Shown: one piece after another, positions 1-64,000 of the stretch | Position numbering within the stretch: position 1 is the first letter of the stretch | Layout: every line of letters starts with the position of its first letter | Origin: Flavobacterium psychrotrophum | GTDB taxonomy: Bacteria; Bacteroidota; Bacteroidia; Flavobacteriales; Flavobacteriaceae | Direction of reading: 5' to 3' | DNA length: 64,000 nucleotides | Assembly: GCF_003403075.1 (NCBI RefSeq) | Contig: NZ_CP031557.1 | Location: 3,844,001 to 3,908,000 of the forward strand | The notes under the pieces: model-generated | Databases searched by the model: none | The model's input: only the letters and a program-made list of their open reading frames with translations | Told to the model about the DNA's origin: nothing | Translations under genes and position numbers: made by a program

Positions 1-314
1 ATGGCCATATAGTACAGGGACACGTAGACCAGACCGGAATTTGTAAAAGCGTAGAAGAAGCCGGTGGCAGCTGGTACTTTACCTTTGAATATAACCCCGC
101 CACAAGCAACATTACTATAGAAAAGGGCTCGATAACCGTTAACGGAGTAAGTCTTACCGTGGTAAACTCGCAGGTTAATTCATTTAGTGTTGCTATAATC
201 CCATACACTTACGAGCACACTAATTTCAACCAAATTAAAGCCGGCACTACAGTAAACCTTGAGTTTGATGTGATAGGCAAATATGTGGCAAGAATAAATA
301 GTTTGAGAAACTAA
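1..314 (+). CDS. ribE: Riboflavin synthase, C-terminal part (5' end outside window)
   Basis: The open frame reads from base 3 and ends at TAA 312-314, giving the last ~103 residues. The fragment opens with GHIVQGHVDQTG, the conserved start of the second lumazine-binding barrel of riboflavin synthase, and carries NGVSLTVV further on. The enzyme dismutates two 6,7-dimethyl-8-ribityllumazine molecules into riboflavin in the cytoplasm. The tail ends in ARINSLRN, close to the usual family length. The ATG at base 1 is not a start: its frame stops after three codons. No downstream partner follows, so this is the end of its transcript. Identification is confident; the gene symbol (ribE versus ribC) depends on convention. 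Confidence 0.93.
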   Translation, partial: GHIVQGHVDQTGICKSVEEAGGSWYFTFEYNPATSNITIEKGSITVNGVSLTVVNSQVNSFSVAIIPYTYEHTNFNQIKAGTTVNLEFDVIGKYVARINSLRN

Positions 315-337
315 ACACTTAAACAGTAATCAATAAA

Positions 338-441
338 GTGTTAGCTACTCCCTCTCCAAGGAGCAGCTAACACCTACAAATGCTGGTTAATAAACAAGGC
401 CAATCCAAGATGGATCGCTCTGTTTATTAAGCAGCATTTGT
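338..441. other. Two adjacent hairpins downstream of riboflavin synthase
   Basis: The first hairpin pairs gtgttagct (338-346) with agctaacac (365-373), extended inside by ctcc/ggag. The second pairs a 20-nt arm at 376-395 with 422-441 with one mismatch, and its loop contains a small atcca/tggat stem. Neither is followed by a clear T-run, so a simple terminator is not obvious; a 3' UTR structure, small RNA or dispersed palindromic element would fit. From 442 to 727 I see no gene or other recognisable signal. Confidence 0.55.
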
Positions 442-727
442 ATTCTGGAAACGCGCCTGTGCAAAATGGGAATCATATCTACTTTGCTACTACCCTGTAT
501 ATACACAACTCGTTGACCTCATAATTTCCCCTTCCTAATAATAAGAAATGTCTTTTTTACAAACCTGACATTTTTTATAATTAAATCCTCTCAAGCCTTT
601 AGATTATTGAACCCTGTTTTAAAGTACTGTATCTACATAAGACTTCCCAGCCTTGTGTCAATACACGCAAACAATTGTGCGATTGGAGCTAAAGTTGCGG
701 CTTTAAAAACAGCGCATGCCATAATAG

Positions 728-770
728 ATACAAAACAAGGGCAGCCGATTTGGCTGCCCTTGTTTTGTAT
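728..770. terminator. Bidirectional terminator, 19-bp perfect stem
   Basis: A 19-nt arm (728-746) pairs perfectly with 752-770 across a 5-nt loop. The stem has a GC-rich top and A/T-rich base, so it works as an intrinsic terminator in both directions. It sits between the convergent riboflavin synthase gene and the large surface-protein gene. Confidence 0.85.
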
Positions 771-830
771 TTAAAGTTGGTGTCCCACATAAAAAAGCTA
801 TTGCTGACTGCTACTGGACACTGTAACTAT

Positions 831-3800
831 TTATCGCTTCATCGCAAAGTGTGCCTTAAAGGTCCTTGCATGGCCATTCTCGTTGAACTCAACGGTAAAC
901 CAGTAGTCGTCTGACGGTAACGGGTTGCCGTTGTAGGTACCGTCCCACCCCTGGCCTTTGTCGGTCCTGCTGTCAGGGCTTAGCTGTTTGATGAGCTTGC
1001 CGTAGCGGTCAAAGATAAAGATCCTTGCACCCGTACCCTGAAGCCCGATGATGTTCCAGTAGTCGTTGATGCCATCGCCGTTTGGCGTAAAGTATTTAGG
1101 GTAGTCCACTACGCTTACGCCCGGGATCCTTAGCATGTCACATGGGTTGATCTCAAGGGTGTTCGCATCGCGAACGTATACCGTAAAGAAGCCCAGTGGT
1201 ACATTAGTAAATACATTCGAGTTCTGCCATGGGCCCAGTGGCGTGGCATTGCCGTCTGCATCTTCTGGCGCAAGGCTGTACTGGTAGTCGCCATAGCCCT
1301 GTACAAGCACCGTTACCGTCTGGTTGTCCCCAAAGGCGTTGCTTACCACATAGCCTGTATTAATGATCTCCGCTGGCCCCGAAAGGAATACTTCAAATGG
1401 TGCCACTGCATCAGAGATACAGTTGTCTGCATTCCATACTTCTACCGTGTAAAGGCCTTCTTCGGTTGCTGTGTACCTTTCTGAGGTGCCGTTCGTGGCT
1501 ACTGCCGTACCGTTAAGGTACCACTGGTAGGTGTTGCCTGCCGTGGTGTCGCCTGCATGCAGGTACACCGGTTTGTTTACGTTGCCATTGCTGTATTCTA
1601 CACACAAGGTATCATCGTTGTCTTCACTGGTGATGTTTGGTGTTGGCAGCAAACTTACCCTGATGTTAAAGCTGGTTACTGCATAGCATGGTGAGAACGT
1701 GCTGGTGTTGGTTACCCTCACCCAGATCGTCTGCCCAAGGTATACCGTATTGGTAAATGCTGCAGGCGTTGCTATATATTCCGCTGCCGTGATGTCGCCT
1801 GCCTCGGCTGCGGCCTGGCTGGTGTAGTAGCCCAGCGTATATTGTGCAGGGTTCTGGCTGCCCAGTACTTCTGCGCCTGCTGGGGTAAGGTCAAAGGCCG
1901 TAAAGCCGTCGTTCGTGCTGTCATAGTCACATTCCACCATTGGGCTGTTGGCCGGTGAGGTTACCGGGTTGGCTACCGCTGCCTGTTCGGCGTAAAGCTC
2001 AAGTGTTGTAGTGATTGAACAGGTTGTTGTCCTGTTGGTTACCACTACCCATATCTGCTGGTGGCCTGCCGTAGTATTGGTGTACAGGTGTGGCAGTGCC
2101 CTGCCTGCTGTTATGTCTGCAATGCTGGCATAGAACCTGATGTCAAAGTTCGTTGGCACTTCGCCTGCGGCCGTAATAAGGTCGGTTACATGGCCGATCA
2201 GGTTGAACGTCTCAAAGCCGGTTGTTGGATCGTTACAGATTGCATACAATGGTACTACGCCTGTGCTGTCGTATACCGGTGGCAGTGGGTTAACGTGCAG
2301 TGGCAGTGTTACAAGCACTGAACATGCCGGTGAGCCCGGTTGGGTATCGGTACGCGTTACACGTACGATTACCGTATCATCCCAAGGGGTTACGTTCAGG
2401 TATTTTGTCTCATCAGGTATCGCAATGCCTGCTGCCTCATCGGCAGCATTGGCATAATAGGTAAGCACTGATTGTGTATCGCCTGCAAGGATGTTAACCG
2501 CTGCATCGGTAAGGTCAAATTCTTCGATACCATCGCCTATTGTTGCATCATGGCTGTCGCATAGCTCCAGTGTCAACGGATTGATGTTAGGGTTTGGCGA
2601 AGGGTTAACGATCAGCGTAAGGGTTTCTTTGCTGATACAGCCCTGTGGTGTGGTTACCAGTACATATAGCGTCTGGTAGCCTGCGACTGTGTTTTCAAAG
2701 GCTTCCGGTGTAGTAATCCAGTTTATGGCTGCATCACGGTCTGCCTCTAATATAAAGTACTGCACCAGGTTTTGCTCTCCTATACCGGTTGGTGTAAGTA
2801 TCTCGTCGTCTTTCGATGTAAGGTCGAAAAGAGCTTTGTTGTCATTAGGTAATTCATCACATACAATAAGCGGTGTAGCATGGGCCAATTCCTGTGGACG
2901 GTCTACAAACAGCTTAAAGCTTGTTACAATGAAACATTCTGTTGCAGGGTATTCTATCCTTACCCAGATCTCCTGGTTGTCAATCCCTGCAAAGGCAGCA
3001 GGGCTGGTAATCCTTGGGAAGCCGGCAGTAGCGCTTGGCTCGTCAATAAAGTAACGGATCACAAGGCTGCCCGGTACTTCTCCCGTAAGGGTATATATAG
3101 CTGCATCCTGCTGTGTAAGGTCAAATACCACACGCCCGTCATTAGTAGCATCATTATCATCACAGTCCCTTAGGTCGGTAAGCTGTACGTCTGCCGGGGC
3201 AGGGTTTACAATAAGGGTAATGGTGTATACAATGCTGCGGCAACCCGTAAGGGTATTGGTCGCTACTACATAAAGTGTCGTATTATCGGTATTTTCAAAG
3301 TTTGCAGTACCGGTTATGGCATTATTCCCCCTTTCGGCATCGGTCATGGTATAGTAGAAGGCTACGGTCATGTCCGTGCCGCCATCTATCATTTCTGCTG
3401 CGATCCGGTCAAGGTCAAAGTTACCTAGGTTATTATTGGTCGTGCTGCATACTGTAAGTTCATCTGTTGTTGGCTGTACCAATATTGGCAGTGGCTCTAC
3501 ACGGATGTCCAGTAGTACGATACGGTAGCAGCCCGTTACATTATCAGTAACCCTTACAAAGATGGGCTGTACCGCAGGAGAGCTTCTATTTTCATATGTC
3601 TCAGGGTTGGGGATTGCACCGGTACCTGCTTCTGCATCCGCAAGGTTCGTGTGGAACGTGGTGGTTAAACCGTTTACGCCTCCTGTGATCTCGTCTGTCT
3701 TACCGGTAAGGTCAAATTCCTCGACCTCATCGCCGGGGTTGTCCTCATCACAAAGTACCAGCGGTGTTGGGTTCGTTACTACCGGTAGCGGGTTCACCAC

Positions 3801-6800
3801 AAGGTTTAGCGGTACAATGTCGTAACAGCCCGTAGCGTTTATAGTAACTTTTAGATATACAGTAGTTGTAACACTATTGTAGTTCGTTGGGCTTGCTATT
3901 GCCGGGGCACCCGCATTGGCTGCCGCTATAGTTTCATAATATGTAACCGTATGTAGTGTAGGATTAAGAGCACCTAAAACCCTGGCCTCATATGTTGTAA
4001 GATTAAACACACCAATACCATCTGTATCATTGGCACCGTTATCACAAATCGCATATGGCACAAGCGGATCTACAGCAATAGGCCTTGGATTAGTGGTAAG
4101 TTGCAACGGCACTACAGTATAACAATCTGTAGAAAGTGTGCTGTACAGCCTTATATATACAGTTTGCGTATTGGCATTACCATTTGCAAATGCAGTAATA
4201 TTAGTCCATATGTTAGTACCACGTTCTGCATCTGGCAGGGTAAGGTGTATCGTGGCAGCTACTAATGGCTGAGTACCTATTGCTTCTGCTATAGCAGGTG
4301 TAAGATCAAAAATACCATGTCCAATATCATCAATAGCACATGTTACTAAACCTGTAGGTAGAATACCTACCGGCCTTGCAACAACTTTGATATGGAATGT
4401 TTCTTCATCTGTACAGTTTGGCGTAGTATGTGTTTCATCCCAAACCCACAGGTCATAATCACCAGGCAGCAATGTATCTCCCACAAAGCGTTCTACCTGG
4501 CCCGGTACACCCGGACCACCGGCAAGGTCAAAATATCTTGCTGTAGCCGGATTAGGCGTAACAAGAACATACTGGTCGCACGATACAACATTAGCCGGAA
4601 CCGGAACATCTATCCTGTTTATTGTAAGTACAAAACTGTGCTGATCACTACATATCCTGTTAGTACCTGTCTGCGCATATACATATATTGTTTGCGTAGC
4701 TGTAATAGTAAGGTTTGTTATAGGACTGACACCATTAGGGCTGCTAAAATAGTTACCTACTGTAAGAGCCGGAAGTGTATGTGTATCACAATCTGAGAAA
4801 TTTGTCTGTGTCTTATCTACTACAGGAGTCTGATTAATTACAATATCAATACTCGCCTCATCAGAACAGTTTTGCCTGCCTGTTAAGCGCCTGTATAAAT
4901 ACACTCTTGCTGAGGCTGTAAAAGTAAGGTTCGTAATCATTTGCTGACCAGCAACATCTGGCCCACCCTGAAGCGTATAATAATGCTGCAGATAAGTATC
5001 ATTAGGATTAGTACCACCTACGTTTATATTAGGAAGTGTATAAGTATCACAAGCTTCTACATCAAGCACAAGCTGGCCTGCAAGAGGACTTGTAGTATCT
5101 GTTTCTAAAGATGCTGCCGCCCAGTATGCACTACCAGGAGCAGTACTTCCGTTAGCAATAGTTGTTATTTCAGTATCTACAGATGCAGAGAAAATTATTA
5201 CATTAAAATATGTTTCCATAAAACAGCTTGGGTTACCCGCAGCTGCTGCATAGATATAAACGCGCGTTCCATCATCAGGATCATCATTTGTTGTAATCCT
5301 GAACTGATTAGGAAGCTGTGTTTGTCCGGGTGTAGTTGGGCCACCACTTAAGCGGTAGTAACCGTATCCCGCAGGAAGGTTTGGCAGGTTATAGAAATCG
5401 CAGACAGCAGCATCAGACTGCGCAACGATGGCAGGCGTAGCTGTAATGTTTACAACAAAACTTGTCTCTCTAAAACATTCACCGGCACCACCAGTAGCAG
5501 CATAAACAAATACTGTTTGAGAAGTAGTAAGCACAGTACCCACCGGTATTACCTGACCACCACCTGTAGGGCCTCCTGTAAGTGTATAGTAGTTACCAAC
5601 CGTTAGTGGGGTTAGTGTAAACTCATCACACACATTATATACAGGATTAAAAGTATCCAGCGTTGGAGTGTTATAAATTGTTACAACAAATGATGTTGTA
5701 TTAGTACAAGTTGCCGCAGCAGGTATAAAGTAATAAATAGTAGTGGTAGTGGTTATTGCCCTACCCGCAGGTATTACAGTACCGCCTCCGTTTGGAGCTG
5801 TGCGGTATTCGCCTATTGTAAGTGCTGGCAGTGTATAAGTGTCGCACGCAGACACAGGTCCAGGCGGAACAGGGTTAACCAGTATCTGTATTTCTTCCTC
5901 TGCTGTACAGTTTGGCGAACCACCCGTCTGAGCAAAAACATATATGGTTTGAGACACCAAAATATCCTGTCCTGCAGAAAGTGGTGTACCCGTACCTCCG
6001 GGGCCCGTAAAATAATTACCTACCGTAAGCGCCGGTAACCTGTAAGAGGTACAACTTGCCACCACCGGAGGAACATTAATTACCGGAGGGGCCACAGTAG
6101 TAACCGTAAACGATTTTTCATCTGTACATGTTGTACCTGAAAGTTGGGCATAGATATAAATAGTAGCGTTTGTTGTAATTATATCTCCCGGAAATTTCTG
6201 AACGTTACCCGGGGTAGTTGGTCCGCCTGCCATTGTGTAATAAGCTGACCCAGCTACCGGATATGGAGGGAGTGGATAACCTGTATCAGAACATACCGTT
6301 TGATTAGCAGGTACGTTTGTTATCTGAACACGGTTAATTGTAATATTAAACTGACTCTCTGCCGCACACCCAGGATTTGAGTTGTACACATAAAGAGGCA
6401 ATTGAGATGTAGTAAGTACTGTACCACCCGCACCCGGATACATAGTACCTGTACCGGCAGGACCAGTATAATAATTACCAGCACTTAATGGCTGTAATGT
6501 ATAACTGTTACATGCATTTACATTTGCAAGTGTATCTACAGTTGGCGTATTAGTTATGGTTACATTAAAACTTTCATTACCCGTACAGTTCGTTCCCGAA
6601 TTTACATCGGCGTAAGTATATACAGTACGGTTAGAAGTAATTACCGTACCCACAGCAACAACACCTCCTGTACCATTTGGCCCATTATAATAAGTTCCGA
6701 ATGGAAGTGTCGGCAACGTATAGCTACCACAACTTGTTACATTCTGCGGTGCAAACCTTCCTGTAATAATGTGAATCCAGAAGCTTTTTTGATCGCTACA

Positions 6801-9800
6801 TGTAGTAGTTCCTGTAGTAGTTTCAGCATATACATATAATGTCCTGTCAGCTGTAACAACAGTTCCTGCAGGCACCACTGTACCTCCGCCATTAGCAGCA
6901 GTATAGTAGTTACCGGTAGTAAGCGATGGTAATGTATAACTAGCACAAGCTATGATATTTTGAAATGTACCAACAGAAGGATTCGGTAATATTGTAATTA
7001 TAAAATTACTTTCGGCAGGACAAGATCCATCATTTAAAGATGCATAAACATAAAGCGTAGTTGTAGTCGTAATTAAATCGCCTGCAAATTTCTGTACATT
7101 TCCTGTAGTTGTTGGACCACCCGGCATAGTAAAATACCTGCTTCCTGTAGCAAGGCCAGGCAGAGTGTAGCTTCGGCAAATTGTTTGATTACCAGGGTTA
7201 GCAGCTGTTGCACCCAAAATTGTAACTGTAAATTGCCTGAATCCTCGACAGCCATCAGCAGAAGCAGGGGTTGTAGCATATAACACTGTCGTTGAAGTAA
7301 TGAATGAACCCGGCTCGTGGCGTACACCTGTTGCGAAAGGACCTTCAAAGTAAGCTTCAACCTGAGGATTAACCGGTAACTGATAGCTACCACATGCAGA
7401 TGCATTTGCTATAGGATTGATTACCGGATTTGGATTTATTGTCAGAGCAAAGCTACTTTCTGAAAAACAGCCAGGATTGTTAGGGCTTACTCTGTAAATA
7501 TATAATGTTTGCGAAGTTCTTACATCGCTACCGGCAGGATATAGTGTACCTGTACCACCTGGCCCAGAATAAAAGTTAGCTCCTGGAATAGTAGGAATTG
7601 TATAGCCAAAACAATACGATTGTGCACCATATACAGGAACCGGCTGCACATTATTTATTGCTACTTCAAAACTTTTTTCATTAAAGCAAGTTCCATCAGG
7701 ATGTGGCTTATAAACATAAATAGTTTGCGTAGTTGTTATTTGGGCATTTACTGCAAGCTGGGTACCGCCGCCAGTAGGCCCGCCCGGAGCAGTCCAGTAA
7801 GTATTACCTGCGGTAAGCGCAGGCAACCTGTAAGGCACACATTGATTAACATCGGCAGGATCATCGGCAGTAACAATGGTTACCACAAAAGAACTCGTAT
7901 TAGTACACGAAGCCGCTGTAGGAATATAAAAATATATTGTTGATGTAGTGCTTATTACAGTACCCCACGGAATTACTGCACCCCCGCCATTAGCAGCAGT
8001 GCGATATTCCTGACCCGGGTCAAGGTTAGGCAGCGTATAATTATTACAAGCTGTAACGGGAGCCGGTGTTACCGCACCCGGTAGCACTGTAATGGTAAAA
8101 CTGCTTTGATTAGAACAGTTAGCATTAGTATTATATATATAAATAGTTTGTGTACTTACTATCTGGCTGTTTGCCGGCAGCAATGCTCCTGTTCCGCCGC
8201 TACCGGTGTAGTAATTTCCGTCTGTAATTACAGGTAGTGTATAGCTACCGCAAACCGTTTGGGTTGTACCTGTAGATACAGCAGGCAGTGGATTTACCGT
8301 AATGGTAAAAGAAGTTACTGCATAACAAGAAGTATTACGGCTGCTTTGCACCCTTGCATAAATAGTTTGTGTACGCACTGTATTTGTAGTGGTACTCTGG
8401 TAATTTCCGGCAACCACAATATTACCTGTACCCGCATTTGCATCTGCAAGAGTAGTATAATATGTTACTGTAAAATCTGCCGGTGCCTGGCTGCCTAAAA
8501 TAGCAGCATCCTGAGCAGTAAGATTAAAAATAGCAGTTCCTGTGTTAATTGTACCCTCACATGCCGAAAGCCCTGCCGCAGGCTGAGTTGCCGTAGGAGT
8601 AGGAATTGTCATTAAATCGAAAGGAACTACCACATAACAACTACTGTTATGTGATTTTACACGAGCATAAATAGTAACTGTACCACCGGTTGTTGTGTAA
8701 GCAGCAGCATTAACTGCTCCGGTACCATCATTGGCAGCCAATGCGGTAGTATGATACGTTACCTGTGTTGCAGCATCAAGTCCTGTTTTTAAAGATGGGG
8801 TATTTAGTACCAAATTATAAGTATAACTTCCTCCCGAAGGACAGGCATACAAAGTAGTGGCGGCACCCGGAACAAGTTGCGGTGCAAACTCTATAGTTAC
8901 CTGTTCATCTACAGCACAAGCAGTAGCGGTATTAGTTATACGCACATTATATGTACCTGTTGCATTAACAGTAAGTGAAGAAGCTGTACCTATAACAGCT
9001 GCATTACCTACCCTGGTCCAGGCAAAAGTATATTGAGAACCTGTAAGTCCTGTATTAACTGTATAAGAGCTACCCTGGCACAGCGCAGTATTATTTGCAA
9101 GCGAAAGATTATCTCCAACCACCTGCTGGCCTAAGTTAAATGCTCCCTGAGGGAAGAAAACAGCCGAGTTGTAACGGCCATCATTACCCAATGTATTATT
9201 TGGGTTAGCATCGCCATCATCTGCAATTACTATTTTAATGTGGTAAGTTGTACCTGGAACAAGATCATTGGCCGAAGCAGTAAGCTGCACTGTTTGCCCC
9301 TCAAAATTGGTCGCTGCAGTTGGCGCCGCGCTACCACCGTTAAATACACCAAAATACTGAGAATTAACTGAAAGACATGTAGCAGTACCACTGTTAAAAG
9401 CACTGTTCCTGATGTTAGCAACAGAAACAGGAAGGTTAGTATTTGGCACAGTTGCTATATTTCGGTATGCCGCAGGGCTACCTGCAACTTTTATCAATAT
9501 AGCAAATCCGTCTTTAGAGTTACACTGATATTGCCCATACTCTTCTGAAGCAAAGATATAAGGTATTGATATATTAGGTGTTGCCGCAACAAAATCAAAC
9601 TCTAAAACCGTAGCATTCATACTACGTATAGGCGTTGTTGCTGCAAAAGCGGCCTGAAGATCTGCATCGCCCAGCCACGTTTGCGACTGCACACTATTAT
9701 CTGAAGACACACTGGTATTAGGACCGGAAGCCGTTGCGGCATCTCCCGTTACAAGCACAACACCAGATGCCATTGGAAAAGCGGCATTTGAGTTTGTAAA

Positions 9801-10019
9801 TGTACCGATACTATTTCCCTGTGCATAACTTACAGAGCTCAAACCAGTGCTTTTTACAGCACCTGTAGGCTGTACCAAACACGCTGAATTTCCCAGCAAG
9901 TAATTAACCAACTGGGTGGGGTTGGCATTACCGTTAGCGGTAGTGCTAACAACAACACCTTGCGAATAGCCTGTCAAACAGCAAAACAGGACAAACAGAA
10001 CAAGTAAATTTTTTCTCAT
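831..10019 (-). CDS. Giant T9SS type B surface protein with choice-of-anchor L domain and repeats
   Basis: A secreted, probably cell-surface protein of about 3062 residues. I chose the ATG at 10019-10017, because the upstream reading starts with TTG; it gives a typical signal peptide (MRKNLLVLFVLF, cleavage after YSQ). An N-terminal ~280-residue region matches choice-of-anchor L (residues such as VLVTGDA, FASEEYGQY, ILIKVAG). The middle holds about 17 units of ~75 residues with the pattern CxxYTLP...GNYYTGPGGTG...TIYVYA...C, and 11 longer units of ~95 residues with C...FDLT...YYTT...A, two before and nine after the first set. An Ig-like unit precedes the C-terminal type B sorting domain (YPKYFTPNGDGINDYW, IFDRYGKLI, WDGTYNG, PSDDYWF), which targets the protein to T9SS export. 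The repeats suggest adhesion or gliding, but no ligand can be named. Base composition changes inside the gene near 3840. Confidence 0.93.
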   Translation of the reverse strand: MRKNLLVLFVLFCCLTGYSQGVVVSTTANGNANPTQLVNYLLGNSACLVQPTGAVKSTGLSSVSYAQGNSIGTFTNSNAAFPMASGVVLVTGDAATASGPNTSVSSDNSVQSQTWLGDADLQAAFAATTPIRSMNATVLEFDFVAATPNISIPYIFASEEYGQYQCNSKDGFAILIKVAGSPAAYRNIATVPNTNLPVSVANIRNSAFNSGTATCLSVNSQYFGVFNGGSAAPTAATNFEGQTVQLTASANDLVPGTTYHIKIVIADDGDANPNNTLGNDGRYNSAVFFPQGAFNLGQQVVGDNLSLANNTALCQGSSYTVNTGLTGSQYTFAWTRVGNAAVIGTASSLTVNATGTYNVRITNTATACAVDEQVTIEFAPQLVPGAATTLYACPSGGSYTYNLVLNTPSLKTGLDAATQVTYHTTALAANDGTGAVNAAAYTTTGGTVTIYARVKSHNSSCYVVVPFDLMTIPTPTATQPAAGLSACEGTINTGTAIFNLTAQDAAILGSQAPADFTVTYYTTLADANAGTGNIVVAGNYQSTTTNTVRTQTIYARVQSSRNTSCYAVTSFTITVNPLPAVSTGTTQTVCGSYTLPVITDGNYYTGSGGTGALLPANSQIVSTQTIYIYNTNANCSNQSSFTITVLPGAVTPAPVTACNNYTLPNLDPGQEYRTAANGGGAVIPWGTVISTTSTIYFYIPTAASCTNTSSFVVTIVTADDPADVNQCVPYRLPALTAGNTYWTAPGGPTGGGTQLAVNAQITTTQTIYVYKPHPDGTCFNEKSFEVAINNVQPVPVYGAQSYCFGYTIPTIPGANFYSGPGGTGTLYPAGSDVRTSQTLYIYRVSPNNPGCFSESSFALTINPNPVINPIANASACGSYQLPVNPQVEAYFEGPFATGVRHEPGSFITSTTVLYATTPASADGCRGFRQFTVTILGATAANPGNQTICRSYTLPGLATGSRYFTMPGGPTTTGNVQKFAGDLITTTTTLYVYASLNDGSCPAESNFIITILPNPSVGTFQNIIACASYTLPSLTTGNYYTAANGGGTVVPAGTVVTADRTLYVYAETTTGTTTCSDQKSFWIHIITGRFAPQNVTSCGSYTLPTLPFGTYYNGPNGTGGVVAVGTVITSNRTVYTYADVNSGTNCTGNESFNVTITNTPTVDTLANVNACNSYTLQPLSAGNYYTGPAGTGTMYPGAGGTVLTTSQLPLYVYNSNPGCAAESQFNITINRVQITNVPANQTVCSDTGYPLPPYPVAGSAYYTMAGGPTTPGNVQKFPGDIITTNATIYIYAQLSGTTCTDEKSFTVTTVAPPVINVPPVVASCTSYRLPALTVGNYFTGPGGTGTPLSAGQDILVSQTIYVFAQTGGSPNCTAEEEIQILVNPVPPGPVSACDTYTLPALTIGEYRTAPNGGGTVIPAGRAITTTTTIYYFIPAAATCTNTTSFVVTIYNTPTLDTFNPVYNVCDEFTLTPLTVGNYYTLTGGPTGGGQVIPVGTVLTTSQTVFVYAATGGAGECFRETSFVVNITATPAIVAQSDAAVCDFYNLPNLPAGYGYYRLSGGPTTPGQTQLPNQFRITTNDDPDDGTRVYIYAAAAGNPSCFMETYFNVIIFSASVDTEITTIANGSTAPGSAYWAAASLETDTTSPLAGQLVLDVEACDTYTLPNINVGGTNPNDTYLQHYYTLQGGPDVAGQQMITNLTFTASARVYLYRRLTGRQNCSDEASIDIVINQTPVVDKTQTNFSDCDTHTLPALTVGNYFSSPNGVSPITNLTITATQTIYVYAQTGTNRICSDQHSFVLTINRIDVPVPANVVSCDQYVLVTPNPATARYFDLAGGPGVPGQVERFVGDTLLPGDYDLWVWDETHTTPNCTDEETFHIKVVARPVGILPTGLVTCAIDDIGHGIFDLTPAIAEAIGTQPLVAATIHLTLPDAERGTNIWTNITAFANGNANTQTVYIRLYSTLSTDCYTVVPLQLTTNPRPIAVDPLVPYAICDNGANDTDGIGVFNLTTYEARVLGALNPTLHTVTYYETIAAANAGAPAIASPTNYNSVTTTVYLKVTINATGCYDIVPLNLVVNPLPVVTNPTPLVLCDEDNPGDEVEEFDLTGKTDEITGGVNGLTTTFHTNLADAEAGTGAIPNPETYENRSSPAVQPIFVRVTDNVTGCYRIVLLDIRVEPLPILVQPTTDELTVCSTTNNNLGNFDLDRIAAEMIDGGTDMTVAFYYTMTDAERGNNAITGTANFENTDNTTLYVVATNTLTGCRSIVYTITLIVNPAPADVQLTDLRDCDDNDATNDGRVVFDLTQQDAAIYTLTGEVPGSLVIRYFIDEPSATAGFPRITSPAAFAGIDNQEIWVRIEYPATECFIVTSFKLFVDRPQELAHATPLIVCDELPNDNKALFDLTSKDDEILTPTGIGEQNLVQYFILEADRDAAINWITTPEAFENTVAGYQTLYVLVTTPQGCISKETLTLIVNPSPNPNINPLTLELCDSHDATIGDGIEEFDLTDAAVNILAGDTQSVLTYYANAADEAAGIAIPDETKYLNVTPWDDTVIVRVTRTDTQPGSPACSVLVTLPLHVNPLPPVYDSTGVVPLYAICNDPTTGFETFNLIGHVTDLITAAGEVPTNFDIRFYASIADITAGRALPHLYTNTTAGHQQIWVVVTNRTTTCSITTTLELYAEQAAVANPVTSPANSPMVECDYDSTNDGFTAFDLTPAGAEVLGSQNPAQYTLGYYTSQAAAEAGDITAAEYIATPAAFTNTVYLGQTIWVRVTNTSTFSPCYAVTSFNIRVSLLPTPNITSEDNDDTLCVEYSNGNVNKPVYLHAGDTTAGNTYQWYLNGTAVATNGTSERYTATEEGLYTVEVWNADNCISDAVAPFEVFLSGPAEIINTGYVVSNAFGDNQTVTVLVQGYGDYQYSLAPEDADGNATPLGPWQNSNVFTNVPLGFFTVYVRDANTLEINPCDMLRIPGVSVVDYPKYFTPNGDGINDYWNIIGLQGTGARIFIFDRYGKLIKQLSPDSRTDKGQGWDGTYNGNPLPSDDYWFTVEFNENGHARTFKAHFAMKR

Positions 10020-10286
10020 AACTTCCAACTAACTAGCAATCTATAAAATTTCGGGGCCAATCTTAATAAGTTAAAATTCAGCTTATTAAAACAGGAAGGC
10101 AAATATAAAATAATTGTGTTTCCTCATGTTAAAATTCACAACAATTTTCACACATCTCAGGCATCAATATAATTTTTAAAACATAAAAGAATTTTTAACA
10201 CAAAAGCAAAGATTATCTAATGTATAATTAAAACTTTTTGTCATTATTTTATAAAAAAACATAATACCTCTATTTACTATTGAACG

Positions 10287-10316
10287 CAAAAATACACGAT
10301 TTTTTGATTTATCAAA
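10287..10316 (-). promoter_or_regulatory. Candidate promoter for the giant surface-protein gene
   Basis: On the minus strand TTTG (10316-10313) lies 18 bp upstream of TATTTTTG (10294-10287), matching the Bacteroidota -33/-7 pattern. The start codon is about 260 nt downstream, implying a long AT-rich leader. No other gene was seen in the 10029-10436 gap. Confidence 0.5.
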
Positions 10317-10387
10317 GTATCCTGTAAATTTTATATTTTATAAAACATTTAACATTCATTTTCCCCTACTTATTTAACTTTTGTTTA

Positions 10388-10419
10388 TTGCGAAAATATT
10401 CTTATAGTTAGTATTTTTG
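10388..10419 (+). promoter_or_regulatory. Candidate promoter for the radical-SAM pair
   Basis: TTG (10388-10390) is separated by 21 bp from TATTTTTG (10412-10419), a good match to the Bacteroidota TTG/TAnnTTTG promoter. Transcription would begin close to the ATG at 10437, giving a very short leader. Confidence 0.6.
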
Positions 10420-10436
10420 TCTTAAAAGAATGGCAG

Positions 10437-11696
10437 ATGTATGAACGAATAAGAGAAAAGTTAACTATACTGGCAGATGCGGCTAAATATGACGTATCGT
10501 GCTCATCAAGTGGAAGCAAAAGAAAGAATGAAAATAAAGGCATAGGCGATGCGAGCAATGGCATATGCCATACTTATACCGAAGACGGCAGATGTGTTTC
10601 ATTGCTTAAGGTATTGCTTACCAACCATTGTATTTTTGATTGTGCCTTTTGTGTATCGCGCCGTAGTAACGATGTGCAGCGTGCTGCCTTTACTGTAGAT
10701 GAAGTTGTGGAGCTTACCATGAGCTTTTACCGCCGCAATTATATCGAAGGGTTGTTTTTAAGTTCGGGTATTTTTAAAAATGCCGATTTTACGATGGAAC
10801 GCCTTGTACGCATTGTAAAGAGGCTGCGTACAGAAGAGCGTTTCAATGGCTATATACACCTTAAAACCATACCGGGAGCAAGCCCGGAATTGCTAACCGA
10901 AGCCGGCCTTTATGCTGACCGTATGAGCATTAACCTGGAGATGCCTACCGAAAACGGACTTAAACTACTTGCCCCCGAAAAATCGCACGAAGAGGTTAAA
11001 AAGCCGCTGGGATTTATTCAAAATACCATTACCAAATTTAAAGATGAAAAGAAAACCGGTCTGATAAAGAGCGCTCCTAAGTTTGTACCTGCCGGCCAAA
11101 GCACCCAAATGGTTATTGGGGCAACCCCCGAAAGTGATATGGAAATTATGTACAGCGCAGATAAATATTACAAAGATTTTTCGCTTAAGCGTGTGTATTA
11201 CAGCGGTTACATACCCATTAGTTATGATGAGCGTATGCCGGTTATAGGCAGCCAGCCACCACTACTTCGCGAAAACAGGCTATATCAAACCGACTGGCTG
11301 ATGCGCTTTTATGGGTTTGGCGTGCAGGAGCTGCTGAATGCTAAAAACCCGCACCTGGATACTGATATCGACCCTAAGCTCAGCTGGGCTTTGCGTAACT
11401 TAGACCAGTTTCCTGTTGATATTAACACTGCCGATTACCGCATGATACTTCGTGTGCCCGGCATAGGTGTAACCTCAGCAAACAAAATAATCCAGGCCAG
11501 AAAATTTGGCAGGCTGCGTACAGATCAGCTGCAAAAAATAGGTATTGCTTACAGCCGCGCAAAGCATTTTATACGTTGCGCAGATAGCCCTTACGTACTA
11601 CAGGAACCTGAAGCACCGCATCTTAAAAACCTCATCCTGGCCGAAAGCAGCAGTAAATACCTTAAAGTTCCGCAAAACCAGTTAAGCCTTTTTTAA
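10437..11696 (+). CDS. Putative DNA modification/repair radical SAM protein
   Basis: 419 residues. The N-terminal radical-SAM cluster motif is seen as CIFDCAFC (CxxxCxxC) near residues 65-72, followed by a barrel-like region. The C-terminal third contains a helix-hairpin-helix (NTADYRMILRVPGIGVTSA), a DNA-binding element. This combination matches the family named putative DNA modification/repair radical SAM protein (TIGR03916-like), which elsewhere is linked or fused to uracil-DNA-glycosylase-like proteins. The next gene overlaps by one base (stop TAA shares its A with ATG), so translation is coupled and the two products probably act together on damaged or modified DNA. The exact reaction is not established in the family. 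Start ATG 10437 fits the promoter immediately upstream. Confidence 0.88.
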   Translation: MYERIREKLTILADAAKYDVSCSSSGSKRKNENKGIGDASNGICHTYTEDGRCVSLLKVLLTNHCIFDCAFCVSRRSNDVQRAAFTVDEVVELTMSFYRRNYIEGLFLSSGIFKNADFTMERLVRIVKRLRTEERFNGYIHLKTIPGASPELLTEAGLYADRMSINLEMPTENGLKLLAPEKSHEEVKKPLGFIQNTITKFKDEKKTGLIKSAPKFVPAGQSTQMVIGATPESDMEIMYSADKYYKDFSLKRVYYSGYIPISYDERMPVIGSQPPLLRENRLYQTDWLMRFYGFGVQELLNAKNPHLDTDIDPKLSWALRNLDQFPVDINTADYRMILRVPGIGVTSANKIIQARKFGRLRTDQLQKIGIAYSRAKHFIRCADSPYVLQEPEAPHLKNLILAESSSKYLKVPQNQLSLF

Positions 11697-12472
11697 TGGT
11701 TACCTATATTTTTGATGGCTCTTTTGAGGGATTGCTCACGGCAGTTTTTGAAAGCTATGACCGCAAAGAAAAAGCGGTAAGGCTTGTATGGGATAAACTC
11801 TACCAGCCTGAAATGCTTGATGAAAGTTTTGAAATTTTAAATGATGAAGCTAAGGCTACCCGTGTATGGACGGGGTTAAAGAAAAAGCTAGTACCGCAAT
11901 GGGCTGTTATGTTTTATAAAGCTTACCTGAGCGAAGACCCACAAACTTTTCAGGATCTGTTTGATTTTGCCCATTACATTTTTGATAATGTAAAAGGTGC
12001 GGAGCAAAACTTTGGCAATCCTCATGTAATGGCTGTTAGCAAAGTGGACAGAAAAGTAAACCGCGAAAAGCACCGCATGAAGGCATTTATACGTTTCCAG
12101 AAAACTGCCGACGGCATTTATTACTGCCCTGTTGAACCCGACTTTAATGTGTTGCCGCTTATTGCTACTTTTTTCAAAAATCGCTATGCCGACCAGCAAT
12201 GGATAATCTATGACGTAAAACGAAAATATGGCCTGTTTTATAACCTGCACACGGTAGAAGAAATTACATACGAATTTGTGTCTGCTATAGATACCCGTAA
12301 AATAGCGTTACCCAAAGAACTTACAGACGAAAAAGAAGAACTTGCATCTATACTATGGAAAGACTATTTTAACAGTACAAATATACCCGCACGTAAAAAC
12401 ATGAAACTCCACATACAGCACGTACCCAAGCGCTACTGGAAATACCTCAATGAAAAGGAAGGGAAAAATTAA
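11696..12472 (+). CDS. TIGR03915-family putative DNA metabolism protein (partner of radical SAM gene)
   Basis: 258 residues, beginning MVTYIFDGSFEGLLTAVFESY and containing NFGNPHVMAVSKVDRKVNREKHRMKAFIRFQ and a late PARKNMKLHIQHVPKRYWKYL. These are typical of the TIGR03915/DUF4130 family that occurs next to the radical SAM protein encoded here by the preceding, overlapping gene. It has no signal peptide or membrane segment, so it is cytoplasmic. The conserved basic C-terminal region could contact nucleic acid, but that is inference. In other genomes homologues are fused to a uracil-DNA glycosylase domain; no such domain is present here. Function remains unknown beyond the genomic link to DNA repair or modification. 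Confidence 0.85.
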   Translation: MVTYIFDGSFEGLLTAVFESYDRKEKAVRLVWDKLYQPEMLDESFEILNDEAKATRVWTGLKKKLVPQWAVMFYKAYLSEDPQTFQDLFDFAHYIFDNVKGAEQNFGNPHVMAVSKVDRKVNREKHRMKAFIRFQKTADGIYYCPVEPDFNVLPLIATFFKNRYADQQWIIYDVKRKYGLFYNLHTVEEITYEFVSAIDTRKIALPKELTDEKEELASILWKDYFNSTNIPARKNMKLHIQHVPKRYWKYLNEKEGKN

Positions 12473-12477
12473 ATCGT

Positions 12478-12566
12478 GTTGTAAAGTTGCAAAGTCGAAA
12501 GTTGTAAAGTTAGCTTCACTCATAACTATTACACTTTTAACTCTATAACCTGATGCTTTCGACTTT
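12478..12566. repeat. Intergenic repeat with direct and inverted copies
   Basis: Between convergent genes. gttgtaaagtt occurs at 12478-12488 and again at 12501-12511; aaagtcgaaag (12491-12501) is mirrored by ctttcgacttt (12556-12566). The inverted pair can fold and may end transcription from both sides. Confidence 0.55.
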
Positions 12567-12575
12567 AAGACTGCA

Positions 12576-15026
12576 TCAATCTTTCTTACCCAGCTTTACT
12601 TTTACCTTGCCGTTTTCATCATCTTCGGCTTTAAGATGCAGTACAATACCTTTATGTCGGCGTTCGGCAAGTTCTTTTTCATCGGTAATGTCTTTATCCT
12701 TTTTAGGATTGCGCAGTGGTACATCTATATATATGTGTGTGCCGTTGCCAAAGGAGTATACCCCCTCTATATCCATATTAATCAAACTGCTGTTTATTTT
12801 CATTGGATGCACCTTTACCTTCTCTCCCATCAGTTCAAAGCGGCCTTTAAGGTTATAAAATTCTATGTTCTTGACATCCCTGAACGGAAAGGCAAATTTA
12901 CCCACGCTTACCACAGGGTCAAAATCTACTAACCGGCCTTTTTTAAGCCCAAAATTTACATTACCGGAAATAGATCTTGGTAACAACGTACCACTTTCGG
13001 TAATTGTACCTTTTACATCGGCCTGTGCAGAAAAAAGCCCTTTCAGGTTTTTAGAAGTAAGGCTCTCAAGACCGAAGTTATCAAAGGCATATAAAAATTT
13101 ACTTACCTCAACATTCTGCACATTTGCCTGCAGGTTATAATGCGTAGCGCCACCGGTAGTTAGTGCGCCATTAATTTTTAGTGCGCCGCCTGCATGCCTT
13201 AGCCCTGCATTTTTAAGCACAATGCCACCTTTGTCAGTAAGCAATACGTTAGCTGTAGCATTAGTTGCATAAAACTTCTTATAGTACAGCTTGTCAACTT
13301 TAAGCTTCATATCTACATTACATTTTTCAAACAACTCATTCATTTCGCCGGTAAAATTGCCTTTAGTATTTTGGCGAATAGCCCTTTGCGTTTTTTTACG
13401 GGTTTGCAAAAATGCCATAAACTCACCCAGGTGCAATTGCGGGCTATACATTTGCCATTCAAGCACAATTTTTTCGGGTGCAGTATAATATAAGTTTAGA
13501 AAATTACGAATGCTGCCCTGCATGTTCACAATACTATGTCCGGTTTTTAAAACAATCTGGCTAATGTTAAGGTTGTCCTGATTAAAATCGAGTGCTACAG
13601 ATACATCTTTAAATTCCAGTTTTCGCGGCACATAAGCAACGTTTGCATTTTTTACCATAAGGCTGCCGCTAACCAATGGTTTTGTAAGCTTAAAATGTTC
13701 TACATCGGCCTTAAAGTTAAACCGCGCACTTGCAGTACCTTTGTTAAACTTAAGCAAATCGTCATCAACAAGGCCGGCAAGCTGTTCCATTTTAAAGTCA
13801 GAAGTAAAATTACCTATGGCAACAGGTTTCTCAAGGTTACGAATTGCCACACGTTTCATAAGAAACGGTATCCCTTTATAATTCCCCTTAAAGCCAAAAA
13901 GCTTAATGGCAGAATTGATGTCATCATAACCCCGCCCTGCTATATTATTATTGGTAAATACACCAAAAAAACTACAAGCCTCTACATCGCCGCCCGGTGT
14001 AGTAAGTACATTATCTTTTACCACCGCGTTTACCTGAATAAGCGGATCGCCCGTGCTATTAAAGTCGCCCACAATATCGCAGGCAACTACAATAGTCTTT
14101 GCAATATCAAACATCATCAGCTTCTCGGTAATGTTAGGCGAAAGCAGGTTCGCGGCATTCTTCCATAAAATGTCTTTATTTTGTATGGTAATGCTAAATT
14201 TAGACGACTCTCCTACACCCAGTTTTGCACCAATAATAAAATCTTCGCCCCCTATGCTTAGCGTTCGCCTGGCAAATTTAAGAGCTCCCTCCTTTTCATT
14301 ATATGTTATATCAAAGCTGCCGTCAAGACTTTTGTCTTTAATAAAACTGCCGCGGCCGGTATTAAAAGCCATACTTTTTGCCATACCCTCTAAAGAAACA
14401 TTTGCCTCCCAGCCAAAACTTTTATAATCAAGCGCTGCCTTAAGGCTGCTTACATTAAAACGGTACAGTTTACTGGTCTTGCGGTTATCGGCAGTAAACG
14501 ATACATTTTCGAGCGTAAGCTTTTTCAGTTCAGGAAAAGCACCACCGGACGATGATTTTTTTTCGGATTTCTTCTTCTTGCCAAATACCGCAGTATTGCT
14601 ATATCCTTCTTTTGAGGTAAAAAGGTCAATAGCAGCATCGGCAATACTGATCTTCTTAATTTCTACCGCCCCCCTAAATAGTGCAAACATGTTAACATCT
14701 ACCTGCATAGCGCCGGCAGTAAGTAGTGTACGCTTATGGTTTACATACAGGCTGTCGCGCAGGGTAACGTTTTTAAGGGTAAGGCCTATTCTGGGAAACC
14801 CCTGTAATAAGGTAGTTTCCATATTGCCTATAGTAAGCGTGCCGGATATATCATCATTAAGCGATGTAGTTACCGATTGTAGCACCTGTTTTTTATGGGT
14901 ATGCAGGTACCACGCCAGCCCGGTGTACAGGCATATTATAATAATTAACAGAGCTAAAAATATCCTTCCGGCAATTTTTAACCATCTCTTTTTTACAGGC
15001 AGCGGTGGGGTATTTGTTTCTTCCAT
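12576..15026 (-). CDS. AsmA-like family protein
   Basis: 816 residues. One N-terminal membrane helix (about residues 19-41, rich in I and L) follows a basic stretch, with the rest periplasmic. The region after it has the AsmA family pattern (ISGTLTIGNMETTLLQGFPRIGLTLKNVTLRD, then VDVNMFALFRGAVEIKKISIADAAIDL). Repeated beta-rich segments follow, ending in an AsmA_2-like C-terminal region (SGNVNFGLKKGRLVDFDPV, INSSLINMDIEGVYSF). Family members are long beta-groove proteins thought to help move or organise lipids between envelope membranes. The C-terminus is highly charged. It is transcribed alone and converges with the radical-SAM pair. ATG 15026 directly precedes the helix at the expected distance. 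Confidence 0.85.
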   Translation of the reverse strand: MEETNTPPLPVKKRWLKIAGRIFLALLIIIICLYTGLAWYLHTHKKQVLQSVTTSLNDDISGTLTIGNMETTLLQGFPRIGLTLKNVTLRDSLYVNHKRTLLTAGAMQVDVNMFALFRGAVEIKKISIADAAIDLFTSKEGYSNTAVFGKKKKSEKKSSSGGAFPELKKLTLENVSFTADNRKTSKLYRFNVSSLKAALDYKSFGWEANVSLEGMAKSMAFNTGRGSFIKDKSLDGSFDITYNEKEGALKFARRTLSIGGEDFIIGAKLGVGESSKFSITIQNKDILWKNAANLLSPNITEKLMMFDIAKTIVVACDIVGDFNSTGDPLIQVNAVVKDNVLTTPGGDVEACSFFGVFTNNNIAGRGYDDINSAIKLFGFKGNYKGIPFLMKRVAIRNLEKPVAIGNFTSDFKMEQLAGLVDDDLLKFNKGTASARFNFKADVEHFKLTKPLVSGSLMVKNANVAYVPRKLEFKDVSVALDFNQDNLNISQIVLKTGHSIVNMQGSIRNFLNLYYTAPEKIVLEWQMYSPQLHLGEFMAFLQTRKKTQRAIRQNTKGNFTGEMNELFEKCNVDMKLKVDKLYYKKFYATNATANVLLTDKGGIVLKNAGLRHAGGALKINGALTTGGATHYNLQANVQNVEVSKFLYAFDNFGLESLTSKNLKGLFSAQADVKGTITESGTLLPRSISGNVNFGLKKGRLVDFDPVVSVGKFAFPFRDVKNIEFYNLKGRFELMGEKVKVHPMKINSSLINMDIEGVYSFGNGTHIYIDVPLRNPKKDKDITDEKELAERRHKGIVLHLKAEDDENGKVKVKLGKKD

Positions 15027-15125
15027 TAGTAATTAGCGGCATTAATGCACAGGGACATCTAATTTAGTTAAGAAGAAATGTAAAAGCTTTTAGATTTTGT
15101 TAAAGTGTGGCAGGTATATAAAAAG

Positions 15126-15192
15126 AGTGCGGACGCATAAAGCGTCCGCACTGCCCCCAGAAAATAAACGCACTAAAATCGACAATTAGTGC
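15126..15192. other. Two hairpins in the 15027-15424 gap
   Basis: An 11-bp GC-rich perfect stem (15126-15136 with 15142-15152, 5-nt loop) is followed by gcactaa (15170-15176) pairing with ttagtgc (15186-15192). There is no T-run after the first. The 398-bp gap holds no ORF I can support; a terminator for an unseen small transcript, or a small RNA, is possible. Confidence 0.4.
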
Positions 15193-15424
15193 ATTGTAAA
15201 AACAACTGTATCATATCATAAATGATCGGCACCTATTATGAGGATACGGTTGCAAAAGTAAGGCAGGCTGTGGGGTTTGATACATTAGAGAGTATAGACA
15301 AAGTATAGACAACAGTATTATTCTTACAAATTTTATGTTAACATTACCTAATTTAGCACCGCACTCAACTATCCGAAACTTGTTTTGCCTGATGTATGTG
15401 TTTAATTTTTAAATTACATTCACA

Positions 15425-15751
15425 ATGTCATCATCCGTAAACTGGTTCACATTCAATCTTCACGTTCTTAACAGATGCCTTGACATCATTCCGCGCCGCA
15501 GTAAACGAATAAAGATGCTCTACATAGAGTATGTAAGTTCGGCTAATGCAGAATCTGGGCGAATGATAAAGTACCGGTTCACGAATGCGCTATGGTATAA
15601 GGTAGGTACATTAAAAACTGTTGCAACCAGAATTCCTGTTTCAGAAACCGAAAACTCTGAAATTGAAATTACGGTACAGGGGTTCTTCAGGAAAAGTATC
15701 TACACCGTAGAATTAAAGCATGACTACGTTCAGGTACTCAGGGTAGCATGA
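15425..15751 (+). CDS. Small basic protein of unknown function, copy 1 of a tandem pair
   Basis: 108 residues, not recognised as a known family. It has no signal peptide or membrane helix. The N-terminal part holds a basic block (PRRSKRIK, residues 23-30); the C-terminal half alternates beta-like stretches (SEIEITVQGFFRKSIYTVELKHDYVQVLRVA). A second copy 589 bp downstream shares about three quarters of the residues. Most differences are conservative (D/E, I/L, Y/F, T/S), which supports a real protein under selection. Both copies share the same bases before the ATG (attcacaATG) and a near-identical terminator after the stop. The basic block could bind nucleic acid, which is inference only. Confidence 0.7.
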   Translation: MSSSVNWFTFNLHVLNRCLDIIPRRSKRIKMLYIEYVSSANAESGRMIKYRFTNALWYKVGTLKTVATRIPVSETENSEIEITVQGFFRKSIYTVELKHDYVQVLRVA

Positions 15752-15767
15752 TAGATCGTGAATGATT

Positions 15768-15808
15768 AAGCTCCCGTTATATTATATAATATAACGGGAG
15801 CTTTTTTT
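15768..15808 (+). terminator. Terminator of copy 1
   Basis: A 16-bp perfect stem (15768-15783 with 15788-15803), 4-nt loop and a run of seven T. Its core tcccgttatatt is repeated almost exactly after copy 2, so the terminator was duplicated with the gene. Confidence 0.9.
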
Positions 15809-16013
15809 ATGCTTCATTGCAAAGCAATGATTTTCATCATACTTTAATTTACAACAACGGGCTTACTTTGATATGTAATAATTATAACAGTGCTGTATCA
15901 CGAAAAACTTTGCCGTAATCTGTATTGCAAGTGTAAATATTACTGTCATTTTACTAAGCAACTGCACACGCATTTCGACCAGTGCCGAAGCATAATCTTA
16001 ACCCATATTCACA

Positions 16014-16340
16014 ATGCCCTCATCCGTAAACTGGCTTACATTTACACTACACGTTATTAGCAGGTGTTTTGAGATCATGCCACGCCGCAGCAAACGAATA
16101 AAAATGCGCTATCTGGAGTATGCTGGTTCTACTACTTTAGAATCTGAGCGAATCATAAAATTCAGGTTTACCAATGCGCTGTGGTATAAAGTAGGATCTC
16201 TAAAAACCCTGGCAACGCGTATTCCTGTTTCAGGAACAGAAGGTTCAGAAATAACAATTACTGTACATGGTTTCTTCAGAAAGAGTATTTATTCAGTGGA
16301 GCTAATGCATGACTATGTTCAGGTACTCCGGGTAGCATGA
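16014..16340 (+). CDS. Small basic protein of unknown function, copy 2 of a tandem pair
   Basis: 108 residues, the same length as copy 1 with no gaps in alignment. PRRSKRIKM, FTNALWYKVG, ATRIPVS, GFFRKSIY and HDYVQVLRVA are identical, and about 26 positions differ. Equal length and conservative changes indicate that both copies are maintained. It has no recognisable domain. It has its own upstream region of about 200 bp after the first terminator, so the copies are probably transcribed separately and may respond to different signals. The repeat unit seems to extend past the terminator, since atcatactttac-like bases follow both copies. Confidence 0.7.
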   Translation: MPSSVNWLTFTLHVISRCFEIMPRRSKRIKMRYLEYAGSTTLESERIIKFRFTNALWYKVGSLKTLATRIPVSGTEGSEITITVHGFFRKSIYSVELMHDYVQVLRVA

Positions 16341-16356
16341 TAGATCTTGGATAAGT

Positions 16357-16397
16357 AAACTCCCGTTATATTATACAATATAACGGGAGTTTTTTTA
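16357..16397 (+). terminator. Terminator of copy 2
   Basis: A 16-bp perfect stem (16357-16372 with 16377-16392), 4-nt loop, then T-run. It differs from the copy 1 terminator only at the stem base and one loop base. Confidence 0.9.
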
Positions 16398-16476
16398 TAG
16401 GCTATTTTATACACATGACTTTTATCATACTTTACCTCATAGTGGTTAGCGTACTTTGCTGTATAATAAATTATTT

Positions 16477-17778
16477 ATGCTGTACTGGAAAAAACTTCCT
16501 GTGGCAAATCGTGCAGAACGGATACACAGGGCGCTTAGCGAAAATGTAAACTTTAGTACCGATACTACTTTTGGTTATCCGGCATCGCGCCTTGATGACA
16601 GGGTGTTTAATGAAGACGCTCCGTTTTTAAAAGATGCACCCATACTGCAAACTTTTGCGGCAAACCCAAACCACATTGGCTGTCATACTTATAACGATGG
16701 AGAATCTGCGTTTAAGGGAACACAGCAAATAGAACGCGAAGTACTAAATGTTATAGCCTGCGATATTTTTAAGGCAGCACCGGATAGCTTTGACGGTTAC
16801 ATAGCACCCGGTGGTACCGAAGCAAATATTGAAGCACTGTGGATATACCGCAACTACTTTATAAAACACCATAACGCACAGCCGCATGAAATTGCGGTAA
16901 TAGCTACCGAAGATACACACTATTCTGTACCAAAAGGCTGTAACCTCCTCATGCTGGACCGCCTTAGTGTACCTGTACATTTTATGAGCCGTTATATTGA
17001 TGAAATGGCCCTGGAAAGTATAATAGTAGCCGCAAAGGCAGGCGGTAAAAAATATTTTATTGTAGTGGCTAATATGGGCACAACCATGTTTGGATCGGTC
17101 GAAGATACAGAATTGTACACCATGCTGCTTGAAAGGTACGACCTGCAATATAAACTGCACGTAGATGCCGCTTATGGCGGTTTTGTATATCCATTTAGCA
17201 ATCAGGGCAGCCACCTCAATTTTGAAAATCCTAAAATTAGCTCTATTACCATAGATGCGCACAAAATGCTGCAGGCACCCTACGGCACCGGTATTTTTAT
17301 TTGCCGCAAGGGCCTTATGGAAAACGTGCTTACGGCCGAAGCCGAATATGTAGCCGGTATGGACTTAACCCTTTGTGGTAGCCGTTCCGGGTGCAATGCC
17401 GTAGCAGTATGGATGATACTTTTTACTTATGGCCCTCATGGCTGGCAGGAAAAAGTAAACGTACTGCAAATGCGAACCGACTGGCTTTGCAAAAAGCTGG
17501 ACGAACTCGGTATAGAATACTTTCGAGAACCCTATATGAATATTGTAGCCATACGGGAGCATTACATTCCTGAAGACATAGCCCATGCTTTTACATTAGT
17601 ACCACAAAAGCACAGCGAAGGCAACCTGTGGTATAAGATCGTGGTTATGGATCATGTAGAAACAGAACACCTGGCACATTTTACAGAAGCACTTAAAAAC
17701 AGGCATCTCCCGGCAGATAGCCCTCCGGCAAAATACACCGGCATCATAAAGAACAATTCAGTTTTTGTGAGGTTTTAG
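16477..17778 (+). CDS. PLP-dependent group II amino acid decarboxylase-like enzyme
   Basis: 433 residues from ATG 16477; a TTG seven codons earlier is in frame but less likely. It has the fold-type I decarboxylase signatures: a PLP-stacking His in EDTHYS (H148), HVDAAYGG (D230, binds the pyridine nitrogen) and the Schiff-base lysine in TIDAHKMLQAPYGTG (K263). PGGTEANIEA near 111-120 is the phosphate-binding region. The family decarboxylates aromatic or acidic amino acids (tyrosine, glutamate, aspartate, histidine), and the sequence alone does not fix the substrate. It is cytoplasmic. A hairpin with T5 overlaps its stop codon, so the gene downstream may receive only read-through. Confidence 0.85.
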   Translation: MLYWKKLPVANRAERIHRALSENVNFSTDTTFGYPASRLDDRVFNEDAPFLKDAPILQTFAANPNHIGCHTYNDGESAFKGTQQIEREVLNVIACDIFKAAPDSFDGYIAPGGTEANIEALWIYRNYFIKHHNAQPHEIAVIATEDTHYSVPKGCNLLMLDRLSVPVHFMSRYIDEMALESIIVAAKAGGKKYFIVVANMGTTMFGSVEDTELYTMLLERYDLQYKLHVDAAYGGFVYPFSNQGSHLNFENPKISSITIDAHKMLQAPYGTGIFICRKGLMENVLTAEAEYVAGMDLTLCGSRSGCNAVAVWMILFTYGPHGWQEKVNVLQMRTDWLCKKLDELGIEYFREPYMNIVAIREHYIPEDIAHAFTLVPQKHSEGNLWYKIVVMDHVETEHLAHFTEALKNRHLPADSPPAKYTGIIKNNSVFVRF

Positions 17779-17795
17779 CAATAAAACCTCTTTTT
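17769..17795 (+). terminator. Terminator overlapping the decarboxylase stop codon
   Basis: gaggtttt (17769-17776) pairs with aaaacctc (17783-17790) across a 6-nt loop, followed by five T. The stem includes the first base of the TAG stop. It could attenuate the next gene, which begins 36 bp after the stop. Confidence 0.65.
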
Positions 17796-17813
17796 ACTTT
17801 ACACAAACATCAC

Positions 17814-19655
17814 ATGACACAGTACAACAACGCGCACAGTTTTCACATCCCGGTTATGGGGCTTGCCTATACTATAGACACCCCTATAAGGCTTGCCCAC
17901 CTGGGTATTTCGTCGTGCATTTCTATTACAGATGACGACCTTATCGAAAAAATGGCTGCTTATTACAGTAAAACATTCAGCCTGCCCTACACGCCTTTTA
18001 GCCTTAAGGCGTTTGACCACCGTGCCAAACGGATAACCCAGTACCTTAATATGGTAGATACCATTGTTAAGCAGAAGTTTGAAGCCTTTAAAACCGAACT
18101 GGCAGAAAGCCGCCCGGCATTAGACCGGTTTTTAGGGATGCTGCCTACCAAGAACGACTTTAAGGAAGGGCTGGAGCAGCTTGTAGCAAACGGCACCGAA
18201 ATGGCCGAAAACATCAAGGCTTACTTAGAGGAGCATTTCTCTCCCGGAGGTATTGATGTAAACATCATGACCAAAGTAGACAAAGAAAACCGTGATGAAA
18301 AAAACATGCCCTTACCGGTAGAATATAACGATGCGCATGCTTCGTTAAGGGGTTTTGCACAAAGTAACCTTTCATCTTCGGTAGTGCTGTCAGCAGGTAT
18401 GAACCCAAGGCTGTACAGCTACTTTGAACAATTTCCTGATTTTTACCCGGACGCTAACGGCAATTTTAAAAAGAAGATCGTACTTAAGGTTAGCGATTTT
18501 CGTTCGGCATCCATTCAGGGTAACTTTTTAGCAAAAAAAGGGCTTTGGGTATCAGAATACCGTATAGAATCAGGGCTTAACTGCGGAGGTCATGCTTTTG
18601 CTACCGAGGGTCTGCTTATGGGGCCTATTATGGAAGAATTTACCCAAAAGAAAACCGAACTTGCTCAGGCTGCCTACACGCTGATGCAAAAAGCACTCGA
18701 ACAAAAAGGGCTTCCAACTCCGGCAACAATACCCAATATACATATTACCGTTCAGGGTGGTGTGGGCACAGCTAAAGAGCACAACTTTTTATTAGACCAT
18801 TATAAAGTAGCCTCAGTAGGCTGGGGCTCGCCATTTCTGCTCGTACCAGAGGCTACCGCAGTAGATGCAGACACCCGTAAACTACTGGCAGATGCGGGGG
18901 AAGATGACCTTTACCTTAGTCATATGTCGCCATTGGGTGTACCTTTTAACACCGTGCGCGGCACCAGCAACGACCTTATAAAACAAGAACGTGCCTTAAA
19001 GCACCGCTATGGCAGTGCCTGCCCTAAAAAGTACCTGGCAATGACCCCGGATGAGGCAGAAGGCTTTATATGTACCGCAGCACGCAAGTATCAGGAAAAA
19101 AGGATAAATGGCTTACTTACTGAGAATGAAATTGCCGCGATTACCGAAAAATCATGCCTATGCGTAGGGTTATCCTCTCCCGCACTTATAGAAAAGGGTA
19201 TACCTGTTAAGGGAGAACAACAGGGCGTGGTGGTATGCCCCGGCCCTAACATGGCTTATTTTACAGAAGAGGTTTCGCTGGAGCGCATGGTGCGTCATAT
19301 TTATGGGAATGACAATGTGATGGCTGTAGCACGCCCCAATATGTTTATTAAAGAATTATGGCTGTATGTAAACCATCTAAAAAAGGAGTATGCCGCCCTA
19401 ATCGATGCTACTCCGCAACAACTAAAAAAACTGAATACTTTTAAAGAAAACCTGCTTAGCGGCATTGAGTATTACAGAGTATTATTAAACAACACCCCAT
19501 ACTTTAACCAAATTAAAACCGAGATGGAAAAAGAGTTAAACAAAGCCGCACAAGAAGTTACAAACCTTAAACCGGAAAACCAGCCGGAAAACGAATACAT
19601 TTGCACCAAACAGTGCGCTACATGCAAATGCCAGACAACACCTTATACTTTATAG
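17814..19655 (+). CDS. Unrecognised 613-residue protein with flavin-barrel-like motifs and a Cys-rich tail
   Basis: I cannot assign this to a characterised family. It is cytoplasmic, with no signal or membrane helix. Near the N-terminus is IDTPIRLAHLGISSCISITDD (residues 21-41), and SGLNCGGHAFATEG lies near 253-266 with a conserved-looking Cys257. NIHITVQGGVGTAKEH (308-323) then SVGWGSPFLLVPEA (334-347) resemble the two phosphate-gripping loops of FMN-dependent TIM barrels such as nitronate monooxygenase. That resemblance is inference. The C-terminus ends with C597, C601, C604 and C606, a possible metal or Fe-S site. It follows the PLP decarboxylase by 35 bp and overlaps the 2H phosphoesterase by 34 nt. 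An oxidoreductase acting on a product of the decarboxylase would fit the layout, but this is a hypothesis. Confidence 0.6.
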   Translation: MTQYNNAHSFHIPVMGLAYTIDTPIRLAHLGISSCISITDDDLIEKMAAYYSKTFSLPYTPFSLKAFDHRAKRITQYLNMVDTIVKQKFEAFKTELAESRPALDRFLGMLPTKNDFKEGLEQLVANGTEMAENIKAYLEEHFSPGGIDVNIMTKVDKENRDEKNMPLPVEYNDAHASLRGFAQSNLSSSVVLSAGMNPRLYSYFEQFPDFYPDANGNFKKKIVLKVSDFRSASIQGNFLAKKGLWVSEYRIESGLNCGGHAFATEGLLMGPIMEEFTQKKTELAQAAYTLMQKALEQKGLPTPATIPNIHITVQGGVGTAKEHNFLLDHYKVASVGWGSPFLLVPEATAVDADTRKLLADAGEDDLYLSHMSPLGVPFNTVRGTSNDLIKQERALKHRYGSACPKKYLAMTPDEAEGFICTAARKYQEKRINGLLTENEIAAITEKSCLCVGLSSPALIEKGIPVKGEQQGVVVCPGPNMAYFTEEVSLERMVRHIYGNDNVMAVARPNMFIKELWLYVNHLKKEYAALIDATPQQLKKLNTFKENLLSGIEYYRVLLNNTPYFNQIKTEMEKELNKAAQEVTNLKPENQPENEYICTKQCATCKCQTTPYTL

Positions 19656-20188
19656 CCATAATACCTCCCGATATTATTTGCAGGGAGGTAACAAGCTTTA
19701 AAGATGATATAGCATTGCATCATAATAGCAAAAAGGCGCTCAGGGTAATGCCGCACATTACCTTAAAAGCGCCTTTTGCCATATCATACAACCGAGATAT
19801 TGAAGTACGCGAATGGTTTACATCAATGCCTATAAAAAGCACAGCGTTTGAGGTTGAACTCAATGGTTTTGATTGTTTTGATAAGCCTAAAGACCCGGTA
19901 ATTTTTGTAAAGCCAAAACTAAGTTCTGAGTTAATTTCGCTGCAAAAAAAAATTATTGAAGCATTCGAAATGCAGTTCCCAGAACTCAAATCACAATTTT
20001 CAGATAAAGATTTCCACCCGCATATAACGATTGCTTACCGTGATTTAACATATCCTGAATTTGGAAAAGCATGGGAGAAATATTCAAAAAAAGAATATCA
20101 AAACTCCTTTAATGTCCAACATATATTCTTACTGAAACACAACAAATCATCTTGGGAAATTTCAGTAAAAAAGAACATTGATATTTAA
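19622..20188 (+). CDS. 2'-5' RNA ligase / 2H phosphoesterase family protein
   Basis: 188 residues from the first ATG at 19622; another ATG lies two codons later, and the upstream in-frame TTG is less likely. Two HxT motifs define the 2H fold: MPHITLKAPF and FHPHITIAYRD, spaced as in LigT-like proteins. The family hydrolyses cyclic phosphates or 2'-5' bonds in RNA or nucleotides; the substrate here is unknown. The start overlaps the 3' end of the preceding gene by 34 nt, suggesting translational coupling. A second 2H protein with limited similarity lies at 22139. Confidence 0.85.
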   Translation: MQMPDNTLYFIAIIPPDIICREVTSFKDDIALHHNSKKALRVMPHITLKAPFAISYNRDIEVREWFTSMPIKSTAFEVELNGFDCFDKPKDPVIFVKPKLSSELISLQKKIIEAFEMQFPELKSQFSDKDFHPHITIAYRDLTYPEFGKAWEKYSKKEYQNSFNVQHIFLLKHNKSSWEISVKKNIDI

Positions 20189-20284
20189 AAATGTAATAAA
20201 AATTAAGATTTCATTTAAAAAACGCAAATCTTAAATTATCGTTAAGCGGAGGTTAAAAAACTGGAACCTAAAAAATGAGGTCGA

Positions 20285-20292
20285 TATATTTG
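20285..20292 (+). promoter_or_regulatory. Candidate -7 box for the MmpS-like lipoprotein gene
   Basis: TATATTTG matches TAnnTTTG exactly and lies 34 bp before the ATG at 20327. No clear TTG -33 box is visible upstream. Confidence 0.5.
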
Positions 20293-20326
20293 CTTAATAA
20301 CATTAAAAATTTGCAAGATAAAAAAA

Positions 20327-20704
20327 ATGTTTTTAGGCCTTTTTATGGCTGCTTCGGTATTAGCTACCTCATGTTCTGACGATGATGATAGCGGAAGCAC
20401 AAACAGCTCAAGAGAGATTAAGTATGAAGTTACAGGTAACTTTACAGGCGACATTACAGCTGCCTACACAACTGAAAGTGGTGGCGCTACTACCGCTGAA
20501 ATTACATCATTACCATGGAGCCTTGCTATTACAGCAGCACCAAGCGTGCAGGCTGTAGCATTCTCTGTTCAGGGTAGTGGTGGCACTGATGGCCAGCAGG
20601 TAGATGTAAAAATACATCAGGGTGGTCGTGAGGTTAGCTCGGTAAAAGCTACTGCAAATTCAAGCGGTATTTTTGTAGCTTCATCTCCGGCGGTTGTTTT
20701 TTAA
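20327..20704 (+). CDS. MmpS-like lipoprotein
   Basis: 125 residues. The N-terminus is a lipoprotein signal with lipobox LATSC (Cys16) followed by SDDDD, an acidic stretch typical of surface or outer-membrane-directed lipoproteins in Bacteroidota. The mature part (YEVTGNFTGDITAAYTTESG, LPWSLAITAAPSVQAVAFSVQG, VDVKIHQGGREVSSVKATANSSG) resembles the MmpS family beta-sandwich. In mycobacteria MmpS proteins assist RND-type lipid exporters, but no transporter is adjacent here, so the role is open. Transcribed singly, with a good terminator after the stop. The short signal lacks the usual KK start; the in-frame TTG five codons earlier would add LQDKK and could be an alternative start. Confidence 0.75.
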   Translation: MFLGLFMAASVLATSCSDDDDSGSTNSSREIKYEVTGNFTGDITAAYTTESGGATTAEITSLPWSLAITAAPSVQAVAFSVQGSGGTDGQQVDVKIHQGGREVSSVKATANSSGIFVASSPAVVF

Positions 20705-20727
20705 AAGCATTTGCCTACCAGTAAAAT

Positions 20728-20752
20728 AAAACGGGCTCATAAAGCCCGTTTT
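20728..20752. terminator. Bidirectional terminator
   Basis: aaaacgggct (20728-20737) pairs perfectly with agcccgtttt (20743-20752), loop of five. It serves the lipoprotein gene on the plus strand and the convergent SDR gene on the minus strand. Confidence 0.88.
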
Positions 20753-20763
20753 GTATTATATCA

Positions 20764-21525
20764 TTAAAGAAACATCCCTCCTGACGCTTCTATGCGCTGT
20801 GCTGTTATCCAGCGGGCATCATCAGTACATAAAAAGGCTACTACACCGCCAATGTCGTCCGGCAGGCCTACTCTGCCCAGTGCCGTTTGCGATGCAAGGA
20901 AGTTGTTAACCTGCTCGTTATCGCGCACCATACCACCGCCAAAATCAGTTTCTATAGCGCCCGGTGCCACAATATTTACACGAATGCCTTTTGCACCCAG
21001 TTCTTTCGCCTGGTATTTTGTAAGCGTTTCCATAGCGCCTTTCATAGAAGCATAGGCTGCATAACCCGGTGTGCTAAAACGTGCCAGCCCGGTAGAGATA
21101 TTAATGATCCCTCCTCCATCTGCAAGCAATGGCAACGCCAGCTGAGACAGGAAGAATGGCCCCTTAAACTGTATATTTACCAGTGTGTCAAACTCATCTG
21201 TTGTAGTTTCGGCAAATGCTTTATGAATACCAATACCGGCATTGTTTACCAGGTAATCAAATTTATCGGTACTAAAAGTTTCGCTAAGCGCTGCTCCCAC
21301 TGCTTTAAAAAAACCTTCAAAGCCTGTACTGTCTGCTACGTTAAGTTGTAATGCAACTGCCTTTTGCCCCAATGCTTCAATTTCTTTTACTACCTCATCG
21401 GCTTCGCTCTTCTGGCTGTTGTAGGTCAGCACTACATCAAGGCCTTTTTTGGCAATAGCCAAAGCCATATTTTTACCCAGTCCGCGGCTGCCGCCAGTAA
21501 CCAGTGCAATTTTAGATTGTCTCAT
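20764..21525 (-). CDS. SDR-family oxidoreductase
   Basis: 253 residues, classical short-chain dehydrogenase length. The NAD(P)-binding TGGSRGLG is at residues 10-17, NNAG near 93, catalytic Ser in INISTGLARF and the YxxxK pair in YAAYASMK, then VNIVAPGAIETD. All catalytic residues are present, so it should be active with NADP(H) or NAD(H) on an unknown carbonyl or alcohol. It is cytoplasmic. The gene lies downstream of an AraC-type regulator on the same strand but has its own candidate promoter (CAAAGGTA at 21558-21565 on the complement), so the two may be functionally but not transcriptionally linked. Confidence 0.92.
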   Translation of the reverse strand: MRQSKIALVTGGSRGLGKNMALAIAKKGLDVVLTYNSQKSEADEVVKEIEALGQKAVALQLNVADSTGFEGFFKAVGAALSETFSTDKFDYLVNNAGIGIHKAFAETTTDEFDTLVNIQFKGPFFLSQLALPLLADGGGIINISTGLARFSTPGYAAYASMKGAMETLTKYQAKELGAKGIRVNIVAPGAIETDFGGGMVRDNEQVNNFLASQTALGRVGLPDDIGGVVAFLCTDDARWITAQRIEASGGMFL

Positions 21526-21557
21526 TCTGTAAATATTTTTTGTTGTTTATTACATCG

Positions 21558-21584
21558 CAAAGGTAGCACGGGAAAGAACCCCAA
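21558..21584 (-). promoter_or_regulatory. Candidate promoter for the SDR gene
   Basis: Read on the minus strand, a TTG (21584-21582) is followed after 16 bp by TACCTTTG (21565-21558), a TAnnTTTG box. The start codon is 33 bp further. Confidence 0.5.
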
Positions 21585-21616
21585 AAATGGTAGACTCTTC
21601 AGTATTTTACTTCGTT

Positions 21617-21684
21617 GTTTCAGGTTTAAAGTTTCAGGTTTATGCCGTTCTGTACGTTTGAGTCAGTAACCTAAAACCTGAAAC
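21617..21684. repeat. Intergenic repeat, two direct copies and one inverted copy
   Basis: gtttcaggttt is at 21617-21627 and 21631-21641, and its reverse complement is at 21674-21684, right against the AraC stop codon. It can form a hairpin and may end the AraC transcript. The design resembles the repeat at 12478-12566. Confidence 0.55.
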
Positions 21685-21685
21685 G

Positions 21686-22084
21686 TTAAACAAATTGTTT
21701 TCTATACTGAAGCGGTGTTATACCCGCCATGCTCTTAAAAAACTTGGTGAAATTAGTAGGTTCGTCATAGGCAAAGCGCTGGCCTATTTCGGCTATTGAA
21801 AGGGTAGTTTCGCGCAGCAGCTTTTGGGCTTCTGCCAGTATACGCTCTTCCATCACATCGCAGGGTGATGTATTAAGGGTTAGGTGCAGTGTATTGGTAA
21901 GATGCCTCGGGTGAATGAACAATTTCTCAGCAAAATCTTTCGCATGAAACCGCTTTACCGCACGCCCCGCCATAAGGTCGGCCATGTGCTGATCGGCAAT
22001 TTTCATAAAATCGGCGGTAATTTCATCCTTGCGGGAAAGAATCTTTTGGGGAATAGTGGCTTTTTTAGCGGTTTGTGTTTCCAT
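21686..22084 (-). CDS. AraC-family transcriptional regulator (short)
   Basis: 132 residues from ATG 22084. A longer reading to 22204 has no convincing start and would run into the divergent gene at 22139, so it is rejected. The protein is essentially the C-terminal AraC domain: two helix-turn-helices, the second with LSIAEIGQRFAYDEPTNFTKFFKSMAGITPLQYRKQ. There is no sensor or cupin domain, so any signal input must be through a short N-terminal region (METQTAKKATIPQKIL). It probably controls the SDR gene downstream or the divergent 2H gene, by position only. Confidence 0.87.
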   Translation of the reverse strand: METQTAKKATIPQKILSRKDEITADFMKIADQHMADLMAGRAVKRFHAKDFAEKLFIHPRHLTNTLHLTLNTSPCDVMEERILAEAQKLLRETTLSIAEIGQRFAYDEPTNFTKFFKSMAGITPLQYRKQFV

Positions 22085-22122
22085 GCGTATAGAGTAAAGC
22101 ACTAAATTACAAAAGAGTTTAT

Positions 22123-22130
22123 TATTTTTG
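22123..22130 (+). promoter_or_regulatory. Candidate -7 box for the second 2H phosphoesterase gene
   Basis: TATTTTTG lies 8 bp before the ATG, which would give a nearly leaderless transcript. No clear -33 element is seen. Confidence 0.4.
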
Positions 22131-22138
22131 CGGTACTT

Positions 22139-22762
22139 ATGGCTAAACGCAACGCTAATACCGCACAAATATCGCTTTTTCCGGAAACGCTGTATGAATA
22201 CCACATACTGCTAAGCCCCAGTGATGCCATTAAAGACGATGTAGACGCTTTAAAGCAATCGCTGCACGAGGCCATAGGTATTGCTGACCGCGATCGTACT
22301 TCCATAGCTCATATTACCCTGCTGAAAACCGAGGCTTTTGAATCGACCAGCATGAAGGATATTGTGAGGAAAGCGTTATTGGGCGAATCAAAATTCACCA
22401 TTAAGTTAGATGGCCACGCCGACTTTAAAAACGGAAAGGAACATACCCTTTACCTTAAGTTGGAAAACCCTGAGGCGGTAGACCACCTGGCCGTAGCAAT
22501 AAAGAACCCTACAAAAAAGAAGGCTCCCAAGCCAAAATACCGCCAGACAAGTATTGTAGACAAGCCCGAGCGTAAGACAAAACTGTCTATGACACCCCAC
22601 ATTACAATAGCGCGCAACATTAGCGAAGACGATTTTACAAAAATCGACTTCACCGCTTTTGAATACCAAAATGAATGGGTTTGCGACCGTGTTATCATCC
22701 GCCGCCGACTGGCCGGTACTGATAAGCTTTTTAGCCCTGCGGGTGAAGTGAAACTGGGTTAG
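22139..22762 (+). CDS. 2'-5' RNA ligase / 2H phosphoesterase family protein
   Basis: 207 residues. The paired motifs are IAHITLLK and MTPHITIAR, with a lysine-rich stretch between them (NPTKKKAPKPKYRQ, around residues 121-134) that may contact RNA. Family members act on cyclic-phosphate or 2'-5' linked RNA; no specific substrate can be inferred. Its stop codon directly abuts that of the convergent AraC regulator at 22763, leaving no intergenic space. It is diverged from the 19622 gene and so is not a recent duplicate. Confidence 0.85.
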   Translation: MAKRNANTAQISLFPETLYEYHILLSPSDAIKDDVDALKQSLHEAIGIADRDRTSIAHITLLKTEAFESTSMKDIVRKALLGESKFTIKLDGHADFKNGKEHTLYLKLENPEAVDHLAVAIKNPTKKKAPKPKYRQTSIVDKPERKTKLSMTPHITIARNISEDDFTKIDFTAFEYQNEWVCDRVIIRRRLAGTDKLFSPAGEVKLG

Positions 22763-23593
22763 TTACCGCTTACCAAATGCACTCGGATTAATATTCTTAC
22801 GCTTTTTAAAATAGTTAGAGAGATGGCTTTCATCGGTAAAGCCAAATTCGTGAGCTATCTGCTTAATAGGCATATTACGCCCTTTAATGCGTTGCTCTAT
22901 AAGCTTGGTGCGCAGATTGTTTATGTAATCGCGGTAGGTAAGTCCAAAATTTCGTTTAAACCACGCACTAAAATAAGACGGCGCAATATTAAAATTATCT
23001 GCCACGGCCTTTATCTGTACCAGTGCCGGAAAGTAAATATTCTGGTGTATGTATGTTATTACCTGTCTGTTATCAAAAGCTGTTCCCTGTACCTCGGGAG
23101 TCATTTTAGAAAGCGCTTCTTTTATCAACCCGAAGATTGAAAGCACCTGGAAAAATATAATTGGCGAGCTGGATATATCCTGACGGCAATTATAAGCCGT
23201 AATATTCTCAACCGTATTTTTTAATATGGTACGGCACGGTTCATCCAGTTGCAATGTAGCCTCTTTCAGCAGCCTTTCGCGCATTATCTGCTCCGGCGTG
23301 CTAATGAGCATATCATCACTATACAGGTTTTTCTTGGTACTAAAGTAGCTATCCGTAAACTTAATGAATACAAAGCGTGTACTGTTATGAATGTCAAAAT
23401 AGTGTTGATCATCCGGCGAAATAGCAAACAAATCGCCGGCAGTATACGGCAGCAGGTTTTTGTTAAGATGGTGTATACCATCACCTTTTACAATATAAAT
23501 AAGCTCATAATACGAATGGCTATGTTCTGGCAGGTGAAACTTCTCTTCCTCAAACTCATCGAGCATAAGGCTTTCAAACTGGTTTAATTTCAT
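22763..23593 (-). CDS. AraC-family regulator with N-terminal cupin sensor
   Basis: 276 residues from ATG 23593; the longer reading begins with TTG. The N-terminal half is a cupin-like ligand-binding region (FHLPEHSHSYYELIYIVKGDGIHHLNKNLLPYTAGDLFAISP). The C-terminal ~100 residues carry two helix-turn-helices (IKAVADNFNIAPSYFSAWFKRNFG and IKQIAHEFGFTDESHLSNYFKKRKNINPSAF). It is divergent from the MFS exporter gene at 23688, 94 bp away, a layout typical of a regulator controlling its neighbouring exporter. The inducer is unknown. Confidence 0.9.
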   Translation of the reverse strand: MKLNQFESLMLDEFEEEKFHLPEHSHSYYELIYIVKGDGIHHLNKNLLPYTAGDLFAISPDDQHYFDIHNSTRFVFIKFTDSYFSTKKNLYSDDMLISTPEQIMRERLLKEATLQLDEPCRTILKNTVENITAYNCRQDISSSPIIFFQVLSIFGLIKEALSKMTPEVQGTAFDNRQVITYIHQNIYFPALVQIKAVADNFNIAPSYFSAWFKRNFGLTYRDYINNLRTKLIEQRIKGRNMPIKQIAHEFGFTDESHLSNYFKKRKNINPSAFGKR

Positions 23594-23651
23594 ATATGAT
23601 AATTGCAAGTAAGTGTTGCTAATTTACAACTTAATTAGGTCATGAGCACCA

Positions 23652-23659
23652 TATCTTTG
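23652..23659 (+). promoter_or_regulatory. Candidate -7 box for the MFS exporter gene
   Basis: TATCTTTG matches TAnnTTTG and is 28 bp before the ATG at 23688. It lies in the short divergent gap shared with the AraC-type regulator. Confidence 0.55.
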
Positions 23660-23687
23660 CTTTACTTTAAAGCAATTAATTAAACAC

Positions 23688-24875
23688 ATGAAATTAAGCC
23701 TTCTTCCCCTCGCCCTCGGCGGGCTTACCATTGGTATTACCGAATTTGTAATGATGGGCCTGCTGCCCGACGTAGCACGCGACCTGAACGTAACCATACC
23801 CGAAGCCGGACACCTCATAGCAGCATACGCAATAGGTGTAGTAGTAGGTGCACCATTACTTGTAGTGGCAGGCCGCAACATGCCTCCTAAAAAAATGCTT
23901 ACCATACTTGCCCTTATGCTTACGGTATTTAACGCTCTTAGTATTATAGCGCCCGGTTACGATCTTTTGCTTGCTTCGCGCTTTCTGTCAGGCCTGCCGC
24001 ACGGTGCCTTTTTTGGAGTAGGTGCAGTAGTAGCCAGCCGCCTTGCAGATAAAGGTAAAGAAGCACAAAGCATAGCAATAATGTTTACGGGGCTTACCAT
24101 AGCTAATGTTGTGGGTGTGCCGCTTGGCACCTGGATAGGACATCACCTTAACTGGAGGTATACTTTTGTAATAATTGCTGTTATAGGCCTGATAACCGCC
24201 ATAAGCATGGCCATGTATATGCCTGCACTGGATCAGCAAAAAAATGCGCCAATGCGCCAGCAAATGGCTTTCTTTAGTAAGTTTAAAGCATGGCTCATCA
24301 TGTTTATTACCGCAATAGGCTTTGGCGGGCTGTTTTGCTGGATAAGTTATATAGCGCCATTACTTACAGAAGTATCCGGTTTTTCAGCAGAAAACGTTCC
24401 TTACATCATGATGCTGGCCGGAGTGGGCATGGTTGCAGGAAATTTTATAGGTGCGCGGCTTGCCGACCGTTACAGTCCTGCAAAAACACTTTTGATATTA
24501 CTAATATTTATGAGTGCCACACTTACCGCTGTATATTTCTTTTCGGGTAATCAATACACCTCGTTAATTCTGGTGTTTTTTACACCATGTGTAGCATTTA
24601 CCCTTATAGCCCCAATAAATATGCTGGCTATACAAACCGCAGTAGGTGCCGAAATGATAGCGTCTGCCGCGCTACAGGCCGCTTTTAATATAGGAAATGC
24701 ACTGGGAGCTTACTTTGGCGGACTTCCGCTGGAGTATGGTTATGGCTATACCAGCCCCGAAATAGTGGGTATTGTTATGGCACTTGTGGGTGCAGGCGCT
24801 ACCTTGTTGTTTATAAAAACAACTCCTGCAAGTGAACTCGCACCAAGTGCCGAAAAACCGCTAATGATGCATTAA
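23688..24875 (+). CDS. MFS transporter, AraJ/DHA1-like exporter
   Basis: 395 residues, about 12 hydrophobic segments spread evenly, as usual for the major facilitator superfamily. The N-terminus has GGLTIGITEFVMMGLLPDVARDL, typical of AraJ/YdhP-like sugar or drug exporters, with R-x-LSGLPHGAFFGVGAVVASRLA in the first half and GARLADRYSPAKTL after helix 8. It exports small molecules using the proton gradient; the substrate is not determinable. The divergent AraC regulator probably controls it. Another AraC gene follows in the same direction after 66 bp. Confidence 0.88.
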   Translation: MKLSLLPLALGGLTIGITEFVMMGLLPDVARDLNVTIPEAGHLIAAYAIGVVVGAPLLVVAGRNMPPKKMLTILALMLTVFNALSIIAPGYDLLLASRFLSGLPHGAFFGVGAVVASRLADKGKEAQSIAIMFTGLTIANVVGVPLGTWIGHHLNWRYTFVIIAVIGLITAISMAMYMPALDQQKNAPMRQQMAFFSKFKAWLIMFITAIGFGGLFCWISYIAPLLTEVSGFSAENVPYIMMLAGVGMVAGNFIGARLADRYSPAKTLLILLIFMSATLTAVYFFSGNQYTSLILVFFTPCVAFTLIAPINMLAIQTAVGAEMIASAALQAAFNIGNALGAYFGGLPLEYGYGYTSPEIVGIVMALVGAGATLLFIKTTPASELAPSAEKPLMMH

Positions 24876-24941
24876 TTTTTTAGCATAAATATTGCAATAC
24901 CGCTTATTGATTTTTGCCATAGGAAAACTTAAATTAGCACT

Positions 24942-25805
24942 ATGGATAAAATACCTGTACGGCATATAAGCGGTATTGTAAAAGAACCTGAACTTTCGGG
25001 CAATTTCAGCATCCGTAAAATTGAAGAAGTACTTTCCGGCGGTACGTTTATACAAGAACTACACCGGCACAGTTTCTATTTTATCCTGATCATAAATCAG
25101 GGTAGTGGCGAGCATGTTATAGATTTTACACCTTACCCTGTAGTGCCGGGGTCGGTGTTTTTTATGAGGCCCGGGCAGGTACACCGCCTTCAGTTAGAAC
25201 ACGCCACAACCGGTTATTTAATTCAGTTTAACAATGAGTTTTATAACCCAAAGGAAAAACCTGCAAGAGATATACTCAACCATTTAGGAAACCGTACCTA
25301 TTGCAAACTCAGCGACTCCAGACTTTTAGCTACATTTAATATATTACAGTGTATTTATGAGGAGTGCCTGGTAAAAGATACCCTGCAACAAAAGGCCATA
25401 GGGTCCTGGCTGGATTTATTACTTATAGACCTTTTTAGGCAGGGATGCAATTGTGGTAACTGTAACCAAAACACCGGAGATTATTCTTACCGTAAACTGG
25501 AAGAATTACTGAACCTGATAAACACGCATCTGACAAACCACAAACAGGTTAATTTTTATGCCGGTAAAATGAACCTTACTGCCTATCAGTTAAATGCGAT
25601 TATAAAGGCAACAGTTAGAAAAACGTTTACCGGACTGGTTACAGAAACTGTTCTGCTTGAAACTAAAAGGCAATTACTGGCTACTTCAAACCAAATAAAC
25701 CATATTGCTTTAAATTTAGGGTATGAAGACGTATCGTACTTCATACGCTTCTTTAAAAAAAACACAGGCCACTCACCAGAAGCGTTTCGTAATAACTTTA
25801 AATAA
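24942..25805 (+). CDS. AraC-family regulator with N-terminal cupin-like domain
   Basis: 287 residues. The N-terminal region has HRHSFYFILIINQGSGEHVIDFTPYPVVPGSVFFMRPGQVH, a cupin-like sensor. The C-terminal domain has MNLTAYQLNAIIKATVRKTF and INHIALNLGYEDVSYFIRFFKKNTGHSPEAFR. A cluster CNCGNC near residues 169-174 is unusual and could bind metal or react to redox state, which is inference. The gene precedes a three-gene operon containing a CxxC flavoprotein, which it may regulate. Confidence 0.88.
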   Translation: MDKIPVRHISGIVKEPELSGNFSIRKIEEVLSGGTFIQELHRHSFYFILIINQGSGEHVIDFTPYPVVPGSVFFMRPGQVHRLQLEHATTGYLIQFNNEFYNPKEKPARDILNHLGNRTYCKLSDSRLLATFNILQCIYEECLVKDTLQQKAIGSWLDLLLIDLFRQGCNCGNCNQNTGDYSYRKLEELLNLINTHLTNHKQVNFYAGKMNLTAYQLNAIIKATVRKTFTGLVTETVLLETKRQLLATSNQINHIALNLGYEDVSYFIRFFKKNTGHSPEAFRNNFK

Positions 25806-25854
25806 GTCCTGTACAACTCCATTTCTGTCCTGTTTTCATACTAAGCAACCCGTG

Positions 25855-25862
25855 TACTTTTG
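25855..25862 (+). promoter_or_regulatory. Candidate -7 box for the 25903-27636 operon
   Basis: TACTTTTG fits TAnnTTTG and lies 40 bp before the first ATG. The -33 region has no clear TTG, consistent with an activator-dependent promoter such as an AraC target. Confidence 0.5.
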
Positions 25863-25902
25863 TCCTGTATTTTAATTTCAACAAAAGTAAAACATTGCAA
25901 TT

Positions 25903-26115
25903 ATGAAACACAAAATCAAGTTAATACATTCAGTAAAAATATGGGTTGCAATATACCCCTCTATTACAATATTTCTGTACATTTTTGGCCCACAAATTAA
26001 AATGCTGCCAATCTATGTACAAACCTTCCTATTAACCATATTACTGGTTCCTTTTGTTGTTTTTGCAGGAATACCCCTTATAGATTCTGCCCTGAAACTA
26101 ACCCAGCAAAAATAA
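25903..26115 (+). CDS. Small two-helix membrane protein, unknown
   Basis: 70 residues, with two predicted membrane helices (about residues 12-29 and 37-60) joined by a short loop. The layout KIWVAIYPSITIFLYIFGP ... TFLLTILLVPFVVFAGIPLIDSAL resembles the small DUF2798-like proteins often found next to redox or regulatory genes. The next gene starts 6 bp after its stop, so it is the first gene of an operon with the flavoprotein and a short SDR. Function is unknown. Confidence 0.65.
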   Translation: MKHKIKLIHSVKIWVAIYPSITIFLYIFGPQIKMLPIYVQTFLLTILLVPFVVFAGIPLIDSALKLTQQK

Positions 26116-26121
26116 CTACAT

Positions 26122-27030
26122 ATGAAAAATAAGAATATTTATGATGTTATAATCATAGGCGGCAGCTACTCAGGCCTGTCGGCAGCACTGGCATTAGGCC
26201 GGGCTTTAAAAAACGTACTTGTACTGGATGCCGGATTTCCGTGTAACAGGCAAACACCACACTCTCATAACTTTCTTACCAATGACGGAAAAACCCCGGC
26301 AGAAATAGCTGCTACCGCAAAACAACAGGTTATGGCATACCCAACGGTAGCATTTTTTAATGACGTTGTTACCGAAGCTTTAAAAACAAAAGATGGCTTT
26401 AGGGTAAGCCTCTCCGGAGGTGAGGTATTTTATTCCCGCAAACTCATCTTTGCAACCGGAATCAAAGACATTTTACCCGGTACACCCGGCTTTGCACAAT
26501 GCTGGGGCATATCTGTACTCCATTGCCCTTATTGCCATGGCTATGAGGTTAAAGGCATGCCTACAGCAATATTTAACAACGGCGATACAGGCTTTGAAAT
26601 TGCCAGGCTGATTCGTAACTGGACAGATGACCTTACCATTGTAACTAATCGCGACGCTTCCTTTTCTGAGGAGCAATGGCATTTTATAAGAACCCAAAAC
26701 ATAGAGGTAAGGACAGAAGTGATAACCAACATAGAGCACAACAATGGCTATATATCGGGAGTTACTTTTAACAACAACACAACCTTAGCCGTAAAAGCAG
26801 CTTACACCAGGGTACCATTTGTACAAAACAGTGCACTAGCTAAAAAGCTAGGCTGCGAAATTACTCCAGAAGGGTACATAAAAACCAATGCCATGCTGCA
26901 AACCACAATAGACGGCATTTATGCCTGCGGAGATAGTATAAGCCCCATGAGGGCAGTTGCCCATGCCGTATTTACAGGAACGATGGCAGGTATAAGCTCG
27001 AGTAAAGAACTGATTTTTGAAAATTACTAA
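26122..27030 (+). CDS. NAD(P)/FAD-dependent oxidoreductase, thioredoxin reductase-like
   Basis: 302 residues. The FAD-binding IIGGSYSGLSAA is at residues 11-22, the redox-active disulfide CPYC at 135-138, the NAD(P)-binding loop FNNGDTGFEIA follows, and the C-terminal FAD motif is IDGIYACGD. This is the thioredoxin reductase layout, and also that of TrxR-like enzymes acting on other substrates in Bacteroidota. No thioredoxin gene is adjacent, so a general disulfide reductase or antibiotic/stress role is possible. It is in an operon with a small membrane protein and a short SDR. Confidence 0.88.
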   Translation: MKNKNIYDVIIIGGSYSGLSAALALGRALKNVLVLDAGFPCNRQTPHSHNFLTNDGKTPAEIAATAKQQVMAYPTVAFFNDVVTEALKTKDGFRVSLSGGEVFYSRKLIFATGIKDILPGTPGFAQCWGISVLHCPYCHGYEVKGMPTAIFNNGDTGFEIARLIRNWTDDLTIVTNRDASFSEEQWHFIRTQNIEVRTEVITNIEHNNGYISGVTFNNNTTLAVKAAYTRVPFVQNSALAKKLGCEITPEGYIKTNAMLQTTIDGIYACGDSISPMRAVAHAVFTGTMAGISSSKELIFENY

Positions 27031-27042
27031 ACATAACCACAT

Positions 27043-27636
27043 ATGAAAATAATTATTGTAGGTGCTTCCGGAACTATGGGTCAATATCTGGTACAGCAGC
27101 TTAAAAATGACCATGAAATAATTACAGCAGGCTCTCGCAGTGGCGACATACTTGTAGATATTACAGATGTACAATCTATAGAAAACTTATACCGTCAGGC
27201 CGGGTCTTTTGATGCTCTTGTAAGCACAGCCGGCCCTACTTATGTAGGTTCTTGGCACAGTCTTAACGACGAGCAGTTTCGTGTAGGTGTAAATGGTAAG
27301 ATGATGGGGCAGATAAACCTGGTACTTATAGGGCAGCATCATATAAACCCTAAAGGGTCTTTTACGCTTATAACAGGAGCATTAACACATACACCACAAC
27401 GCAACTTTGCAAATGCGTCTGCCGCAAACGGAGCTGTAGAAGGCTTTGTAAGAGGAGCGGCAATAGAACTTGAAAACAACATACGCATTAATGCTATAGC
27501 ACCGGGTGTAATTGAAAATTCTCCGCAGTATTTCCCCTACTTTCCGGGAGAGGTGCCTACCACAATGAAAAACCTGGAATACGCATTCAGGAAAAGCATT
27601 TTTGGTCCTTCTACCGGAGAAATTATTACCGTATAA
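27043..27636 (+). CDS. Short SDR-like protein lacking the YxxxK pair
   Basis: 197 residues, shorter than classical SDRs. The NAD(P)-binding IIVGASGTMGQYL is at the start and STAGPTYVG replaces NNAG. Where YxxxK is expected the sequence reads FANASAANGAVEGF, so the catalytic Tyr and Lys are missing. VRGAAIELENNIRINAIAPGVI is otherwise typical. It resembles the PRK07578 group of short SDR proteins, which share this altered site. It may be a different-mechanism reductase or a nucleotide-binding sensor. It is the last gene of the operon, and a terminator follows at once. Confidence 0.8.
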   Translation: MKIIIVGASGTMGQYLVQQLKNDHEIITAGSRSGDILVDITDVQSIENLYRQAGSFDALVSTAGPTYVGSWHSLNDEQFRVGVNGKMMGQINLVLIGQHHINPKGSFTLITGALTHTPQRNFANASAANGAVEGFVRGAAIELENNIRINAIAPGVIENSPQYFPYFPGEVPTTMKNLEYAFRKSIFGPSTGEIITV

Positions 27637-27638
27637 AA

Positions 27639-27665
27639 AAAGTGGCTGCCATTGGCAGCCACTTT
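27639..27665. terminator. Bidirectional terminator
   Basis: aaagtggctgcc (27639-27650) pairs with ggcagccacttt (27654-27665) around a three-base loop. It lies between the SDR gene and the convergent pyk gene. Confidence 0.88.
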
Positions 27666-27687
27666 CATATATATAATAAAAAATTTA

Positions 27688-29121
27688 TTATGCTTCAATT
27701 TCAGACACCCTAAGTGTATTAACCATACCACGCTCGTTTACCGGCATAGCAGCAAGGTTAATAAGGATATCGCCTTTTTCTGCAAAACCTTTTTCTACAG
27801 CAATAGCGTTTACATCTTCTACCGTTTCATCTGTACTAAGCGATTTGTCGTAGTAGAAAGAGTTAACTCCCCATAGCAGGCTCATTTGTGTAAGTATCCT
27901 TTTGTTATCTGTAAACACAAGGATTTGAGAATTTGGCCTCCATGCAGAGATCTGGAATGCTGTGTAACCACTGTTTGTAAGTGTACAGATAGCTTTAGCA
28001 CCTATTGTACCTGCCATTTGAGCAGCGTGGTAACAAATAGATTTAGTTACATAACGCTTAGTGCGCACAGTAGGTACGTTTTGAGGTACTTTGATAAGCG
28101 GAGAATCTTCTACCGCCTCAATGATCTGAGTCATTTTTTCGATAACCTGAACAGGGTAGTTACCTACCGATGTTTCACCAGAAAGCATTACCGCATCAGC
28201 ACCATCCATTACAGAGTTTGCTACGTCGTTAACCTCAGCACGTGTAGGTGTAAGGCTGCTTATCATGGTCTCCATCATCTGTGTAGCCACAATTACAGGT
28301 ATACGGGCATTTTTAGCCTTAAGGATAAGTTTTTTCTGGATAAGCGGCACTTCGTGAGCAGGCATTTCTACACCCAGGTCACCACGTGCTACCATTAGTC
28401 CGTCGCAGTAAGCTACGATCTTATCAATATTCTCAACACCTTCCGGTTTCTCGATTTTAGCGATGATAGGAATTTTGTAAGAAGAGTGCTCAGAAATAAG
28501 TTCCTGAAGGTCTTCAAGGTCGCGTGGTGTACGTACAAATGAAAGTGCGATCCAGTCTACCTCTGCTTTAATAGCGAAGATAGCATCACGAATATCTTTT
28601 TCTGTAAGTGCAGGAAGCGATACTTTAGTATTAGGAAGGTTTACACCTTTTTTAGACTTAAGCGGCCCACCCTGTACAACACGGGTAGTAACTTCGTCAA
28701 CTTTATTTGTAGCAACAACTTCAAACATAAGTTTTCCGTCGTCAAGCAAGATCATTTCTCCCGGGTTAACATCATTAGGGAATGCCTTATAGTTCATGTA
28801 AACCCTCTCAGCAGTACCAAGTACGTCTTCTGCAGTCTGGAATGTAATAATGTCGCCAGGGCTCACTACAACGTCCTCTTTCATAACACCTACCCTTAGC
28901 TTAGGCCCCTGAAGGTCGGCCAGGATAGAGGTATTGTAACCGTATTCAGCGTTAAGGCCGCGAATAATATCTATACGCTCCTGAACATCGGCATAGTCAG
29001 CATGCGAAAAATTTATCCTGAACACGTTTACACCGGCGTCTACCATATTTTTGATAACTTCCTTAGTGCTACAGGCAGGGCCTAACGTGGCTACAATTTT
29101 AGTTTTTTTGTTTGTCGGCAT
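27688..29121 (-). CDS. pyk: Pyruvate kinase
   Basis: 477 residues, full length. It has the N-terminal substrate region KTKIVATLGPACS and FRINFSHA, ADLQGPKLRVG, the active-site signature IIAKIEKPEGVENID with the catalytic Lys, and MVARGDLGVEMP. The C-terminal domain is present (GYTAFQISAWRPNSQILVFTD). The enzyme converts phosphoenolpyruvate and ADP to pyruvate and ATP in the last step of glycolysis. It is preceded, 4 bp upstream, by the IPExxxVDY-family gene, so the two form one transcript. Confidence 0.98.
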   Translation of the reverse strand: MPTNKKTKIVATLGPACSTKEVIKNMVDAGVNVFRINFSHADYADVQERIDIIRGLNAEYGYNTSILADLQGPKLRVGVMKEDVVVSPGDIITFQTAEDVLGTAERVYMNYKAFPNDVNPGEMILLDDGKLMFEVVATNKVDEVTTRVVQGGPLKSKKGVNLPNTKVSLPALTEKDIRDAIFAIKAEVDWIALSFVRTPRDLEDLQELISEHSSYKIPIIAKIEKPEGVENIDKIVAYCDGLMVARGDLGVEMPAHEVPLIQKKLILKAKNARIPVIVATQMMETMISSLTPTRAEVNDVANSVMDGADAVMLSGETSVGNYPVQVIEKMTQIIEAVEDSPLIKVPQNVPTVRTKRYVTKSICYHAAQMAGTIGAKAICTLTNSGYTAFQISAWRPNSQILVFTDNKRILTQMSLLWGVNSFYYDKSLSTDETVEDVNAIAVEKGFAEKGDILINLAAMPVNERGMVNTLRVSEIEA

Positions 29122-29125
29122 TCTC

Positions 29126-29602
29126 TTAAAAAATTAAGTTGTTTTTCGATTTAAGTTTATAGTGGTCTACTTTATAGGCGGTGGCAATATGCTTTACCAT
29201 AAGCAGGCTACGGACAATTTCAGCTTCTGTTTGCTCCGCGTTATCTACTTTAAGAACATAATCGGCTGTTTTCAGCTCAGGTATAAAATATACGCTGGCG
29301 CTCATGCTGTAGTCCTGTCCTGCAAAAAGCGGGGCGGTGTTTGTCTGGGTAAGTATGTTATCCTTATTACGTATCAGGTTCCAGGCAGAGTCCTGGTAAG
29401 GGTCTTCAAAAATGTAGCGTGAAAAAAAAGCAAGGTCGTCCTTTTGTTTCACTCCAATATCTTTGGGGCACTTTTCGAGCTTTATTTCGAGCTCCCTGTT
29501 TACAAAATAAGCCAATCGATAGTCTTCTAATGATGAATGAATAGCGATTAATGTATAATCGACACTATCAAAATCATCTATTATTAACTTATGAATAGCC
29601 AT
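29126..29602 (-). CDS. IPExxxVDY family protein
   Basis: 158 residues, cytoplasmic. The defining motif appears as IPELKTADYVLKV in the C-terminal half, with A for the usual V. The family is small, limited to Bacteroidota, and typically sits between rnc and pyk exactly as here; its function is unknown. The 4-bp gap to pyk indicates co-translation. A gap of 118 bp separates it from rnc, so it may have its own promoter. Confidence 0.87.
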   Translation of the reverse strand: MAIHKLIIDDFDSVDYTLIAIHSSLEDYRLAYFVNRELEIKLEKCPKDIGVKQKDDLAFFSRYIFEDPYQDSAWNLIRNKDNILTQTNTAPLFAGQDYSMSASVYFIPELKTADYVLKVDNAEQTEAEIVRSLLMVKHIATAYKVDHYKLKSKNNLIF

Positions 29603-29720
29603 AGTATTAACCTTTCAAACAAGCTGTAAATATAGTACTTATAACTTACATAAAATAATCTTAAAATTAAGTTTATGCTATTTTAATCACGAAAACGTTT
29701 GAGTAAACTGAGGAGTTGAT

Positions 29721-30467
29721 TTATTTTTTGTTAATTTTTTCCTGAAATGCAAAATAGGCTCTTTGCGATGCTTTCTCCTCTGCTTTCTTCTTGGAGGTTG
29801 CCCTGGCACGCGCCACTATTTGTCCATCTATTTTAAGCTTAACCCCAAAATGCTTTTGTCCCTCCATACCATTATCTTCATAAACCTCATAGTAAAATGG
29901 TTTTTTTTGCTTTTGGCACCATTCTATCACCAGGCTTTTATAACTGATAACTTTGCCCTCTAATTTTGGGATGTCTACATATGGCAGTATTACTTTTTGA
30001 TGTATAAAGCGCTCACAGTATTCAAAACCACCATCAAGGTATATGGCACCTACAAAGGCTTCAAAAAGATTACCATGAATGTTTTCTCCAAAATGCTGAG
30101 CAGAAACTTTACTCTCAACCCATTTAATAAGGTTAAGGTCGCGCCCCAGTTCATTAAGATGTTCCCGGCTTACAATTTTAGAACGCATTTTAGTAAGGTA
30201 TCCCTCATCTCCTGTGGGTACCTCATTAAATAAATGCGCTGCAATGACCGATCCCAGCATTGCATCTCCTAAAAACTCCAGGCGCTCATAATTAACGGCG
30301 TTGCCATTCTCATCGTGCTTGTTACTGGAACGATGGGTAAAAGCCCTGCGGTAATGATTAAGTTCTACAGGATCAAACCCTAAGATTGCCTGCATTTCAG
30401 AAAAAAAAATCCCGCCTTCTTTAGGAGCCTGGCGGGATTTTGAAAATATTTTTTTAAAGAACCCCAT
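29721..30467 (-). CDS. rnc: Ribonuclease III
   Basis: 248 residues from ATG 30467; a longer TTG-initiated reading would overlap fabF. The catalytic signature NYERLEFLGDAMLG and the second acidic site HGNLFEAFVGAIYLDGG are present, and the C-terminal double-stranded-RNA binding domain (SYKSLVIEWCQKQKKPFYYEV through ATSKKKAEEKASQRAYF) is complete. It cleaves double-stranded RNA in rRNA processing and mRNA control. It follows fabF by 7 bp, forming the usual fabF-rnc unit. Confidence 0.96.
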   Translation of the reverse strand: MGFFKKIFSKSRQAPKEGGIFFSEMQAILGFDPVELNHYRRAFTHRSSNKHDENGNAVNYERLEFLGDAMLGSVIAAHLFNEVPTGDEGYLTKMRSKIVSREHLNELGRDLNLIKWVESKVSAQHFGENIHGNLFEAFVGAIYLDGGFEYCERFIHQKVILPYVDIPKLEGKVISYKSLVIEWCQKQKKPFYYEVYEDNGMEGQKHFGVKLKIDGQIVARARATSKKKAEEKASQRAYFAFQEKINKK

Positions 30468-30474
30468 ATGCGGA

Positions 30475-31728
30475 TTATTCTTCAAGCTTTTTTACAAGTA
30501 CGCAAGCGTTATGCCCACCAAACCCAAAGGTGTTGCTCATTACCACTTTCATATCCCTTTTCTGGGCTTTGTTAAAGGTAAAGTTTAGCTTAGGGTCTAT
30601 GTTTTCATCATCCGTAAAATGGTTGATGGTAGGTGGCACAATGCCGTGTTTTATAGATAATATTGATGCAATAGCTTCAATAGCACCCGCTGCACCCAGC
30701 AGGTGGCCCGTCATACTCTTTGTAGAGTTAAGGTTCAGGTTATAGGCATGCTCGCCAAAAACCTCGATAATGGCTTTGCTCTCGGCAATATCGCCCAATG
30801 GTGTACTGGTACCGTGCATGTTTACACCATCTACGTCTTCCGGCTTTAGGCCAGCATCTCTAAGACATGCAAGCATTACATTGCGTGCGCCAAGCCCTTC
30901 CGGGTGCGGAGCCGTAATGTGGTGCGCATCGGCACTCATGCCGCCGCCACCTATTTCGCAGTATATTTTAGCCCCACGCGCTTTAGCGTGCTCATACTCT
31001 TCAAGAATAAGTGCACCGGCACCTTCACCCAGCACAAAGCCCTCGCGGTCTTTATCCATAGGGCGGCTCGCCGTGGTAGGGTCGTCATTTCTTGTACTAA
31101 GGGCATGCATGGCATTAAAGCCACCCATACCGGCTATGGTTACAGCTGCCTCGCTACCCCCACTCACCATAACATCGGCATAACCAAGGCGAATGTAGTT
31201 AAACGCATCTATAAGTGCGTTTGTAGACGAAGCACAGGCACTTACCGTAGTAAAGTTTGGCCCGCGGAAACCATATTTTATAGAGATATGCCCACCGGCA
31301 ATATCAGCAATCATTTTAGGGATAAAGAACGGGTTAAATTTAGGCACACCGCTTCCTTTAGCCCAGTTAATTACCTCTTCCTGAAAGGTTTCAAGGCCTC
31401 CTATACCAGAGCCCCATATTACACCTGCCCTGTCTTTATCAAGAGCATCCAGGTCAAAGCCTGCATCTTTAACAGCCTCTTCGGTAGCTACTACGGCATA
31501 TTGTGCGTAGCGGTCCATCTTGCGGGCTTCTTTGCGCTCTACAAAATCTTCTACATTAAAGTTTTTTAGCTCGCACGCAAACTTGGTTTTAAAGTTAGTG
31601 GCGTCAAAATATGTAATGGGCGCAGCACCACTCACACCGTTTATCAGGCTGTTCCAGTATTGTTCTACCGTGTTGCCTATTGGGGTCAGGGCGCCAAGGC
31701 CGGTTACCACAACTCTCCTTAATGTCAT
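30475..31728 (-). CDS. fabF: 3-oxoacyl-ACP synthase II
   Basis: 417 residues. The catalytic triad is visible: Cys in VSACASSTNALIDAF, His in VNMHGTSTPLGD and His in KSMTGHLLGAAGA, with the conserved Lys just before. The C-terminal NTFGFGGHNACVLV is typical. It elongates acyl chains from malonyl-ACP in fatty acid synthesis, including palmitoleoyl to cis-vaccenoyl. acpP lies upstream on the same strand across a gap with hairpins, and rnc follows downstream. Confidence 0.97.
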   Translation of the reverse strand: MTLRRVVVTGLGALTPIGNTVEQYWNSLINGVSGAAPITYFDATNFKTKFACELKNFNVEDFVERKEARKMDRYAQYAVVATEEAVKDAGFDLDALDKDRAGVIWGSGIGGLETFQEEVINWAKGSGVPKFNPFFIPKMIADIAGGHISIKYGFRGPNFTTVSACASSTNALIDAFNYIRLGYADVMVSGGSEAAVTIAGMGGFNAMHALSTRNDDPTTASRPMDKDREGFVLGEGAGALILEEYEHAKARGAKIYCEIGGGGMSADAHHITAPHPEGLGARNVMLACLRDAGLKPEDVDGVNMHGTSTPLGDIAESKAIIEVFGEHAYNLNLNSTKSMTGHLLGAAGAIEAIASILSIKHGIVPPTINHFTDDENIDPKLNFTFNKAQKRDMKVVMSNTFGFGGHNACVLVKKLEE

Positions 31729-31758
31729 ACAGTTACTTTTTGATTTAAAATTATAAAA

Positions 31759-31810
31759 CAGTACCCATGCATCTTTATCTGACTGAGCAAGAGTAAGAAC
31801 ATGGGTACTG
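31759..31810. other. Hairpin in the acpP-fabF gap
   Basis: cagtacccatg (31759-31769) pairs perfectly with catgggtactg (31800-31810) across a 30-nt loop. It may tune fabF expression relative to acpP; no T-run follows. Confidence 0.4.
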
Positions 31811-31894
31811 GCTATTATATAGAGGTGCCGGGGCGGTGCCGCGGCTTATTTTCCTGTAATACAAAACTGGCATTGCAAAGATGCCAATAAACAA

Positions 31895-31930
31895 TAACAT
31901 CCATGTAATTATAAAGCTACATGGATGTTA
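31895..31930 (-). terminator. Hairpin after acpP, probable partial terminator
   Basis: A 13-bp perfect stem (31895-31907 with 31918-31930) starts 9 bp beyond the acpP stop on the minus strand. The following bases (ttgtttatt) are T-rich but interrupted, so partial read-through to fabF is likely. This would give ACP a higher mRNA level than FabF. Confidence 0.65.
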
Positions 31931-31938
31931 GGTATTTA

Positions 31939-32175
31939 TTACTTTTTTGCTTCTTCTATGTAAGAAATAGCCTGACCAACAGTAGAGATGTTCTCAGCCT
32001 GATCGTCTGGAATCTGAATATCAAATTCTTTCTCAAACTCCATAATAAGCTCAACAGTGTCCAGTGAATCTGCGCCCAGATCGTTAGTGAAGCTTGCTTC
32101 TGATACTACTTCATTCTCGTCTACGCCTAATTTGTCTACGATAATCGCTTTTACTCTTGATGCAATGTCTGACAT
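31939..32175 (-). CDS. acpP: Acyl carrier protein
   Basis: 78 residues, acidic. The 4'-phosphopantetheine attachment serine is Ser37 in [10 protein letters not shown], the standard site. It carries acyl intermediates in fatty acid synthesis and pairs naturally with the fabF gene downstream. A TAnnTTTG box (32214-32207 on the complement) sits 32 bp upstream. Confidence 0.98.
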
Positions 32176-32206
32176 AATCTTTAATTTTAGAATTTAAATT
32201 GAACGG

Positions 32207-32214
32207 CAAAAATA
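32207..32214 (-). promoter_or_regulatory. Candidate -7 box for acpP
   Basis: The complement reads TATTTTTG, an exact TAnnTTTG match, 31 bp upstream of the acpP ATG. No clear -33 box is seen. Confidence 0.5.
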
Positions 32215-32351
32215 AAAAACTTTATTTTAAAACCACGCATTACCTAAAAAATGTGAGTACTAAGGTAAAAAATTAATTTCAGAATAATGTGAAGACTTAG
32301 TTATTTTGCGGGATATTATTCTTTTTTTTGCAAAGCGAAACCTGTTATCAA

Positions 32352-32924
32352 ATGAAGAATATTGTAATATTTGCTTCCGGAAGCGGCAGTAATGCAGAGA
32401 AAATAATAAGTTATTTCTCACAATCTCAGACTGCAAAAGTAGTACTTGTGCTTACAAACAATGCAAACGCGGGCGTTATAGCCAAAACGGAAGCACACGG
32501 CATACCCTCATTTGTTTTTACAAAAGAAGAGCTAAATAACGGTTTTGTGCTGCGCCATTTGCAGGCTTTTAATCCGTCGTTAATCGTGTTAGCAGGCTTT
32601 TTACAAAAGTTTCCGGGCGATATTATAGCAGCATATCCGCATAAGGTAGTCAATATACACCCTGCCCTCCTGCCTAAATATGGCGGAAAGGGAATGTATG
32701 GTGCCCATGTGCACCGCGCCGTACACGAAAACAAGGAGACAGAAAGCGGCATTACCATACATTATGTAAACGATAATTATGACGAAGGCAATATTATTTT
32801 TCAAAAGGCAGTAGCTATTGAGGAATGCCTGAGCCCTGAGGAAGTTGCCCTAAAAGTACTGGCACTGGAGCACGAGCATTTTCCGAAAGTAATTGAAAAA
32901 TTGATAAATGAAGAAGATTTTTAG
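32352..32924 (+). CDS. purN: Phosphoribosylglycinamide formyltransferase
   Basis: 190 residues from ATG 32352; the in-frame TTG eight codons earlier lies in the promoter region. It has IVIFASGSGSNAEKI, the active-site region VNIHPALLPKYGGKGMYGAHVHRAV with the catalytic His, and ITIHYVNDNYDEGNIIFQ. It transfers formyl from 10-formyl-THF to GAR in purine synthesis. It is divergent from acpP. purF, another purine gene, lies 2.6 kb downstream on the same strand. Confidence 0.97.
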   Translation: MKNIVIFASGSGSNAEKIISYFSQSQTAKVVLVLTNNANAGVIAKTEAHGIPSFVFTKEELNNGFVLRHLQAFNPSLIVLAGFLQKFPGDIIAAYPHKVVNIHPALLPKYGGKGMYGAHVHRAVHENKETESGITIHYVNDNYDEGNIIFQKAVAIEECLSPEEVALKVLALEHEHFPKVIEKLINEEDF

Positions 32925-32935
32925 AATATTGGTAT

Positions 32936-33080
32936 TTCAGAATATTAGACAGCATATGTTAGTGCCATGATATAATATCTGAAATACTTTCAGCCTAAAA
33001 CACTAAAAAACGAAAAATGATTACGGTTTACACTCCCCTAAGGAAGCTAAATCTAAAATACTAAAGATCTAATAATCTAA
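32936..33080. repeat. AT-rich intergenic repeats before rnhA
   Basis: tatttcagaatatta (about 32932-32946) is imperfectly mirrored by ataatatctgaaata (about 32972-32986), and the last 40 bp before the ATG repeat atctaaaat-like words (33051-33081). It could hold a purN terminator and the rnhA leader. Confidence 0.4.
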
Positions 33081-33081
33081 A

Positions 33082-33552
33082 ATGCACACCGTACATATAT
33101 ATACTGATGGCGCAGCCAAAGGAAACCCGGGCCCGGGTGGCTATGGCGTGGTTATGGAGCACGTAGGCACCGGCTATCGCAAAGAATTTTACGAAGGCTT
33201 CAGGCTTACGACCAATAACCGCATGGAACTACTGGCGGCTATCGTAGGATTAGAAAAACTAAAAACACCAGGCACGAGCGTACTAGTAGTATCTGACAGT
33301 AAATATGTGGTAGACAGTATTAGTAAAGGCTGGGTTTTTGGCTGGGAGAAAAAAGGCTATAAAGACAAAAAGAATCCCGACCTATGGAAACGGTTCCTTA
33401 AAATATACCGCCAGCACAAAGCCGATTTTAAATGGATAAAAGGCCACAACAGCCACCCGCAAAATGAGCGTTGCGACGAACTTGCCGTAATGGCCTCTAA
33501 GCTACCCAACCTTAATATTGATGCTTTTTATGAGCAACTGGGTAATGAGTAA
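33082..33552 (+). CDS. rnhA: Ribonuclease HI
   Basis: 156 residues. All catalytic carboxylates are visible: Asp in IYTDGAAKGNPGPGG, Glu in NNRMELLAA, Asp in VVSDSKYVVDSI and Asp in NERCDELAV. It removes RNA from RNA-DNA hybrids in the cytoplasm. A strong hairpin follows its stop, so it forms a single-gene transcript or the end of purN-rnhA. Confidence 0.97.
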   Translation: MHTVHIYTDGAAKGNPGPGGYGVVMEHVGTGYRKEFYEGFRLTTNNRMELLAAIVGLEKLKTPGTSVLVVSDSKYVVDSISKGWVFGWEKKGYKDKKNPDLWKRFLKIYRQHKADFKWIKGHNSHPQNERCDELAVMASKLPNLNIDAFYEQLGNE

Positions 33553-33565
33553 ACATTCTACTAAA

Positions 33566-33600
33566 TAGTAGCGCCCGGCATAACATACCGGGCGCTACTA
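33566..33600. terminator. Hairpin downstream of rnhA
   Basis: A 13-bp perfect stem (33566-33578 with 33588-33600), strongly GC-rich in the middle, loop of nine. There is no T-run on the plus side, but its position between rnhA and a convergent small gene suits termination. Confidence 0.65.
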
Positions 33601-33618
33601 CAAGAAATCTGCGATGCG

Positions 33619-33774
33619 TTAAATTTCAAATAAGGCAAGTGCTACAAGGCATGTACCAATTACAGAAACTATACTAACAGTAAGTATTTTAGCAAACATT
33701 CCCTGAGGGAGTTCATTTGCATCTCTTAAATCATGATTATCGTGCACTAACATAACTATAATGTTTTCGTTCAT
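33619..33774 (-). CDS. Small single-helix membrane protein, 51 residues
   Basis: An unrecognised small gene. ATG 33774-33772 to TAA 33621-33619. The first ~27 residues are polar and acidic (MNENIIVMLVHDNHDLRDANE...), followed by one hydrophobic helix (about residues 27-49: FAKILTVSIVSVIGTCLVALALF) and a two-residue tail. A TAnnTTTG box lies 23 bp upstream on the same strand, so it has its own promoter. The convergent rnhA hairpin lies 19 bp beyond its end. It may be a regulatory or stress membrane peptide, but no homologue can be named from sequence alone. Confidence 0.6.
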   Translation of the reverse strand: MNENIIVMLVHDNHDLRDANELPQGMFAKILTVSIVSVIGTCLVALALFEI

Positions 33775-33796
33775 GATAAAGCTACAATAATTGTTC

Positions 33797-33804
33797 CAAA
33801 AATA
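33797..33804 (-). promoter_or_regulatory. Candidate -7 box for the 51-residue membrane protein
   Basis: The complement reads TATTTTTG, an exact TAnnTTTG match, 22 bp before the ATG. Confidence 0.5.
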
Positions 33805-33905
33805 CTGCTAACGTTTTTACAATTAAAACCTTACAAAACGTTAAATATAAATATTGCAACCGCAATACACCTATCCCGCTATAACTTAAATTGATAATAA
33901 CCATA

Positions 33906-33936
33906 TTGCTACTGTCATAGATATGCCTTATCTTTG
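33906..33936 (+). promoter_or_regulatory. Candidate promoter for the PfkB kinase gene
   Basis: TTG (33906-33908), 20-bp spacer, TATCTTTG (33929-33936). This is a full match to the Bacteroidota consensus and decides the start: the in-frame upstream codon at 33923 would precede transcription. Confidence 0.68.
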
Positions 33937-33961
33937 CGTCCTCAAAAATTGGGACAGCAAA

Positions 33962-34891
33962 ATGAACAAACTACTTATTGTGGGAACCGTAGCGTTTGAC
34001 GCTATCGAAACACCCTTCGGCAAAACCGATAAGATACTTGGCGGAGCAGCCACGTATATTGGCCTTTCGGCTTCATTCTTTAAAGTACAAAGCGCCATAG
34101 TATCTGTTGTGGGCGAAGATTTTCCACAGGAATATCTTGATATGCTGTCTGCTAAGGGCATCGACACTTCGGCTATCGAAGTAGTTAAAGGTGGAAAAAC
34201 CTTCTTTTGGAGCGGACGCTACCACAATGACCTTAACAGCCGCGACACGCTGGATACCCAACTTAACGTACTGGCCGATTTTCAGCCAAAAGTACCTGCA
34301 AACTTTACAGATGCTGATGTAGTAATGCTGGGCAACCTGCACCCTATTGTACAAACAAGCGTATTAGACCAGTTAACTGCTGCCCCTAAACTTGTAGTAC
34401 TAGATACGATGAACTTCTGGATGGACTGTGCGCTACCTGAGCTTTTAGATGTTATTAAACGTGTAGACGTTATTACTATAAACGATGAAGAGGCACGCCA
34501 GCTAAGCGGCGAATACAGCCTTGTTAAAGCAGCTGCTAAAATTCACACCCTTGGCCCTAAATATGTGGTGATCAAAAAAGGCGAGCACGGCGCACTATTA
34601 TTCCACGACAAAAAAGTGTTCTTTGCTCCTGCGCTTCCGCTTGAAGAGGTGTTTGACCCAACCGGTGCCGGAGATACTTTTGCAGGTGGCTTTAGCGGCT
34701 ACATTGCACAAAGCGAAAACATCAGCTTTAAAAACCTTAAAAACGCGATCATCTACGGCTCTAACCTGGCTTCGTTTTGTGTCGAGAAATTTGGCACAGA
34801 ACGCATGGAAGACCTGCAAAGGGACGAAGTGCTGGAACGCCTGCAGGAATTTAAGGCGCTTACCCAGTTTGACATTGCGCTTGAAGAATAA
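33962..34891 (+). CDS. PfkB-family sugar kinase
   Basis: 309 residues from ATG 33962, chosen because the promoter's -7 box lies downstream of the earlier candidate start. The N-terminal PfkB motif GGAATYIGLSASFF and the C-terminal catalytic signature DPTGAGDTFAGGFSGYIA, with the base Asp, are present. The family phosphorylates ribose, adenosine, fructose or related sugars. The neighbouring purF gene uses PRPP, so a ribose- or nucleoside-kinase role is attractive but only inferred. A weak terminator separates it from purF. Confidence 0.9.
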   Translation: MNKLLIVGTVAFDAIETPFGKTDKILGGAATYIGLSASFFKVQSAIVSVVGEDFPQEYLDMLSAKGIDTSAIEVVKGGKTFFWSGRYHNDLNSRDTLDTQLNVLADFQPKVPANFTDADVVMLGNLHPIVQTSVLDQLTAAPKLVVLDTMNFWMDCALPELLDVIKRVDVITINDEEARQLSGEYSLVKAAAKIHTLGPKYVVIKKGEHGALLFHDKKVFFAPALPLEEVFDPTGAGDTFAGGFSGYIAQSENISFKNLKNAIIYGSNLASFCVEKFGTERMEDLQRDEVLERLQEFKALTQFDIALEE

Positions 34892-34905
34892 CAAAACAAA
34901 AATAC

Positions 34906-34930
34906 AAGGCCTCATTGCGGGGCTTTTTTT
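34906..34930 (+). terminator. Weak terminator or attenuator between the PfkB gene and purF
   Basis: aaggcctc (34906-34913) pairs with ggggctt (34919-34925, one G-T pair) and is followed by a T-run to 34930. The stem is short, so partial read-through into purF is expected. Confidence 0.6.
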
Positions 34931-34957
34931 AATACAACTACAACACACAACTACACT

Positions 34958-36856
34958 ATGAGCGATGCTATTAAACATGAATGCGGTATTGCACTACTCA
35001 GGCTTTTAAAACCCCTGGAATATTATAAAGAAAAATACGGCACTGCTTTTTACGGGATACAAAAAATGTACCTGATGATGGAAAAGCAGCACAACCGCGG
35101 GCAGGATGGCGCCGGTTTTGCCAGTATTAAAATGGACGTAAAACCCGGGCAGCGCTACATAAGCCGCGTACGCAGCAACCAGCAGCAGCCCATTCAGGAT
35201 GTTTTTGCCCAGATAAACGAACGCATAAACGAGGAGCTTACAAACCATCCCGAATATGCCGATGATGTACAGGCACAAAAAGACATGATACCGTACATTG
35301 GCGAAGTGTACTTGGGCCACGTGCGTTACGGTACATTTGGAAAAAACAGTATAGAGAGCGTTCACCCGTTCCTGCGCCAGAATAACTGGATGCACCGCAA
35401 CCTTATTGTAGCCGGTAACTTTAACCTGACTAATGTACAGGAGCTTTTTAACAGCCTTGTAGAGCTTGGCCAGCACCCTAAAGAACTTGCCGACACCGTT
35501 ACGGTAATGGAAAAAATAGGCCATTTTCTTGATGATGAAGTGAGCGAGCTGTACCAGGTTTGCAAAAACGAAGGCTACACAAAGCAAGAAGCTTCTGCCG
35601 TAATATCAGAAAGGCTTAACATTGCCCGTATTTTAAAACGTGCCTCTAAGCAATGGGACGGCGGTTATGCCATGGCAGGTATGTTTGGTCACGGCGACTC
35701 ATTCGTTTTCCGCGACCCGGCAGGTATTCGTCCTGCATACTATTACCAGGATGACGAAATTGCCATTGTAGCATCTGAAAGGCCGGTGATACAAACGGTA
35801 TTTAATGTAGCGTTTGACGATGTTAAAGAGCTTGACCCCGGTCATGCCATCATTATCAAAAAGAACGGTACAGTATCGGTTACAGAGATTATTCCCCCTA
35901 CGGTTAAGAAAGCATGTTCGTTTGAGCGTATTTACTTTTCACGCGGTAGCGATGCCGAGATTTATGAAGAGCGCAAAAAACTGGGCCACTTAGTACTACC
36001 TGACGTTTTAAAAGCTATCGATAACGATACTGACAATTCGGTTTTCTCATACATTCCTAACACTGCCGAGACTTCTTTCTACGGAATGGTTGAGGCCGCG
36101 CAGGACTTTTTGAACCAGCGCAAAAACAATGAGATATTAGAAAAACGCAACACACTTAATGAAGAAACCCTTAAGGAACTACTATCTGTTAAGATACGTA
36201 CTGAGAAGATAGCCATTAAAGATGCTAAGCTGCGCACCTTTATTACCGAAGACAGCAGTCGCGACGATCTTGTTGCACACGTGTATGACGTTACCTACGG
36301 CGTTATTAAGCCAGAGGACAACCTTGTTATTATAGATGACTCTATTGTACGCGGAACAACGCTTAAAAAGAGCATCATTAAGATGATGGACAGGCTAAAC
36401 CCTAAGCGCATTGTAGTAGTATCCAGCGCACCGCAAATTCGCTATCCTGACTGTTATGGTATAGACATGGCAAAGCTGGAAGGGCTTGTAGCTTTTCAGG
36501 CAACATTAGCGCTACTTAAAGAGCGTGGGTTAGATCATATAATTGACGATGTATATAAGAAGAGTAAAGCTCAGGAAGGCCTGCCGGATAATGATGTTGT
36601 AAACTACGTTACTGAATTCTATGCACCTTTTACAGATCAGGAGATTTCAGACAAGATTGCACAGATACTTACTACCGAAGATATTAAAGCAGAAGTAAAA
36701 ATCATCTTCCAGACGGTAGAGAACCTGCACATTGCCTGCCCTAAAAACTTAGGTGACTGGTATTTTACAGGAGACTACCCTACACCGGGAGGAAACCGTG
36801 TAGTAAACCGCGCATTTATAAACTTTTACGAAGGAAACGACGCAAGGGCTTATTAA
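34958..36856 (+). CDS. purF: Amidophosphoribosyltransferase, long Bacteroidota form
   Basis: 632 residues, longer than the ~500 of the E. coli enzyme. The N-terminal nucleophile-type glutaminase is seen as HECGIALLRLL, with a seven-residue leader to be removed before Cys9, plus HNRGQDGAGFASI and LGHVRYGTFG. The PRPP-binding loop is LVIIDDSIVRGTTLKKSI. It makes phosphoribosylamine, the committed step of purine synthesis. Extra segments around residues 60-110 and at the C-terminus (NLHIACPKNLGDWYFTGDYPTPGGNR) are typical of the long form. It follows the PfkB gene. Confidence 0.93.
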   Translation: MSDAIKHECGIALLRLLKPLEYYKEKYGTAFYGIQKMYLMMEKQHNRGQDGAGFASIKMDVKPGQRYISRVRSNQQQPIQDVFAQINERINEELTNHPEYADDVQAQKDMIPYIGEVYLGHVRYGTFGKNSIESVHPFLRQNNWMHRNLIVAGNFNLTNVQELFNSLVELGQHPKELADTVTVMEKIGHFLDDEVSELYQVCKNEGYTKQEASAVISERLNIARILKRASKQWDGGYAMAGMFGHGDSFVFRDPAGIRPAYYYQDDEIAIVASERPVIQTVFNVAFDDVKELDPGHAIIIKKNGTVSVTEIIPPTVKKACSFERIYFSRGSDAEIYEERKKLGHLVLPDVLKAIDNDTDNSVFSYIPNTAETSFYGMVEAAQDFLNQRKNNEILEKRNTLNEETLKELLSVKIRTEKIAIKDAKLRTFITEDSSRDDLVAHVYDVTYGVIKPEDNLVIIDDSIVRGTTLKKSIIKMMDRLNPKRIVVVSSAPQIRYPDCYGIDMAKLEGLVAFQATLALLKERGLDHIIDDVYKKSKAQEGLPDNDVVNYVTEFYAPFTDQEISDKIAQILTTEDIKAEVKIIFQTVENLHIACPKNLGDWYFTGDYPTPGGNRVVNRAFINFYEGNDARAY

Positions 36857-37046
36857 GAAACCATACAGCTTAATTTTACAATGACTATAACCGAAAAAGG
36901 GAAGTGCTGTAAATGAACGATTTAAAATGTATTTTGCCGATGTTTTAATTTTTTTAACAAAATTATTTGGAATATCTATTTAATACATATATTTTTACCC
37001 AAAATAGCATTAGTAAAATATAAATTTTACGGTATTTTTGGGGGCT

Positions 37047-37080
37047 AAAAAAGGGAAAACTAACCGTTTTCCCTTTTTTT
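37047..37080. terminator. Bidirectional terminator
   Basis: A 14-bp perfect A/G-T/C stem (37047-37060 with 37066-37079) with loop of five and T-runs on both strands. It sits between purF and the convergent surface-protein gene. In the same 36857-37177 gap, gtaaaat/attttac near 37014-37031 forms a smaller hairpin; no gene was seen. Confidence 0.9.
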
Positions 37081-37177
37081 ATGGGGCATTGAGATCTTTT
37101 TACCTTATGCCCATGACTAAATTACTAAAGGTGAGAAAATTGATTTATTAACAACAAATCATTACCACACAGATACT

Positions 37178-40100
37178 TTATCGTATTAACGAAAAATGCC
37201 CCTTAAAATCAGGCTTACCTTCCTGTTGCAGCATGAACCAATAATCCGTAGCAGGCAAGGCATAACCATTATAAGTACCGTCCCATCCTCTATCATTTTG
37301 TTTAAGGGTAGTAATTAACTTTCCATAACGATCATAAATAGTAATCAGCGCTTTATTAAAGCCTGCGAACTTAACATGCCAGTAATCAAATTTCCCATCA
37401 GCATTTGGGGTAAAGTATTTAGGATAATCGAGTAGGGCTATCATTTTAGAAATTTTGCCACATTCGCCTTTATCTTTTACAAATACTGTATACAGACCGG
37501 CTTCTAAGCCTGTAAATACATTTTCCTGCCGATAGGAAATATCGTCTAATGAATACAAATAATCTTCATTATAAGGCAGTACGGTAATGGTGTTGTTTTG
37601 CGCGGTTAGGTCAGCTGTCACCACCTCACTTATGTTCGGGCCGTTATATTGGTTTATAATAAAATACCGTATTGATTCGCATATAACACCATCTGTAAGA
37701 GTAGACACGGTGGCTGAATAAGTGCCGGGCACGGTAAAAACAGCAGTTTGGCCTATTGTGCCATTTGACCATTTATACATATAAAAACCATCAGGCAGGG
37801 TTATTGTAACTGAATCTCCAGCGCAAAACCCATACTCCGGCTCCAGTACGAAATCAGAATTTTGAATAAGACTGAGTTCCTGCTTAAATATGTATGGGCA
37901 GCTGCCCATTGCTTTAAACCTGTAATATATCGTAGTTGCGGTTAATGTAAGGTTTAGCACTGGACTAATAGTGTTAGATGTTCCATTAATAGCATCGGCA
38001 TATACATTATAATAACCAGCATCATAATTACCTGCCGGCAAAGTAGCTATAATGGCCGCCTGCTGCTGGCTAAGATCAAAAGTAACCGCATCGGTACCTT
38101 CGCATTCTTTGTAAGCAGGCAGTGTGGTTTCTGTAGCGTAGCCTGCCTTCAACTCTATTGTACCGGTAGCGGTACAGCCCCATGTATTTTTTGCTTTAAC
38201 ATACAGGCGGTATGTAGCTGTGGTGGTTGTAAAATGAACGGCATCAGGTATTGGAATATTATTTAGCATATCGGCCGCTGTAGCATAAAAAGTTACTTCA
38301 AGTTCATTACGAGGGTCAATAAACAGGAGCGCTTCACTAAGGTCATAAACCTGACCACCTGTGCCAAAACATTTTTCTAATACATATGTAGGAATAACAG
38401 GAAACGGGTTATAGTTAAGTGATATGTTTGAAAGTACTTTGCAACCATTTGGAAGAGTAACCACCACAAAAATCTGTCCGCTGCCGGCAACTGTGTAAGA
38501 AGTTGGACTTGTTATTGGGTCTATCTGTTGCTGTGCCTTAGCCGCATCATCATAATAGGCAAATATAACACCAGCCTGTGTGGTAATCAGTGTTTGGGCT
38601 GCGGTAAGGTCAAACGGATTCCCGGCACAGCTGTATAGCATTACATTAGACTCTATGGTTAAATTGGGCGGGGTGACTACGATGCTTTGGGGCTGTGTCA
38701 CACTATTACCCGAGCTATCGGTAAAATTCCAGTTTATGATATAATTTCCTGCTATGGTGTAAGACAAAGGATCTATGGTTACTGCATTTAATATTCCGTC
38801 ACAACCATCTGTGGCAGTAGGTATTTGCGATACCGTAATACTACAATCGGAGGTTAATTGAGGTAGGTTGGGCAATGTAGGTACGGGTTGGGCAGTATCA
38901 CCTACAATTATTTCAACGGTTTGGGTTGCATCACACCCTGCTGTACCGCTTATGGCGCAGCTATACGTTCCGGCTTTTAGAGCAGAGGCCGACGGTATAA
39001 CAGGGTTTTGCTGCGTTGAAGTAAAGCCGTCTGGGCCCGTCCATAAATAATTTGATCCGCCCTGCGCAGTAAGATTGATATTTCGCCCTACACAAACCGG
39101 GGAGTTTGATGAAAGTGTACTAAACGAATTACAGTCGCGGAATTTTACTATATAGGTTGCACCGACATTTACTGGCGAAATACCGCTTTGGTGCGCGCCC
39201 GGTGTGGCAATGCCTGACATGCTGCCGTTTGTTATGCCGTGCATATAAATATCTCCGGCAGTATCTACAGCTACATAGCAATTTTGTTCAGCTTTATCAC
39301 CACCATAATAAGTGCCCCAAATACGTTCTCCGGCAGAGCCCAGCTTTACCAAAAATGATTTTGAGTACATCCCTTTTACAGGCATATAGGCATCTGGTGT
39401 CGCAATATTGCTATTACCACTCGCATCACCACAAAATAAGGCTTCGCCATTTTGGTTTACAGCAAGCCCGGTTATCATGCTATTAAAATAAGTGCCCCAT
39501 GCCATAGATTGATTTTGCGTATCAAAACTCATAACAAATTCTGAATCGACTCTATTATCTGGCACTATGTAATAAGGAAAGTAACTCCCCGGCGTGGCTA
39601 TATTTGAAGTACTGCTTGTTCGCCCCTGCAAATAAAGATGTGTGCCATGTAAAGCTGCCCTAAGCATATAGTCGTATCCACTACCACCGGCGTAAGTACT
39701 CCAAAGCCTTGCTCCTGATGTGTCAAATTTTCCGATATAAATTTCATTTGTCCCATCCCAGTCCGATTTATAACTACCGGGTGTACCAAGTCCCCCGCTA
39801 TTTGCCGTGCCGGCAACATATAAAAAGTCGTCATCAGAAATATTAACAGTATTTAACCCATCTGCCTCGCTTCCTCCAAAATAAGTACCCCATAAACGGT
39901 CTCCAAAGGGCGAAAACTTTACGATAAAACCATCAGTTCCGCCATTAAATCTGGGTTGAAAAGTACCGGCTGTAGCCATATATTGTGTACTGTTAGTACT
40001 TCCCACAAAATAGATATTATCAGTGCTGTCAGTAACAATTGAAACACTTCCTGCTTCTTCATTTCCATTTCCACCATAATATGTACCCCAAAGCCTTAAT

Positions 40101-41257
40101 CCTGAAGAATTAAGTTTTACCACATAACAATCGGCATAAGTATTTTTAGAAGTCTGATAGGCCCCGGGCGAGGCAAGGTTAGGATAGCTGTTACTTGTTT
40201 TACCGCAAAAAATAACATTTAAATCAGAATCAATAGTAATTGATTTGCCAACAACACAATAGTAAGTGCCCCAAATTTGCGCACCGTCGGGTGATAGTTT
40301 AGAAACGTAACCGCTACTACTACCCTCCACATAAGTAGATTGAAAAGCCCCCGCTGTAGCTACAAATTGGGTACTGGCTGTAGAGCCGCTTACATATACA
40401 TTATTTAAGGCATCAGTTTCGACATATGCAGGGAATGCAGTAGCATACCCTCCAAAATAGGTACCCCACATACGTATGGGCACAGGATCAATAATTACTT
40501 TTTTGCCCTTAAGATTGTTTTCTGATTTAAATCCGTAAACATTTTTACATATTTGCCTGTAGTTTATTTTAAGCGCCTCGTTCCCGGTATCCGACTCTGT
40601 CCAGCTCAGCGGAATGGTTTCTTCAAAAGCACCAAACCGCACATTAAATTTGATCCTATCGCCCTCTAATGTATTTTTTGCTCCCCTTACTCTGAACTTT
40701 ATATCATTAATATTCCCGTTACTGTGCACTACAAAATTATATTCTACAGGTTTGGCAGCATCATCCGGAACTGAAAATACCAGATCGATACCCTTATAGA
40801 GATTTTTATATATTACCTTTTTGTAATTGTACACCATCTCTACCCCATTAGATTTCCAGGGCATATTATAATAATTGTTGTAAGCTGATGATTTTTCATG
40901 TTCGGTCAAAATCATTGCGGGATTTGCATTCTCAAAATCAAAGTCTACCCTGTGCAGCTTAGTAGTATATGTGTACGATACAGTATCTTCAGTTGGCAAG
41001 AATGATACATGATTTACTTTTTTAATATGTCGTTCAGTTTCATAAAAATCATAACTAAAGCCAGTTTTTCTTAACTGCACATTCATTCCGGGAGCATTAA
41101 GCAAATAAAACACATCTGTATTTGCTTTATTATTCTGGTTATAAAACTGACCTTTATTTTTAACAAAACCTATTGAGGGCTGCTGATTTTGCACTGCAAG
41201 CTGCGCACCTGCTTTCATAAAAATTAAAAATAAAACTACTGCAATAAGATTTTTCAT
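37178..41257 (-). CDS. T9SS type B surface protein with SBBP repeats
   Basis: 1359 residues with signal peptide (cleavage after AGAQ, residue 19). An N-terminal DUF7948-like region (IGFVKNKGQFYNQ, GMNVQLRKTGFSYDF) leads into a beta-propeller of SBBP repeats, marked by repeated WGTYFGG / WGTYYGG and TPGAYQ / TAGAFQ words (about residues 262-700). An Ig-like unit, an HYR-like unit (DCSITVSQIPTATDGCDG) and three C...FDLS/T units like those in the giant protein at 831-10019 follow. The C-terminal type B sorting domain reads YPKYFTPNADGKFDYWHV, IYDRYGKLI, WDGTYNG, TDYWFML. It is exported by T9SS and anchored outside the cell; ligand unknown. Confidence 0.93.
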   Translation of the reverse strand: MKNLIAVVLFLIFMKAGAQLAVQNQQPSIGFVKNKGQFYNQNNKANTDVFYLLNAPGMNVQLRKTGFSYDFYETERHIKKVNHVSFLPTEDTVSYTYTTKLHRVDFDFENANPAMILTEHEKSSAYNNYYNMPWKSNGVEMVYNYKKVIYKNLYKGIDLVFSVPDDAAKPVEYNFVVHSNGNINDIKFRVRGAKNTLEGDRIKFNVRFGAFEETIPLSWTESDTGNEALKINYRQICKNVYGFKSENNLKGKKVIIDPVPIRMWGTYFGGYATAFPAYVETDALNNVYVSGSTASTQFVATAGAFQSTYVEGSSSGYVSKLSPDGAQIWGTYYCVVGKSITIDSDLNVIFCGKTSNSYPNLASPGAYQTSKNTYADCYVVKLNSSGLRLWGTYYGGNGNEEAGSVSIVTDSTDNIYFVGSTNSTQYMATAGTFQPRFNGGTDGFIVKFSPFGDRLWGTYFGGSEADGLNTVNISDDDFLYVAGTANSGGLGTPGSYKSDWDGTNEIYIGKFDTSGARLWSTYAGGSGYDYMLRAALHGTHLYLQGRTSSTSNIATPGSYFPYYIVPDNRVDSEFVMSFDTQNQSMAWGTYFNSMITGLAVNQNGEALFCGDASGNSNIATPDAYMPVKGMYSKSFLVKLGSAGERIWGTYYGGDKAEQNCYVAVDTAGDIYMHGITNGSMSGIATPGAHQSGISPVNVGATYIVKFRDCNSFSTLSSNSPVCVGRNINLTAQGGSNYLWTGPDGFTSTQQNPVIPSASALKAGTYSCAISGTAGCDATQTVEIIVGDTAQPVPTLPNLPQLTSDCSITVSQIPTATDGCDGILNAVTIDPLSYTIAGNYIINWNFTDSSGNSVTQPQSIVVTPPNLTIESNVMLYSCAGNPFDLTAAQTLITTQAGVIFAYYDDAAKAQQQIDPITSPTSYTVAGSGQIFVVVTLPNGCKVLSNISLNYNPFPVIPTYVLEKCFGTGGQVYDLSEALLFIDPRNELEVTFYATAADMLNNIPIPDAVHFTTTTATYRLYVKAKNTWGCTATGTIELKAGYATETTLPAYKECEGTDAVTFDLSQQQAAIIATLPAGNYDAGYYNVYADAINGTSNTISPVLNLTLTATTIYYRFKAMGSCPYIFKQELSLIQNSDFVLEPEYGFCAGDSVTITLPDGFYMYKWSNGTIGQTAVFTVPGTYSATVSTLTDGVICESIRYFIINQYNGPNISEVVTADLTAQNNTITVLPYNEDYLYSLDDISYRQENVFTGLEAGLYTVFVKDKGECGKISKMIALLDYPKYFTPNADGKFDYWHVKFAGFNKALITIYDRYGKLITTLKQNDRGWDGTYNGYALPATDYWFMLQQEGKPDFKGHFSLIR

Positions 41258-41451
41258 GGATGGTTAATTGGAGGTCAAATTTACAATTTTTATCCGTGAA
41301 ATTATAGAGATTTCAGATGCTTCCATTCTTAGTAACTAAACAACTTCTTTATTAGTGAATAGTTTCAAATAATGAGTTTTCATGATATAATTATTTAATT
41401 GGTTTCAAAATAGTTATATCAAACAGCCTGCCGAAAAAAACAGAATCTAAC

Positions 41452-41483
41452 AAAAAAAGCCTCCACATTGCTGTGAAGGCTTT
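41452..41483 (-). terminator. Terminator left of attL (probably the tRNA gene's original terminator)
   Basis: On the minus strand aaagccttcaca pairs with tgtggaggcttt (one G-T pair) and is followed by seven T. It lies just beyond the left copy of the tRNA 3' end, in the position and direction of a terminator for the tRNA gene before insertion. Confidence 0.7.
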
Positions 41484-41490
41484 CTGTAAA

Positions 41491-41511
41491 ACCAGTGGTC
41501 CCACCTGGGCT
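41491..41511. repeat. attL: copy of the tRNA 3' end
   Basis: gtggtcccacctgggct at 41495-41511 is identical to the end of the intact tRNA gene (50028-50044); including four flanking bases, 20 of 21 match. It marks the left boundary of the integrated element. Confidence 0.88.
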
Positions 41512-41649
41512 TAACCTTTGCAAAAAAGCACAAACTGAAATTAGCACATAAAATCCATAAAACCCTTTATTTGCAAAGGTTTTACGAAGATACGCTTTAT
41601 CTTGATTATTGTAACGGTTTGCGATAAATTGTCTGAATTTGCAAACTAC

Positions 41650-41669
41650 CGTACAAATGCCGTACAAAT
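41650..41669. other. Left arm-type sites (candidate)
   Basis: CGTACAAAT occurs at 41650-41658 and 41661-41669, exactly 11 bp apart, between attL and the integrase gene. The right end has a matching pair. This is consistent with arm sites for the integrase, or with operators controlling its gene. Confidence 0.6.
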
Positions 41670-41686
41670 AATTGGTTATATTTGCC

Positions 41687-41694
41687 CTTAAATC
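41687..41694 (+). promoter_or_regulatory. Candidate -7 box for the integrase gene
   Basis: TATATTTG, an exact TAnnTTTG match, ends 6 bp before the ATG at 41701. Its start point would lie at or next to the start codon, so a nearly leaderless transcript is expected. Confidence 0.45.
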
Positions 41695-41700
41695 AATTTT

Positions 41701-42963
41701 ATGGCTACAGTTAACTACTTATACCGTTCTACAAAAGAAAGCGCAAATCTAATACTCAGATTGCTCTATAGGCACGACAATAAAGACCATGTTATAGGTG
41801 CTAATACCAAATGTGAAGTTTCAAAGGAATACTGGAATAAGTATCACAATCAGAAACGCATTAAAGATATTGACCTGTTCGATAAACAGGCTGAAATTAA
41901 GTCAGAATTAAAAGAAGTAGAAAAGCATGTATTGAAAGCATTTAATGCTACCCAAACGATCGACGTAAATAAAAAATGGCTTCAGACTCAAATAGACAAC
42001 TATTATAATCCACCTGCTGCCCCAGTTAGTTTGCCGACAGAGTTAGTGAAATATATGGATATTTACATTGAGTATAAGCGTGGTGAGTTAACCGAAACTA
42101 CGATAAGAAAATGTAATGTAATAAAGCAAATGGTAACGCGGTATCAAACTGACCGCGACAAAGCACTGCTTATTTCTGATGTAGATACACATTTTAAAAA
42201 GGATTATGAAGATTATTGTGCCAATAATGGATACGCTCCCAGCACAGTAGCTAGAAGCGTTCGCTTTATAAAAACGGTTTGCAGGCATGCAAAATTTAAT
42301 GGACTAGAAACCAATCATCAGCTTGACGGCATAAAAACAAAACAGTATAAAACAGAAATCATATATCTAACGAAAGCCGAATTAGAAACAATTTCGGAAA
42401 CTACAGGGTTAACAAAATCTCTGGAAAATGCACGCGATTGGCTACTTATAAGCTGTTATACAGGACAGCGCGTTTCAGACTTTATGCGTTTCACTAAAGA
42501 CTGGATACGCTATGAAACGAATAGGCAAGGGGAAAAGAAACCTTTAATTGAATTTACACAGGTAAAAACAGGTAAAAAAATGACTATACCCTTATCAAAA
42601 CTGGTAATTGATATATTACAAAAGCGAAATGGAGAATTCCCACGTGCTTTATCCGACCAAAAATATAATGCCTATATAAAGGAAGTATGTAAGGCAGCAG
42701 GGCTAAACCATGAAGTATACGGCAGTAAAAAAGTTGAAACATCTCCCGGAAGTAAACTTTACCGCAAAGACACAGGATTGTTTGAAAAATGGGAACTGGT
42801 AAGTTCGCATATAGGTAGGCGCACCTTTGCCACAAATAACTATGGTATTATACCAACATCTTTTTTAATATATGTAACCGGACATAGCACAGAATCTATG
42901 TTTTTGGCATATATTGGCAAGAGCAATAAAGACATTGCAATGGAGTTAACTAATTATTTTTAA
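41701..42963 (+). CDS. int: Tyrosine recombinase (integrase)
   Basis: 420 residues. An N-terminal arm-binding region (to about 110), a SAM-like core-binding domain (about 111-205) and a catalytic domain follow in order. Catalytic residues seen are Arg257 in CYTGQRVSD, His370 and Arg373 in SSHIGRRTF, His395 in VTGHSTESM and Tyr404 in LAYIG. A Lys in VKTGKKMTIPL (about 289-293) is the likely beta-hairpin lysine. It catalyses site-specific integration and excision at the tRNA repeat. The gene lies 190 bp inside attL and points into the element. Confidence 0.95.
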   Translation: MATVNYLYRSTKESANLILRLLYRHDNKDHVIGANTKCEVSKEYWNKYHNQKRIKDIDLFDKQAEIKSELKEVEKHVLKAFNATQTIDVNKKWLQTQIDNYYNPPAAPVSLPTELVKYMDIYIEYKRGELTETTIRKCNVIKQMVTRYQTDRDKALLISDVDTHFKKDYEDYCANNGYAPSTVARSVRFIKTVCRHAKFNGLETNHQLDGIKTKQYKTEIIYLTKAELETISETTGLTKSLENARDWLLISCYTGQRVSDFMRFTKDWIRYETNRQGEKKPLIEFTQVKTGKKMTIPLSKLVIDILQKRNGEFPRALSDQKYNAYIKEVCKAAGLNHEVYGSKKVETSPGSKLYRKDTGLFEKWELVSSHIGRRTFATNNYGIIPTSFLIYVTGHSTESMFLAYIGKSNKDIAMELTNYF

Positions 42964-42970
42964 TGAACAC

Positions 42971-43624
42971 ATGGCAGAAAATTTTGTACGAACAGGGTAT
43001 AAACAATTCTTTAAAATGAATTACTCTTTAGGCCTTAAGGAATTTATAAATAATAACCCTTTAGCTGATGAGGTTTTCTACATTAAATTTCTACTAAAAA
43101 ATCAACAAAAAGAAATTCTTAGCTTAGAAAACGATATTTCTATTTTTTTAGACAATGACGTTAACCTTGATAAAATATCAAAAAGTAAAGTTAAAAGTGC
43201 CAAATATATAGAAAGTAAAACAAAGCGAGATCACTTTTGGATGTTGAAAGAATACTCCTCTTTTCTTGAAGAAAGGCTTACAGAATTGACAGCACCTAAA
43301 GCACCATTAATAGAAAGACTTCTTGATTTATCATTAAGCGAAATTGCCATGTTTTTTTATTACTCTAATAAAAACATTACGCAACTAAACGCAAATGCAA
43401 TAGCTCAAGAACATGGACACTCTTCAGGGAAAAAATTACTTCAATTATATAACGAATGCAGTTATAGAGCTAATAGAATTGCATCGGGTGAAACTGAAAC
43501 TAAGCAAAAAAACAAGGTCAAAAGATTAGAGAAAATAATAAGTCTATTATTTTCAAAAGGACTTGAAACTTTAAAGGCACAGCAGGATTTAAATGATTTG
43601 AATGAAAATTTTAAAAATCAGTAA
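42971..43624 (+). CDS. Unknown helical protein of the element
   Basis: 217 residues, starting 7 bp after the integrase stop, so probably co-transcribed. It is lysine- and leucine-rich and mostly helical, with possible coiled-coil stretches (LLKNQQKEILSLENDISIFLDNDVNL and KQKNKVKRLEKIISLLF). A central segment SEIAMFFYYSNKNITQLNANAIAQEHGHSSGKKLLQLYNEC resembles a HTH-like region seen in uncharacterised proteins of Bacteroidota mobile elements. No membrane segment. A role in excision or replication control is possible from position only. Confidence 0.6.
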   Translation: MAENFVRTGYKQFFKMNYSLGLKEFINNNPLADEVFYIKFLLKNQQKEILSLENDISIFLDNDVNLDKISKSKVKSAKYIESKTKRDHFWMLKEYSSFLEERLTELTAPKAPLIERLLDLSLSEIAMFFYYSNKNITQLNANAIAQEHGHSSGKKLLQLYNECSYRANRIASGETETKQKNKVKRLEKIISLLFSKGLETLKAQQDLNDLNENFKNQ

Positions 43625-43702
43625 CCAGTTATAACCGGTTACCACCTCTCTACCCGTCATAATCTTTGCAATAGAAATCATTATTAATTTAAACTATTGC
43701 AG

Positions 43703-43963
43703 ATGAATAATCCATTTGAAACGATTGACAAACGCCTTAATTCCATTGAGGCACTTCTGGCCAGCTTACAGCAAATACCCCCGATTAAGATGGAGGAGGT
43801 TGACCTACTGACCCGCGAACAGGCCTGCGACCTTCTTAAAATAAATAGTAGTACCTTATGGCACTGGACGAACCGAGGTAAGGTTAAAGCCTACGGGATT
43901 GCCAACAGGCGATACTACAAAAAAAGCGAGCTTTTAGAGTGTCTTAAACCATTAAAGAAGTAA
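43703..43963 (+). CDS. Helix-turn-helix protein, excisionase/AlpA-like
   Basis: 86 residues from ATG 43703 (an in-frame TTG precedes it). A short coiled N-terminus (ETIDKRLNSIEALLASL) is followed by a winged HTH_17/MerR-like domain: LLTREQACDLLKINSSTLWHWTNRGKVKAYGIANRRYYKKSELLECL. This pattern is common in element-encoded excisionases and AlpA-like regulators. Its gene directly precedes the primase-helicase (gap 3 bp), so it probably controls or joins replication and excision functions. An imperfect gtaacc/ggttac palindrome near 43620-43641 could be its operator. Confidence 0.83.
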   Translation: MNNPFETIDKRLNSIEALLASLQQIPPIKMEEVDLLTREQACDLLKINSSTLWHWTNRGKVKAYGIANRRYYKKSELLECLKPLKK

Positions 43964-43966
43964 GCT

Positions 43967-45346
43967 ATGCAAGAGGAAAATATACCAGTGCTAAGTATCC
44001 TTGCCCATCTACAAAATAAAATTCAGCCTATTAAGTTTGCAAGTTATTTTGACGACACAGCAGAGATCAACAAGCTTCAGAAAAAGCATTACCTTATACC
44101 AGTAGTTGATAATCTACTCAACGTAACAAACCAAGAAAACTATAGTCTATGTCGCAAAAATGAAGTGGTATATCTTTTTAATGGGGAATATTGGCAGCAG
44201 CTTGATACGCCAATATTTAAAGATTTTTTAGGGGAAGTAGCACTACAATCGGGAACGGATAAGTACGATGCTCGCTTTTTCCAGTTTAAGGACGATTTAC
44301 TAAAACAGTTTATGTCAGATGCCTCTTTAAAAGAAATACACCTGCCAGAAAAGGTTTTGATAAATCTAAAAAACGGAACATTTGAGATTAGCGAACAGAA
44401 CCAAGAGTTAAGAGGTTTTAATAAGTCCGATTTTATGACTTATCAGTTACCATTTTCTTACGACAGTTCTGCACGATGTCCAAAGTTTACTAATTTTTTA
44501 AATCAAGTTTTACCCGACAAAGAACTGCAATTGGTTTTGGCCGAGTACTTAGGATACATATTTATACGTAACAAAGTATTGAAGCTTGAAAAGGTTTTGA
44601 TACTTTACGGTTCAGGGGCAAATGGCAAAAGTGTTTTGTTTGAAATTATAAATGCCTTAGTAGGTAAACAAAATATTTCTGTATACAGTTTGCAATCCTT
44701 AACGGACTCCAAAGGTTACAATAGAGCTATGATTTCACACAAACTATTAAATTATGCAACAGAGATAAATGGCAAACTCGATACGGCTGTCTTTAAGCAG
44801 TTATGTTCAGGAGAACCTGTGGAAGCCCGTCTGCCCTACGGTATGCCATTAACAATTGAAGACTACGCAAGATTAATCTTTAATTGTAATGAGCTACCAA
44901 AAGAGATTGAGCATACAGACGCATACTTTAGAAGGTTCCTAATAATACCGTTCAAAATTACTATACCTCCGGAAAAGCAAGATAAGGAATTGGCGACCAA
45001 GATTATTGAAGATGAGCTTTCAGGCATTTTTAATTGGATAATAGAAGGGCTTCAGAGGCTATTGGCAAACAGGAATTTTACGCATAGTAGTATTATTGAA
45101 AATCAGGTAAAAAAATACAGAGTAGAGAATGACAGTATATTAATGTTCCTTGAAGAAGAAAATTACGAAAAATCTATTTTAGAAAACATTAAACTGGCTG
45201 CATTATACCTTGATTATAAAATTTTTTGCCAAACAAATGGTTTTATAGCATCCGCTGAAAGAGCTTTTTCAAAAAAACTGGATAGCTTAGGTTACGAAAG
45301 AAAGCGAACAAGTTTGGGGTACTCGATTTATATCAAAAAAAAATAG
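43967..45346 (+). CDS. P4/D5-type primase-helicase
   Basis: 459 residues. A D5-N-like middle region (ARCPKFTNFLNQVLPDKELQLVLAEYLGYIF) precedes the SF3 helicase core: Walker A LYGSGANGKS (residues 214-222), then KLLNYATEINGKLDTAVFKQLCSGEPVEARLPYG, RLIFNCNELP and YFRRFLIIPF. This is the phage/plasmid primase P4-family C-terminal helicase. The N-terminus is short and lacks the obvious primase catalytic motifs, so it may act only as a helicase or depend on another primase. It would drive replication of the excised element. Confidence 0.9.
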   Translation: MQEENIPVLSILAHLQNKIQPIKFASYFDDTAEINKLQKKHYLIPVVDNLLNVTNQENYSLCRKNEVVYLFNGEYWQQLDTPIFKDFLGEVALQSGTDKYDARFFQFKDDLLKQFMSDASLKEIHLPEKVLINLKNGTFEISEQNQELRGFNKSDFMTYQLPFSYDSSARCPKFTNFLNQVLPDKELQLVLAEYLGYIFIRNKVLKLEKVLILYGSGANGKSVLFEIINALVGKQNISVYSLQSLTDSKGYNRAMISHKLLNYATEINGKLDTAVFKQLCSGEPVEARLPYGMPLTIEDYARLIFNCNELPKEIEHTDAYFRRFLIIPFKITIPPEKQDKELATKIIEDELSGIFNWIIEGLQRLLANRNFTHSSIIENQVKKYRVENDSILMFLEEENYEKSILENIKLAALYLDYKIFCQTNGFIASAERAFSKKLDSLGYERKRTSLGYSIYIKKK

Positions 45347-45427
45347 TTTAAATAGCTGCATATTATACACTATATACATGATATATGTAGGTAATGCAAA
45401 ATATGTAGCATTAAAAATATCTTTCTT

Positions 45428-45583
45428 ATGAAAATTAAAAAATACAAGCTGGTTAGAGAGCCACAATTAATAGAATTTGAAAAACAGTTAAATAAACACC
45501 TGAAGGAAGGGTGGCAGTTATATGGTAATCTTACATTAGATACTGAAAACTACTTATATCAATCAATGATACTGATGGAATAG
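45428..45583 (+). CDS. DUF1737-like small protein, 51 residues
   Basis: A small gene in the 45347-45883 gap: ATG 45428 to TAG 45583. The sequence begins MKIKKYKLVREPQLIEFEKQ and contains LNKHLKEGWQLYGNL, the YKLV...L...VN..L.eGWqlyG pattern of DUF1737. These small proteins of unknown role are frequent in phages and mobile elements. A 16-bp perfect terminator stem follows 18 bp after the stop, supporting a real transcription unit. From 45642 to 45883 I see no gene. Confidence 0.72.
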   Translation: MKIKKYKLVREPQLIEFEKQLNKHLKEGWQLYGNLTLDTENYLYQSMILME

Positions 45584-45601
45584 AAATATGCTTATAAAAT
45601 A

Positions 45602-45641
45602 AATATACACCTGAATATGACAGTGTATTCAGGTGTATATT
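45602..45641. terminator. Terminator, 16-bp perfect stem
   Basis: The arm 45602-45617 pairs perfectly with 45626-45641, loop of eight. There is no long T-run, but it cleanly separates the replication genes from the opposite-strand gene downstream. Confidence 0.75.
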
Positions 45642-45883
45642 GTAATTAAGCTGCTGCCCTAAACCGACCCAACCTCAACATTCAATATAACATTTGCTGC
45701 GCTATAAGCATGAAAGACAATGCAATTACAGCCTTTTTAAGACTGTTATATTTAGCAAGCAACAAAATATATAACAAATCCAAAAAGTGTGTTGAGTGTA
45801 GATGTATAGGCGTGGGCAACACATTGCATTAATACTTATAAATCGTTTACAGTACCTTACGACTTGTTAAGTCCTTTTCGTTA

Positions 45884-46279
45884 TTACTTCTCTTCCAGCT
45901 TCAAATCTTCGCATCTCGCCTGCCCAAGTTCATGGCCTATAACTTTGCACTTATAATAAGTCCTCATCAATGCGCCAAATTCATTTTGAGAATCCACATA
46001 GCTTAACACTATAAATGTAGTATCATTTATTTGTTCAATTGTTTCGTCTGGCTGGTATGCAAACTTAGCACTTCCAGGCGACTTTAATAATTTCTCTACA
46101 CATAGGTGTGATTGTACAACAGCGTCCTGTTTGGTGAATTTTGGTTTTGTAACCTGCTCTTTAGCATCGTTATTAAAGAAACACGATTTGATACTAAAAA
46201 ATCCTATAGCAGCTATTGCTATCATAATTGCACAGCCTTTAGCGGCCTGTTTTGGGTCTTGCTTTGGTTTTTGTGTCAT
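45884..46279 (-). CDS. Unknown membrane-anchored protein of the element
   Basis: 131 residues, opposite to the other element genes. A basic N-terminus (MTQKPKQDPKQAAKG) precedes one membrane helix (about residues 15-32, CAIMIAIAAIGFFSIKSC), with the rest outside the cytoplasm. The outer part (SHLCVEKLLKSPGSAKFAYQPDE, QINDTTFIVLSYVDSQNEFGALMRTYYKCKV) resembles small phage or plasmid proteins with a CVExxLKSPxSAKF motif. Its function is unknown. Its start overlaps one copy of the composite repeat at 46261-46446, so the repeats may control it. Confidence 0.65.
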   Translation of the reverse strand: MTQKPKQDPKQAAKGCAIMIAIAAIGFFSIKSCFFNNDAKEQVTKPKFTKQDAVVQSHLCVEKLLKSPGSAKFAYQPDETIEQINDTTFIVLSYVDSQNEFGALMRTYYKCKVIGHELGQARCEDLKLEEK

Positions 46280-46446
46280 GGTGGTAATTTGGTGATTAAA
46301 AAAACTTTACAAATAAAAAGAGCGTGAACTACATCACGCTATCACCAAGGTTACCACACCTTACCAAAGCAAATGACATAGCCACGCCCAAACGGGCGCA
46401 CTACATACATTATAAGCTTTGGTTTCGTTTTGTGGTAATTCGGTGA
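46261..46446. repeat. Composite repeats: two direct, one inverted, with inner palindromes
   Basis: The unit is gctttggt, a 5-12 bp spacer, gtggtaa, 2-3 bp, then ggtga. Copies lie at 46261-46295 (plus), 46342-46370 (inverted) and 46416-46446 (plus). Between copies two and three, cgccc/gggcg forms a central hairpin (46385-46398), making a nested palindrome of about 90 bp. agcgtga/tcacgct (46321-46340) is another stem. This suits an origin with iterons, or an operator array for the adjacent genes. No gene lies in 46280-46707. Confidence 0.65.
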
Positions 46447-46707
46447 AAGCAATAAATGTAATCAGTACGTAATATTTTACTTGAGCAAATATAACACCTT
46501 TGTCTTATTAATAAATAAATGTATATTGGATAAATCTTAATCCCGCCAGTATTTTGGTCAGTTATAGCATCCCTTACTCAAACACTTTTTTACGTCTTAA
46601 GCATCCCCATTAATAGGTATTTTTACCTGAATTGAGGGATTACTCATTTTTATCATAAAATTATAATATATATTTACGCTAGCTTTAGATTGCAGATCAT
46701 AAATTAT

Positions 46708-47538
46708 ATGCTTGAAAATATTTCTATTTTAAAAAAAAAAGATCCTAAACCTTTTTTGAGATGGGCTGGGGGAAAGAGGTGGCTTAAAAAGGAGTTAGAC
46801 CTATTTGTGGATATAAAAAACTATGAAGGCTATCATGAGCCATTTGTTGGCGGTGGAGCTATATTATTTCATTTCCAGCCAACTCAAGCGTTCATTTCAG
46901 ATACAAATAAAGATTTAATAGACACTTATTTGGCTGTAAAAGAAAATCCCAAGTCAATAGTAGAGATTTTGAAAGGTTTAAAAAAGGATAAAGACTCATA
47001 TTATGAAATCAGATCTAAATCTTTTAATGACCAATTTGAAAAAGCTGCACAATTTATTTATCTAAATCAATTTTCCTTCAACGGCATATATAGAGTTAAC
47101 TCCAATGGAGGATATAATGTGCCTTATGGATATAGAGAAAAGTTTAACTTCGATTTTGATAACATTTTCTATGTTAGTGATTATTTACAGTGTGTTAATA
47201 TCACTCATTGTGATTTTCAAGACTCTCTTGTTAACATAAACGAAGGTAGTCTTATATTTCTCGATCCTCCATACACAATTGCACACAATCAAAACGGTTT
47301 TATTCAGTATAATCAAAAAATTTTCTCTCTAGATGATCAATATAGGCTTGATAATGCTATCAATCAAATAAAAGCCGATGGAGCATACTACATTCTTACC
47401 AATGCGGCTCATAAAAAAGTGAAGGAAATTTTTGAAAAAGAGAATGACACAATCAAAGAAATTTCACGAGCTAGTGTAGTGGGAGGTCGGAATTCTTCTA
47501 GGGGTCAATATTCAGAGTATTTATTTACAAACATATAA
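46708..47538 (+). CDS. D12-class DNA adenine methyltransferase (Dam-like)
   Basis: 276 residues from ATG 46708 (a TTG lies six codons upstream). The AdoMet-binding start PFLRWAGGKRWL (residues 15-26), FVGGGAILF and the catalytic LDPPYT (DPPY at 186-189) appear in the Dam/D12 order. It should methylate adenine N6 in a specific sequence; the recognition site cannot be told from sequence. The DGQHR/HEPN gene starts 4 bp after its stop, so the two are co-translated. A pure orphan methyltransferase is possible, but the partner suggests a defence or modification-dependent pair. Confidence 0.92.
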   Translation: MLENISILKKKDPKPFLRWAGGKRWLKKELDLFVDIKNYEGYHEPFVGGGAILFHFQPTQAFISDTNKDLIDTYLAVKENPKSIVEILKGLKKDKDSYYEIRSKSFNDQFEKAAQFIYLNQFSFNGIYRVNSNGGYNVPYGYREKFNFDFDNIFYVSDYLQCVNITHCDFQDSLVNINEGSLIFLDPPYTIAHNQNGFIQYNQKIFSLDDQYRLDNAINQIKADGAYYILTNAAHKKVKEIFEKENDTIKEISRASVVGGRNSSRGQYSEYLFTNI

Positions 47539-47542
47539 TTCT

Positions 47543-49888
47543 ATGGCGTTTTTATCAGACACAGAGGTTAACAGAATTAAATCAGAGATTACACAGGACA
47601 CGTCGTCACTAGGTAAAATATATAAATCAAAGAAAAGCCAATTTGAAAATATAGCTGTCAACCATTCAGATGTTGTAAAGTATAATTCAGATGGCTGGGA
47701 GGAATATACAAAGCCTTTAAAGACAAAAACGCCATTACGCAGGTTAAAGGGTTTTTTTACAAAATTCGAGGACGATATATGGTGTCAATTCTATGAACTA
47801 GGATTTAGAAAAATTAGTTCAAAGCCAATTCTTTTACCGTACAGTAAAAATGAAGGTGAATTAGAAGAGATTAATATCGTAGCAATACACGATGAAACTA
47901 TTTTTATTATCACCTGTAAAGCCAATGAAGTCTTTTCTAAAGCAGAATCCTTTGCTGAAGAGTTTAGTACATTAAAGCAAAAACTAGATGGCTTTAAAAA
48001 ATTATTTAGGCAAATTTACGGCGATAAATATAAAGTTAAATATATTTTTGCTACGCATAATATAAGATTTGATCTTGATAGTCCAGACTTGGAGGTGCTT
48101 AAAAGCAGTAAATCTTTCCTCTATGATAACAATGCTTATAGCTATATTAACAATATCATAAAAAGCTATAAATCTTCATCGCTTTATCAATTTTTTGGGT
48201 TGATATTTAAAAATGAACTGATTAATCTTGATAAGATCGAAATTCCCGCTGTGCAAGGCATGATGGGTAACAAAAAATATTACATGTTTTCTATTGAACC
48301 TCATTTGCTTTTAAAGATGGGATTTATTTTACATAGAACAAAGGCTAACGTTAGTGAGTTTCCAACGTATCAGAGATTACTTGTGCCCAAACGCCTGAAA
48401 GGCATAACAAAATTTATCGATGATGGAGGCTATTTTCCAAACTCTATTATCGTAAATTTTAATAGCTCAAAGCACTCAATACACTTCGATGCATCATCAA
48501 AACTCACGAGTTCAAATTCATGTTTTGGCACGCTCAAAATCCCAAATTCTTATGGAATCGCCTATATTATCGACGGACAACACCGAGTATATGGTTACGC
48601 TGGATCTAAATATTTAAAAAACAACACAATACCTGTTGTAGCATTCGACGGACTTGATACCATAGAGCAATTGGAAATTTTTATGGATATTAATGAGAAT
48701 CAAAAGGCCGTAAGTCCAAGCCTTAGACTAGACTTGGAGGAAGATTTATTTTGGGATTCTGATAGGGCTGATAGCCGAATAAAGGCTTTAAGGTCATCTA
48801 TAACAAAAGAATTGTCAAATTCTAATTCTAGTCCTTTATATAACAAAATATCTGTGGGCGAAGATACCTCTATCTTAACATTTAAGCCTTTCACTATAGC
48901 CCTAAGTAATAGCGGTTTGCTTCCTGTAGCAAAAGGAAATAAATACTCTGATGACTCAATAAAATATTCTTTATATGACGAATCTAATAAAGATCATAAT
49001 CAAGAAATGACAAACGCCAAGAGTAATATTGGAATATTACTCAAGTTATCTTATGACTTTGTAGAGCAGAATTATTCAGATATTTTTAAACGCGAAAAAT
49101 ATTTTATAGTATCGAATAGAGGTACGTATGCGTTTATATGTCTAATAGGTAGTTTAAACCGTTTTTTAATTGACGAAAATACTTTGACAAAGAAATCAAC
49201 TCCTGAAGAACGATTTGAACAAATAAGGAAATACTTAAAAGCATTGCTTGACTACGTCAGTGATATACCTAAAGAGGAAGAAGAAAAACAGTTAAGTCTG
49301 CTTGGTGCGGGTGCAGATATAAAATGGCTAAGAAATTTTCAAAGCATTGTAAATAAAAAATATAACGAATTTAATCCCGCAGATCTGATCGACTGGAATG
49401 AAAGGCAAAATGACGAGTTGCAAGATAAAGGAAGAAAATTTGGTGTAGAGATTGAGAAGTTCATGAAAAAATCCACATTATCTAGATTAAAAGAAATATA
49501 TGGAGACAAATGGGAACTTGAAATTGGCAGCATAAAGCGTGATTGCGTTGACAGAGCACTGCAAGAAGACGAGAAAAACCACAAAGAAGGCCTTGATAAA
49601 GAAAGTTCTGACTGGAAAGATATGTTCAATATTAATGATTACAAAACTATTATTGAAAAACACTGGACAAAGAAACCTGAAAAGAACAATGGGAATTTTA
49701 AGACCTTTGAAGATGAATTCTCAATAAATATCGGTAATGGTTTTAATAGCAAGACAGACAAAATAAAATGGATATCTATATTTAATTCGCATAGAAACCT
49801 TTGGGCACATGAAGGCACAAAAGAAAAAAGATTAAATAAAAATGAAGTTGAGTTTTTAGAAATGATACATGGACATTTTTATAATTAA
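47543..49888 (+). CDS. DGQHR-domain protein with nuclease-like N-terminus and C-terminal HEPN motif
   Basis: 781 residues, cytoplasmic. Region 1 (about 75-175) looks like a restriction-endonuclease fold: WCQFYELGF, EEINIVAIHDETIFIITCKANE (E108/E109, Lys126) and KYKVKYIFATHNI. Region 2 holds the DGQHR motif (IIDGQHRVYGYAG, residues 344-348) with FMDINENQKAVSPSLRLDL, the pattern of DndB and DpdB proteins. Region 3, the C-terminus, is a Swt1-like HEPN candidate: FNSHRNLWAHEG, an RxxxxH pair at Arg751 and His756. HEPN domains with this pair are usually RNases. Its pairing with the methyltransferase suggests a modification-linked defence in which DGQHR senses or binds DNA. The nuclease assignment is inference. 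Confidence 0.8.
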   Translation: MAFLSDTEVNRIKSEITQDTSSLGKIYKSKKSQFENIAVNHSDVVKYNSDGWEEYTKPLKTKTPLRRLKGFFTKFEDDIWCQFYELGFRKISSKPILLPYSKNEGELEEINIVAIHDETIFIITCKANEVFSKAESFAEEFSTLKQKLDGFKKLFRQIYGDKYKVKYIFATHNIRFDLDSPDLEVLKSSKSFLYDNNAYSYINNIIKSYKSSSLYQFFGLIFKNELINLDKIEIPAVQGMMGNKKYYMFSIEPHLLLKMGFILHRTKANVSEFPTYQRLLVPKRLKGITKFIDDGGYFPNSIIVNFNSSKHSIHFDASSKLTSSNSCFGTLKIPNSYGIAYIIDGQHRVYGYAGSKYLKNNTIPVVAFDGLDTIEQLEIFMDINENQKAVSPSLRLDLEEDLFWDSDRADSRIKALRSSITKELSNSNSSPLYNKISVGEDTSILTFKPFTIALSNSGLLPVAKGNKYSDDSIKYSLYDESNKDHNQEMTNAKSNIGILLKLSYDFVEQNYSDIFKREKYFIVSNRGTYAFICLIGSLNRFLIDENTLTKKSTPEERFEQIRKYLKALLDYVSDIPKEEEEKQLSLLGAGADIKWLRNFQSIVNKKYNEFNPADLIDWNERQNDELQDKGRKFGVEIEKFMKKSTLSRLKEIYGDKWELEIGSIKRDCVDRALQEDEKNHKEGLDKESSDWKDMFNINDYKTIIEKHWTKKPEKNNGNFKTFEDEFSINIGNGFNSKTDKIKWISIFNSHRNLWAHEGTKEKRLNKNEVEFLEMIHGHFYN

Positions 49889-49913
49889 TCCATAATTTGT
49901 TGTATCATCTTTT

Positions 49914-49931
49914 ACCTACTAGTCAGTAGGT
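49914..49931 (+). terminator. Terminator after the DGQHR gene
   Basis: acctact (49914-49920) pairs with agtaggt (49925-49931) around a 4-nt loop, followed by atttt. It ends the methyltransferase-DGQHR operon. Confidence 0.6.
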
Positions 49932-49953
49932 ATTTTCAATATTATAACACAGC

Positions 49954-49973
49954 CGTACAAAAATCGTACAATT
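49954..49973. other. Right arm-type sites (candidate)
   Basis: CGTACAAAA (49954-49962) and CGTACAATT (49965-49973) repeat every 11 bp in the same orientation as the left pair. They lie 55 bp from the right core repeat. Confidence 0.6.
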
Positions 49974-49980
49974 ATAAAAT

Positions 49981-50023
49981 AAAAAAACCTCAACTAATTG
50001 ATAATCAATTTCGTTGAGGTTTT
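49981..50023 (-). terminator. Element-borne terminator for the tRNA gene
   Basis: aaaacctcaac (49984-49994) pairs with gttgaggtttt (50013-50023), with an inner aattgat/atcaatt stem. On the minus strand seven T follow. It lies immediately after the tRNA 3' end and inside the element, replacing the terminator left behind at 41452-41483. Confidence 0.8.
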
Positions 50024-50044
50024 ACCCGTGGTCCCACCTGGGCT
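50024..50044. repeat. attR: tRNA 3' end repeat
   Basis: The 17-bp copy at 50028-50044 is the 3' end of the complete tRNA gene and is identical to 41495-41511. Confidence 0.88.
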
Positions 50045-50102
50045 CGAACCAGGGACCACCTGATTATGAGTCAGGTGCTCTAACCAACTGAGCTATAGGA
50101 CC
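50029..50102 (-). tRNA. tRNA with CAU anticodon (Met, or Ile2 with modified CAU)
   Basis: 74 nt on the minus strand, first base at 50102. The acceptor stem ggtccta pairs with tgggacc (one G-T); the D arm has agctcagttggttagagc; the anticodon loop ctcataa holds CAT between cctga and tcagg; the T arm has ggttcgagccc. The discriminator base is A and CCA is not encoded. Elongator Met and lysidine-type Ile2 share this loop and cannot be separated by eye. The gene is the integration target: its 3' end was supplied by the element. Confidence 0.93.
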
Positions 50103-50210
50103 GGTTTTGTGGGTGCAATATTACCGCTATTTTACATTCAAAGCAAGTAAACAACAACATTTATTTACAAAAAAAGCACACTTTTTTTTAACCTACACAG
50201 TATCAAACAA

Positions 50211-50774
50211 TCACTTTGCAAAAGTTTTTTCTAAAAGTGCAAAATGACCCTGAATAAATTGCCTTGATTTCGACTTAACTGCGTAAATAACCTCTCTCTC
50301 GGTGGTAATAACATCAATTTTTCTAATCTGCACGTTTTTCAACTTTTCAAAATTCTGTTTCATTTGCAAAGATGTACCACCTTTTGGCATTAGTGCAAAA
50401 GCACTTTTAAAACCAAGAGGGTCGCAATCTGTATCACTTATCTGGGTGCATTCCATTTTTGAACCATCTTCAAGCTCCAGTATAATTTTGCTCACCCCCT
50501 GCGTAAGACAACCAAGACGGCTGTCGCTATGCACAATATTTAGCTCAACAAAATAAATCTCAACAGTAGTATTTGCCTTTTTTGTTTGCTGTATTCCGGC
50601 AGAAAAAAACACCAGCCCGTCTCTTGCAATGGTATCATCCGGGCCAATCTCTTTAGCCGCAAAATTTTTTGTAATTACCGTTCTGGTTCCGGTATCGTTG
50701 TCTGTTGTATCTTCAGCTATGCTTTGCGCATTAGCACAAAAAGCCATTAACAGGGCAGGAATAATGTATTTCAT
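50211..50774 (-). CDS. Secreted protein of unknown function
   Basis: 187 residues with signal peptide (MKYIIPALLMAFCANAQS, cleavage after Ala16 or Gln17). The mature part is mainly beta-like: ARDGLVFFSAGIQQ, TVEIYFVELNIVHSDSRLGCLTQGVSKIILELEDGSKMECTQISDTDCDPLGFKSAFALMP. Three cysteines (in LGC, MEC, TDC) could form disulfides. No family is recognised. It is a single gene next to the AddB-like gene on the same strand, 69 bp downstream of it. Confidence 0.68.
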   Translation of the reverse strand: MKYIIPALLMAFCANAQSIAEDTTDNDTGTRTVITKNFAAKEIGPDDTIARDGLVFFSAGIQQTKKANTTVEIYFVELNIVHSDSRLGCLTQGVSKIILELEDGSKMECTQISDTDCDPLGFKSAFALMPKGGTSLQMKQNFEKLKNVQIRKIDVITTEREVIYAVKSKSRQFIQGHFALLEKTFAK

Positions 50775-50843
50775 AATATAATTGGTATTTTGGTTTTACA
50801 AATATATGACAGCTATCTTTATTTTGTAAGTGAAAAAAACGTT

Positions 50844-53621
50844 TTAAACCACTTCTTCTTTAAAAGACATTTCAGCATTTAGCAACTCTTTTATTAACGA
50901 TGCCAGTTGTTCTTTAAACGAACCCAACAGATTTGCATCAACTACATCCTGTACAGGAGCCGACTTATCCCACCCATTTTTAAAACTAAAGCCCATAAAA
51001 CCGGCTTTCATGTTTTTAAATGATATGATCCCCACTTCCATTTCCAGCCCGTTTGCCAACGGTTCATACATAAATGCATAACACAGCAGCTGTATTATCT
51101 TATCGTTCTTTACATCAAGCGTAAGGCCGTCCCAGTCTTTCAGGGTAACATTTGTTTTTTCAACCTTACCGGTTTTGTAATCCGTTATCCTTAGTTTACC
51201 GTTACGCTCTTCTACCCTGTCGATATTTCCTGATATCAGCACCGGATACGGCAGCAACTCATGTTCAAGCCAGCGGTCGTATTTAGTTTCGAGCGCAAGT
51301 ACTTTAATCGCCTCACCCCGGGCAAGGGCGGCCTTTTCCTGTTTCAGGAAGTTATTTACATTGCGCTTAGCCACTTCAAAGGCCAGCAGGTTACGCCCAC
51401 GCTTTATTTCACCCTCTTTATATACCGTAACAAATTGGCGCATTACCCCATCATTGGCAAGAGCCTCCATAATCACAATATCCTGTTCTGTAAGGAAACG
51501 GCTCAGCACAGGCTTATAAAGTTCCTCAAGCGCCCCGTGAATAATCGTACCCAGGGTATTCAGTGCTATATTCTCTTCCACCTCATCGGTTTCGCGAATG
51601 CGGAGAATGCGCTGGTAGTAAAACTGCATAGGGTTACGCATATATCCTGTAAGTGCCGATGGCGAAAAACCACTAACAGTAGCAATTTCCTTTAGGCGAT
51701 CCATCACTAAAGAAGTCTTAACCACTTCCATGGGCTCATAGGCTTTATCCGGAAGTTCAGCGTTGTAAATAACACTACTCAGAGTATGAGCAGGGCGTTT
51801 TTCTATTTCAAGCTGTGTAAGGAAACGGCTGCGTTCGCCGGCATCGAGTCCTTCGCTTTCGGTATTGTATAATAGGTAAATATTTTTTGCCCGAAGCAGC
51901 AAATGGTAAAAGTGGTAACTATAAATAGCATCCTTTTCTTTGTATGTAGGCAGGCCTAATTCGCGCTTTACGTCATACGGAATAAACGAATTTTGTGATT
52001 TACCTGCCGGAAATTTCCCCTCATTCATACTGGTAATGATTACATTCTCAAAATCGAGTACACGACTTTCCAGTACTCCCATAATCTGGAGTCCACTCAA
52101 TGGCTCACCCTCAAACGAAACCTCAGCCAAATCGATTACCTGCTTATAAATACTATGCAGCACCTGTAGCGAATTGATGTGGCCGTGCTTTTCGCAATAG
52201 TTAGTAAGGCGGTTCATCACCTTAAAAATAGAATACACAAAAGCCTTAGTAATTTTATCCTCCTCATTATCTCCGCCCAAATAGGATTTCAATTCTAAAA
52301 GAATATTACTAATACGCTCAAGTATTACTTTAGGATCTGCAGGGTCCCAACGCTCAAACAGCAGGGTAAAGAACGACGTAGCATTACCCTGTATCTCAAA
52401 TAATTTATTAAGCGAAAAGAAGGTTATGTTATTCCGGTTGATAACATCGACCAGTTTAGCCGCTCTTATATAAGGCTCTACCAGCGGATGCGTAAGCACA
52501 TCGAGCACTTCGCGGTAGTATAGTGTATAACTTTTTTCACTACGACCTATGGCATTAGTATGTAGTTTAAATAATTTCTGGATAAGTATTTGCGCAGGAT
52601 TGTTTCGGCTGCTGTAGCCCATAGTAATGTTAAGGCTGCCCACATTAGCCGGAAGGCTGTACAGCATGGGTATCAGCAGGCTTTCTTCGCCCAGCACCAG
52701 GGCTGTTTTATCAAGGCTGTGCCCGGCATCCTGCAAACCTTCTATAATCTTACCCGCTATCTTGGCCTGTCCTACAGTTTTTGGCGTACCAATAACCTTT
52801 ATCTCCTTTGGGGTATCAAAGTCGTTTACAATCCATTCAAAGGTGTTTCCTGCATATTGTTTCCACTCTTTTTGAAAACGGCGGATAAAGAGTCCGGCAT
52901 TATGGTAGGGATCGCTTAAAAAAGCATAGTCAATATCCCAGTATATTTTAGCCTGCCCCTGTGCCATAAGGTGCTGAATTATTTTTTCTTCGGCAGCATT
53001 TAGCGCGTTAAATCCGGCAAAAACAAGTTTTGTGCCCGCATAGACATTACTAAAATGATCGATATTAGAAACAGCCTCACGATAAATAAGTCCCTGGTAA
53101 CCCACACCCTTTTCCAAAAGATGGCTATAGAACGCCTCATAATACACCGGGAGTTGCTTATAAAAATCCAGGTAGTTGCTTATCATGGTAGTGCGCTTTT
53201 CTACATCTACCGCCCAGTGTTCTATCTCCTCAATATTTTCGAGGTAAGAAAGTACAAATTTAGGATTAAGCAGGTAACGGTCTATTTCGTTAAAATCCTG
53301 CAGGAGTGTCTTGGCCCAGTTGGCAAAATTTTCGAAGGGTTGCTGTTTATCTTTTGGCGTAAGGCCAAGGTAAACATTATAAAATTCAAAGAGTAATTCA
53401 ATAGGATCTGACGTACGGATGTTAGCCACATCCTGTACAAAATCTTCAATACTGGTAATAGTGGGCGCAAAAATAGTACCTGTAAGCTGCTTTTTAAGCG
53501 ACTCCAGCAAGAATACACGCGCCCTTTTATTGGGCAATATAATAGTAATGCCCGATAGCTGTGCGCCATAGTCGGCCACGAGCTGCGCACTGAGTTTATC
53601 TAAAAAAGTAAGGTTTGCCAT
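50844..53621 (-). CDS. AddB/RecB-like PD-(D/E)XK nuclease family protein
   Basis: 925 residues. The N-terminal part resembles a UvrD-like helicase fold with degraded motifs (GITIILPNKRARVFLLESLKK in place of Walker A), as in AddB. The C-terminal domain is a RecB-type nuclease: LGTIIHGALEELYKP, then VLISGNIDRVEERNGKLRITDYKTGKVEK with the DYKTG catalytic motif, and QLLCYAFMYEP. Such proteins pair with an AddA-like helicase-nuclease in double-strand break repair; that partner is not in the window. No cysteine ligands of an Fe-S cluster are evident. Confidence 0.85.
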   Translation of the reverse strand: MANLTFLDKLSAQLVADYGAQLSGITIILPNKRARVFLLESLKKQLTGTIFAPTITSIEDFVQDVANIRTSDPIELLFEFYNVYLGLTPKDKQQPFENFANWAKTLLQDFNEIDRYLLNPKFVLSYLENIEEIEHWAVDVEKRTTMISNYLDFYKQLPVYYEAFYSHLLEKGVGYQGLIYREAVSNIDHFSNVYAGTKLVFAGFNALNAAEEKIIQHLMAQGQAKIYWDIDYAFLSDPYHNAGLFIRRFQKEWKQYAGNTFEWIVNDFDTPKEIKVIGTPKTVGQAKIAGKIIEGLQDAGHSLDKTALVLGEESLLIPMLYSLPANVGSLNITMGYSSRNNPAQILIQKLFKLHTNAIGRSEKSYTLYYREVLDVLTHPLVEPYIRAAKLVDVINRNNITFFSLNKLFEIQGNATSFFTLLFERWDPADPKVILERISNILLELKSYLGGDNEEDKITKAFVYSIFKVMNRLTNYCEKHGHINSLQVLHSIYKQVIDLAEVSFEGEPLSGLQIMGVLESRVLDFENVIITSMNEGKFPAGKSQNSFIPYDVKRELGLPTYKEKDAIYSYHFYHLLLRAKNIYLLYNTESEGLDAGERSRFLTQLEIEKRPAHTLSSVIYNAELPDKAYEPMEVVKTSLVMDRLKEIATVSGFSPSALTGYMRNPMQFYYQRILRIRETDEVEENIALNTLGTIIHGALEELYKPVLSRFLTEQDIVIMEALANDGVMRQFVTVYKEGEIKRGRNLLAFEVAKRNVNNFLKQEKAALARGEAIKVLALETKYDRWLEHELLPYPVLISGNIDRVEERNGKLRITDYKTGKVEKTNVTLKDWDGLTLDVKNDKIIQLLCYAFMYEPLANGLEMEVGIISFKNMKAGFMGFSFKNGWDKSAPVQDVVDANLLGSFKEQLASLIKELLNAEMSFKEEVV

Positions 53622-53690
53622 AAAGCAAAGCTACAGAAAATAATGGCAGTCTCATCTTAATTGAGAAGGACACAGCACCTTTCTCATGTT

Positions 53691-53730
53691 GATTAGATTG
53701 CCGCGTTCCGTTCCTCCACTCGCAATGACA
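53691..53730. repeat. REP-like dispersed palindromic repeat
   Basis: On the minus strand it reads gtcattgcgagtgg...ggcaatct, resembling the widespread cattgcgaggaacgaagcaatct type of interspersed repeat. It lies in the gap between the AddB-like gene and dksA-like gene. Nearby, tgagaagg/cctttctca (about 53661-53687) forms another imperfect hairpin. Confidence 0.6.
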
Positions 53731-53794
53731 GAACCTACCATTCCTGCAAGTATAGCTACCTAATTTCCTTTTGAGAGTTTGCAGTTCAAAAAAA

Positions 53795-53819
53795 TACCCC
53801 CGCCGGTGTGGCAGGGGTA
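53795..53819 (-). terminator. Terminator of the dksA-like gene
   Basis: tacccc-gcc pairs with ggc-ggggta (one mismatch) around a 5-nt loop, and on the minus strand it is followed by seven T. It lies 8 bp after the stop codon. Confidence 0.85.
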
Positions 53820-53826
53820 GAGGATA

Positions 53827-54210
53827 TTATCGTTGCATATTCTTAGCTTCGATGCTCATAGTAGCATGCGGAACCAGTTTTAAGCGGTCTTTATTGATAA
53901 GCTTACCGGTTACTTTGCAAATGCCATACGTTTTGTTCTCAATACGTATAAGTGCATTTTTAAGGTCGCGGATAAACTTTTCCTGGCGTATAGCCAGTTG
54001 AGAGTTAGCCTCCTTGCTCATTGTCTCGCTGCCTTCTTCAAACGCCTTAAAGGTAGGCGACGTATCGTCTGTACCGTTATTAAGGTCGTTCATATACGCA
54101 GAACGTATCAGGTCAAGATCGGCTTTGGCTTTCTCTATTTTCTTTGAAATTAATTCCTTAAACTCGGCAAGATCCGCATCCGAGTATCTAATTTGCTGCT
54201 CATCTACCAT
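53827..54210 (-). CDS. TraR/DksA-family protein with degenerate zinc finger
   Basis: 127 residues from ATG 54210; an in-frame TTG two codons upstream is less likely. The N-terminal coiled-coil (DLAEFKELISKKIEKAKADLDLIRSAYMND) and the C-terminal globular part match DksA. In DksA the finger has four cysteines; here YGICKVTGKLINKDRLKLVPHAT retains one Cys, with Thr, Pro and His in the other positions, so it probably folds without zinc. In other bacteria the family binds the RNA polymerase secondary channel and works with ppGpp. The acidic coiled-coil tip appears as DDTSPT. It follows ileS by 7 bp on the same strand, so the two are co-transcribed. Confidence 0.87.
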   Translation of the reverse strand: MVDEQQIRYSDADLAEFKELISKKIEKAKADLDLIRSAYMNDLNNGTDDTSPTFKAFEEGSETMSKEANSQLAIRQEKFIRDLKNALIRIENKTYGICKVTGKLINKDRLKLVPHATMSIEAKNMQR

Positions 54211-54217
54211 TTCCAAT

Positions 54218-57200
54218 CTATTTTGAAATTAATATTAGGGTTGTTATGTCATCAAACTCAATTTCCGTACCATTTTCTACTACAGCACTAAAAACCAGTT
54301 CATCAGTTAATGTTTCACTCTTTATATACGCTTCATTTGCCTTAACGGATTGCTGAAGTGCGTTATTATCCTGCAATGTAACCTTTATCCTGTCAGTTAC
54401 CTCAAAACCACTGTCTTTACGGATGTTTTGTATCCTGTTTACAAGCTCGCGGGCTATACCCTCGTTCTTTAATTCTTCAGTAAGCGTTATATCCAGCGCT
54501 ACGGTTAAACCGTCTGCATTGGCTACCAGCCAGCCCGGTATATCCTGGCTCGAAATCTCCACATCTTCAGGGGTTAAAGTAATACTTTTTCCTGAAACCG
54601 CAATTTCAAGGCTTCCTGCCGCTTCAAGCGCTGCAATCTGCTCCTGACCAAAACCTTTTATCTCATTGGCTATCAGCCCCATATCTTTACCAAATCGTGG
54701 GCCAAGTGCCTTAAAATTAGGCTTTATCTGCTTTACTAAAACGCCACTTGCATCGTCTAAAAGCTGTATCTCTTTAACGTTCACCTCTGCTTTTATAAGC
54801 TCGGCAACCGCCTCAATTTCAGCCTTCTGTTTTGCGTCAAGCACCGGAATCATCACCCTTTGCAGCGGCTGGCGTACTTTAATAGCCTCTTTCTTACGGA
54901 GGGATAGCACCAGCGATGAAATGGTCTGCGCCTTCTGCATCCTGCTTTCTAACGATTTATCAACATACTTATCAGCATACACCGGGAAGTCGGCCAAATG
55001 TACACTCTCAGCTGCATCTTTCTGTGAAGCCTGTGTTAAATCTTTGTACAGCCTGTCCATAAAGAATGGCGCTATAGGCGCACTTAGCTTAGCTACAGTA
55101 ACTAAGCAGGTATATAAAGTTTGATAAGCTGCAATTTTATCCTGCGCATATTCGCCTTTCCAGAAACGGCGACGGCACAGGCGCACATACCAGTTGCTCA
55201 GGTTTTCCTGTACAAAGTCTGATATTGCACGTGCTGCACGTGTAGGCTCATATTCAGTATAGAATGTATCTACGTCTTTTATTAGCGTGTTAAGCTCAGA
55301 TAATATCCAGCGGTCAATTTCCGGTCTTTCCTCTAACGGAACCTCAGGCTCAGCAAAGCTAAAGTTATCGATATTAGCATATAAAGAGAAGAATGAGTAG
55401 GTATTATAAAGTGTACCAAAGAACTTACGGCGCACCTCAGCCACACCTTCAATATCAAACTTAAGGTTATCCCAAGGGTTGGCATTGCTTATCATGTACC
55501 AGCGCGTAGCATCCGGTCCATATTCAGCCAACGTCGTAAACGGATCTACTGCATTGCCCAGGCGTTTAGACATCTTTTGTCCGTTCTTGTCTAACACAAG
55601 TCCATTAGAAACAACATTCTTATACGCCACCTGGTCAAACACCAGCGTACCTATAGCATGGAGCGTGTAGAACCAGCCACGTGTCTGGTCTACCCCTTCG
55701 GCAATAAAATCGGCAGGGAAAGACTCGTGGTTATCTATAAGCTCTTTATTTTCAAACGGATAATGCCACTGCGCATACGGCATGGCACCACTATCAAACC
55801 AAACATCTATCAGGTCGGTTTCACGCTTCATCGGCTTGCCTGATGGCGAAACTAACGTTATCGCATCTACCACATTTTTATGCAGGTCGATAAGATCATA
55901 ATTCGCATCACTCATATTGCCCGGTTCAAATCCTTTAAACGGATTATCTGTTGCAACACCGGCAGCGATTGCCTTTTCTATCTCGTTATACAGTTCTTCG
56001 GCAGAACCTATAAGTATCTCTTCGGTCTTATCCTCAGTCCTCCATATTGGCAACGGGATACCCCAGTAGCGCGAACGGCTAAGGTTCCAGTCGTTAGCAT
56101 TCTTAAGCCAGTTGCCAAAACGTCCTTCTCCGGTAGCTTTAGGCTTCCAGTTAATGGTATCGTTAAGCTCGAACATACGGTCTTTAACATCGGTCACTTT
56201 TATAAACCAGCTGTCAAGCGGGTAGTACAATAGCGGCTCATCCGTCCTCCATGAGTGCGGGTAGCTGTGTACATATTTCTCAACCTTAAAGGCTTTGTTG
56301 TTCTCTTTAAGATAGATTGATATTTCTACATCGGCACTGCGTTGCGGCGCCTGGTCTTTATCGTAATATTCGTTTTTTACATATTTACCGGCAAGCTCCA
56401 GTGCATCTCCGTTAGGATTTGACAGACTGCCCAGATGCGAAGTAAATTTACCCTGAAGGTCTACCAGCGGCACTGGGTTACCATGCTCATCTAACACAAG
56501 CATAGGCGGTACCTCAGGCTTAGCCTCTTTAGCTACCTTGGCATCATCAGCACCAAAAGTAGGCGCGGTATGTACAATACCGGTACCATCTTCGGTAGTA
56601 ACAAAATCGCCCGAGATTACCCTAAAGGCATCCTGCGGATTTTGGTACGGTAATACATACGGCAACAGTTGCTCGTAGCGTATACCTACCAGGTCTTTAC
56701 CTTTGGCTTCGGCTAATACTGTATATGGAATCTTTTTATCAGCTTCTGTATAGCTTGCAAAATCAGTTTCTTCAGCACTTTCAAAATACTTACCACCAAA
56801 CTGCTTGCCAACAAGGTTTTTTGCCAATACAACATTGATCGGTTCAAACGTATATTGATTAAAGGTTTTCACCAATACATAATCAATGTTTGGACCAACA
56901 GTAAGTGCAGTGTTACTTGGCAGTGTCCACGGTGTAGTGGTCCATGCCATGATGTCGATAGCTCCAAAGCCTTTCAGCACTTCAGGCAGTGTATCGGCCA
57001 CGGTCTTAAACTGTGCTACGATAGTAGTATCGGTAACATCTCGGTAGGCACCCGGCTGGTTTACCTCGTGCGAGCTAAGCCCTGTTCCTGCCTTTGGCGA
57101 ATACGGTTGTATGGTGTAACCTTTGTATAGTAACCCCTTATCATAGATCTGCTTAAGCAGCCACCATACGGTTTCCATATACTTGGGTTTGTAGGTAACA

Positions 57201-57649
57201 TATGGGTCTTCCATATCTACCCAGTAGCCCATTTTTTCAGTAAGGTCGTTCCACACATCGGTATAACGCATTACGGTACGCTTACAGGCTTCGTTATATT
57301 CTTCTACGGTAATGGTTTTACCTATATCTTCTTTAGTAATGCCCAGTTCTTTCTCTGTACCCAGCTCTACCGGAAGGCCGTGGGTATCCCATCCTGCCTT
57401 GCGCTTTACCTGGTGTCCCTTCTGGGTTTGGTAACGGCAAAAAATATCTTTAATGGCGCGGGCCATCACGTGGTGAATGCCCGGCAGGCCATTTGCACTT
57501 GGCGGGCCCTCAAAAAACACATACTGCGGCTTGCCCTCGCGCGTGGTTACACTCTTCTCAAATATATTCTCTTTCTTCCAGAAATCAAGCACCTCACTTG
57601 CCACTGTAGGCAGGTCAAGACCCTTATATTCAGTAAACTTCTTACTCAT
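54218..57649 (-). CDS. ileS: Isoleucyl-tRNA synthetase
   Basis: 1143 residues from ATG 57649 (MSKKFTEYKGLDLP). An upstream extension to 57787 lacks family similarity and is rejected. The HIGH-type motif is GLPGIHHVMARA (residues 54-65) and the KMSKS-type is GQKMSKRLGN. The editing domain lies between (TTPWTLPSNTALTVGP and GTGIVHTAPTFGADD). The C-terminal anticodon-binding and extra tail are long, as in this bacterial/eukaryotic-type form. It charges tRNA-Ile. No T-box leader is visible, as expected for this phylum. Confidence 0.97.
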   Translation of the reverse strand: MSKKFTEYKGLDLPTVASEVLDFWKKENIFEKSVTTREGKPQYVFFEGPPSANGLPGIHHVMARAIKDIFCRYQTQKGHQVKRKAGWDTHGLPVELGTEKELGITKEDIGKTITVEEYNEACKRTVMRYTDVWNDLTEKMGYWVDMEDPYVTYKPKYMETVWWLLKQIYDKGLLYKGYTIQPYSPKAGTGLSSHEVNQPGAYRDVTDTTIVAQFKTVADTLPEVLKGFGAIDIMAWTTTPWTLPSNTALTVGPNIDYVLVKTFNQYTFEPINVVLAKNLVGKQFGGKYFESAEETDFASYTEADKKIPYTVLAEAKGKDLVGIRYEQLLPYVLPYQNPQDAFRVISGDFVTTEDGTGIVHTAPTFGADDAKVAKEAKPEVPPMLVLDEHGNPVPLVDLQGKFTSHLGSLSNPNGDALELAGKYVKNEYYDKDQAPQRSADVEISIYLKENNKAFKVEKYVHSYPHSWRTDEPLLYYPLDSWFIKVTDVKDRMFELNDTINWKPKATGEGRFGNWLKNANDWNLSRSRYWGIPLPIWRTEDKTEEILIGSAEELYNEIEKAIAAGVATDNPFKGFEPGNMSDANYDLIDLHKNVVDAITLVSPSGKPMKRETDLIDVWFDSGAMPYAQWHYPFENKELIDNHESFPADFIAEGVDQTRGWFYTLHAIGTLVFDQVAYKNVVSNGLVLDKNGQKMSKRLGNAVDPFTTLAEYGPDATRWYMISNANPWDNLKFDIEGVAEVRRKFFGTLYNTYSFFSLYANIDNFSFAEPEVPLEERPEIDRWILSELNTLIKDVDTFYTEYEPTRAARAISDFVQENLSNWYVRLCRRRFWKGEYAQDKIAAYQTLYTCLVTVAKLSAPIAPFFMDRLYKDLTQASQKDAAESVHLADFPVYADKYVDKSLESRMQKAQTISSLVLSLRKKEAIKVRQPLQRVMIPVLDAKQKAEIEAVAELIKAEVNVKEIQLLDDASGVLVKQIKPNFKALGPRFGKDMGLIANEIKGFGQEQIAALEAAGSLEIAVSGKSITLTPEDVEISSQDIPGWLVANADGLTVALDITLTEELKNEGIARELVNRIQNIRKDSGFEVTDRIKVTLQDNNALQQSVKANEAYIKSETLTDELVFSAVVENGTEIEFDDITTLILISK

Positions 57650-57765
57650 TATAGATACGTTCAAAAAATCAATTTGCGAATGTAATGATTTTTTTTTATG
57701 AGATGCGGAAATTATGGAATAATGTAAAAGATGTGTCACAGATTTAATTTGACAACATAAAATAC

Positions 57766-57773
57766 TATATTTG
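57766..57773 (+). promoter_or_regulatory. Candidate -7 box for the response regulator operon
   Basis: TATATTTG is an exact TAnnTTTG match. It implies a leader of about 195 nt before the ATG at 57975, with a small ORF inside it. Confidence 0.5.
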
Positions 57774-57793
57774 GATTTCAAAACCAATATAAC

Positions 57794-57934
57794 ATGAAAT
57801 ATTCTTTAACCAGGGCTTTCTGCCTGCCTGGCATTGCTGTGCTTTGCCCGCAATACTGCCTGTGCACTCTATTGCCCGGATATTACAAGACATTTCCTGT
57901 CCTTAACATGGTATATACGTATTGCATTCCTTAA
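57794..57934 (+). CDS. Possible Cys-rich leader peptide, 46 residues
   Basis: ATG 57794 to TAA 57934, located about 14 nt after the expected transcription start and 41 nt before the response-regulator ATG. It starts MKYSLTRAFCLPGIAVLC, resembles a secretion signal, and has six cysteines within residues 10-44. It may be a regulatory leader, a decayed secreted gene or chance. The downstream frame also extends through this region without a stop, so the evidence is weak. Confidence 0.3.
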   Translation: MKYSLTRAFCLPGIAVLCPQYCLCTLLPGYYKTFPVLNMVYTYCIP

Positions 57935-57974
57935 GCACATCCTTACTAAAAAATATACATCACAACTATCAGCC

Positions 57975-58454
57975 ATGAAGAAATTATTCTTTGTTATCAG
58001 CAACAAACTGGACAGTAACCTGTATGCCGAAGAGGAACAACAACAGCCTGTTGTGTACCTCATTGACGACGACGACGACGACCGCGACATTTTTTCTATT
58101 GCCCTTAACCGTGCACAGGTTGATGCTGTTTGCCTTACCGCAAAAAACGGCAGCGAAGCATTGACCGATCTTAATGACACCATAAAAACACCAAACTTTA
58201 TTTTCATAGACCTTAATATGCCACACATGAGTGGTAAAGAGTGTTTACAGGAAATAAAAAAACGCCCTATGCTGCGCGACATCCCGGCGGTTATATACAC
58301 AACATCATCGCGGGAGCAGGAAGCAGAAGAGCTAATGAAAATGGGCGCTGCGCACTACCTGGTAAAACCAGACAGCCTGGGAAAGCTTACACGGGTTCTT
58401 AAAGAACTCATTACCGGCAACGATATGCCTTATTTTATTAACATGACTGCTTAA
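57975..58454 (+). CDS. Response regulator (receiver domain only)
   Basis: 159 residues from ATG 57975; a longer reading upstream is rejected because the first 47 residues are not receiver-like. The receiver fold is clear: acidic pocket VVYLIDDDDDDRDIF (residues 26-40), phosphoacceptor Asp79 in FIFIDLNMPHMSG, Thr in VIYTTSS and Lys131 in AHYLVKPDS. There is no output domain, so it is a stand-alone, CheY/Spo0F-like relay protein. The histidine kinase gene follows 28 bp later, and the pair probably works together. The 24 residues before the receiver are an unusual polar extension. Confidence 0.9.
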   Translation: MKKLFFVISNKLDSNLYAEEEQQQPVVYLIDDDDDDRDIFSIALNRAQVDAVCLTAKNGSEALTDLNDTIKTPNFIFIDLNMPHMSGKECLQEIKKRPMLRDIPAVIYTTSSREQEAEELMKMGAAHYLVKPDSLGKLTRVLKELITGNDMPYFINMTA

Positions 58455-58482
58455 AACCGCAGTAAAACATTAAAACCACCCC

Positions 58483-59619
58483 ATGGAAGACCAAAAAGAA
58501 AGTACACAAAACAGCAGGCAAAACCAGGAAACTTACCAGCGAATGATAGCCGAAGTGCAGGACTACGCCATTTTATTACTGGATACCGAAGGAAATGTAC
58601 AAAACTGGAACCTGGGTGCGCAACAGATAAAAGGCTATTCTGAACAGGAAATAGTGGGCCGCAATTTCAGGATATTTTACCTTGATGCAGACCGCGAAGC
58701 ACTACTACCGGAAAAACTTATTAGTGAAGCCTTTGCCGTAGGGCGGGCTACCCATGAGGGATGGCGCGTGCGAAAAGACGGTTCTACCTTTTGGGGGCTC
58801 GTGGTTATAACAGCTGTACACGATGCAGAGGGAAATACTATAGGTTTTACAAAAGTAACCCGCGACCTTACAGAACGTAAACTGGCCGAAGACCAGATAC
58901 GCAATTATGCAAAGGATATTGAATTCAGGAACAAGCAGCTCGAAGAGTTTGCCTATATAGCATCGCACGATTTACAGGAGCCCCTGCGAAAAATACAGAT
59001 CTTTGCCGAAATGCTGCACAGTAATCTAGATGATAAGGACTCTGCAACGCGCTATGCCGAAAAAATAACAGCATCTGCACAGCGCATGTCTAACCTTATT
59101 AAAAGCGTACTAAAGTATAGCCAGCTTTCGCGTACAGACGATCTTTATGAAAGGGTAGACCTTAATACTGTACTCGGAAATGTAAAGGAGGATTATGACC
59201 TGCTTATAAAAGAAAAGAATGTAACACTTACTGCTGTGGGCATGCCCGTTATTAATGCAATACCGGTACAAATGCACCAGCTACTGGGCAACCTGCTTAG
59301 TAACGCTATAAAATTTGCATCGCACGAGCCAGACATAAAAATTACGTCAAGGCCGGTATTAAGATCTGAGCTTGATGACATTACCATTAGCGACAAAAGC
59401 AGGGCGTATATACAAATTGTAGTAGCAGATAACGGCATTGGGTTTGAGCAACACTATGCAGAGCAAGTTTTTAAAATATTTAAGCGCCTTACCGATAATG
59501 CCGGTACCGGAATAGGACTGGCGCTTTGCAAAAAAATAGTAGAAAACCACCACGGCCACATTAGTGTAGCCAGCGAATTAGGTAAAGGTACCGTATTTAC
59601 TATTTTGTTGCCGGAGTAG
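58483..59619 (+). CDS. PAS-domain sensor histidine kinase
   Basis: 378 residues, cytoplasmic with no membrane helix. A PAS domain spans about residues 15-130 (ILLLDTEGNVQNWNLGAQQIKGYSEQEIVGRNF, FTKVTRDLTERKLAEDQI). A short coiled region precedes the H-box FAYIASHDLQEPLRKIQ, with phospho-His162. The catalytic domain has LLGNLLSNAIKFAS, VVADNGIGFEQHY and GTGIGLALCKKIVENHHGHI. It autophosphorylates and probably signals to the receiver protein encoded upstream. The PAS ligand (heme, flavin or small molecule) cannot be told. Confidence 0.93.
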   Translation: MEDQKESTQNSRQNQETYQRMIAEVQDYAILLLDTEGNVQNWNLGAQQIKGYSEQEIVGRNFRIFYLDADREALLPEKLISEAFAVGRATHEGWRVRKDGSTFWGLVVITAVHDAEGNTIGFTKVTRDLTERKLAEDQIRNYAKDIEFRNKQLEEFAYIASHDLQEPLRKIQIFAEMLHSNLDDKDSATRYAEKITASAQRMSNLIKSVLKYSQLSRTDDLYERVDLNTVLGNVKEDYDLLIKEKNVTLTAVGMPVINAIPVQMHQLLGNLLSNAIKFASHEPDIKITSRPVLRSELDDITISDKSRAYIQIVVADNGIGFEQHYAEQVFKIFKRLTDNAGTGIGLALCKKIVENHHGHISVASELGKGTVFTILLPE

Positions 59620-59671
59620 TTTATACAACATTTTACACGCCCGCTACCTTATTATTGTAAATCAGCTTAAT

Positions 59672-60541
59672 ATGAAAGCTCTTATCATATTCCTAATACC
59701 TTTTCTTTGCTTTTCCCAAAGCAAAGAAGCACTTATAGACAGCGTGCTTACAGCGAATTCAAATTCATCGATATTCCCAAGTCCGCAACAAATTAAATTC
59801 CAGGAACTAAAGAACGCCTTGAATCATGACGAATTTACATCGCTTGCAAACCACGAAAACGGAACAATCAGGATGTACACCTGCCATGATCTTATTAAAT
59901 CAGGCAAAGGCAATCCTTTTTTGATGTTTAAAAATGAACTGGCAAGGGAAGAAGAAATTGACATAAGTGCAGGCTGTACTTCTATATCTAAATATACTTC
60001 TGCTATCGTCTATGATGACTTTTGGACCAGCATACAAGAGAATGCCGGCGACAGCATTATATATTACCCAAATGACAAGCCTATAAAGCGCATGAGCAGG
60101 AGAGCAGGAAGGAATGTAGTGATGAACCGTATGGACAGCCTTGCTATTTTTACTGATAAACACGTATCGTTCAGGATATGGGGTCTGCTTATTGAAAACA
60201 ATAAAATCAGTAAAAAATTCCTCCCCCGTATAGAATATCTTGCCTTTAATAAGAACAATGCCATTGCAATGGAATATCTCTTAGATCATTATCCGCGACG
60301 CTATAAAAAAAAGGCTGAGGCTTATTTTAAAGATGTGTTCCAAACATTTAGCTTTAAATCTGAAGATGAAATGTATTATTATCATGGGTTTACCGAAATA
60401 TTACTAAAAACGGGTAAGCCTGAAATGACTGAGTTGGCCATAGCTAAATTAAAAAGTGATGACCTGGGCGAATACAAATCATGGTTTAACGAATTGCTCG
60501 CAGGACACAACCTGCCTGCTTTGCCTGAAGAACAACAATAG
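59672..60541 (+). CDS. Secreted protein of unknown function
   Basis: 289 residues with an N-terminal signal (MKALIIFLIPFLCFSQS, cleavage near Ser17/Gln16). The mature part is mixed alpha-helical with many charged residues and repeats of short helices (MEYLLDHYPRRYKKKAEAYFKDVFQ, LAIAKLKSDDLGEYKSWFNELLAGHN), which could be HEAT-like or a superhelical surface. A cysteine pair (TCHDL, AGCTS) may form a disulfide. No family is recognised. The following gene starts 55 bp later in the same direction. Confidence 0.68.
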   Translation: MKALIIFLIPFLCFSQSKEALIDSVLTANSNSSIFPSPQQIKFQELKNALNHDEFTSLANHENGTIRMYTCHDLIKSGKGNPFLMFKNELAREEEIDISAGCTSISKYTSAIVYDDFWTSIQENAGDSIIYYPNDKPIKRMSRRAGRNVVMNRMDSLAIFTDKHVSFRIWGLLIENNKISKKFLPRIEYLAFNKNNAIAMEYLLDHYPRRYKKKAEAYFKDVFQTFSFKSEDEMYYYHGFTEILLKTGKPEMTELAIAKLKSDDLGEYKSWFNELLAGHNLPALPEEQQ

Positions 60542-60596
60542 TCTTTTAAAATTCTTTGCTTGTGCCGCAAAACCTCACAAATAAAACTAAAACACA

Positions 60597-61523
60597 ATGT
60601 CTAAAATCACCTTTTTCATACTCGCCTTTTTTACACTAAGTTTTGCCAGTGCTCAGGATTACAAAACCATTACCTATTTTGTAAACGATAGTGCCCAGCT
60701 ACAACTCGACCTCTTTTTGCCAAAGACGGCAAAAAAAAGTAAACTAAAAGAAAAAACACCATTACTCATCCATGTGCATGGTGGGGGCTTTGCAGTGGGT
60801 ACGCGCGAATGGGGACATACCGTATGCCGCGAGGCTGCAAAAAATGGCATTGCAGCAGCCTCTATAAGCTATACGCTATACATGAAAGGCAAAAAGTTTA
60901 GCTGCGATGGCATTTTGACCGAGAAAGTTAAGGCATTCCAAATCGCCGCGAACCAGCTATGGCAGGCAACACTATTTTTCATCAAAAACAGTGAGACCTA
61001 TAATATAGATACCAGCAAAATATTCATCTCGGGAAGCAGTGCCGGTGCCGAAACCGTACTGCACGCCGCCTTTTGGGATCGCTCTTTAATGAACCTTTAC
61101 CCTACAAGGCTACCGGACAGTTTTCGTTATGCCGGGCTTATATCAGGTTCGGGTGCCATTATGGACCTGAACCTTATCACAAAAAAGAACGTGCTTCCTA
61201 TAATGCTGTTTCACGGCAGTTGCGACCCTACCGTTCCTTACGCCACTGCGGCACACCACCTGTGCCCTACTAACAGCAGCGGCTGGATAATGCTGTTTGG
61301 GTCATATTCCATTTACAACCATATTTTGGGGCTTAACGGCAATACACACCTGTACACCTACTGCAATGGCGGACACGAATATAGCGACGAGCTCTTTGGC
61401 AAACAACCCACCGAAACCATTACCTTTATAAAACAGGTATTGGCAGGACAAAAAATGCAGTCGCACACCATTATTAGCACCGGAAAGATTTGTACTAAAG
61501 GAGAATATAATTTTTGTGAATAG
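60597..61523 (+). CDS. Secreted alpha/beta hydrolase, esterase/lipase-like
   Basis: 308 residues with signal peptide (MSKITFFILAFFTLSFASAQ). The oxyanion motif HVHGGGFAVG and the nucleophile elbow ISGSSAGAET (Ser in GSSAG) are those of the HSL/BD-FAE-type carboxylesterase family. LFHGSCDPTVPY carries the acid Asp and CNGGHEY the catalytic His, so the triad appears complete. It hydrolyses esters in the periplasm or outside the cell; the substrate is unknown. The next gene starts 4 bp after the stop. Confidence 0.88.
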   Translation: MSKITFFILAFFTLSFASAQDYKTITYFVNDSAQLQLDLFLPKTAKKSKLKEKTPLLIHVHGGGFAVGTREWGHTVCREAAKNGIAAASISYTLYMKGKKFSCDGILTEKVKAFQIAANQLWQATLFFIKNSETYNIDTSKIFISGSSAGAETVLHAAFWDRSLMNLYPTRLPDSFRYAGLISGSGAIMDLNLITKKNVLPIMLFHGSCDPTVPYATAAHHLCPTNSSGWIMLFGSYSIYNHILGLNGNTHLYTYCNGGHEYSDELFGKQPTETITFIKQVLAGQKMQSHTIISTGKICTKGEYNFCE

Positions 61524-61526
61524 CCC

Positions 61527-62207
61527 ATGAAAACAACTATCTATTGCGCTGTATTAGCTTTTGTTTTTCTTTCCTGCGAGAAAAGGAAAGATGGTCCGGT
61601 ATTATCTGTTGAAGAAACAGCCCTAAATGAAAAGGTGCATTTTAACCCGGCAGTGCTGCTAAAACTCAGGGAGTATACAGATGCACAGGTTAAACAATTT
61701 ATTACCGTTACGCATGAATATGACGCAGAGCGCCACCAGGACATGACGGCTACTAACTACAATCATGCTCTTGTTGTTGGCTTACCACCAAATGAAGCTA
61801 CAGCTATTTCAGGAAAAATGGACGCATGGCTAAGGCAAAAAGGTTATATTTTATTTAAAAGCTATGACGGTTTTGGGCATGGCAGCGACAGCCTGACCAT
61901 ACTAAAAACAAAAGACCAGTTCGATATTTTGAGAGCCGTAGGTACTGAGGCTGTTAATTATAACCATACAACTAATGCTATTATTGGCACACTTTACAGA
62001 TGGCATACCAAGTATCCTTTTACTATTAAAGGCGCAGGACCGGACTGGATTGAAGCTCAATTCATTAAACAACCCGCAGACATGACGGCTTTTGCAAAAG
62101 AGCTATACGCTTTTTGCCCCGATATAGTAGACCAGGGAAGCGGATCTGTGGATGAAATGGCAAAAGAAATGAAAGACAATAATATTTTGTATCTGTGGTG
62201 GGATTAA
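61527..62207 (+). CDS. Lipoprotein with DUF4253-like domain
   Basis: 226 residues. A lipoprotein signal ends at LSCEKRKD (lipobox FLSC, Cys17). The C-terminal half contains AGPDWIEAQFI, FCPDIVDQGSGSVDEMAKEM and the terminal LYLWWD, the closing pattern of the DUF4253 family, of unknown function. The middle has SYDGFGHGSDSLTILKTKDQFDIL. It is anchored in the outer or inner membrane by lipid. It follows the esterase gene by 4 bp, indicating an operon of envelope genes. Confidence 0.75.
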   Translation: MKTTIYCAVLAFVFLSCEKRKDGPVLSVEETALNEKVHFNPAVLLKLREYTDAQVKQFITVTHEYDAERHQDMTATNYNHALVVGLPPNEATAISGKMDAWLRQKGYILFKSYDGFGHGSDSLTILKTKDQFDILRAVGTEAVNYNHTTNAIIGTLYRWHTKYPFTIKGAGPDWIEAQFIKQPADMTAFAKELYAFCPDIVDQGSGSVDEMAKEMKDNNILYLWWD

Positions 62208-62234
62208 AACTTGCCGCATAACCTAATCAATCAA

Positions 62235-62426
62235 ATGATATTTAAGCTTATTGTATTCATATTGCTCATCGTCAATTGTATTGGCCTCTATTTTTACCTT
62301 GATGGGATATATCTAAATCCAGGCATGAAAACAATGAGCACCAATGACCTTATCTATTTTGTAGCGATTGATATGGCATTTATACTTTTTTACCTTATTA
62401 GAAAAAATACTCAAAAGGGACATTAA
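62235..62426 (+). CDS. Small two-helix membrane protein, unknown
   Basis: 63 residues from ATG 62235 (the in-frame TTG at 62211 lies within the region just after the preceding stop). Two hydrophobic helices: IFKLIVFILLIVNCIGLYFYL (about 2-22) and DLIYFVAIDMAFILFYLI (about 39-56), with a short polar loop. It is the last gene of the 60.6-62.4 kb run, 27 bp after the preceding stop. No family recognised. Confidence 0.6.
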   Translation: MIFKLIVFILLIVNCIGLYFYLDGIYLNPGMKTMSTNDLIYFVAIDMAFILFYLIRKNTQKGH

Positions 62427-62556
62427 AGAATCTGTAAGTAAAAATCCCAATGTTAAGTTTTTACGCACAATGCAATCCTTAACATTGAAATCCGTATTTT
62501 TAATTTTAGTCACGTTAATTTTGCGTTACCAAAATGTAAAATAAAAAAGCAACCCC

Positions 62557-62967
62557 ATGAACAGAGAAGATTTAAGGCTTGTAGCGTTTACTGTTATTGA
62601 AAAGAGTAAACCTAAAAAAGGAAAGAAAACGGTTAAGAAAGAAAAGAAAAAAATAGGCCTGTTCCACCTGTGGGGCACCAATGTTAACGGAAAAGGCAAC
62701 GAGAAGTTTTATGGCCTTATTGAAGATGCCGAAACCGGCAACCTGCTTGAAGTTAGCTTTAAAGACATTCGTTTTTTAAACGAAGATGAAGTAGAAGAAC
62801 TTGCAGAAGCTGCACTTGAAGCAGAAGAAGAGCTTTTTATTGAACTGGAAGAAACTACAGAAGTTGCGGCTGAAGCAGTACTTACCGAAGAGACAGCAGC
62901 TGAAGTTGCGGCTGAAGCGGCTACAGCAGAAAAGCCAAAACGTGCACCGCGCGCTAAAAAAGCATAA
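62557..62967 (+). CDS. Charged protein of unknown function
   Basis: 136 residues, in three parts: a lysine-rich stretch (KPKKGKKTVKKEKKK, residues 18-32), a compact core (IGLFHLWGTNVNGKGNEKFYGLIEDAETGNLLEVSFKDIRF) and a long Glu/Ala-rich tail (EAALEAEEELFIELEETTEVAAEAVLT) ending in a basic RAPRAKKA. It is cytoplasmic and seems a lineage-restricted family. The alternating charge blocks suggest interaction with nucleic acid or protein partners, which is inference. Single gene with a good terminator. Confidence 0.75.
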   Translation: MNREDLRLVAFTVIEKSKPKKGKKTVKKEKKKIGLFHLWGTNVNGKGNEKFYGLIEDAETGNLLEVSFKDIRFLNEDEVEELAEAALEAEEELFIELEETTEVAAEAVLTEETAAEVAAEAATAEKPKRAPRAKKA

Positions 62968-62989
62968 TATTCCTAAACTATTATACTAA

Positions 62990-63028
62990 AAAGACACCTT
63001 ACAGGCTACGGCATTGAAAGGTGTCTTT
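62990..63028. terminator. Terminator after the charged-protein gene
   Basis: aaagacacctt (62990-63000) pairs with aaggtgtcttt (63018-63028), followed by cgctttttt. Confidence 0.85.
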
Positions 63029-63118
63029 CGCTTTTTTTAAATACTGCATATTCAAGCGCTTAAAAAAACAGTTACCCATATAAATACGTTAAAATTATTA
63101 TAATAATCACAAAACCTT

Positions 63119-63126
63119 TATATTTG
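63119..63126 (+). promoter_or_regulatory. Candidate -7 box for the permease gene
   Basis: TATATTTG matches TAnnTTTG and lies 32 bp before the ATG at 63159. No TTG is seen at the expected -33 distance. Confidence 0.5.
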
Positions 63127-63158
63127 GGCATTCTTAAAACAACACTAAACAACTATCT

Positions 63159-64000
63159 ATGTCTATTTGGAGAAGGAAACCCTTAACGCAGTTGCTAGCC
63201 GAAGCTTCTGAATCTGAAAAAGGTTTAAAAAGAACATTAACAGCATGGTCGCTAATAGCGCTGGGCATCGGGGCAATTATAGGCGCCGGTCTTTTTGTAC
63301 GCACCGCTACAGCAGCAGCACAAAATGCAGGCCCGTCTGTAACCATTGGCTTTATTGTTGCCGCAATAGGGTGTGCACTTGCAGGCCTTTGCTATGCAGA
63401 ACTTTCATCTTCAATTCCAATTTCGGGTAGTGCTTATACCTATACATATGCAACAATGGGCGAGTTCCTTGCCTGGATAATTGGCTGGGATCTTATTCTT
63501 GAATATGCTGTGGGTGCCGCAACCGTGGGTATTGCCTGGAGCGAATACCTCAATAATTTACTGGTCAGTGTGCTGCACATGAACCCTATACCGTATGAGT
63601 GGAGCCACTCCCCTTTTCAAACCTCTGCCGAGGGTGTATCAGGCCTTATTAACCTGCCAGCCTTATTTATAGTTGGGGCTATCAGCTTACTGCTTATTAA
63701 AGGCACACAGGAATCGGCTTTTGTAAATGGCTTAATTGTACTTGTAAAAGTTACTATCGTGGTTCTTATAATAGTACTGGGCTGGCAGTTTATCAATCCG
63801 CTTAACCACGAAAATTATATTCCTGCTGCTTCAACTTATAAAGATGAAGCAGGCGTATCGCATAACTTTGGGGGTATTATGGGTATACTTGGTGCCGCAG
63901 GTACCGTGTTCTTTGCCTTTATTGGCTTTGATGCCGTAAGTACTGCTGCACAGGAAACTAAAAATCCTAAGCGCGATATGCCAATTGGTATATTAGGCTC
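63159..64000 (+). CDS. APC-family amino acid permease, N-terminal part (3' end outside window)
   Basis: The first ~280 residues are in the window, from ATG 63159; the gene runs off the right end. It begins MSIWRRKPLTQLLAEASESEKGLKRTLTAWSLIALGIGAIIGAGLFV. The GIGAIIGAGLF motif in helix 1 is the substrate-binding break of the amino acid/polyamine/cation family. At least seven hydrophobic segments follow, with FFAFIGFDAVSTAAQETKNPKRDMPIGI, typical of cationic amino acid (CAT, YfnA-like) transporters. It imports amino acids; the exact substrate is not determinable. Confidence 0.9.
   Translation, partial: MSIWRRKPLTQLLAEASESEKGLKRTLTAWSLIALGIGAIIGAGLFVRTATAAAQNAGPSVTIGFIVAAIGCALAGLCYAELSSSIPISGSAYTYTYATMGEFLAWIIGWDLILEYAVGAATVGIAWSEYLNNLLVSVLHMNPIPYEWSHSPFQTSAEGVSGLINLPALFIVGAISLLLIKGTQESAFVNGLIVLVKVTIVVLIIVLGWQFINPLNHENYIPAASTYKDEAGVSHNFGGIMGILGAAGTVFFAFIGFDAVSTAAQETKNPKRDMPIGILG

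Follow-up and report, generated by a model that had tools for sequence, protein, structure and literature searches.

What two adjacent genes in a mobile element of Flavobacterium psychrotrophum do together, one encoding a Dam-like adenine methylase and the other a 781-residue DGQHR protein, is the question raised by this locus. The window analysed here is the whole stretch of 64,000 nucleotides from contig NZ_CP031557.1 (positions 3,844,001 to 3,908,000). The first-pass annotation of this window proposed a candidate anti-phage system in which methylation marks self DNA, while the large protein senses unmodified or invading DNA and attacks DNA, RNA or both. The analysis supports the three-region layout, the strong association with a D12 methylase, the location on a mobile element and the absence of the system from the PADLOC 2.0 library, but it does not support an attack on DNA by the window copy.

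Genomic setting

The element is about 8.5 kb long, lies at a tRNA-Met gene and houses both genes (Table 1). The 4-bp spacing reported initially is borne out by the ORF coordinates, and the suggested mobile setting by the presence of a tyrosine recombinase, an HTH protein, a D5/DUF5906 primase and a direct repeat whose second copy lies in the 3' end of tRNA-Met. The ORF list places the methylase start at a TTG codon at 46690, versus 46708 as annotated. Five relatives of the element primase were found in viral contigs (32–35% identity), and the window integrase and window primase have one match each among loci L001–L135.

Table 1. Features of the gene pair and its carrying element (window coordinates)
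Feature	Coordinates	Strand	Evidence or remarks
Candidate attL-type repeat	41491..41511	+	20/21 bases identical to 50024-50044
Tyrosine recombinase of carrying element	41701..42963	+	Phage_int_SAM_5 5.6e-9, Phage_integrase 8.2e-5
HTH_17 protein of carrying element	43697..43963	+	Pfam
D5/DUF5906-type primase-helicase of carrying element	43967..45346	+	Pfam
D12-class (Dam/DpnM-like) N6-adenine DNA methyltransferase, 276 aa	46708..47538	+	Profile matches; structure-database relatives
781-aa PD-(D/E)XK / DGQHR (ParB-DndB fold) / HEPN-like protein	47543..49888	+	Profiles, AF2 model
N-terminal PD-(D/E)XK-type domain, about residues 62-200	47726..48142	+	Foldseek; Pfam in relatives
Residue 111, Asn at metal-binding position	47873..47875	+	Alignment; Asp in 188/195 aligned
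Residue 124, Thr at ExK position	47912..47914	+	Alignment; Glu in 187/195 aligned
DGQHR / DndB-family domain, about residues 232-460 (QR277-278, DGQHR344-348, FxxxN380-384)	48236..48922	+	Profiles, conserved motifs
DGQHR motif, residues 344-348	48572..48586	+	Kept in 195/195 aligned sequences
C-terminal helical HEPN-like domain, residues 608-781	49364..49885	+	AF2 pLDDT 92
RxxxxH motif RNLWAH (R751-H756)	49793..49810	+	R and H invariant in 46 chosen HEPN-bearing sequences
Candidate attR-type repeat in 3' end of tRNA-Met (50028-50102, - strand)	50024..50044	+	Direct repeat of 41491-41511

Pairing of the two genes across genomes

The large protein belongs to a family with 2523 database matches at E ≤ 0.001 (7998 scored), the best 120 of which are 778–794 aa long; where members are named at all, they are currently labelled ‘DGQHR domain-containing’ or ‘DndB’. 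Homologues usually have a D12 methylase, as the proposed pairing implies: in 75 of 80 genome loci found by pattern, such a gene lies next to the large gene or with one gene in between, and whole-genome searches recovered the pairing in all 12 genomes with a full-length match, that of F. psychrotrophum included. Eight of nine full-length loci in viral contigs are also paired, with the methylase upstream in four and downstream in four. The two proteins co-diverge (r = 0.45 over 83 pairs, whereas the highest value in 1000 permutations was 0.10), and the methylase and the large gene are a genuine recurring unit. Some relatives, by contrast, adjoin a radical-SAM gene and have no D12 methylase, so gating by m6A would not be universal in the family. 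There is no D12 methylase near the plasmid relatives (pNL1 and an Agrobacterium plasmid), and loci of the pNL1 type encode a separate DGQHR protein of 334–342 aa alongside the radical-SAM gene. A search of a phage collection returned a single record, which matches the DGQHR part only.

The methylase and its probable target

The RWAGGK and DPPY motifs recognised in the first gene are both present, the former being of the FxxWAGGK type, and the protein belongs to the D12/Dam family, with clear matches to Pfam MethyltransfD12 (PF02086; 5.5e-44, 151 bits, cut-off 22) and to TIGR00571 dam (204.2 bits, cut-off 114.9). Its nearest solved structure is DpnM (2DPM; 2.1e-48), followed by E. coli Dam (2.5e-26), and it is the only D12 match in its own genome. 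The pattern NG[LI]xR...NVP, which we take to be the target-reading signature of DpnM and Dam (the GATC contacts of Dam), occurs in 73 of 74 aligned partner methylases, the window copy included; the sole exception is a split gene. A DpnII-family gene lies immediately 5' of the large gene in five loci, three identified by Pfam and two more by an HMM built from those three; at one of the five, L065, no methylase was found. Because the partner methylases keep the DpnM/Dam signature and a DpnII-family gene adjoins the large gene in five loci, GATC is the likely mark. The window itself shows no avoidance of GATC (101 sites observed vs 105 expected), which counts against the methylation-gated reading set out below.

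Three regions of the large protein

The division into PD-(D/E)XK, DGQHR and HEPN regions proposed from the letters was upheld, with the end regions less securely identified than the central one. The AF2 model of the whole protein has a pLDDT of 87.2 and a pTM of 0.68, and a PDB sequence search with the whole-family profile gave no match. In Foldseek searches of the PDB, the N-terminus matched Cdn1, VC1899, Card1, Can2, McrC and Hjc, all of which we take to be PD-(D/E)XK-class nucleases; the E values range between 0.005 and about 1, so that no match reaches E ≤ 0.001. Among 50 relatives, Pfam matches (E ≤ 0.01) to NERD, Hjc and Card1_endonuc were obtained for 18, 9 and 8, respectively; the window copy has no match to these three families. 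The likeness, at moderate scores, makes a PD-(D/E)XK fold likely. The ‘TCK-type nuclease-like segment’ of the first-pass annotation is present at residues 124–126, but it is a degenerate ExK: the usual pattern in relatives is ID...ECK, whereas the window copy has IN...TCK, and N111, T124 and K126 do not make up a catalytic D plus ExK. With Asn and Thr in place of the predicted catalytic Asp and Glu, the window copy appears no longer to have a site for cutting DNA, and the suggestion that it attacks DNA is unsupported. This degenerate site, alongside an intact DGQHR and RxxxxH, is new relative to the earlier reading.

The central DGQHR was correctly placed at residues 344–348. Its presence in all 195 aligned sequences, together with the 2523 database matches, exceeds what chance would give. 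The protein exceeds the cut-offs of TIGR03187 DGQHR (123.6 bits, cut-off 58.9) and Pfam DndB (PF14072; 64.4 bits, cut-off 29.1), and carries the QR, DGQHR and FxxxN motifs described for DGQHR domains (PMC4619093). Foldseek relates this domain to the ParB-family proteins Noc, PadC and ParB (E 0.08–1.1), and viral models named as occlusion, DNA-sulfur-modification or GmrSD N-terminal proteins match the same region (1.3e-5 to 2.4e-4).

The C-terminal RxxxxH pair is found at Arg751 and His756, as first noted, and lies at a helix end within an all-helical domain of the AF2 model, the placement expected of a HEPN-type domain. The HEPN_Swt1 profile matches 2 of 50 relatives below its cut-off (best 20.1 bits, cut-off 27.5), the window copy has no Pfam HEPN match, and neither Foldseek nor a profile search found a HEPN match for this region in the PDB. 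The motif, these weak matches and the published listing of a relative (see below) suggest, less surely than for the other regions, that this is a HEPN domain.

Proposed mode of action and alternatives

There is, in our judgement, an even chance that the pair is a methylation-gated immunity module in which a ParB-fold reader restrains a DNase and/or an RNase, the RNase being the likely output here. The two genes would form one module resembling restriction-modification, except that its reader would be switchable and have several effectors. The Dam/DpnM-like enzyme would methylate adenine, most likely in GATC, across the host genome, and the ParB/DndB-fold DGQHR domain would scan DNA as an NTP-dependent reader. 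Methylated sites would keep or reset this reader harmless, whereas unmethylated sites, in incoming phage or plasmid DNA or in a genome in which methylation has failed, would release the effectors; for most relatives, a DNase of the PD-(D/E)XK type and an RNase of the HEPN type are predicted. Because the DNase site of the window copy is degenerate, HEPN cleavage of RNA is its likely output, which may lead to growth arrest or abortive infection. The HEPN motif is missing in 29 of 203 relatives, so an RNase output would not be universal. The analysis shows the pairing, the domain types, the HEPN less surely, the residue states and the mobile setting; the GATC target, m6A gating, NTP use, RNase output and anti-phage role are inferred.

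More tentatively, and with the balance against it, the PD-(D/E)XK-DGQHR-HEPN protein could be an m6A reader with exchangeable parts, working with different writers and able to lose its DNase or its RNase provided that one remains. D12 methylases of the GATC type, from several lineages, may be the writers in some cases and a radical-SAM enzyme, perhaps adding a novel DNA mark, in others. Mutual exclusivity of effector loss was dropped as a statistical signal, because a single relative of the 203 has lost both sites, against about 2.7 expected under independence, and HEPN loss represents only about two events.

An ordinary two-gene Type II-like restriction-modification system, with the large protein cutting unmethylated GATC through its PD-(D/E)XK domain and the window copy decaying, is unlikely. 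The tight operon with the methylase and the strict D-[ED]-K triad of 184/203 relatives agree with it, but 13/203 have a severely degraded nuclease site, for which Fitch scoring on one tree requires a minimum of 11 changes, and all but one of the 13 retain RxxxxH. A DpnII-family gene is, moreover, already there in five loci, and a plain Type II enzyme needs no fused ParB-type and HEPN-like domains.

It is equally improbable that the pair is a guard or addiction module, killing or arresting the cell when host GATC methylation falls, and thereby backing up restriction-modification and stabilising the element. The trigger would be inhibition of the methylase or loss of the element. One mark could serve two effectors, because a DpnII-family gene lies between the methylase and the large gene, or just before the latter, at five loci; a HEPN output suits self-targeting, the setting is an integrative element, and the authors of PMC9519451 regarded PD-lambda-5 as RM+Abi in compacted form. 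However, DpnII is present in only five of the loci searched, in a survey of DpnII-family genes alone, and in sequence such a guard looks the same as direct sensing of unmethylated phage DNA.

That the DGQHR protein serves modification, with its end domains as accessories, is very improbable: among named families it is closest to DpdB and DndB, and pNL1-type loci pair a short DGQHR protein with a radical-SAM gene, but a D12 methylase works alone, and 156/203 relatives retain the nuclease triad together with RxxxxH. DndB is a regulator of Dnd, and DpdB helps with insertion in Dpd; that these two proteins act on the modification side speaks against the methylation-gated reading.

Methylation-gated immunity, if true, would extend the ParB/DndB-fold gate of phosphorothioate defence to ordinary adenine methylation, constitute a compact two-gene immunity with DNA and RNA output and provide a role for a large protein family. 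E. coli has Dam, so the gating idea is directly testable.

Comparison with known systems

The pair is absent as a system from the PADLOC 2.0 library, and no description of it was recognised in the literature searched. The initial statement that no named system has this layout holds to that extent: the D12 pairing and the three-part layout match no PADLOC 2.0 system, but the Swt1-HEPN-ParB fusion itself was tabulated in 2013. Saro_3948, a Swt1-like HEPN fused to ParB (Table 1 of Anantharaman et al., 2013; PMC3710099), shares the DGQHR and C-terminal HEPN layout of the window protein, but its table entry, unlike the window pair, is given without a methylase. The pNL1 protein SARO_RS17535, which from its plasmid and architecture is presumably Saro_3948, matches the window protein, and its HEPN_Swt1 match is below the cut-off. 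The neighbours of its gene are radical-SAM, DGQHR and HATPase genes, whereas the window gene adjoins a D12 methylase.

The PADLOC candidate PDC-M34 was rejected: its B models (185 and 192 positions) cover only 80–110 C-terminal residues in the three relatives compared (L093, L094 and L101) and do not match the window copy. PD-lambda-5 is prophage-borne and has a predicted methylase (PMC9519451), and the window methylase gives a weak match to its PADLOC _B model; other PADLOC models match this methylase far better, and no PD-Lambda-5 model was found in 50 relatives of the large protein (E ≤ 0.001). The DpnII GATC system resembles the locus in that DpnM is the nearest solved relative of the methylase and five related loci have a DpnII-family gene before the large gene, but a DpnII gene is absent from the window pair, and the 781-aa protein falls outside the DpnII family. 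DndB and DpdB share the DGQHR domain with its three motifs, but their models span 338–370 positions, far short of the 781 aa of the window protein, and the NCBI equivalog scores of the window protein (31.7 bits vs a cut-off of 328; 54.5 vs 300) exclude membership of Dnd or Dpd.

DndI and SspE offer a precedent for the proposed gating: in both, an NTPase reader of the ParB superfamily is fused to a nuclease and responds to a mark on DNA. They resemble the window protein in joining a ParB/Srx-superfamily domain to a nuclease, paired with a DNA-modifying module (PMC11662687; PMC13251355). They differ in their phosphorothioation mark, C-terminal HNH effector and DUF262 family; membership of GmrSD, SspE or DndI was rejected, with no DUF262 or DUF1524/HNH Pfam match in the window protein (E ≤ 0.1) or in 50 relatives (E ≤ 0.01). 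The window protein has instead a DndB-family DGQHR domain, with a PD-(D/E)XK-type domain in front, a HEPN-like domain behind and a D12 methylase as its partner.

Gene pair and carrying element

The first-pass annotation had described two genes 4 bp apart inside a mobile element, and the coordinates, repeats, integrase and primase all bear this out (see table). The first gene encodes a D12 (Dam/DpnM-like) adenine methyltransferase, which scores above the cut-offs of the Pfam D12 and NCBI dam models in profile searches; the product of the second (the large protein) exceeds those of the DGQHR (TIGR03187) and Pfam DndB models. Membership of DndB, DpdB or DGQHR_dnd_1 was rejected for the large protein, its scores being far below the cut-offs of those models. 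The pair is the cargo of an element that also carries an integrase gene adjoining the first repeat and genes for an HTH protein and a D5/DUF5906 primase; it appears to be a small integrative element of the satellite type. Its integrase and primase have one match each among the related loci. The GATC sites around the methylase start may permit methylation-dependent regulation or may be there by chance.

Features of the window and of related loci (L001-L135, on genome, viral and plasmid contigs)
Feature	Location	Remarks
Methylase gene	window 46708-47538	276 aa; same strand as large gene
Large gene	window 47543-49888	781 aa; starts 4 bp past methylase gene
Direct repeat, first copy	window 41491-41511	21 bases, 20 identical
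Direct repeat, second copy	window 50024-50044	within tRNA-Met 3' end
Integrative element	window 41491-50044	~8.5 kb
Two GATC sites	window 46695-46744	<50 bp apart, around methylase start
DpnII-family genes	L065 7027-7938; L079 7051-7956; L080 1015-1926; L130 600-1499; L135 588-1499	directly upstream of large gene
PDDEXK_3 gene	L005 7417-7809	small; directly upstream of large gene
DUF7226-type loci	L036, L038, L040, L044, L046, L047, L049, L050, L051, L054, L058, L061	
Large DGQHR protein and radical-SAM-like gene	L093 5857-12355; L094 5872-12576; L101 7917-11442	

Recurrence of the pair

The pair formed by the methylase and the large protein is real and recurrent. A pattern scan of genome contigs, from which the best 80 of 210 relatives of the large protein were retained, does not select for methylases, because the patterns sit in the large protein. 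A D12 methylase was found by phmmer in 73 of these 80 loci, and an HMM added partial methylases at the contig starts of L044 and L054, so that 75 of the best 80 have one, against the refuting outcome that the first-pass annotation had named (homologues usually occurring without the methylase). Three methylase-less loci have little sequence upstream (2 bp in L014, 1 bp in L034, 191 bp in L071). No methylase was found in the 7.9 kb upstream in L065, where a DpnII gene adjoins the large gene, and L005, with neither methylase nor DpnII in 8 kb upstream, is the only such well-flanked locus of the 80. All but one of the phmmer methylases (72 of 73) lie upstream on the same strand, the other (L004) being downstream on the other strand; 57 of the 72 overlap the large gene or end within 101 bp of it, and the remaining 15 are 275–885 bp away, in 14 cases with DUF7226, DpnII, another gene or the remainder of a split methylase in between.

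Whole-genome searches gave matches in 4/60, 9/395, 8/395 and 6/398 genomes, in overlapping sets that each include the window's own genome, with domain-only matches also counted in the first two. Full-length matches occur in 12 distinct genomes, own included (among them L134, apparently the L001 genome again), and all 12 have the methylase. Nine of the 30 viral-contig loci returned are full length, and eight of these have a D12 methylase (four upstream, four downstream); L103 has one on both sides and L096 a split one. The other viral-contig matches cover the DGQHR part only, and no D12 methylase was found there. D12 genes are not common: the own genome gave a single match, and of 60 genomes, this one among them, 20 had any. 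The top-120 lists for the two proteins have 27 same-sized contigs in common, versus about one expected.

Distances between methylases and between large proteins co-vary (r 0.45, permutation maximum 0.10) over 83 pairs picked by score, length and a gap <1200 bp, and in a nearer subset of 53 pairs (r 0.73 versus a permutation maximum of 0.22). Judging by protein identity, methylase writers have also been exchanged, since the large proteins of L006 and L008 are 61% identical to that of the window but their methylases 33%.

Domains and catalytic residues of the large protein

An AlphaFold2 run on a 72-row alignment modelled the large protein with pLDDT 87.2 and pTM 0.68. Foldseek gave no PDB match at E <= 0.001; the top rows, all above this threshold, are mostly nucleases (Cdn1, VC1899, Card1, Can2, McrC, Hjc), which we take to be PD-(D/E)XK enzymes, and those for the middle of the protein are the ParB-family proteins Noc, PadC and ParB. 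Viral models gave 13 matches at E <= 0.001, the two best unnamed and others named as occlusion, DNA-sulfur-modification or GmrSD N-terminal proteins. A Pfam scan of 50 relatives (E <= 0.01) detected DndB in 49, NERD in 18, Hjc in nine, Card1_endonuc in eight, HEPN_Swt1 in two, and HEPN_Apea and HEPN_RiboL-PSP in one each; DndB was the sole match for the window protein. A C-terminal HEPN domain had also been claimed for it. Modelled separately, this part is all-helical (pLDDT 92), and its RxxxxH lies at the end of a helix. Neither fold nor profile comparison matched it to anything in PDB, and it is therefore rated a probable HEPN domain only.

D-G-Q-H-R and QR277-278 are invariant across 195 aligned sequences, in which the nuclease Asp, Glu and Lys are conserved in 188, 187 and 185, respectively. 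In the window copy, Asn111 and Thr124 occupy the Asp and Glu positions; both acidic residues are present in the database protein P0002, its closest relative among the matches listed (74%). Dropping sequences identical across residues 31-700 reduced a wider set from 219 to 203; of these, 156 have both the strict D-[ED]-K triad and RxxxxH, 28 lack RxxxxH alone, 18 lack the strict triad alone (part of these exceptions are Lys-to-Arg changes, possibly tolerated), and L078 is the sole sequence lacking both. By Fitch count on a single FastTree tree, midpoint-rooted and without a support test, 13 severe nuclease losses need at least 11 changes, and 29 HEPN-motif losses need two. The latter come mostly from loci of gut Bacteroidales and Clostridia, along with two viral contigs. 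Twelve HEPN-motif-less loci have a DUF7226 gene (two named by Pfam, all 12 by HMM), which encodes 147–155 aa with an N-terminus that is HTH-like by eye, and lies upstream of the HEPN-motif-less DGQHR protein.

Methylation target

The solved structures closest to the methylase are DpnM and E. coli Dam, both GATC enzymes. The NG[LI]xR...NVP stretch, which in Dam holds base-contacting residues, is present in 73 of 74 aligned methylases, the exception (L059) being split. DpnII-family genes adjoin the large gene in five loci, called by Pfam in L065, L079 and L080 and by an HMM built from those three in L130 and L135. Because of this kinship, the retained signature and the DpnII genes, our best guess is that GATC is the likely target.

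Relatives beside radical-SAM genes

On pNL1 and an Agrobacterium plasmid, a protein of the large type is encoded near a 334–342-aa DGQHR protein, a radical-SAM-annotated gene and an HATPase gene, and no D12 methylase was found in the 13–14 kb covered at each locus. In L101, the full-length viral-contig locus that lacks a methylase, a gene overlapping the large gene by 14 bp encodes a protein that shares 41% identity with the radical-SAM protein of pNL1. Pfam Radical_SAM scores below cut-off in all three; CxxxCxxC is present in both aligned proteins (L101, pNL1). The radical-SAM family matches 13 plasmid records (some of them duplicates of one plasmid), 11 with a DGQHR gene annotated under the match, and the large protein matches five of the 13 over at least half its length. 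These loci possibly represent another DNA-modification system.

Comparison with known systems

PADLOC 2.0 labels the methylase as a methyltransferase, Type II or orphan, and recognizes the large protein only as DpdB-like; in the catalogue comparison suggested in the first-pass annotation, the pair did not come up as a PADLOC 2.0 system. A HEPN-ParB fusion, Saro_3948, was tabulated in 2013 (PMC3710099). Excerpts of Dnd and BREX papers mention NERD, ParB and HEPN parts, and the methylase/large-protein pair was not found in these excerpts (PMC10853773, PMC12839542). The pair is probably a methylation-gated immunity module, a mechanism that we infer; in DndI and SspE, a DNA mark controls a nuclease by way of an NTPase reader of the ParB superfamily (PMC11662687, PMC13251355).
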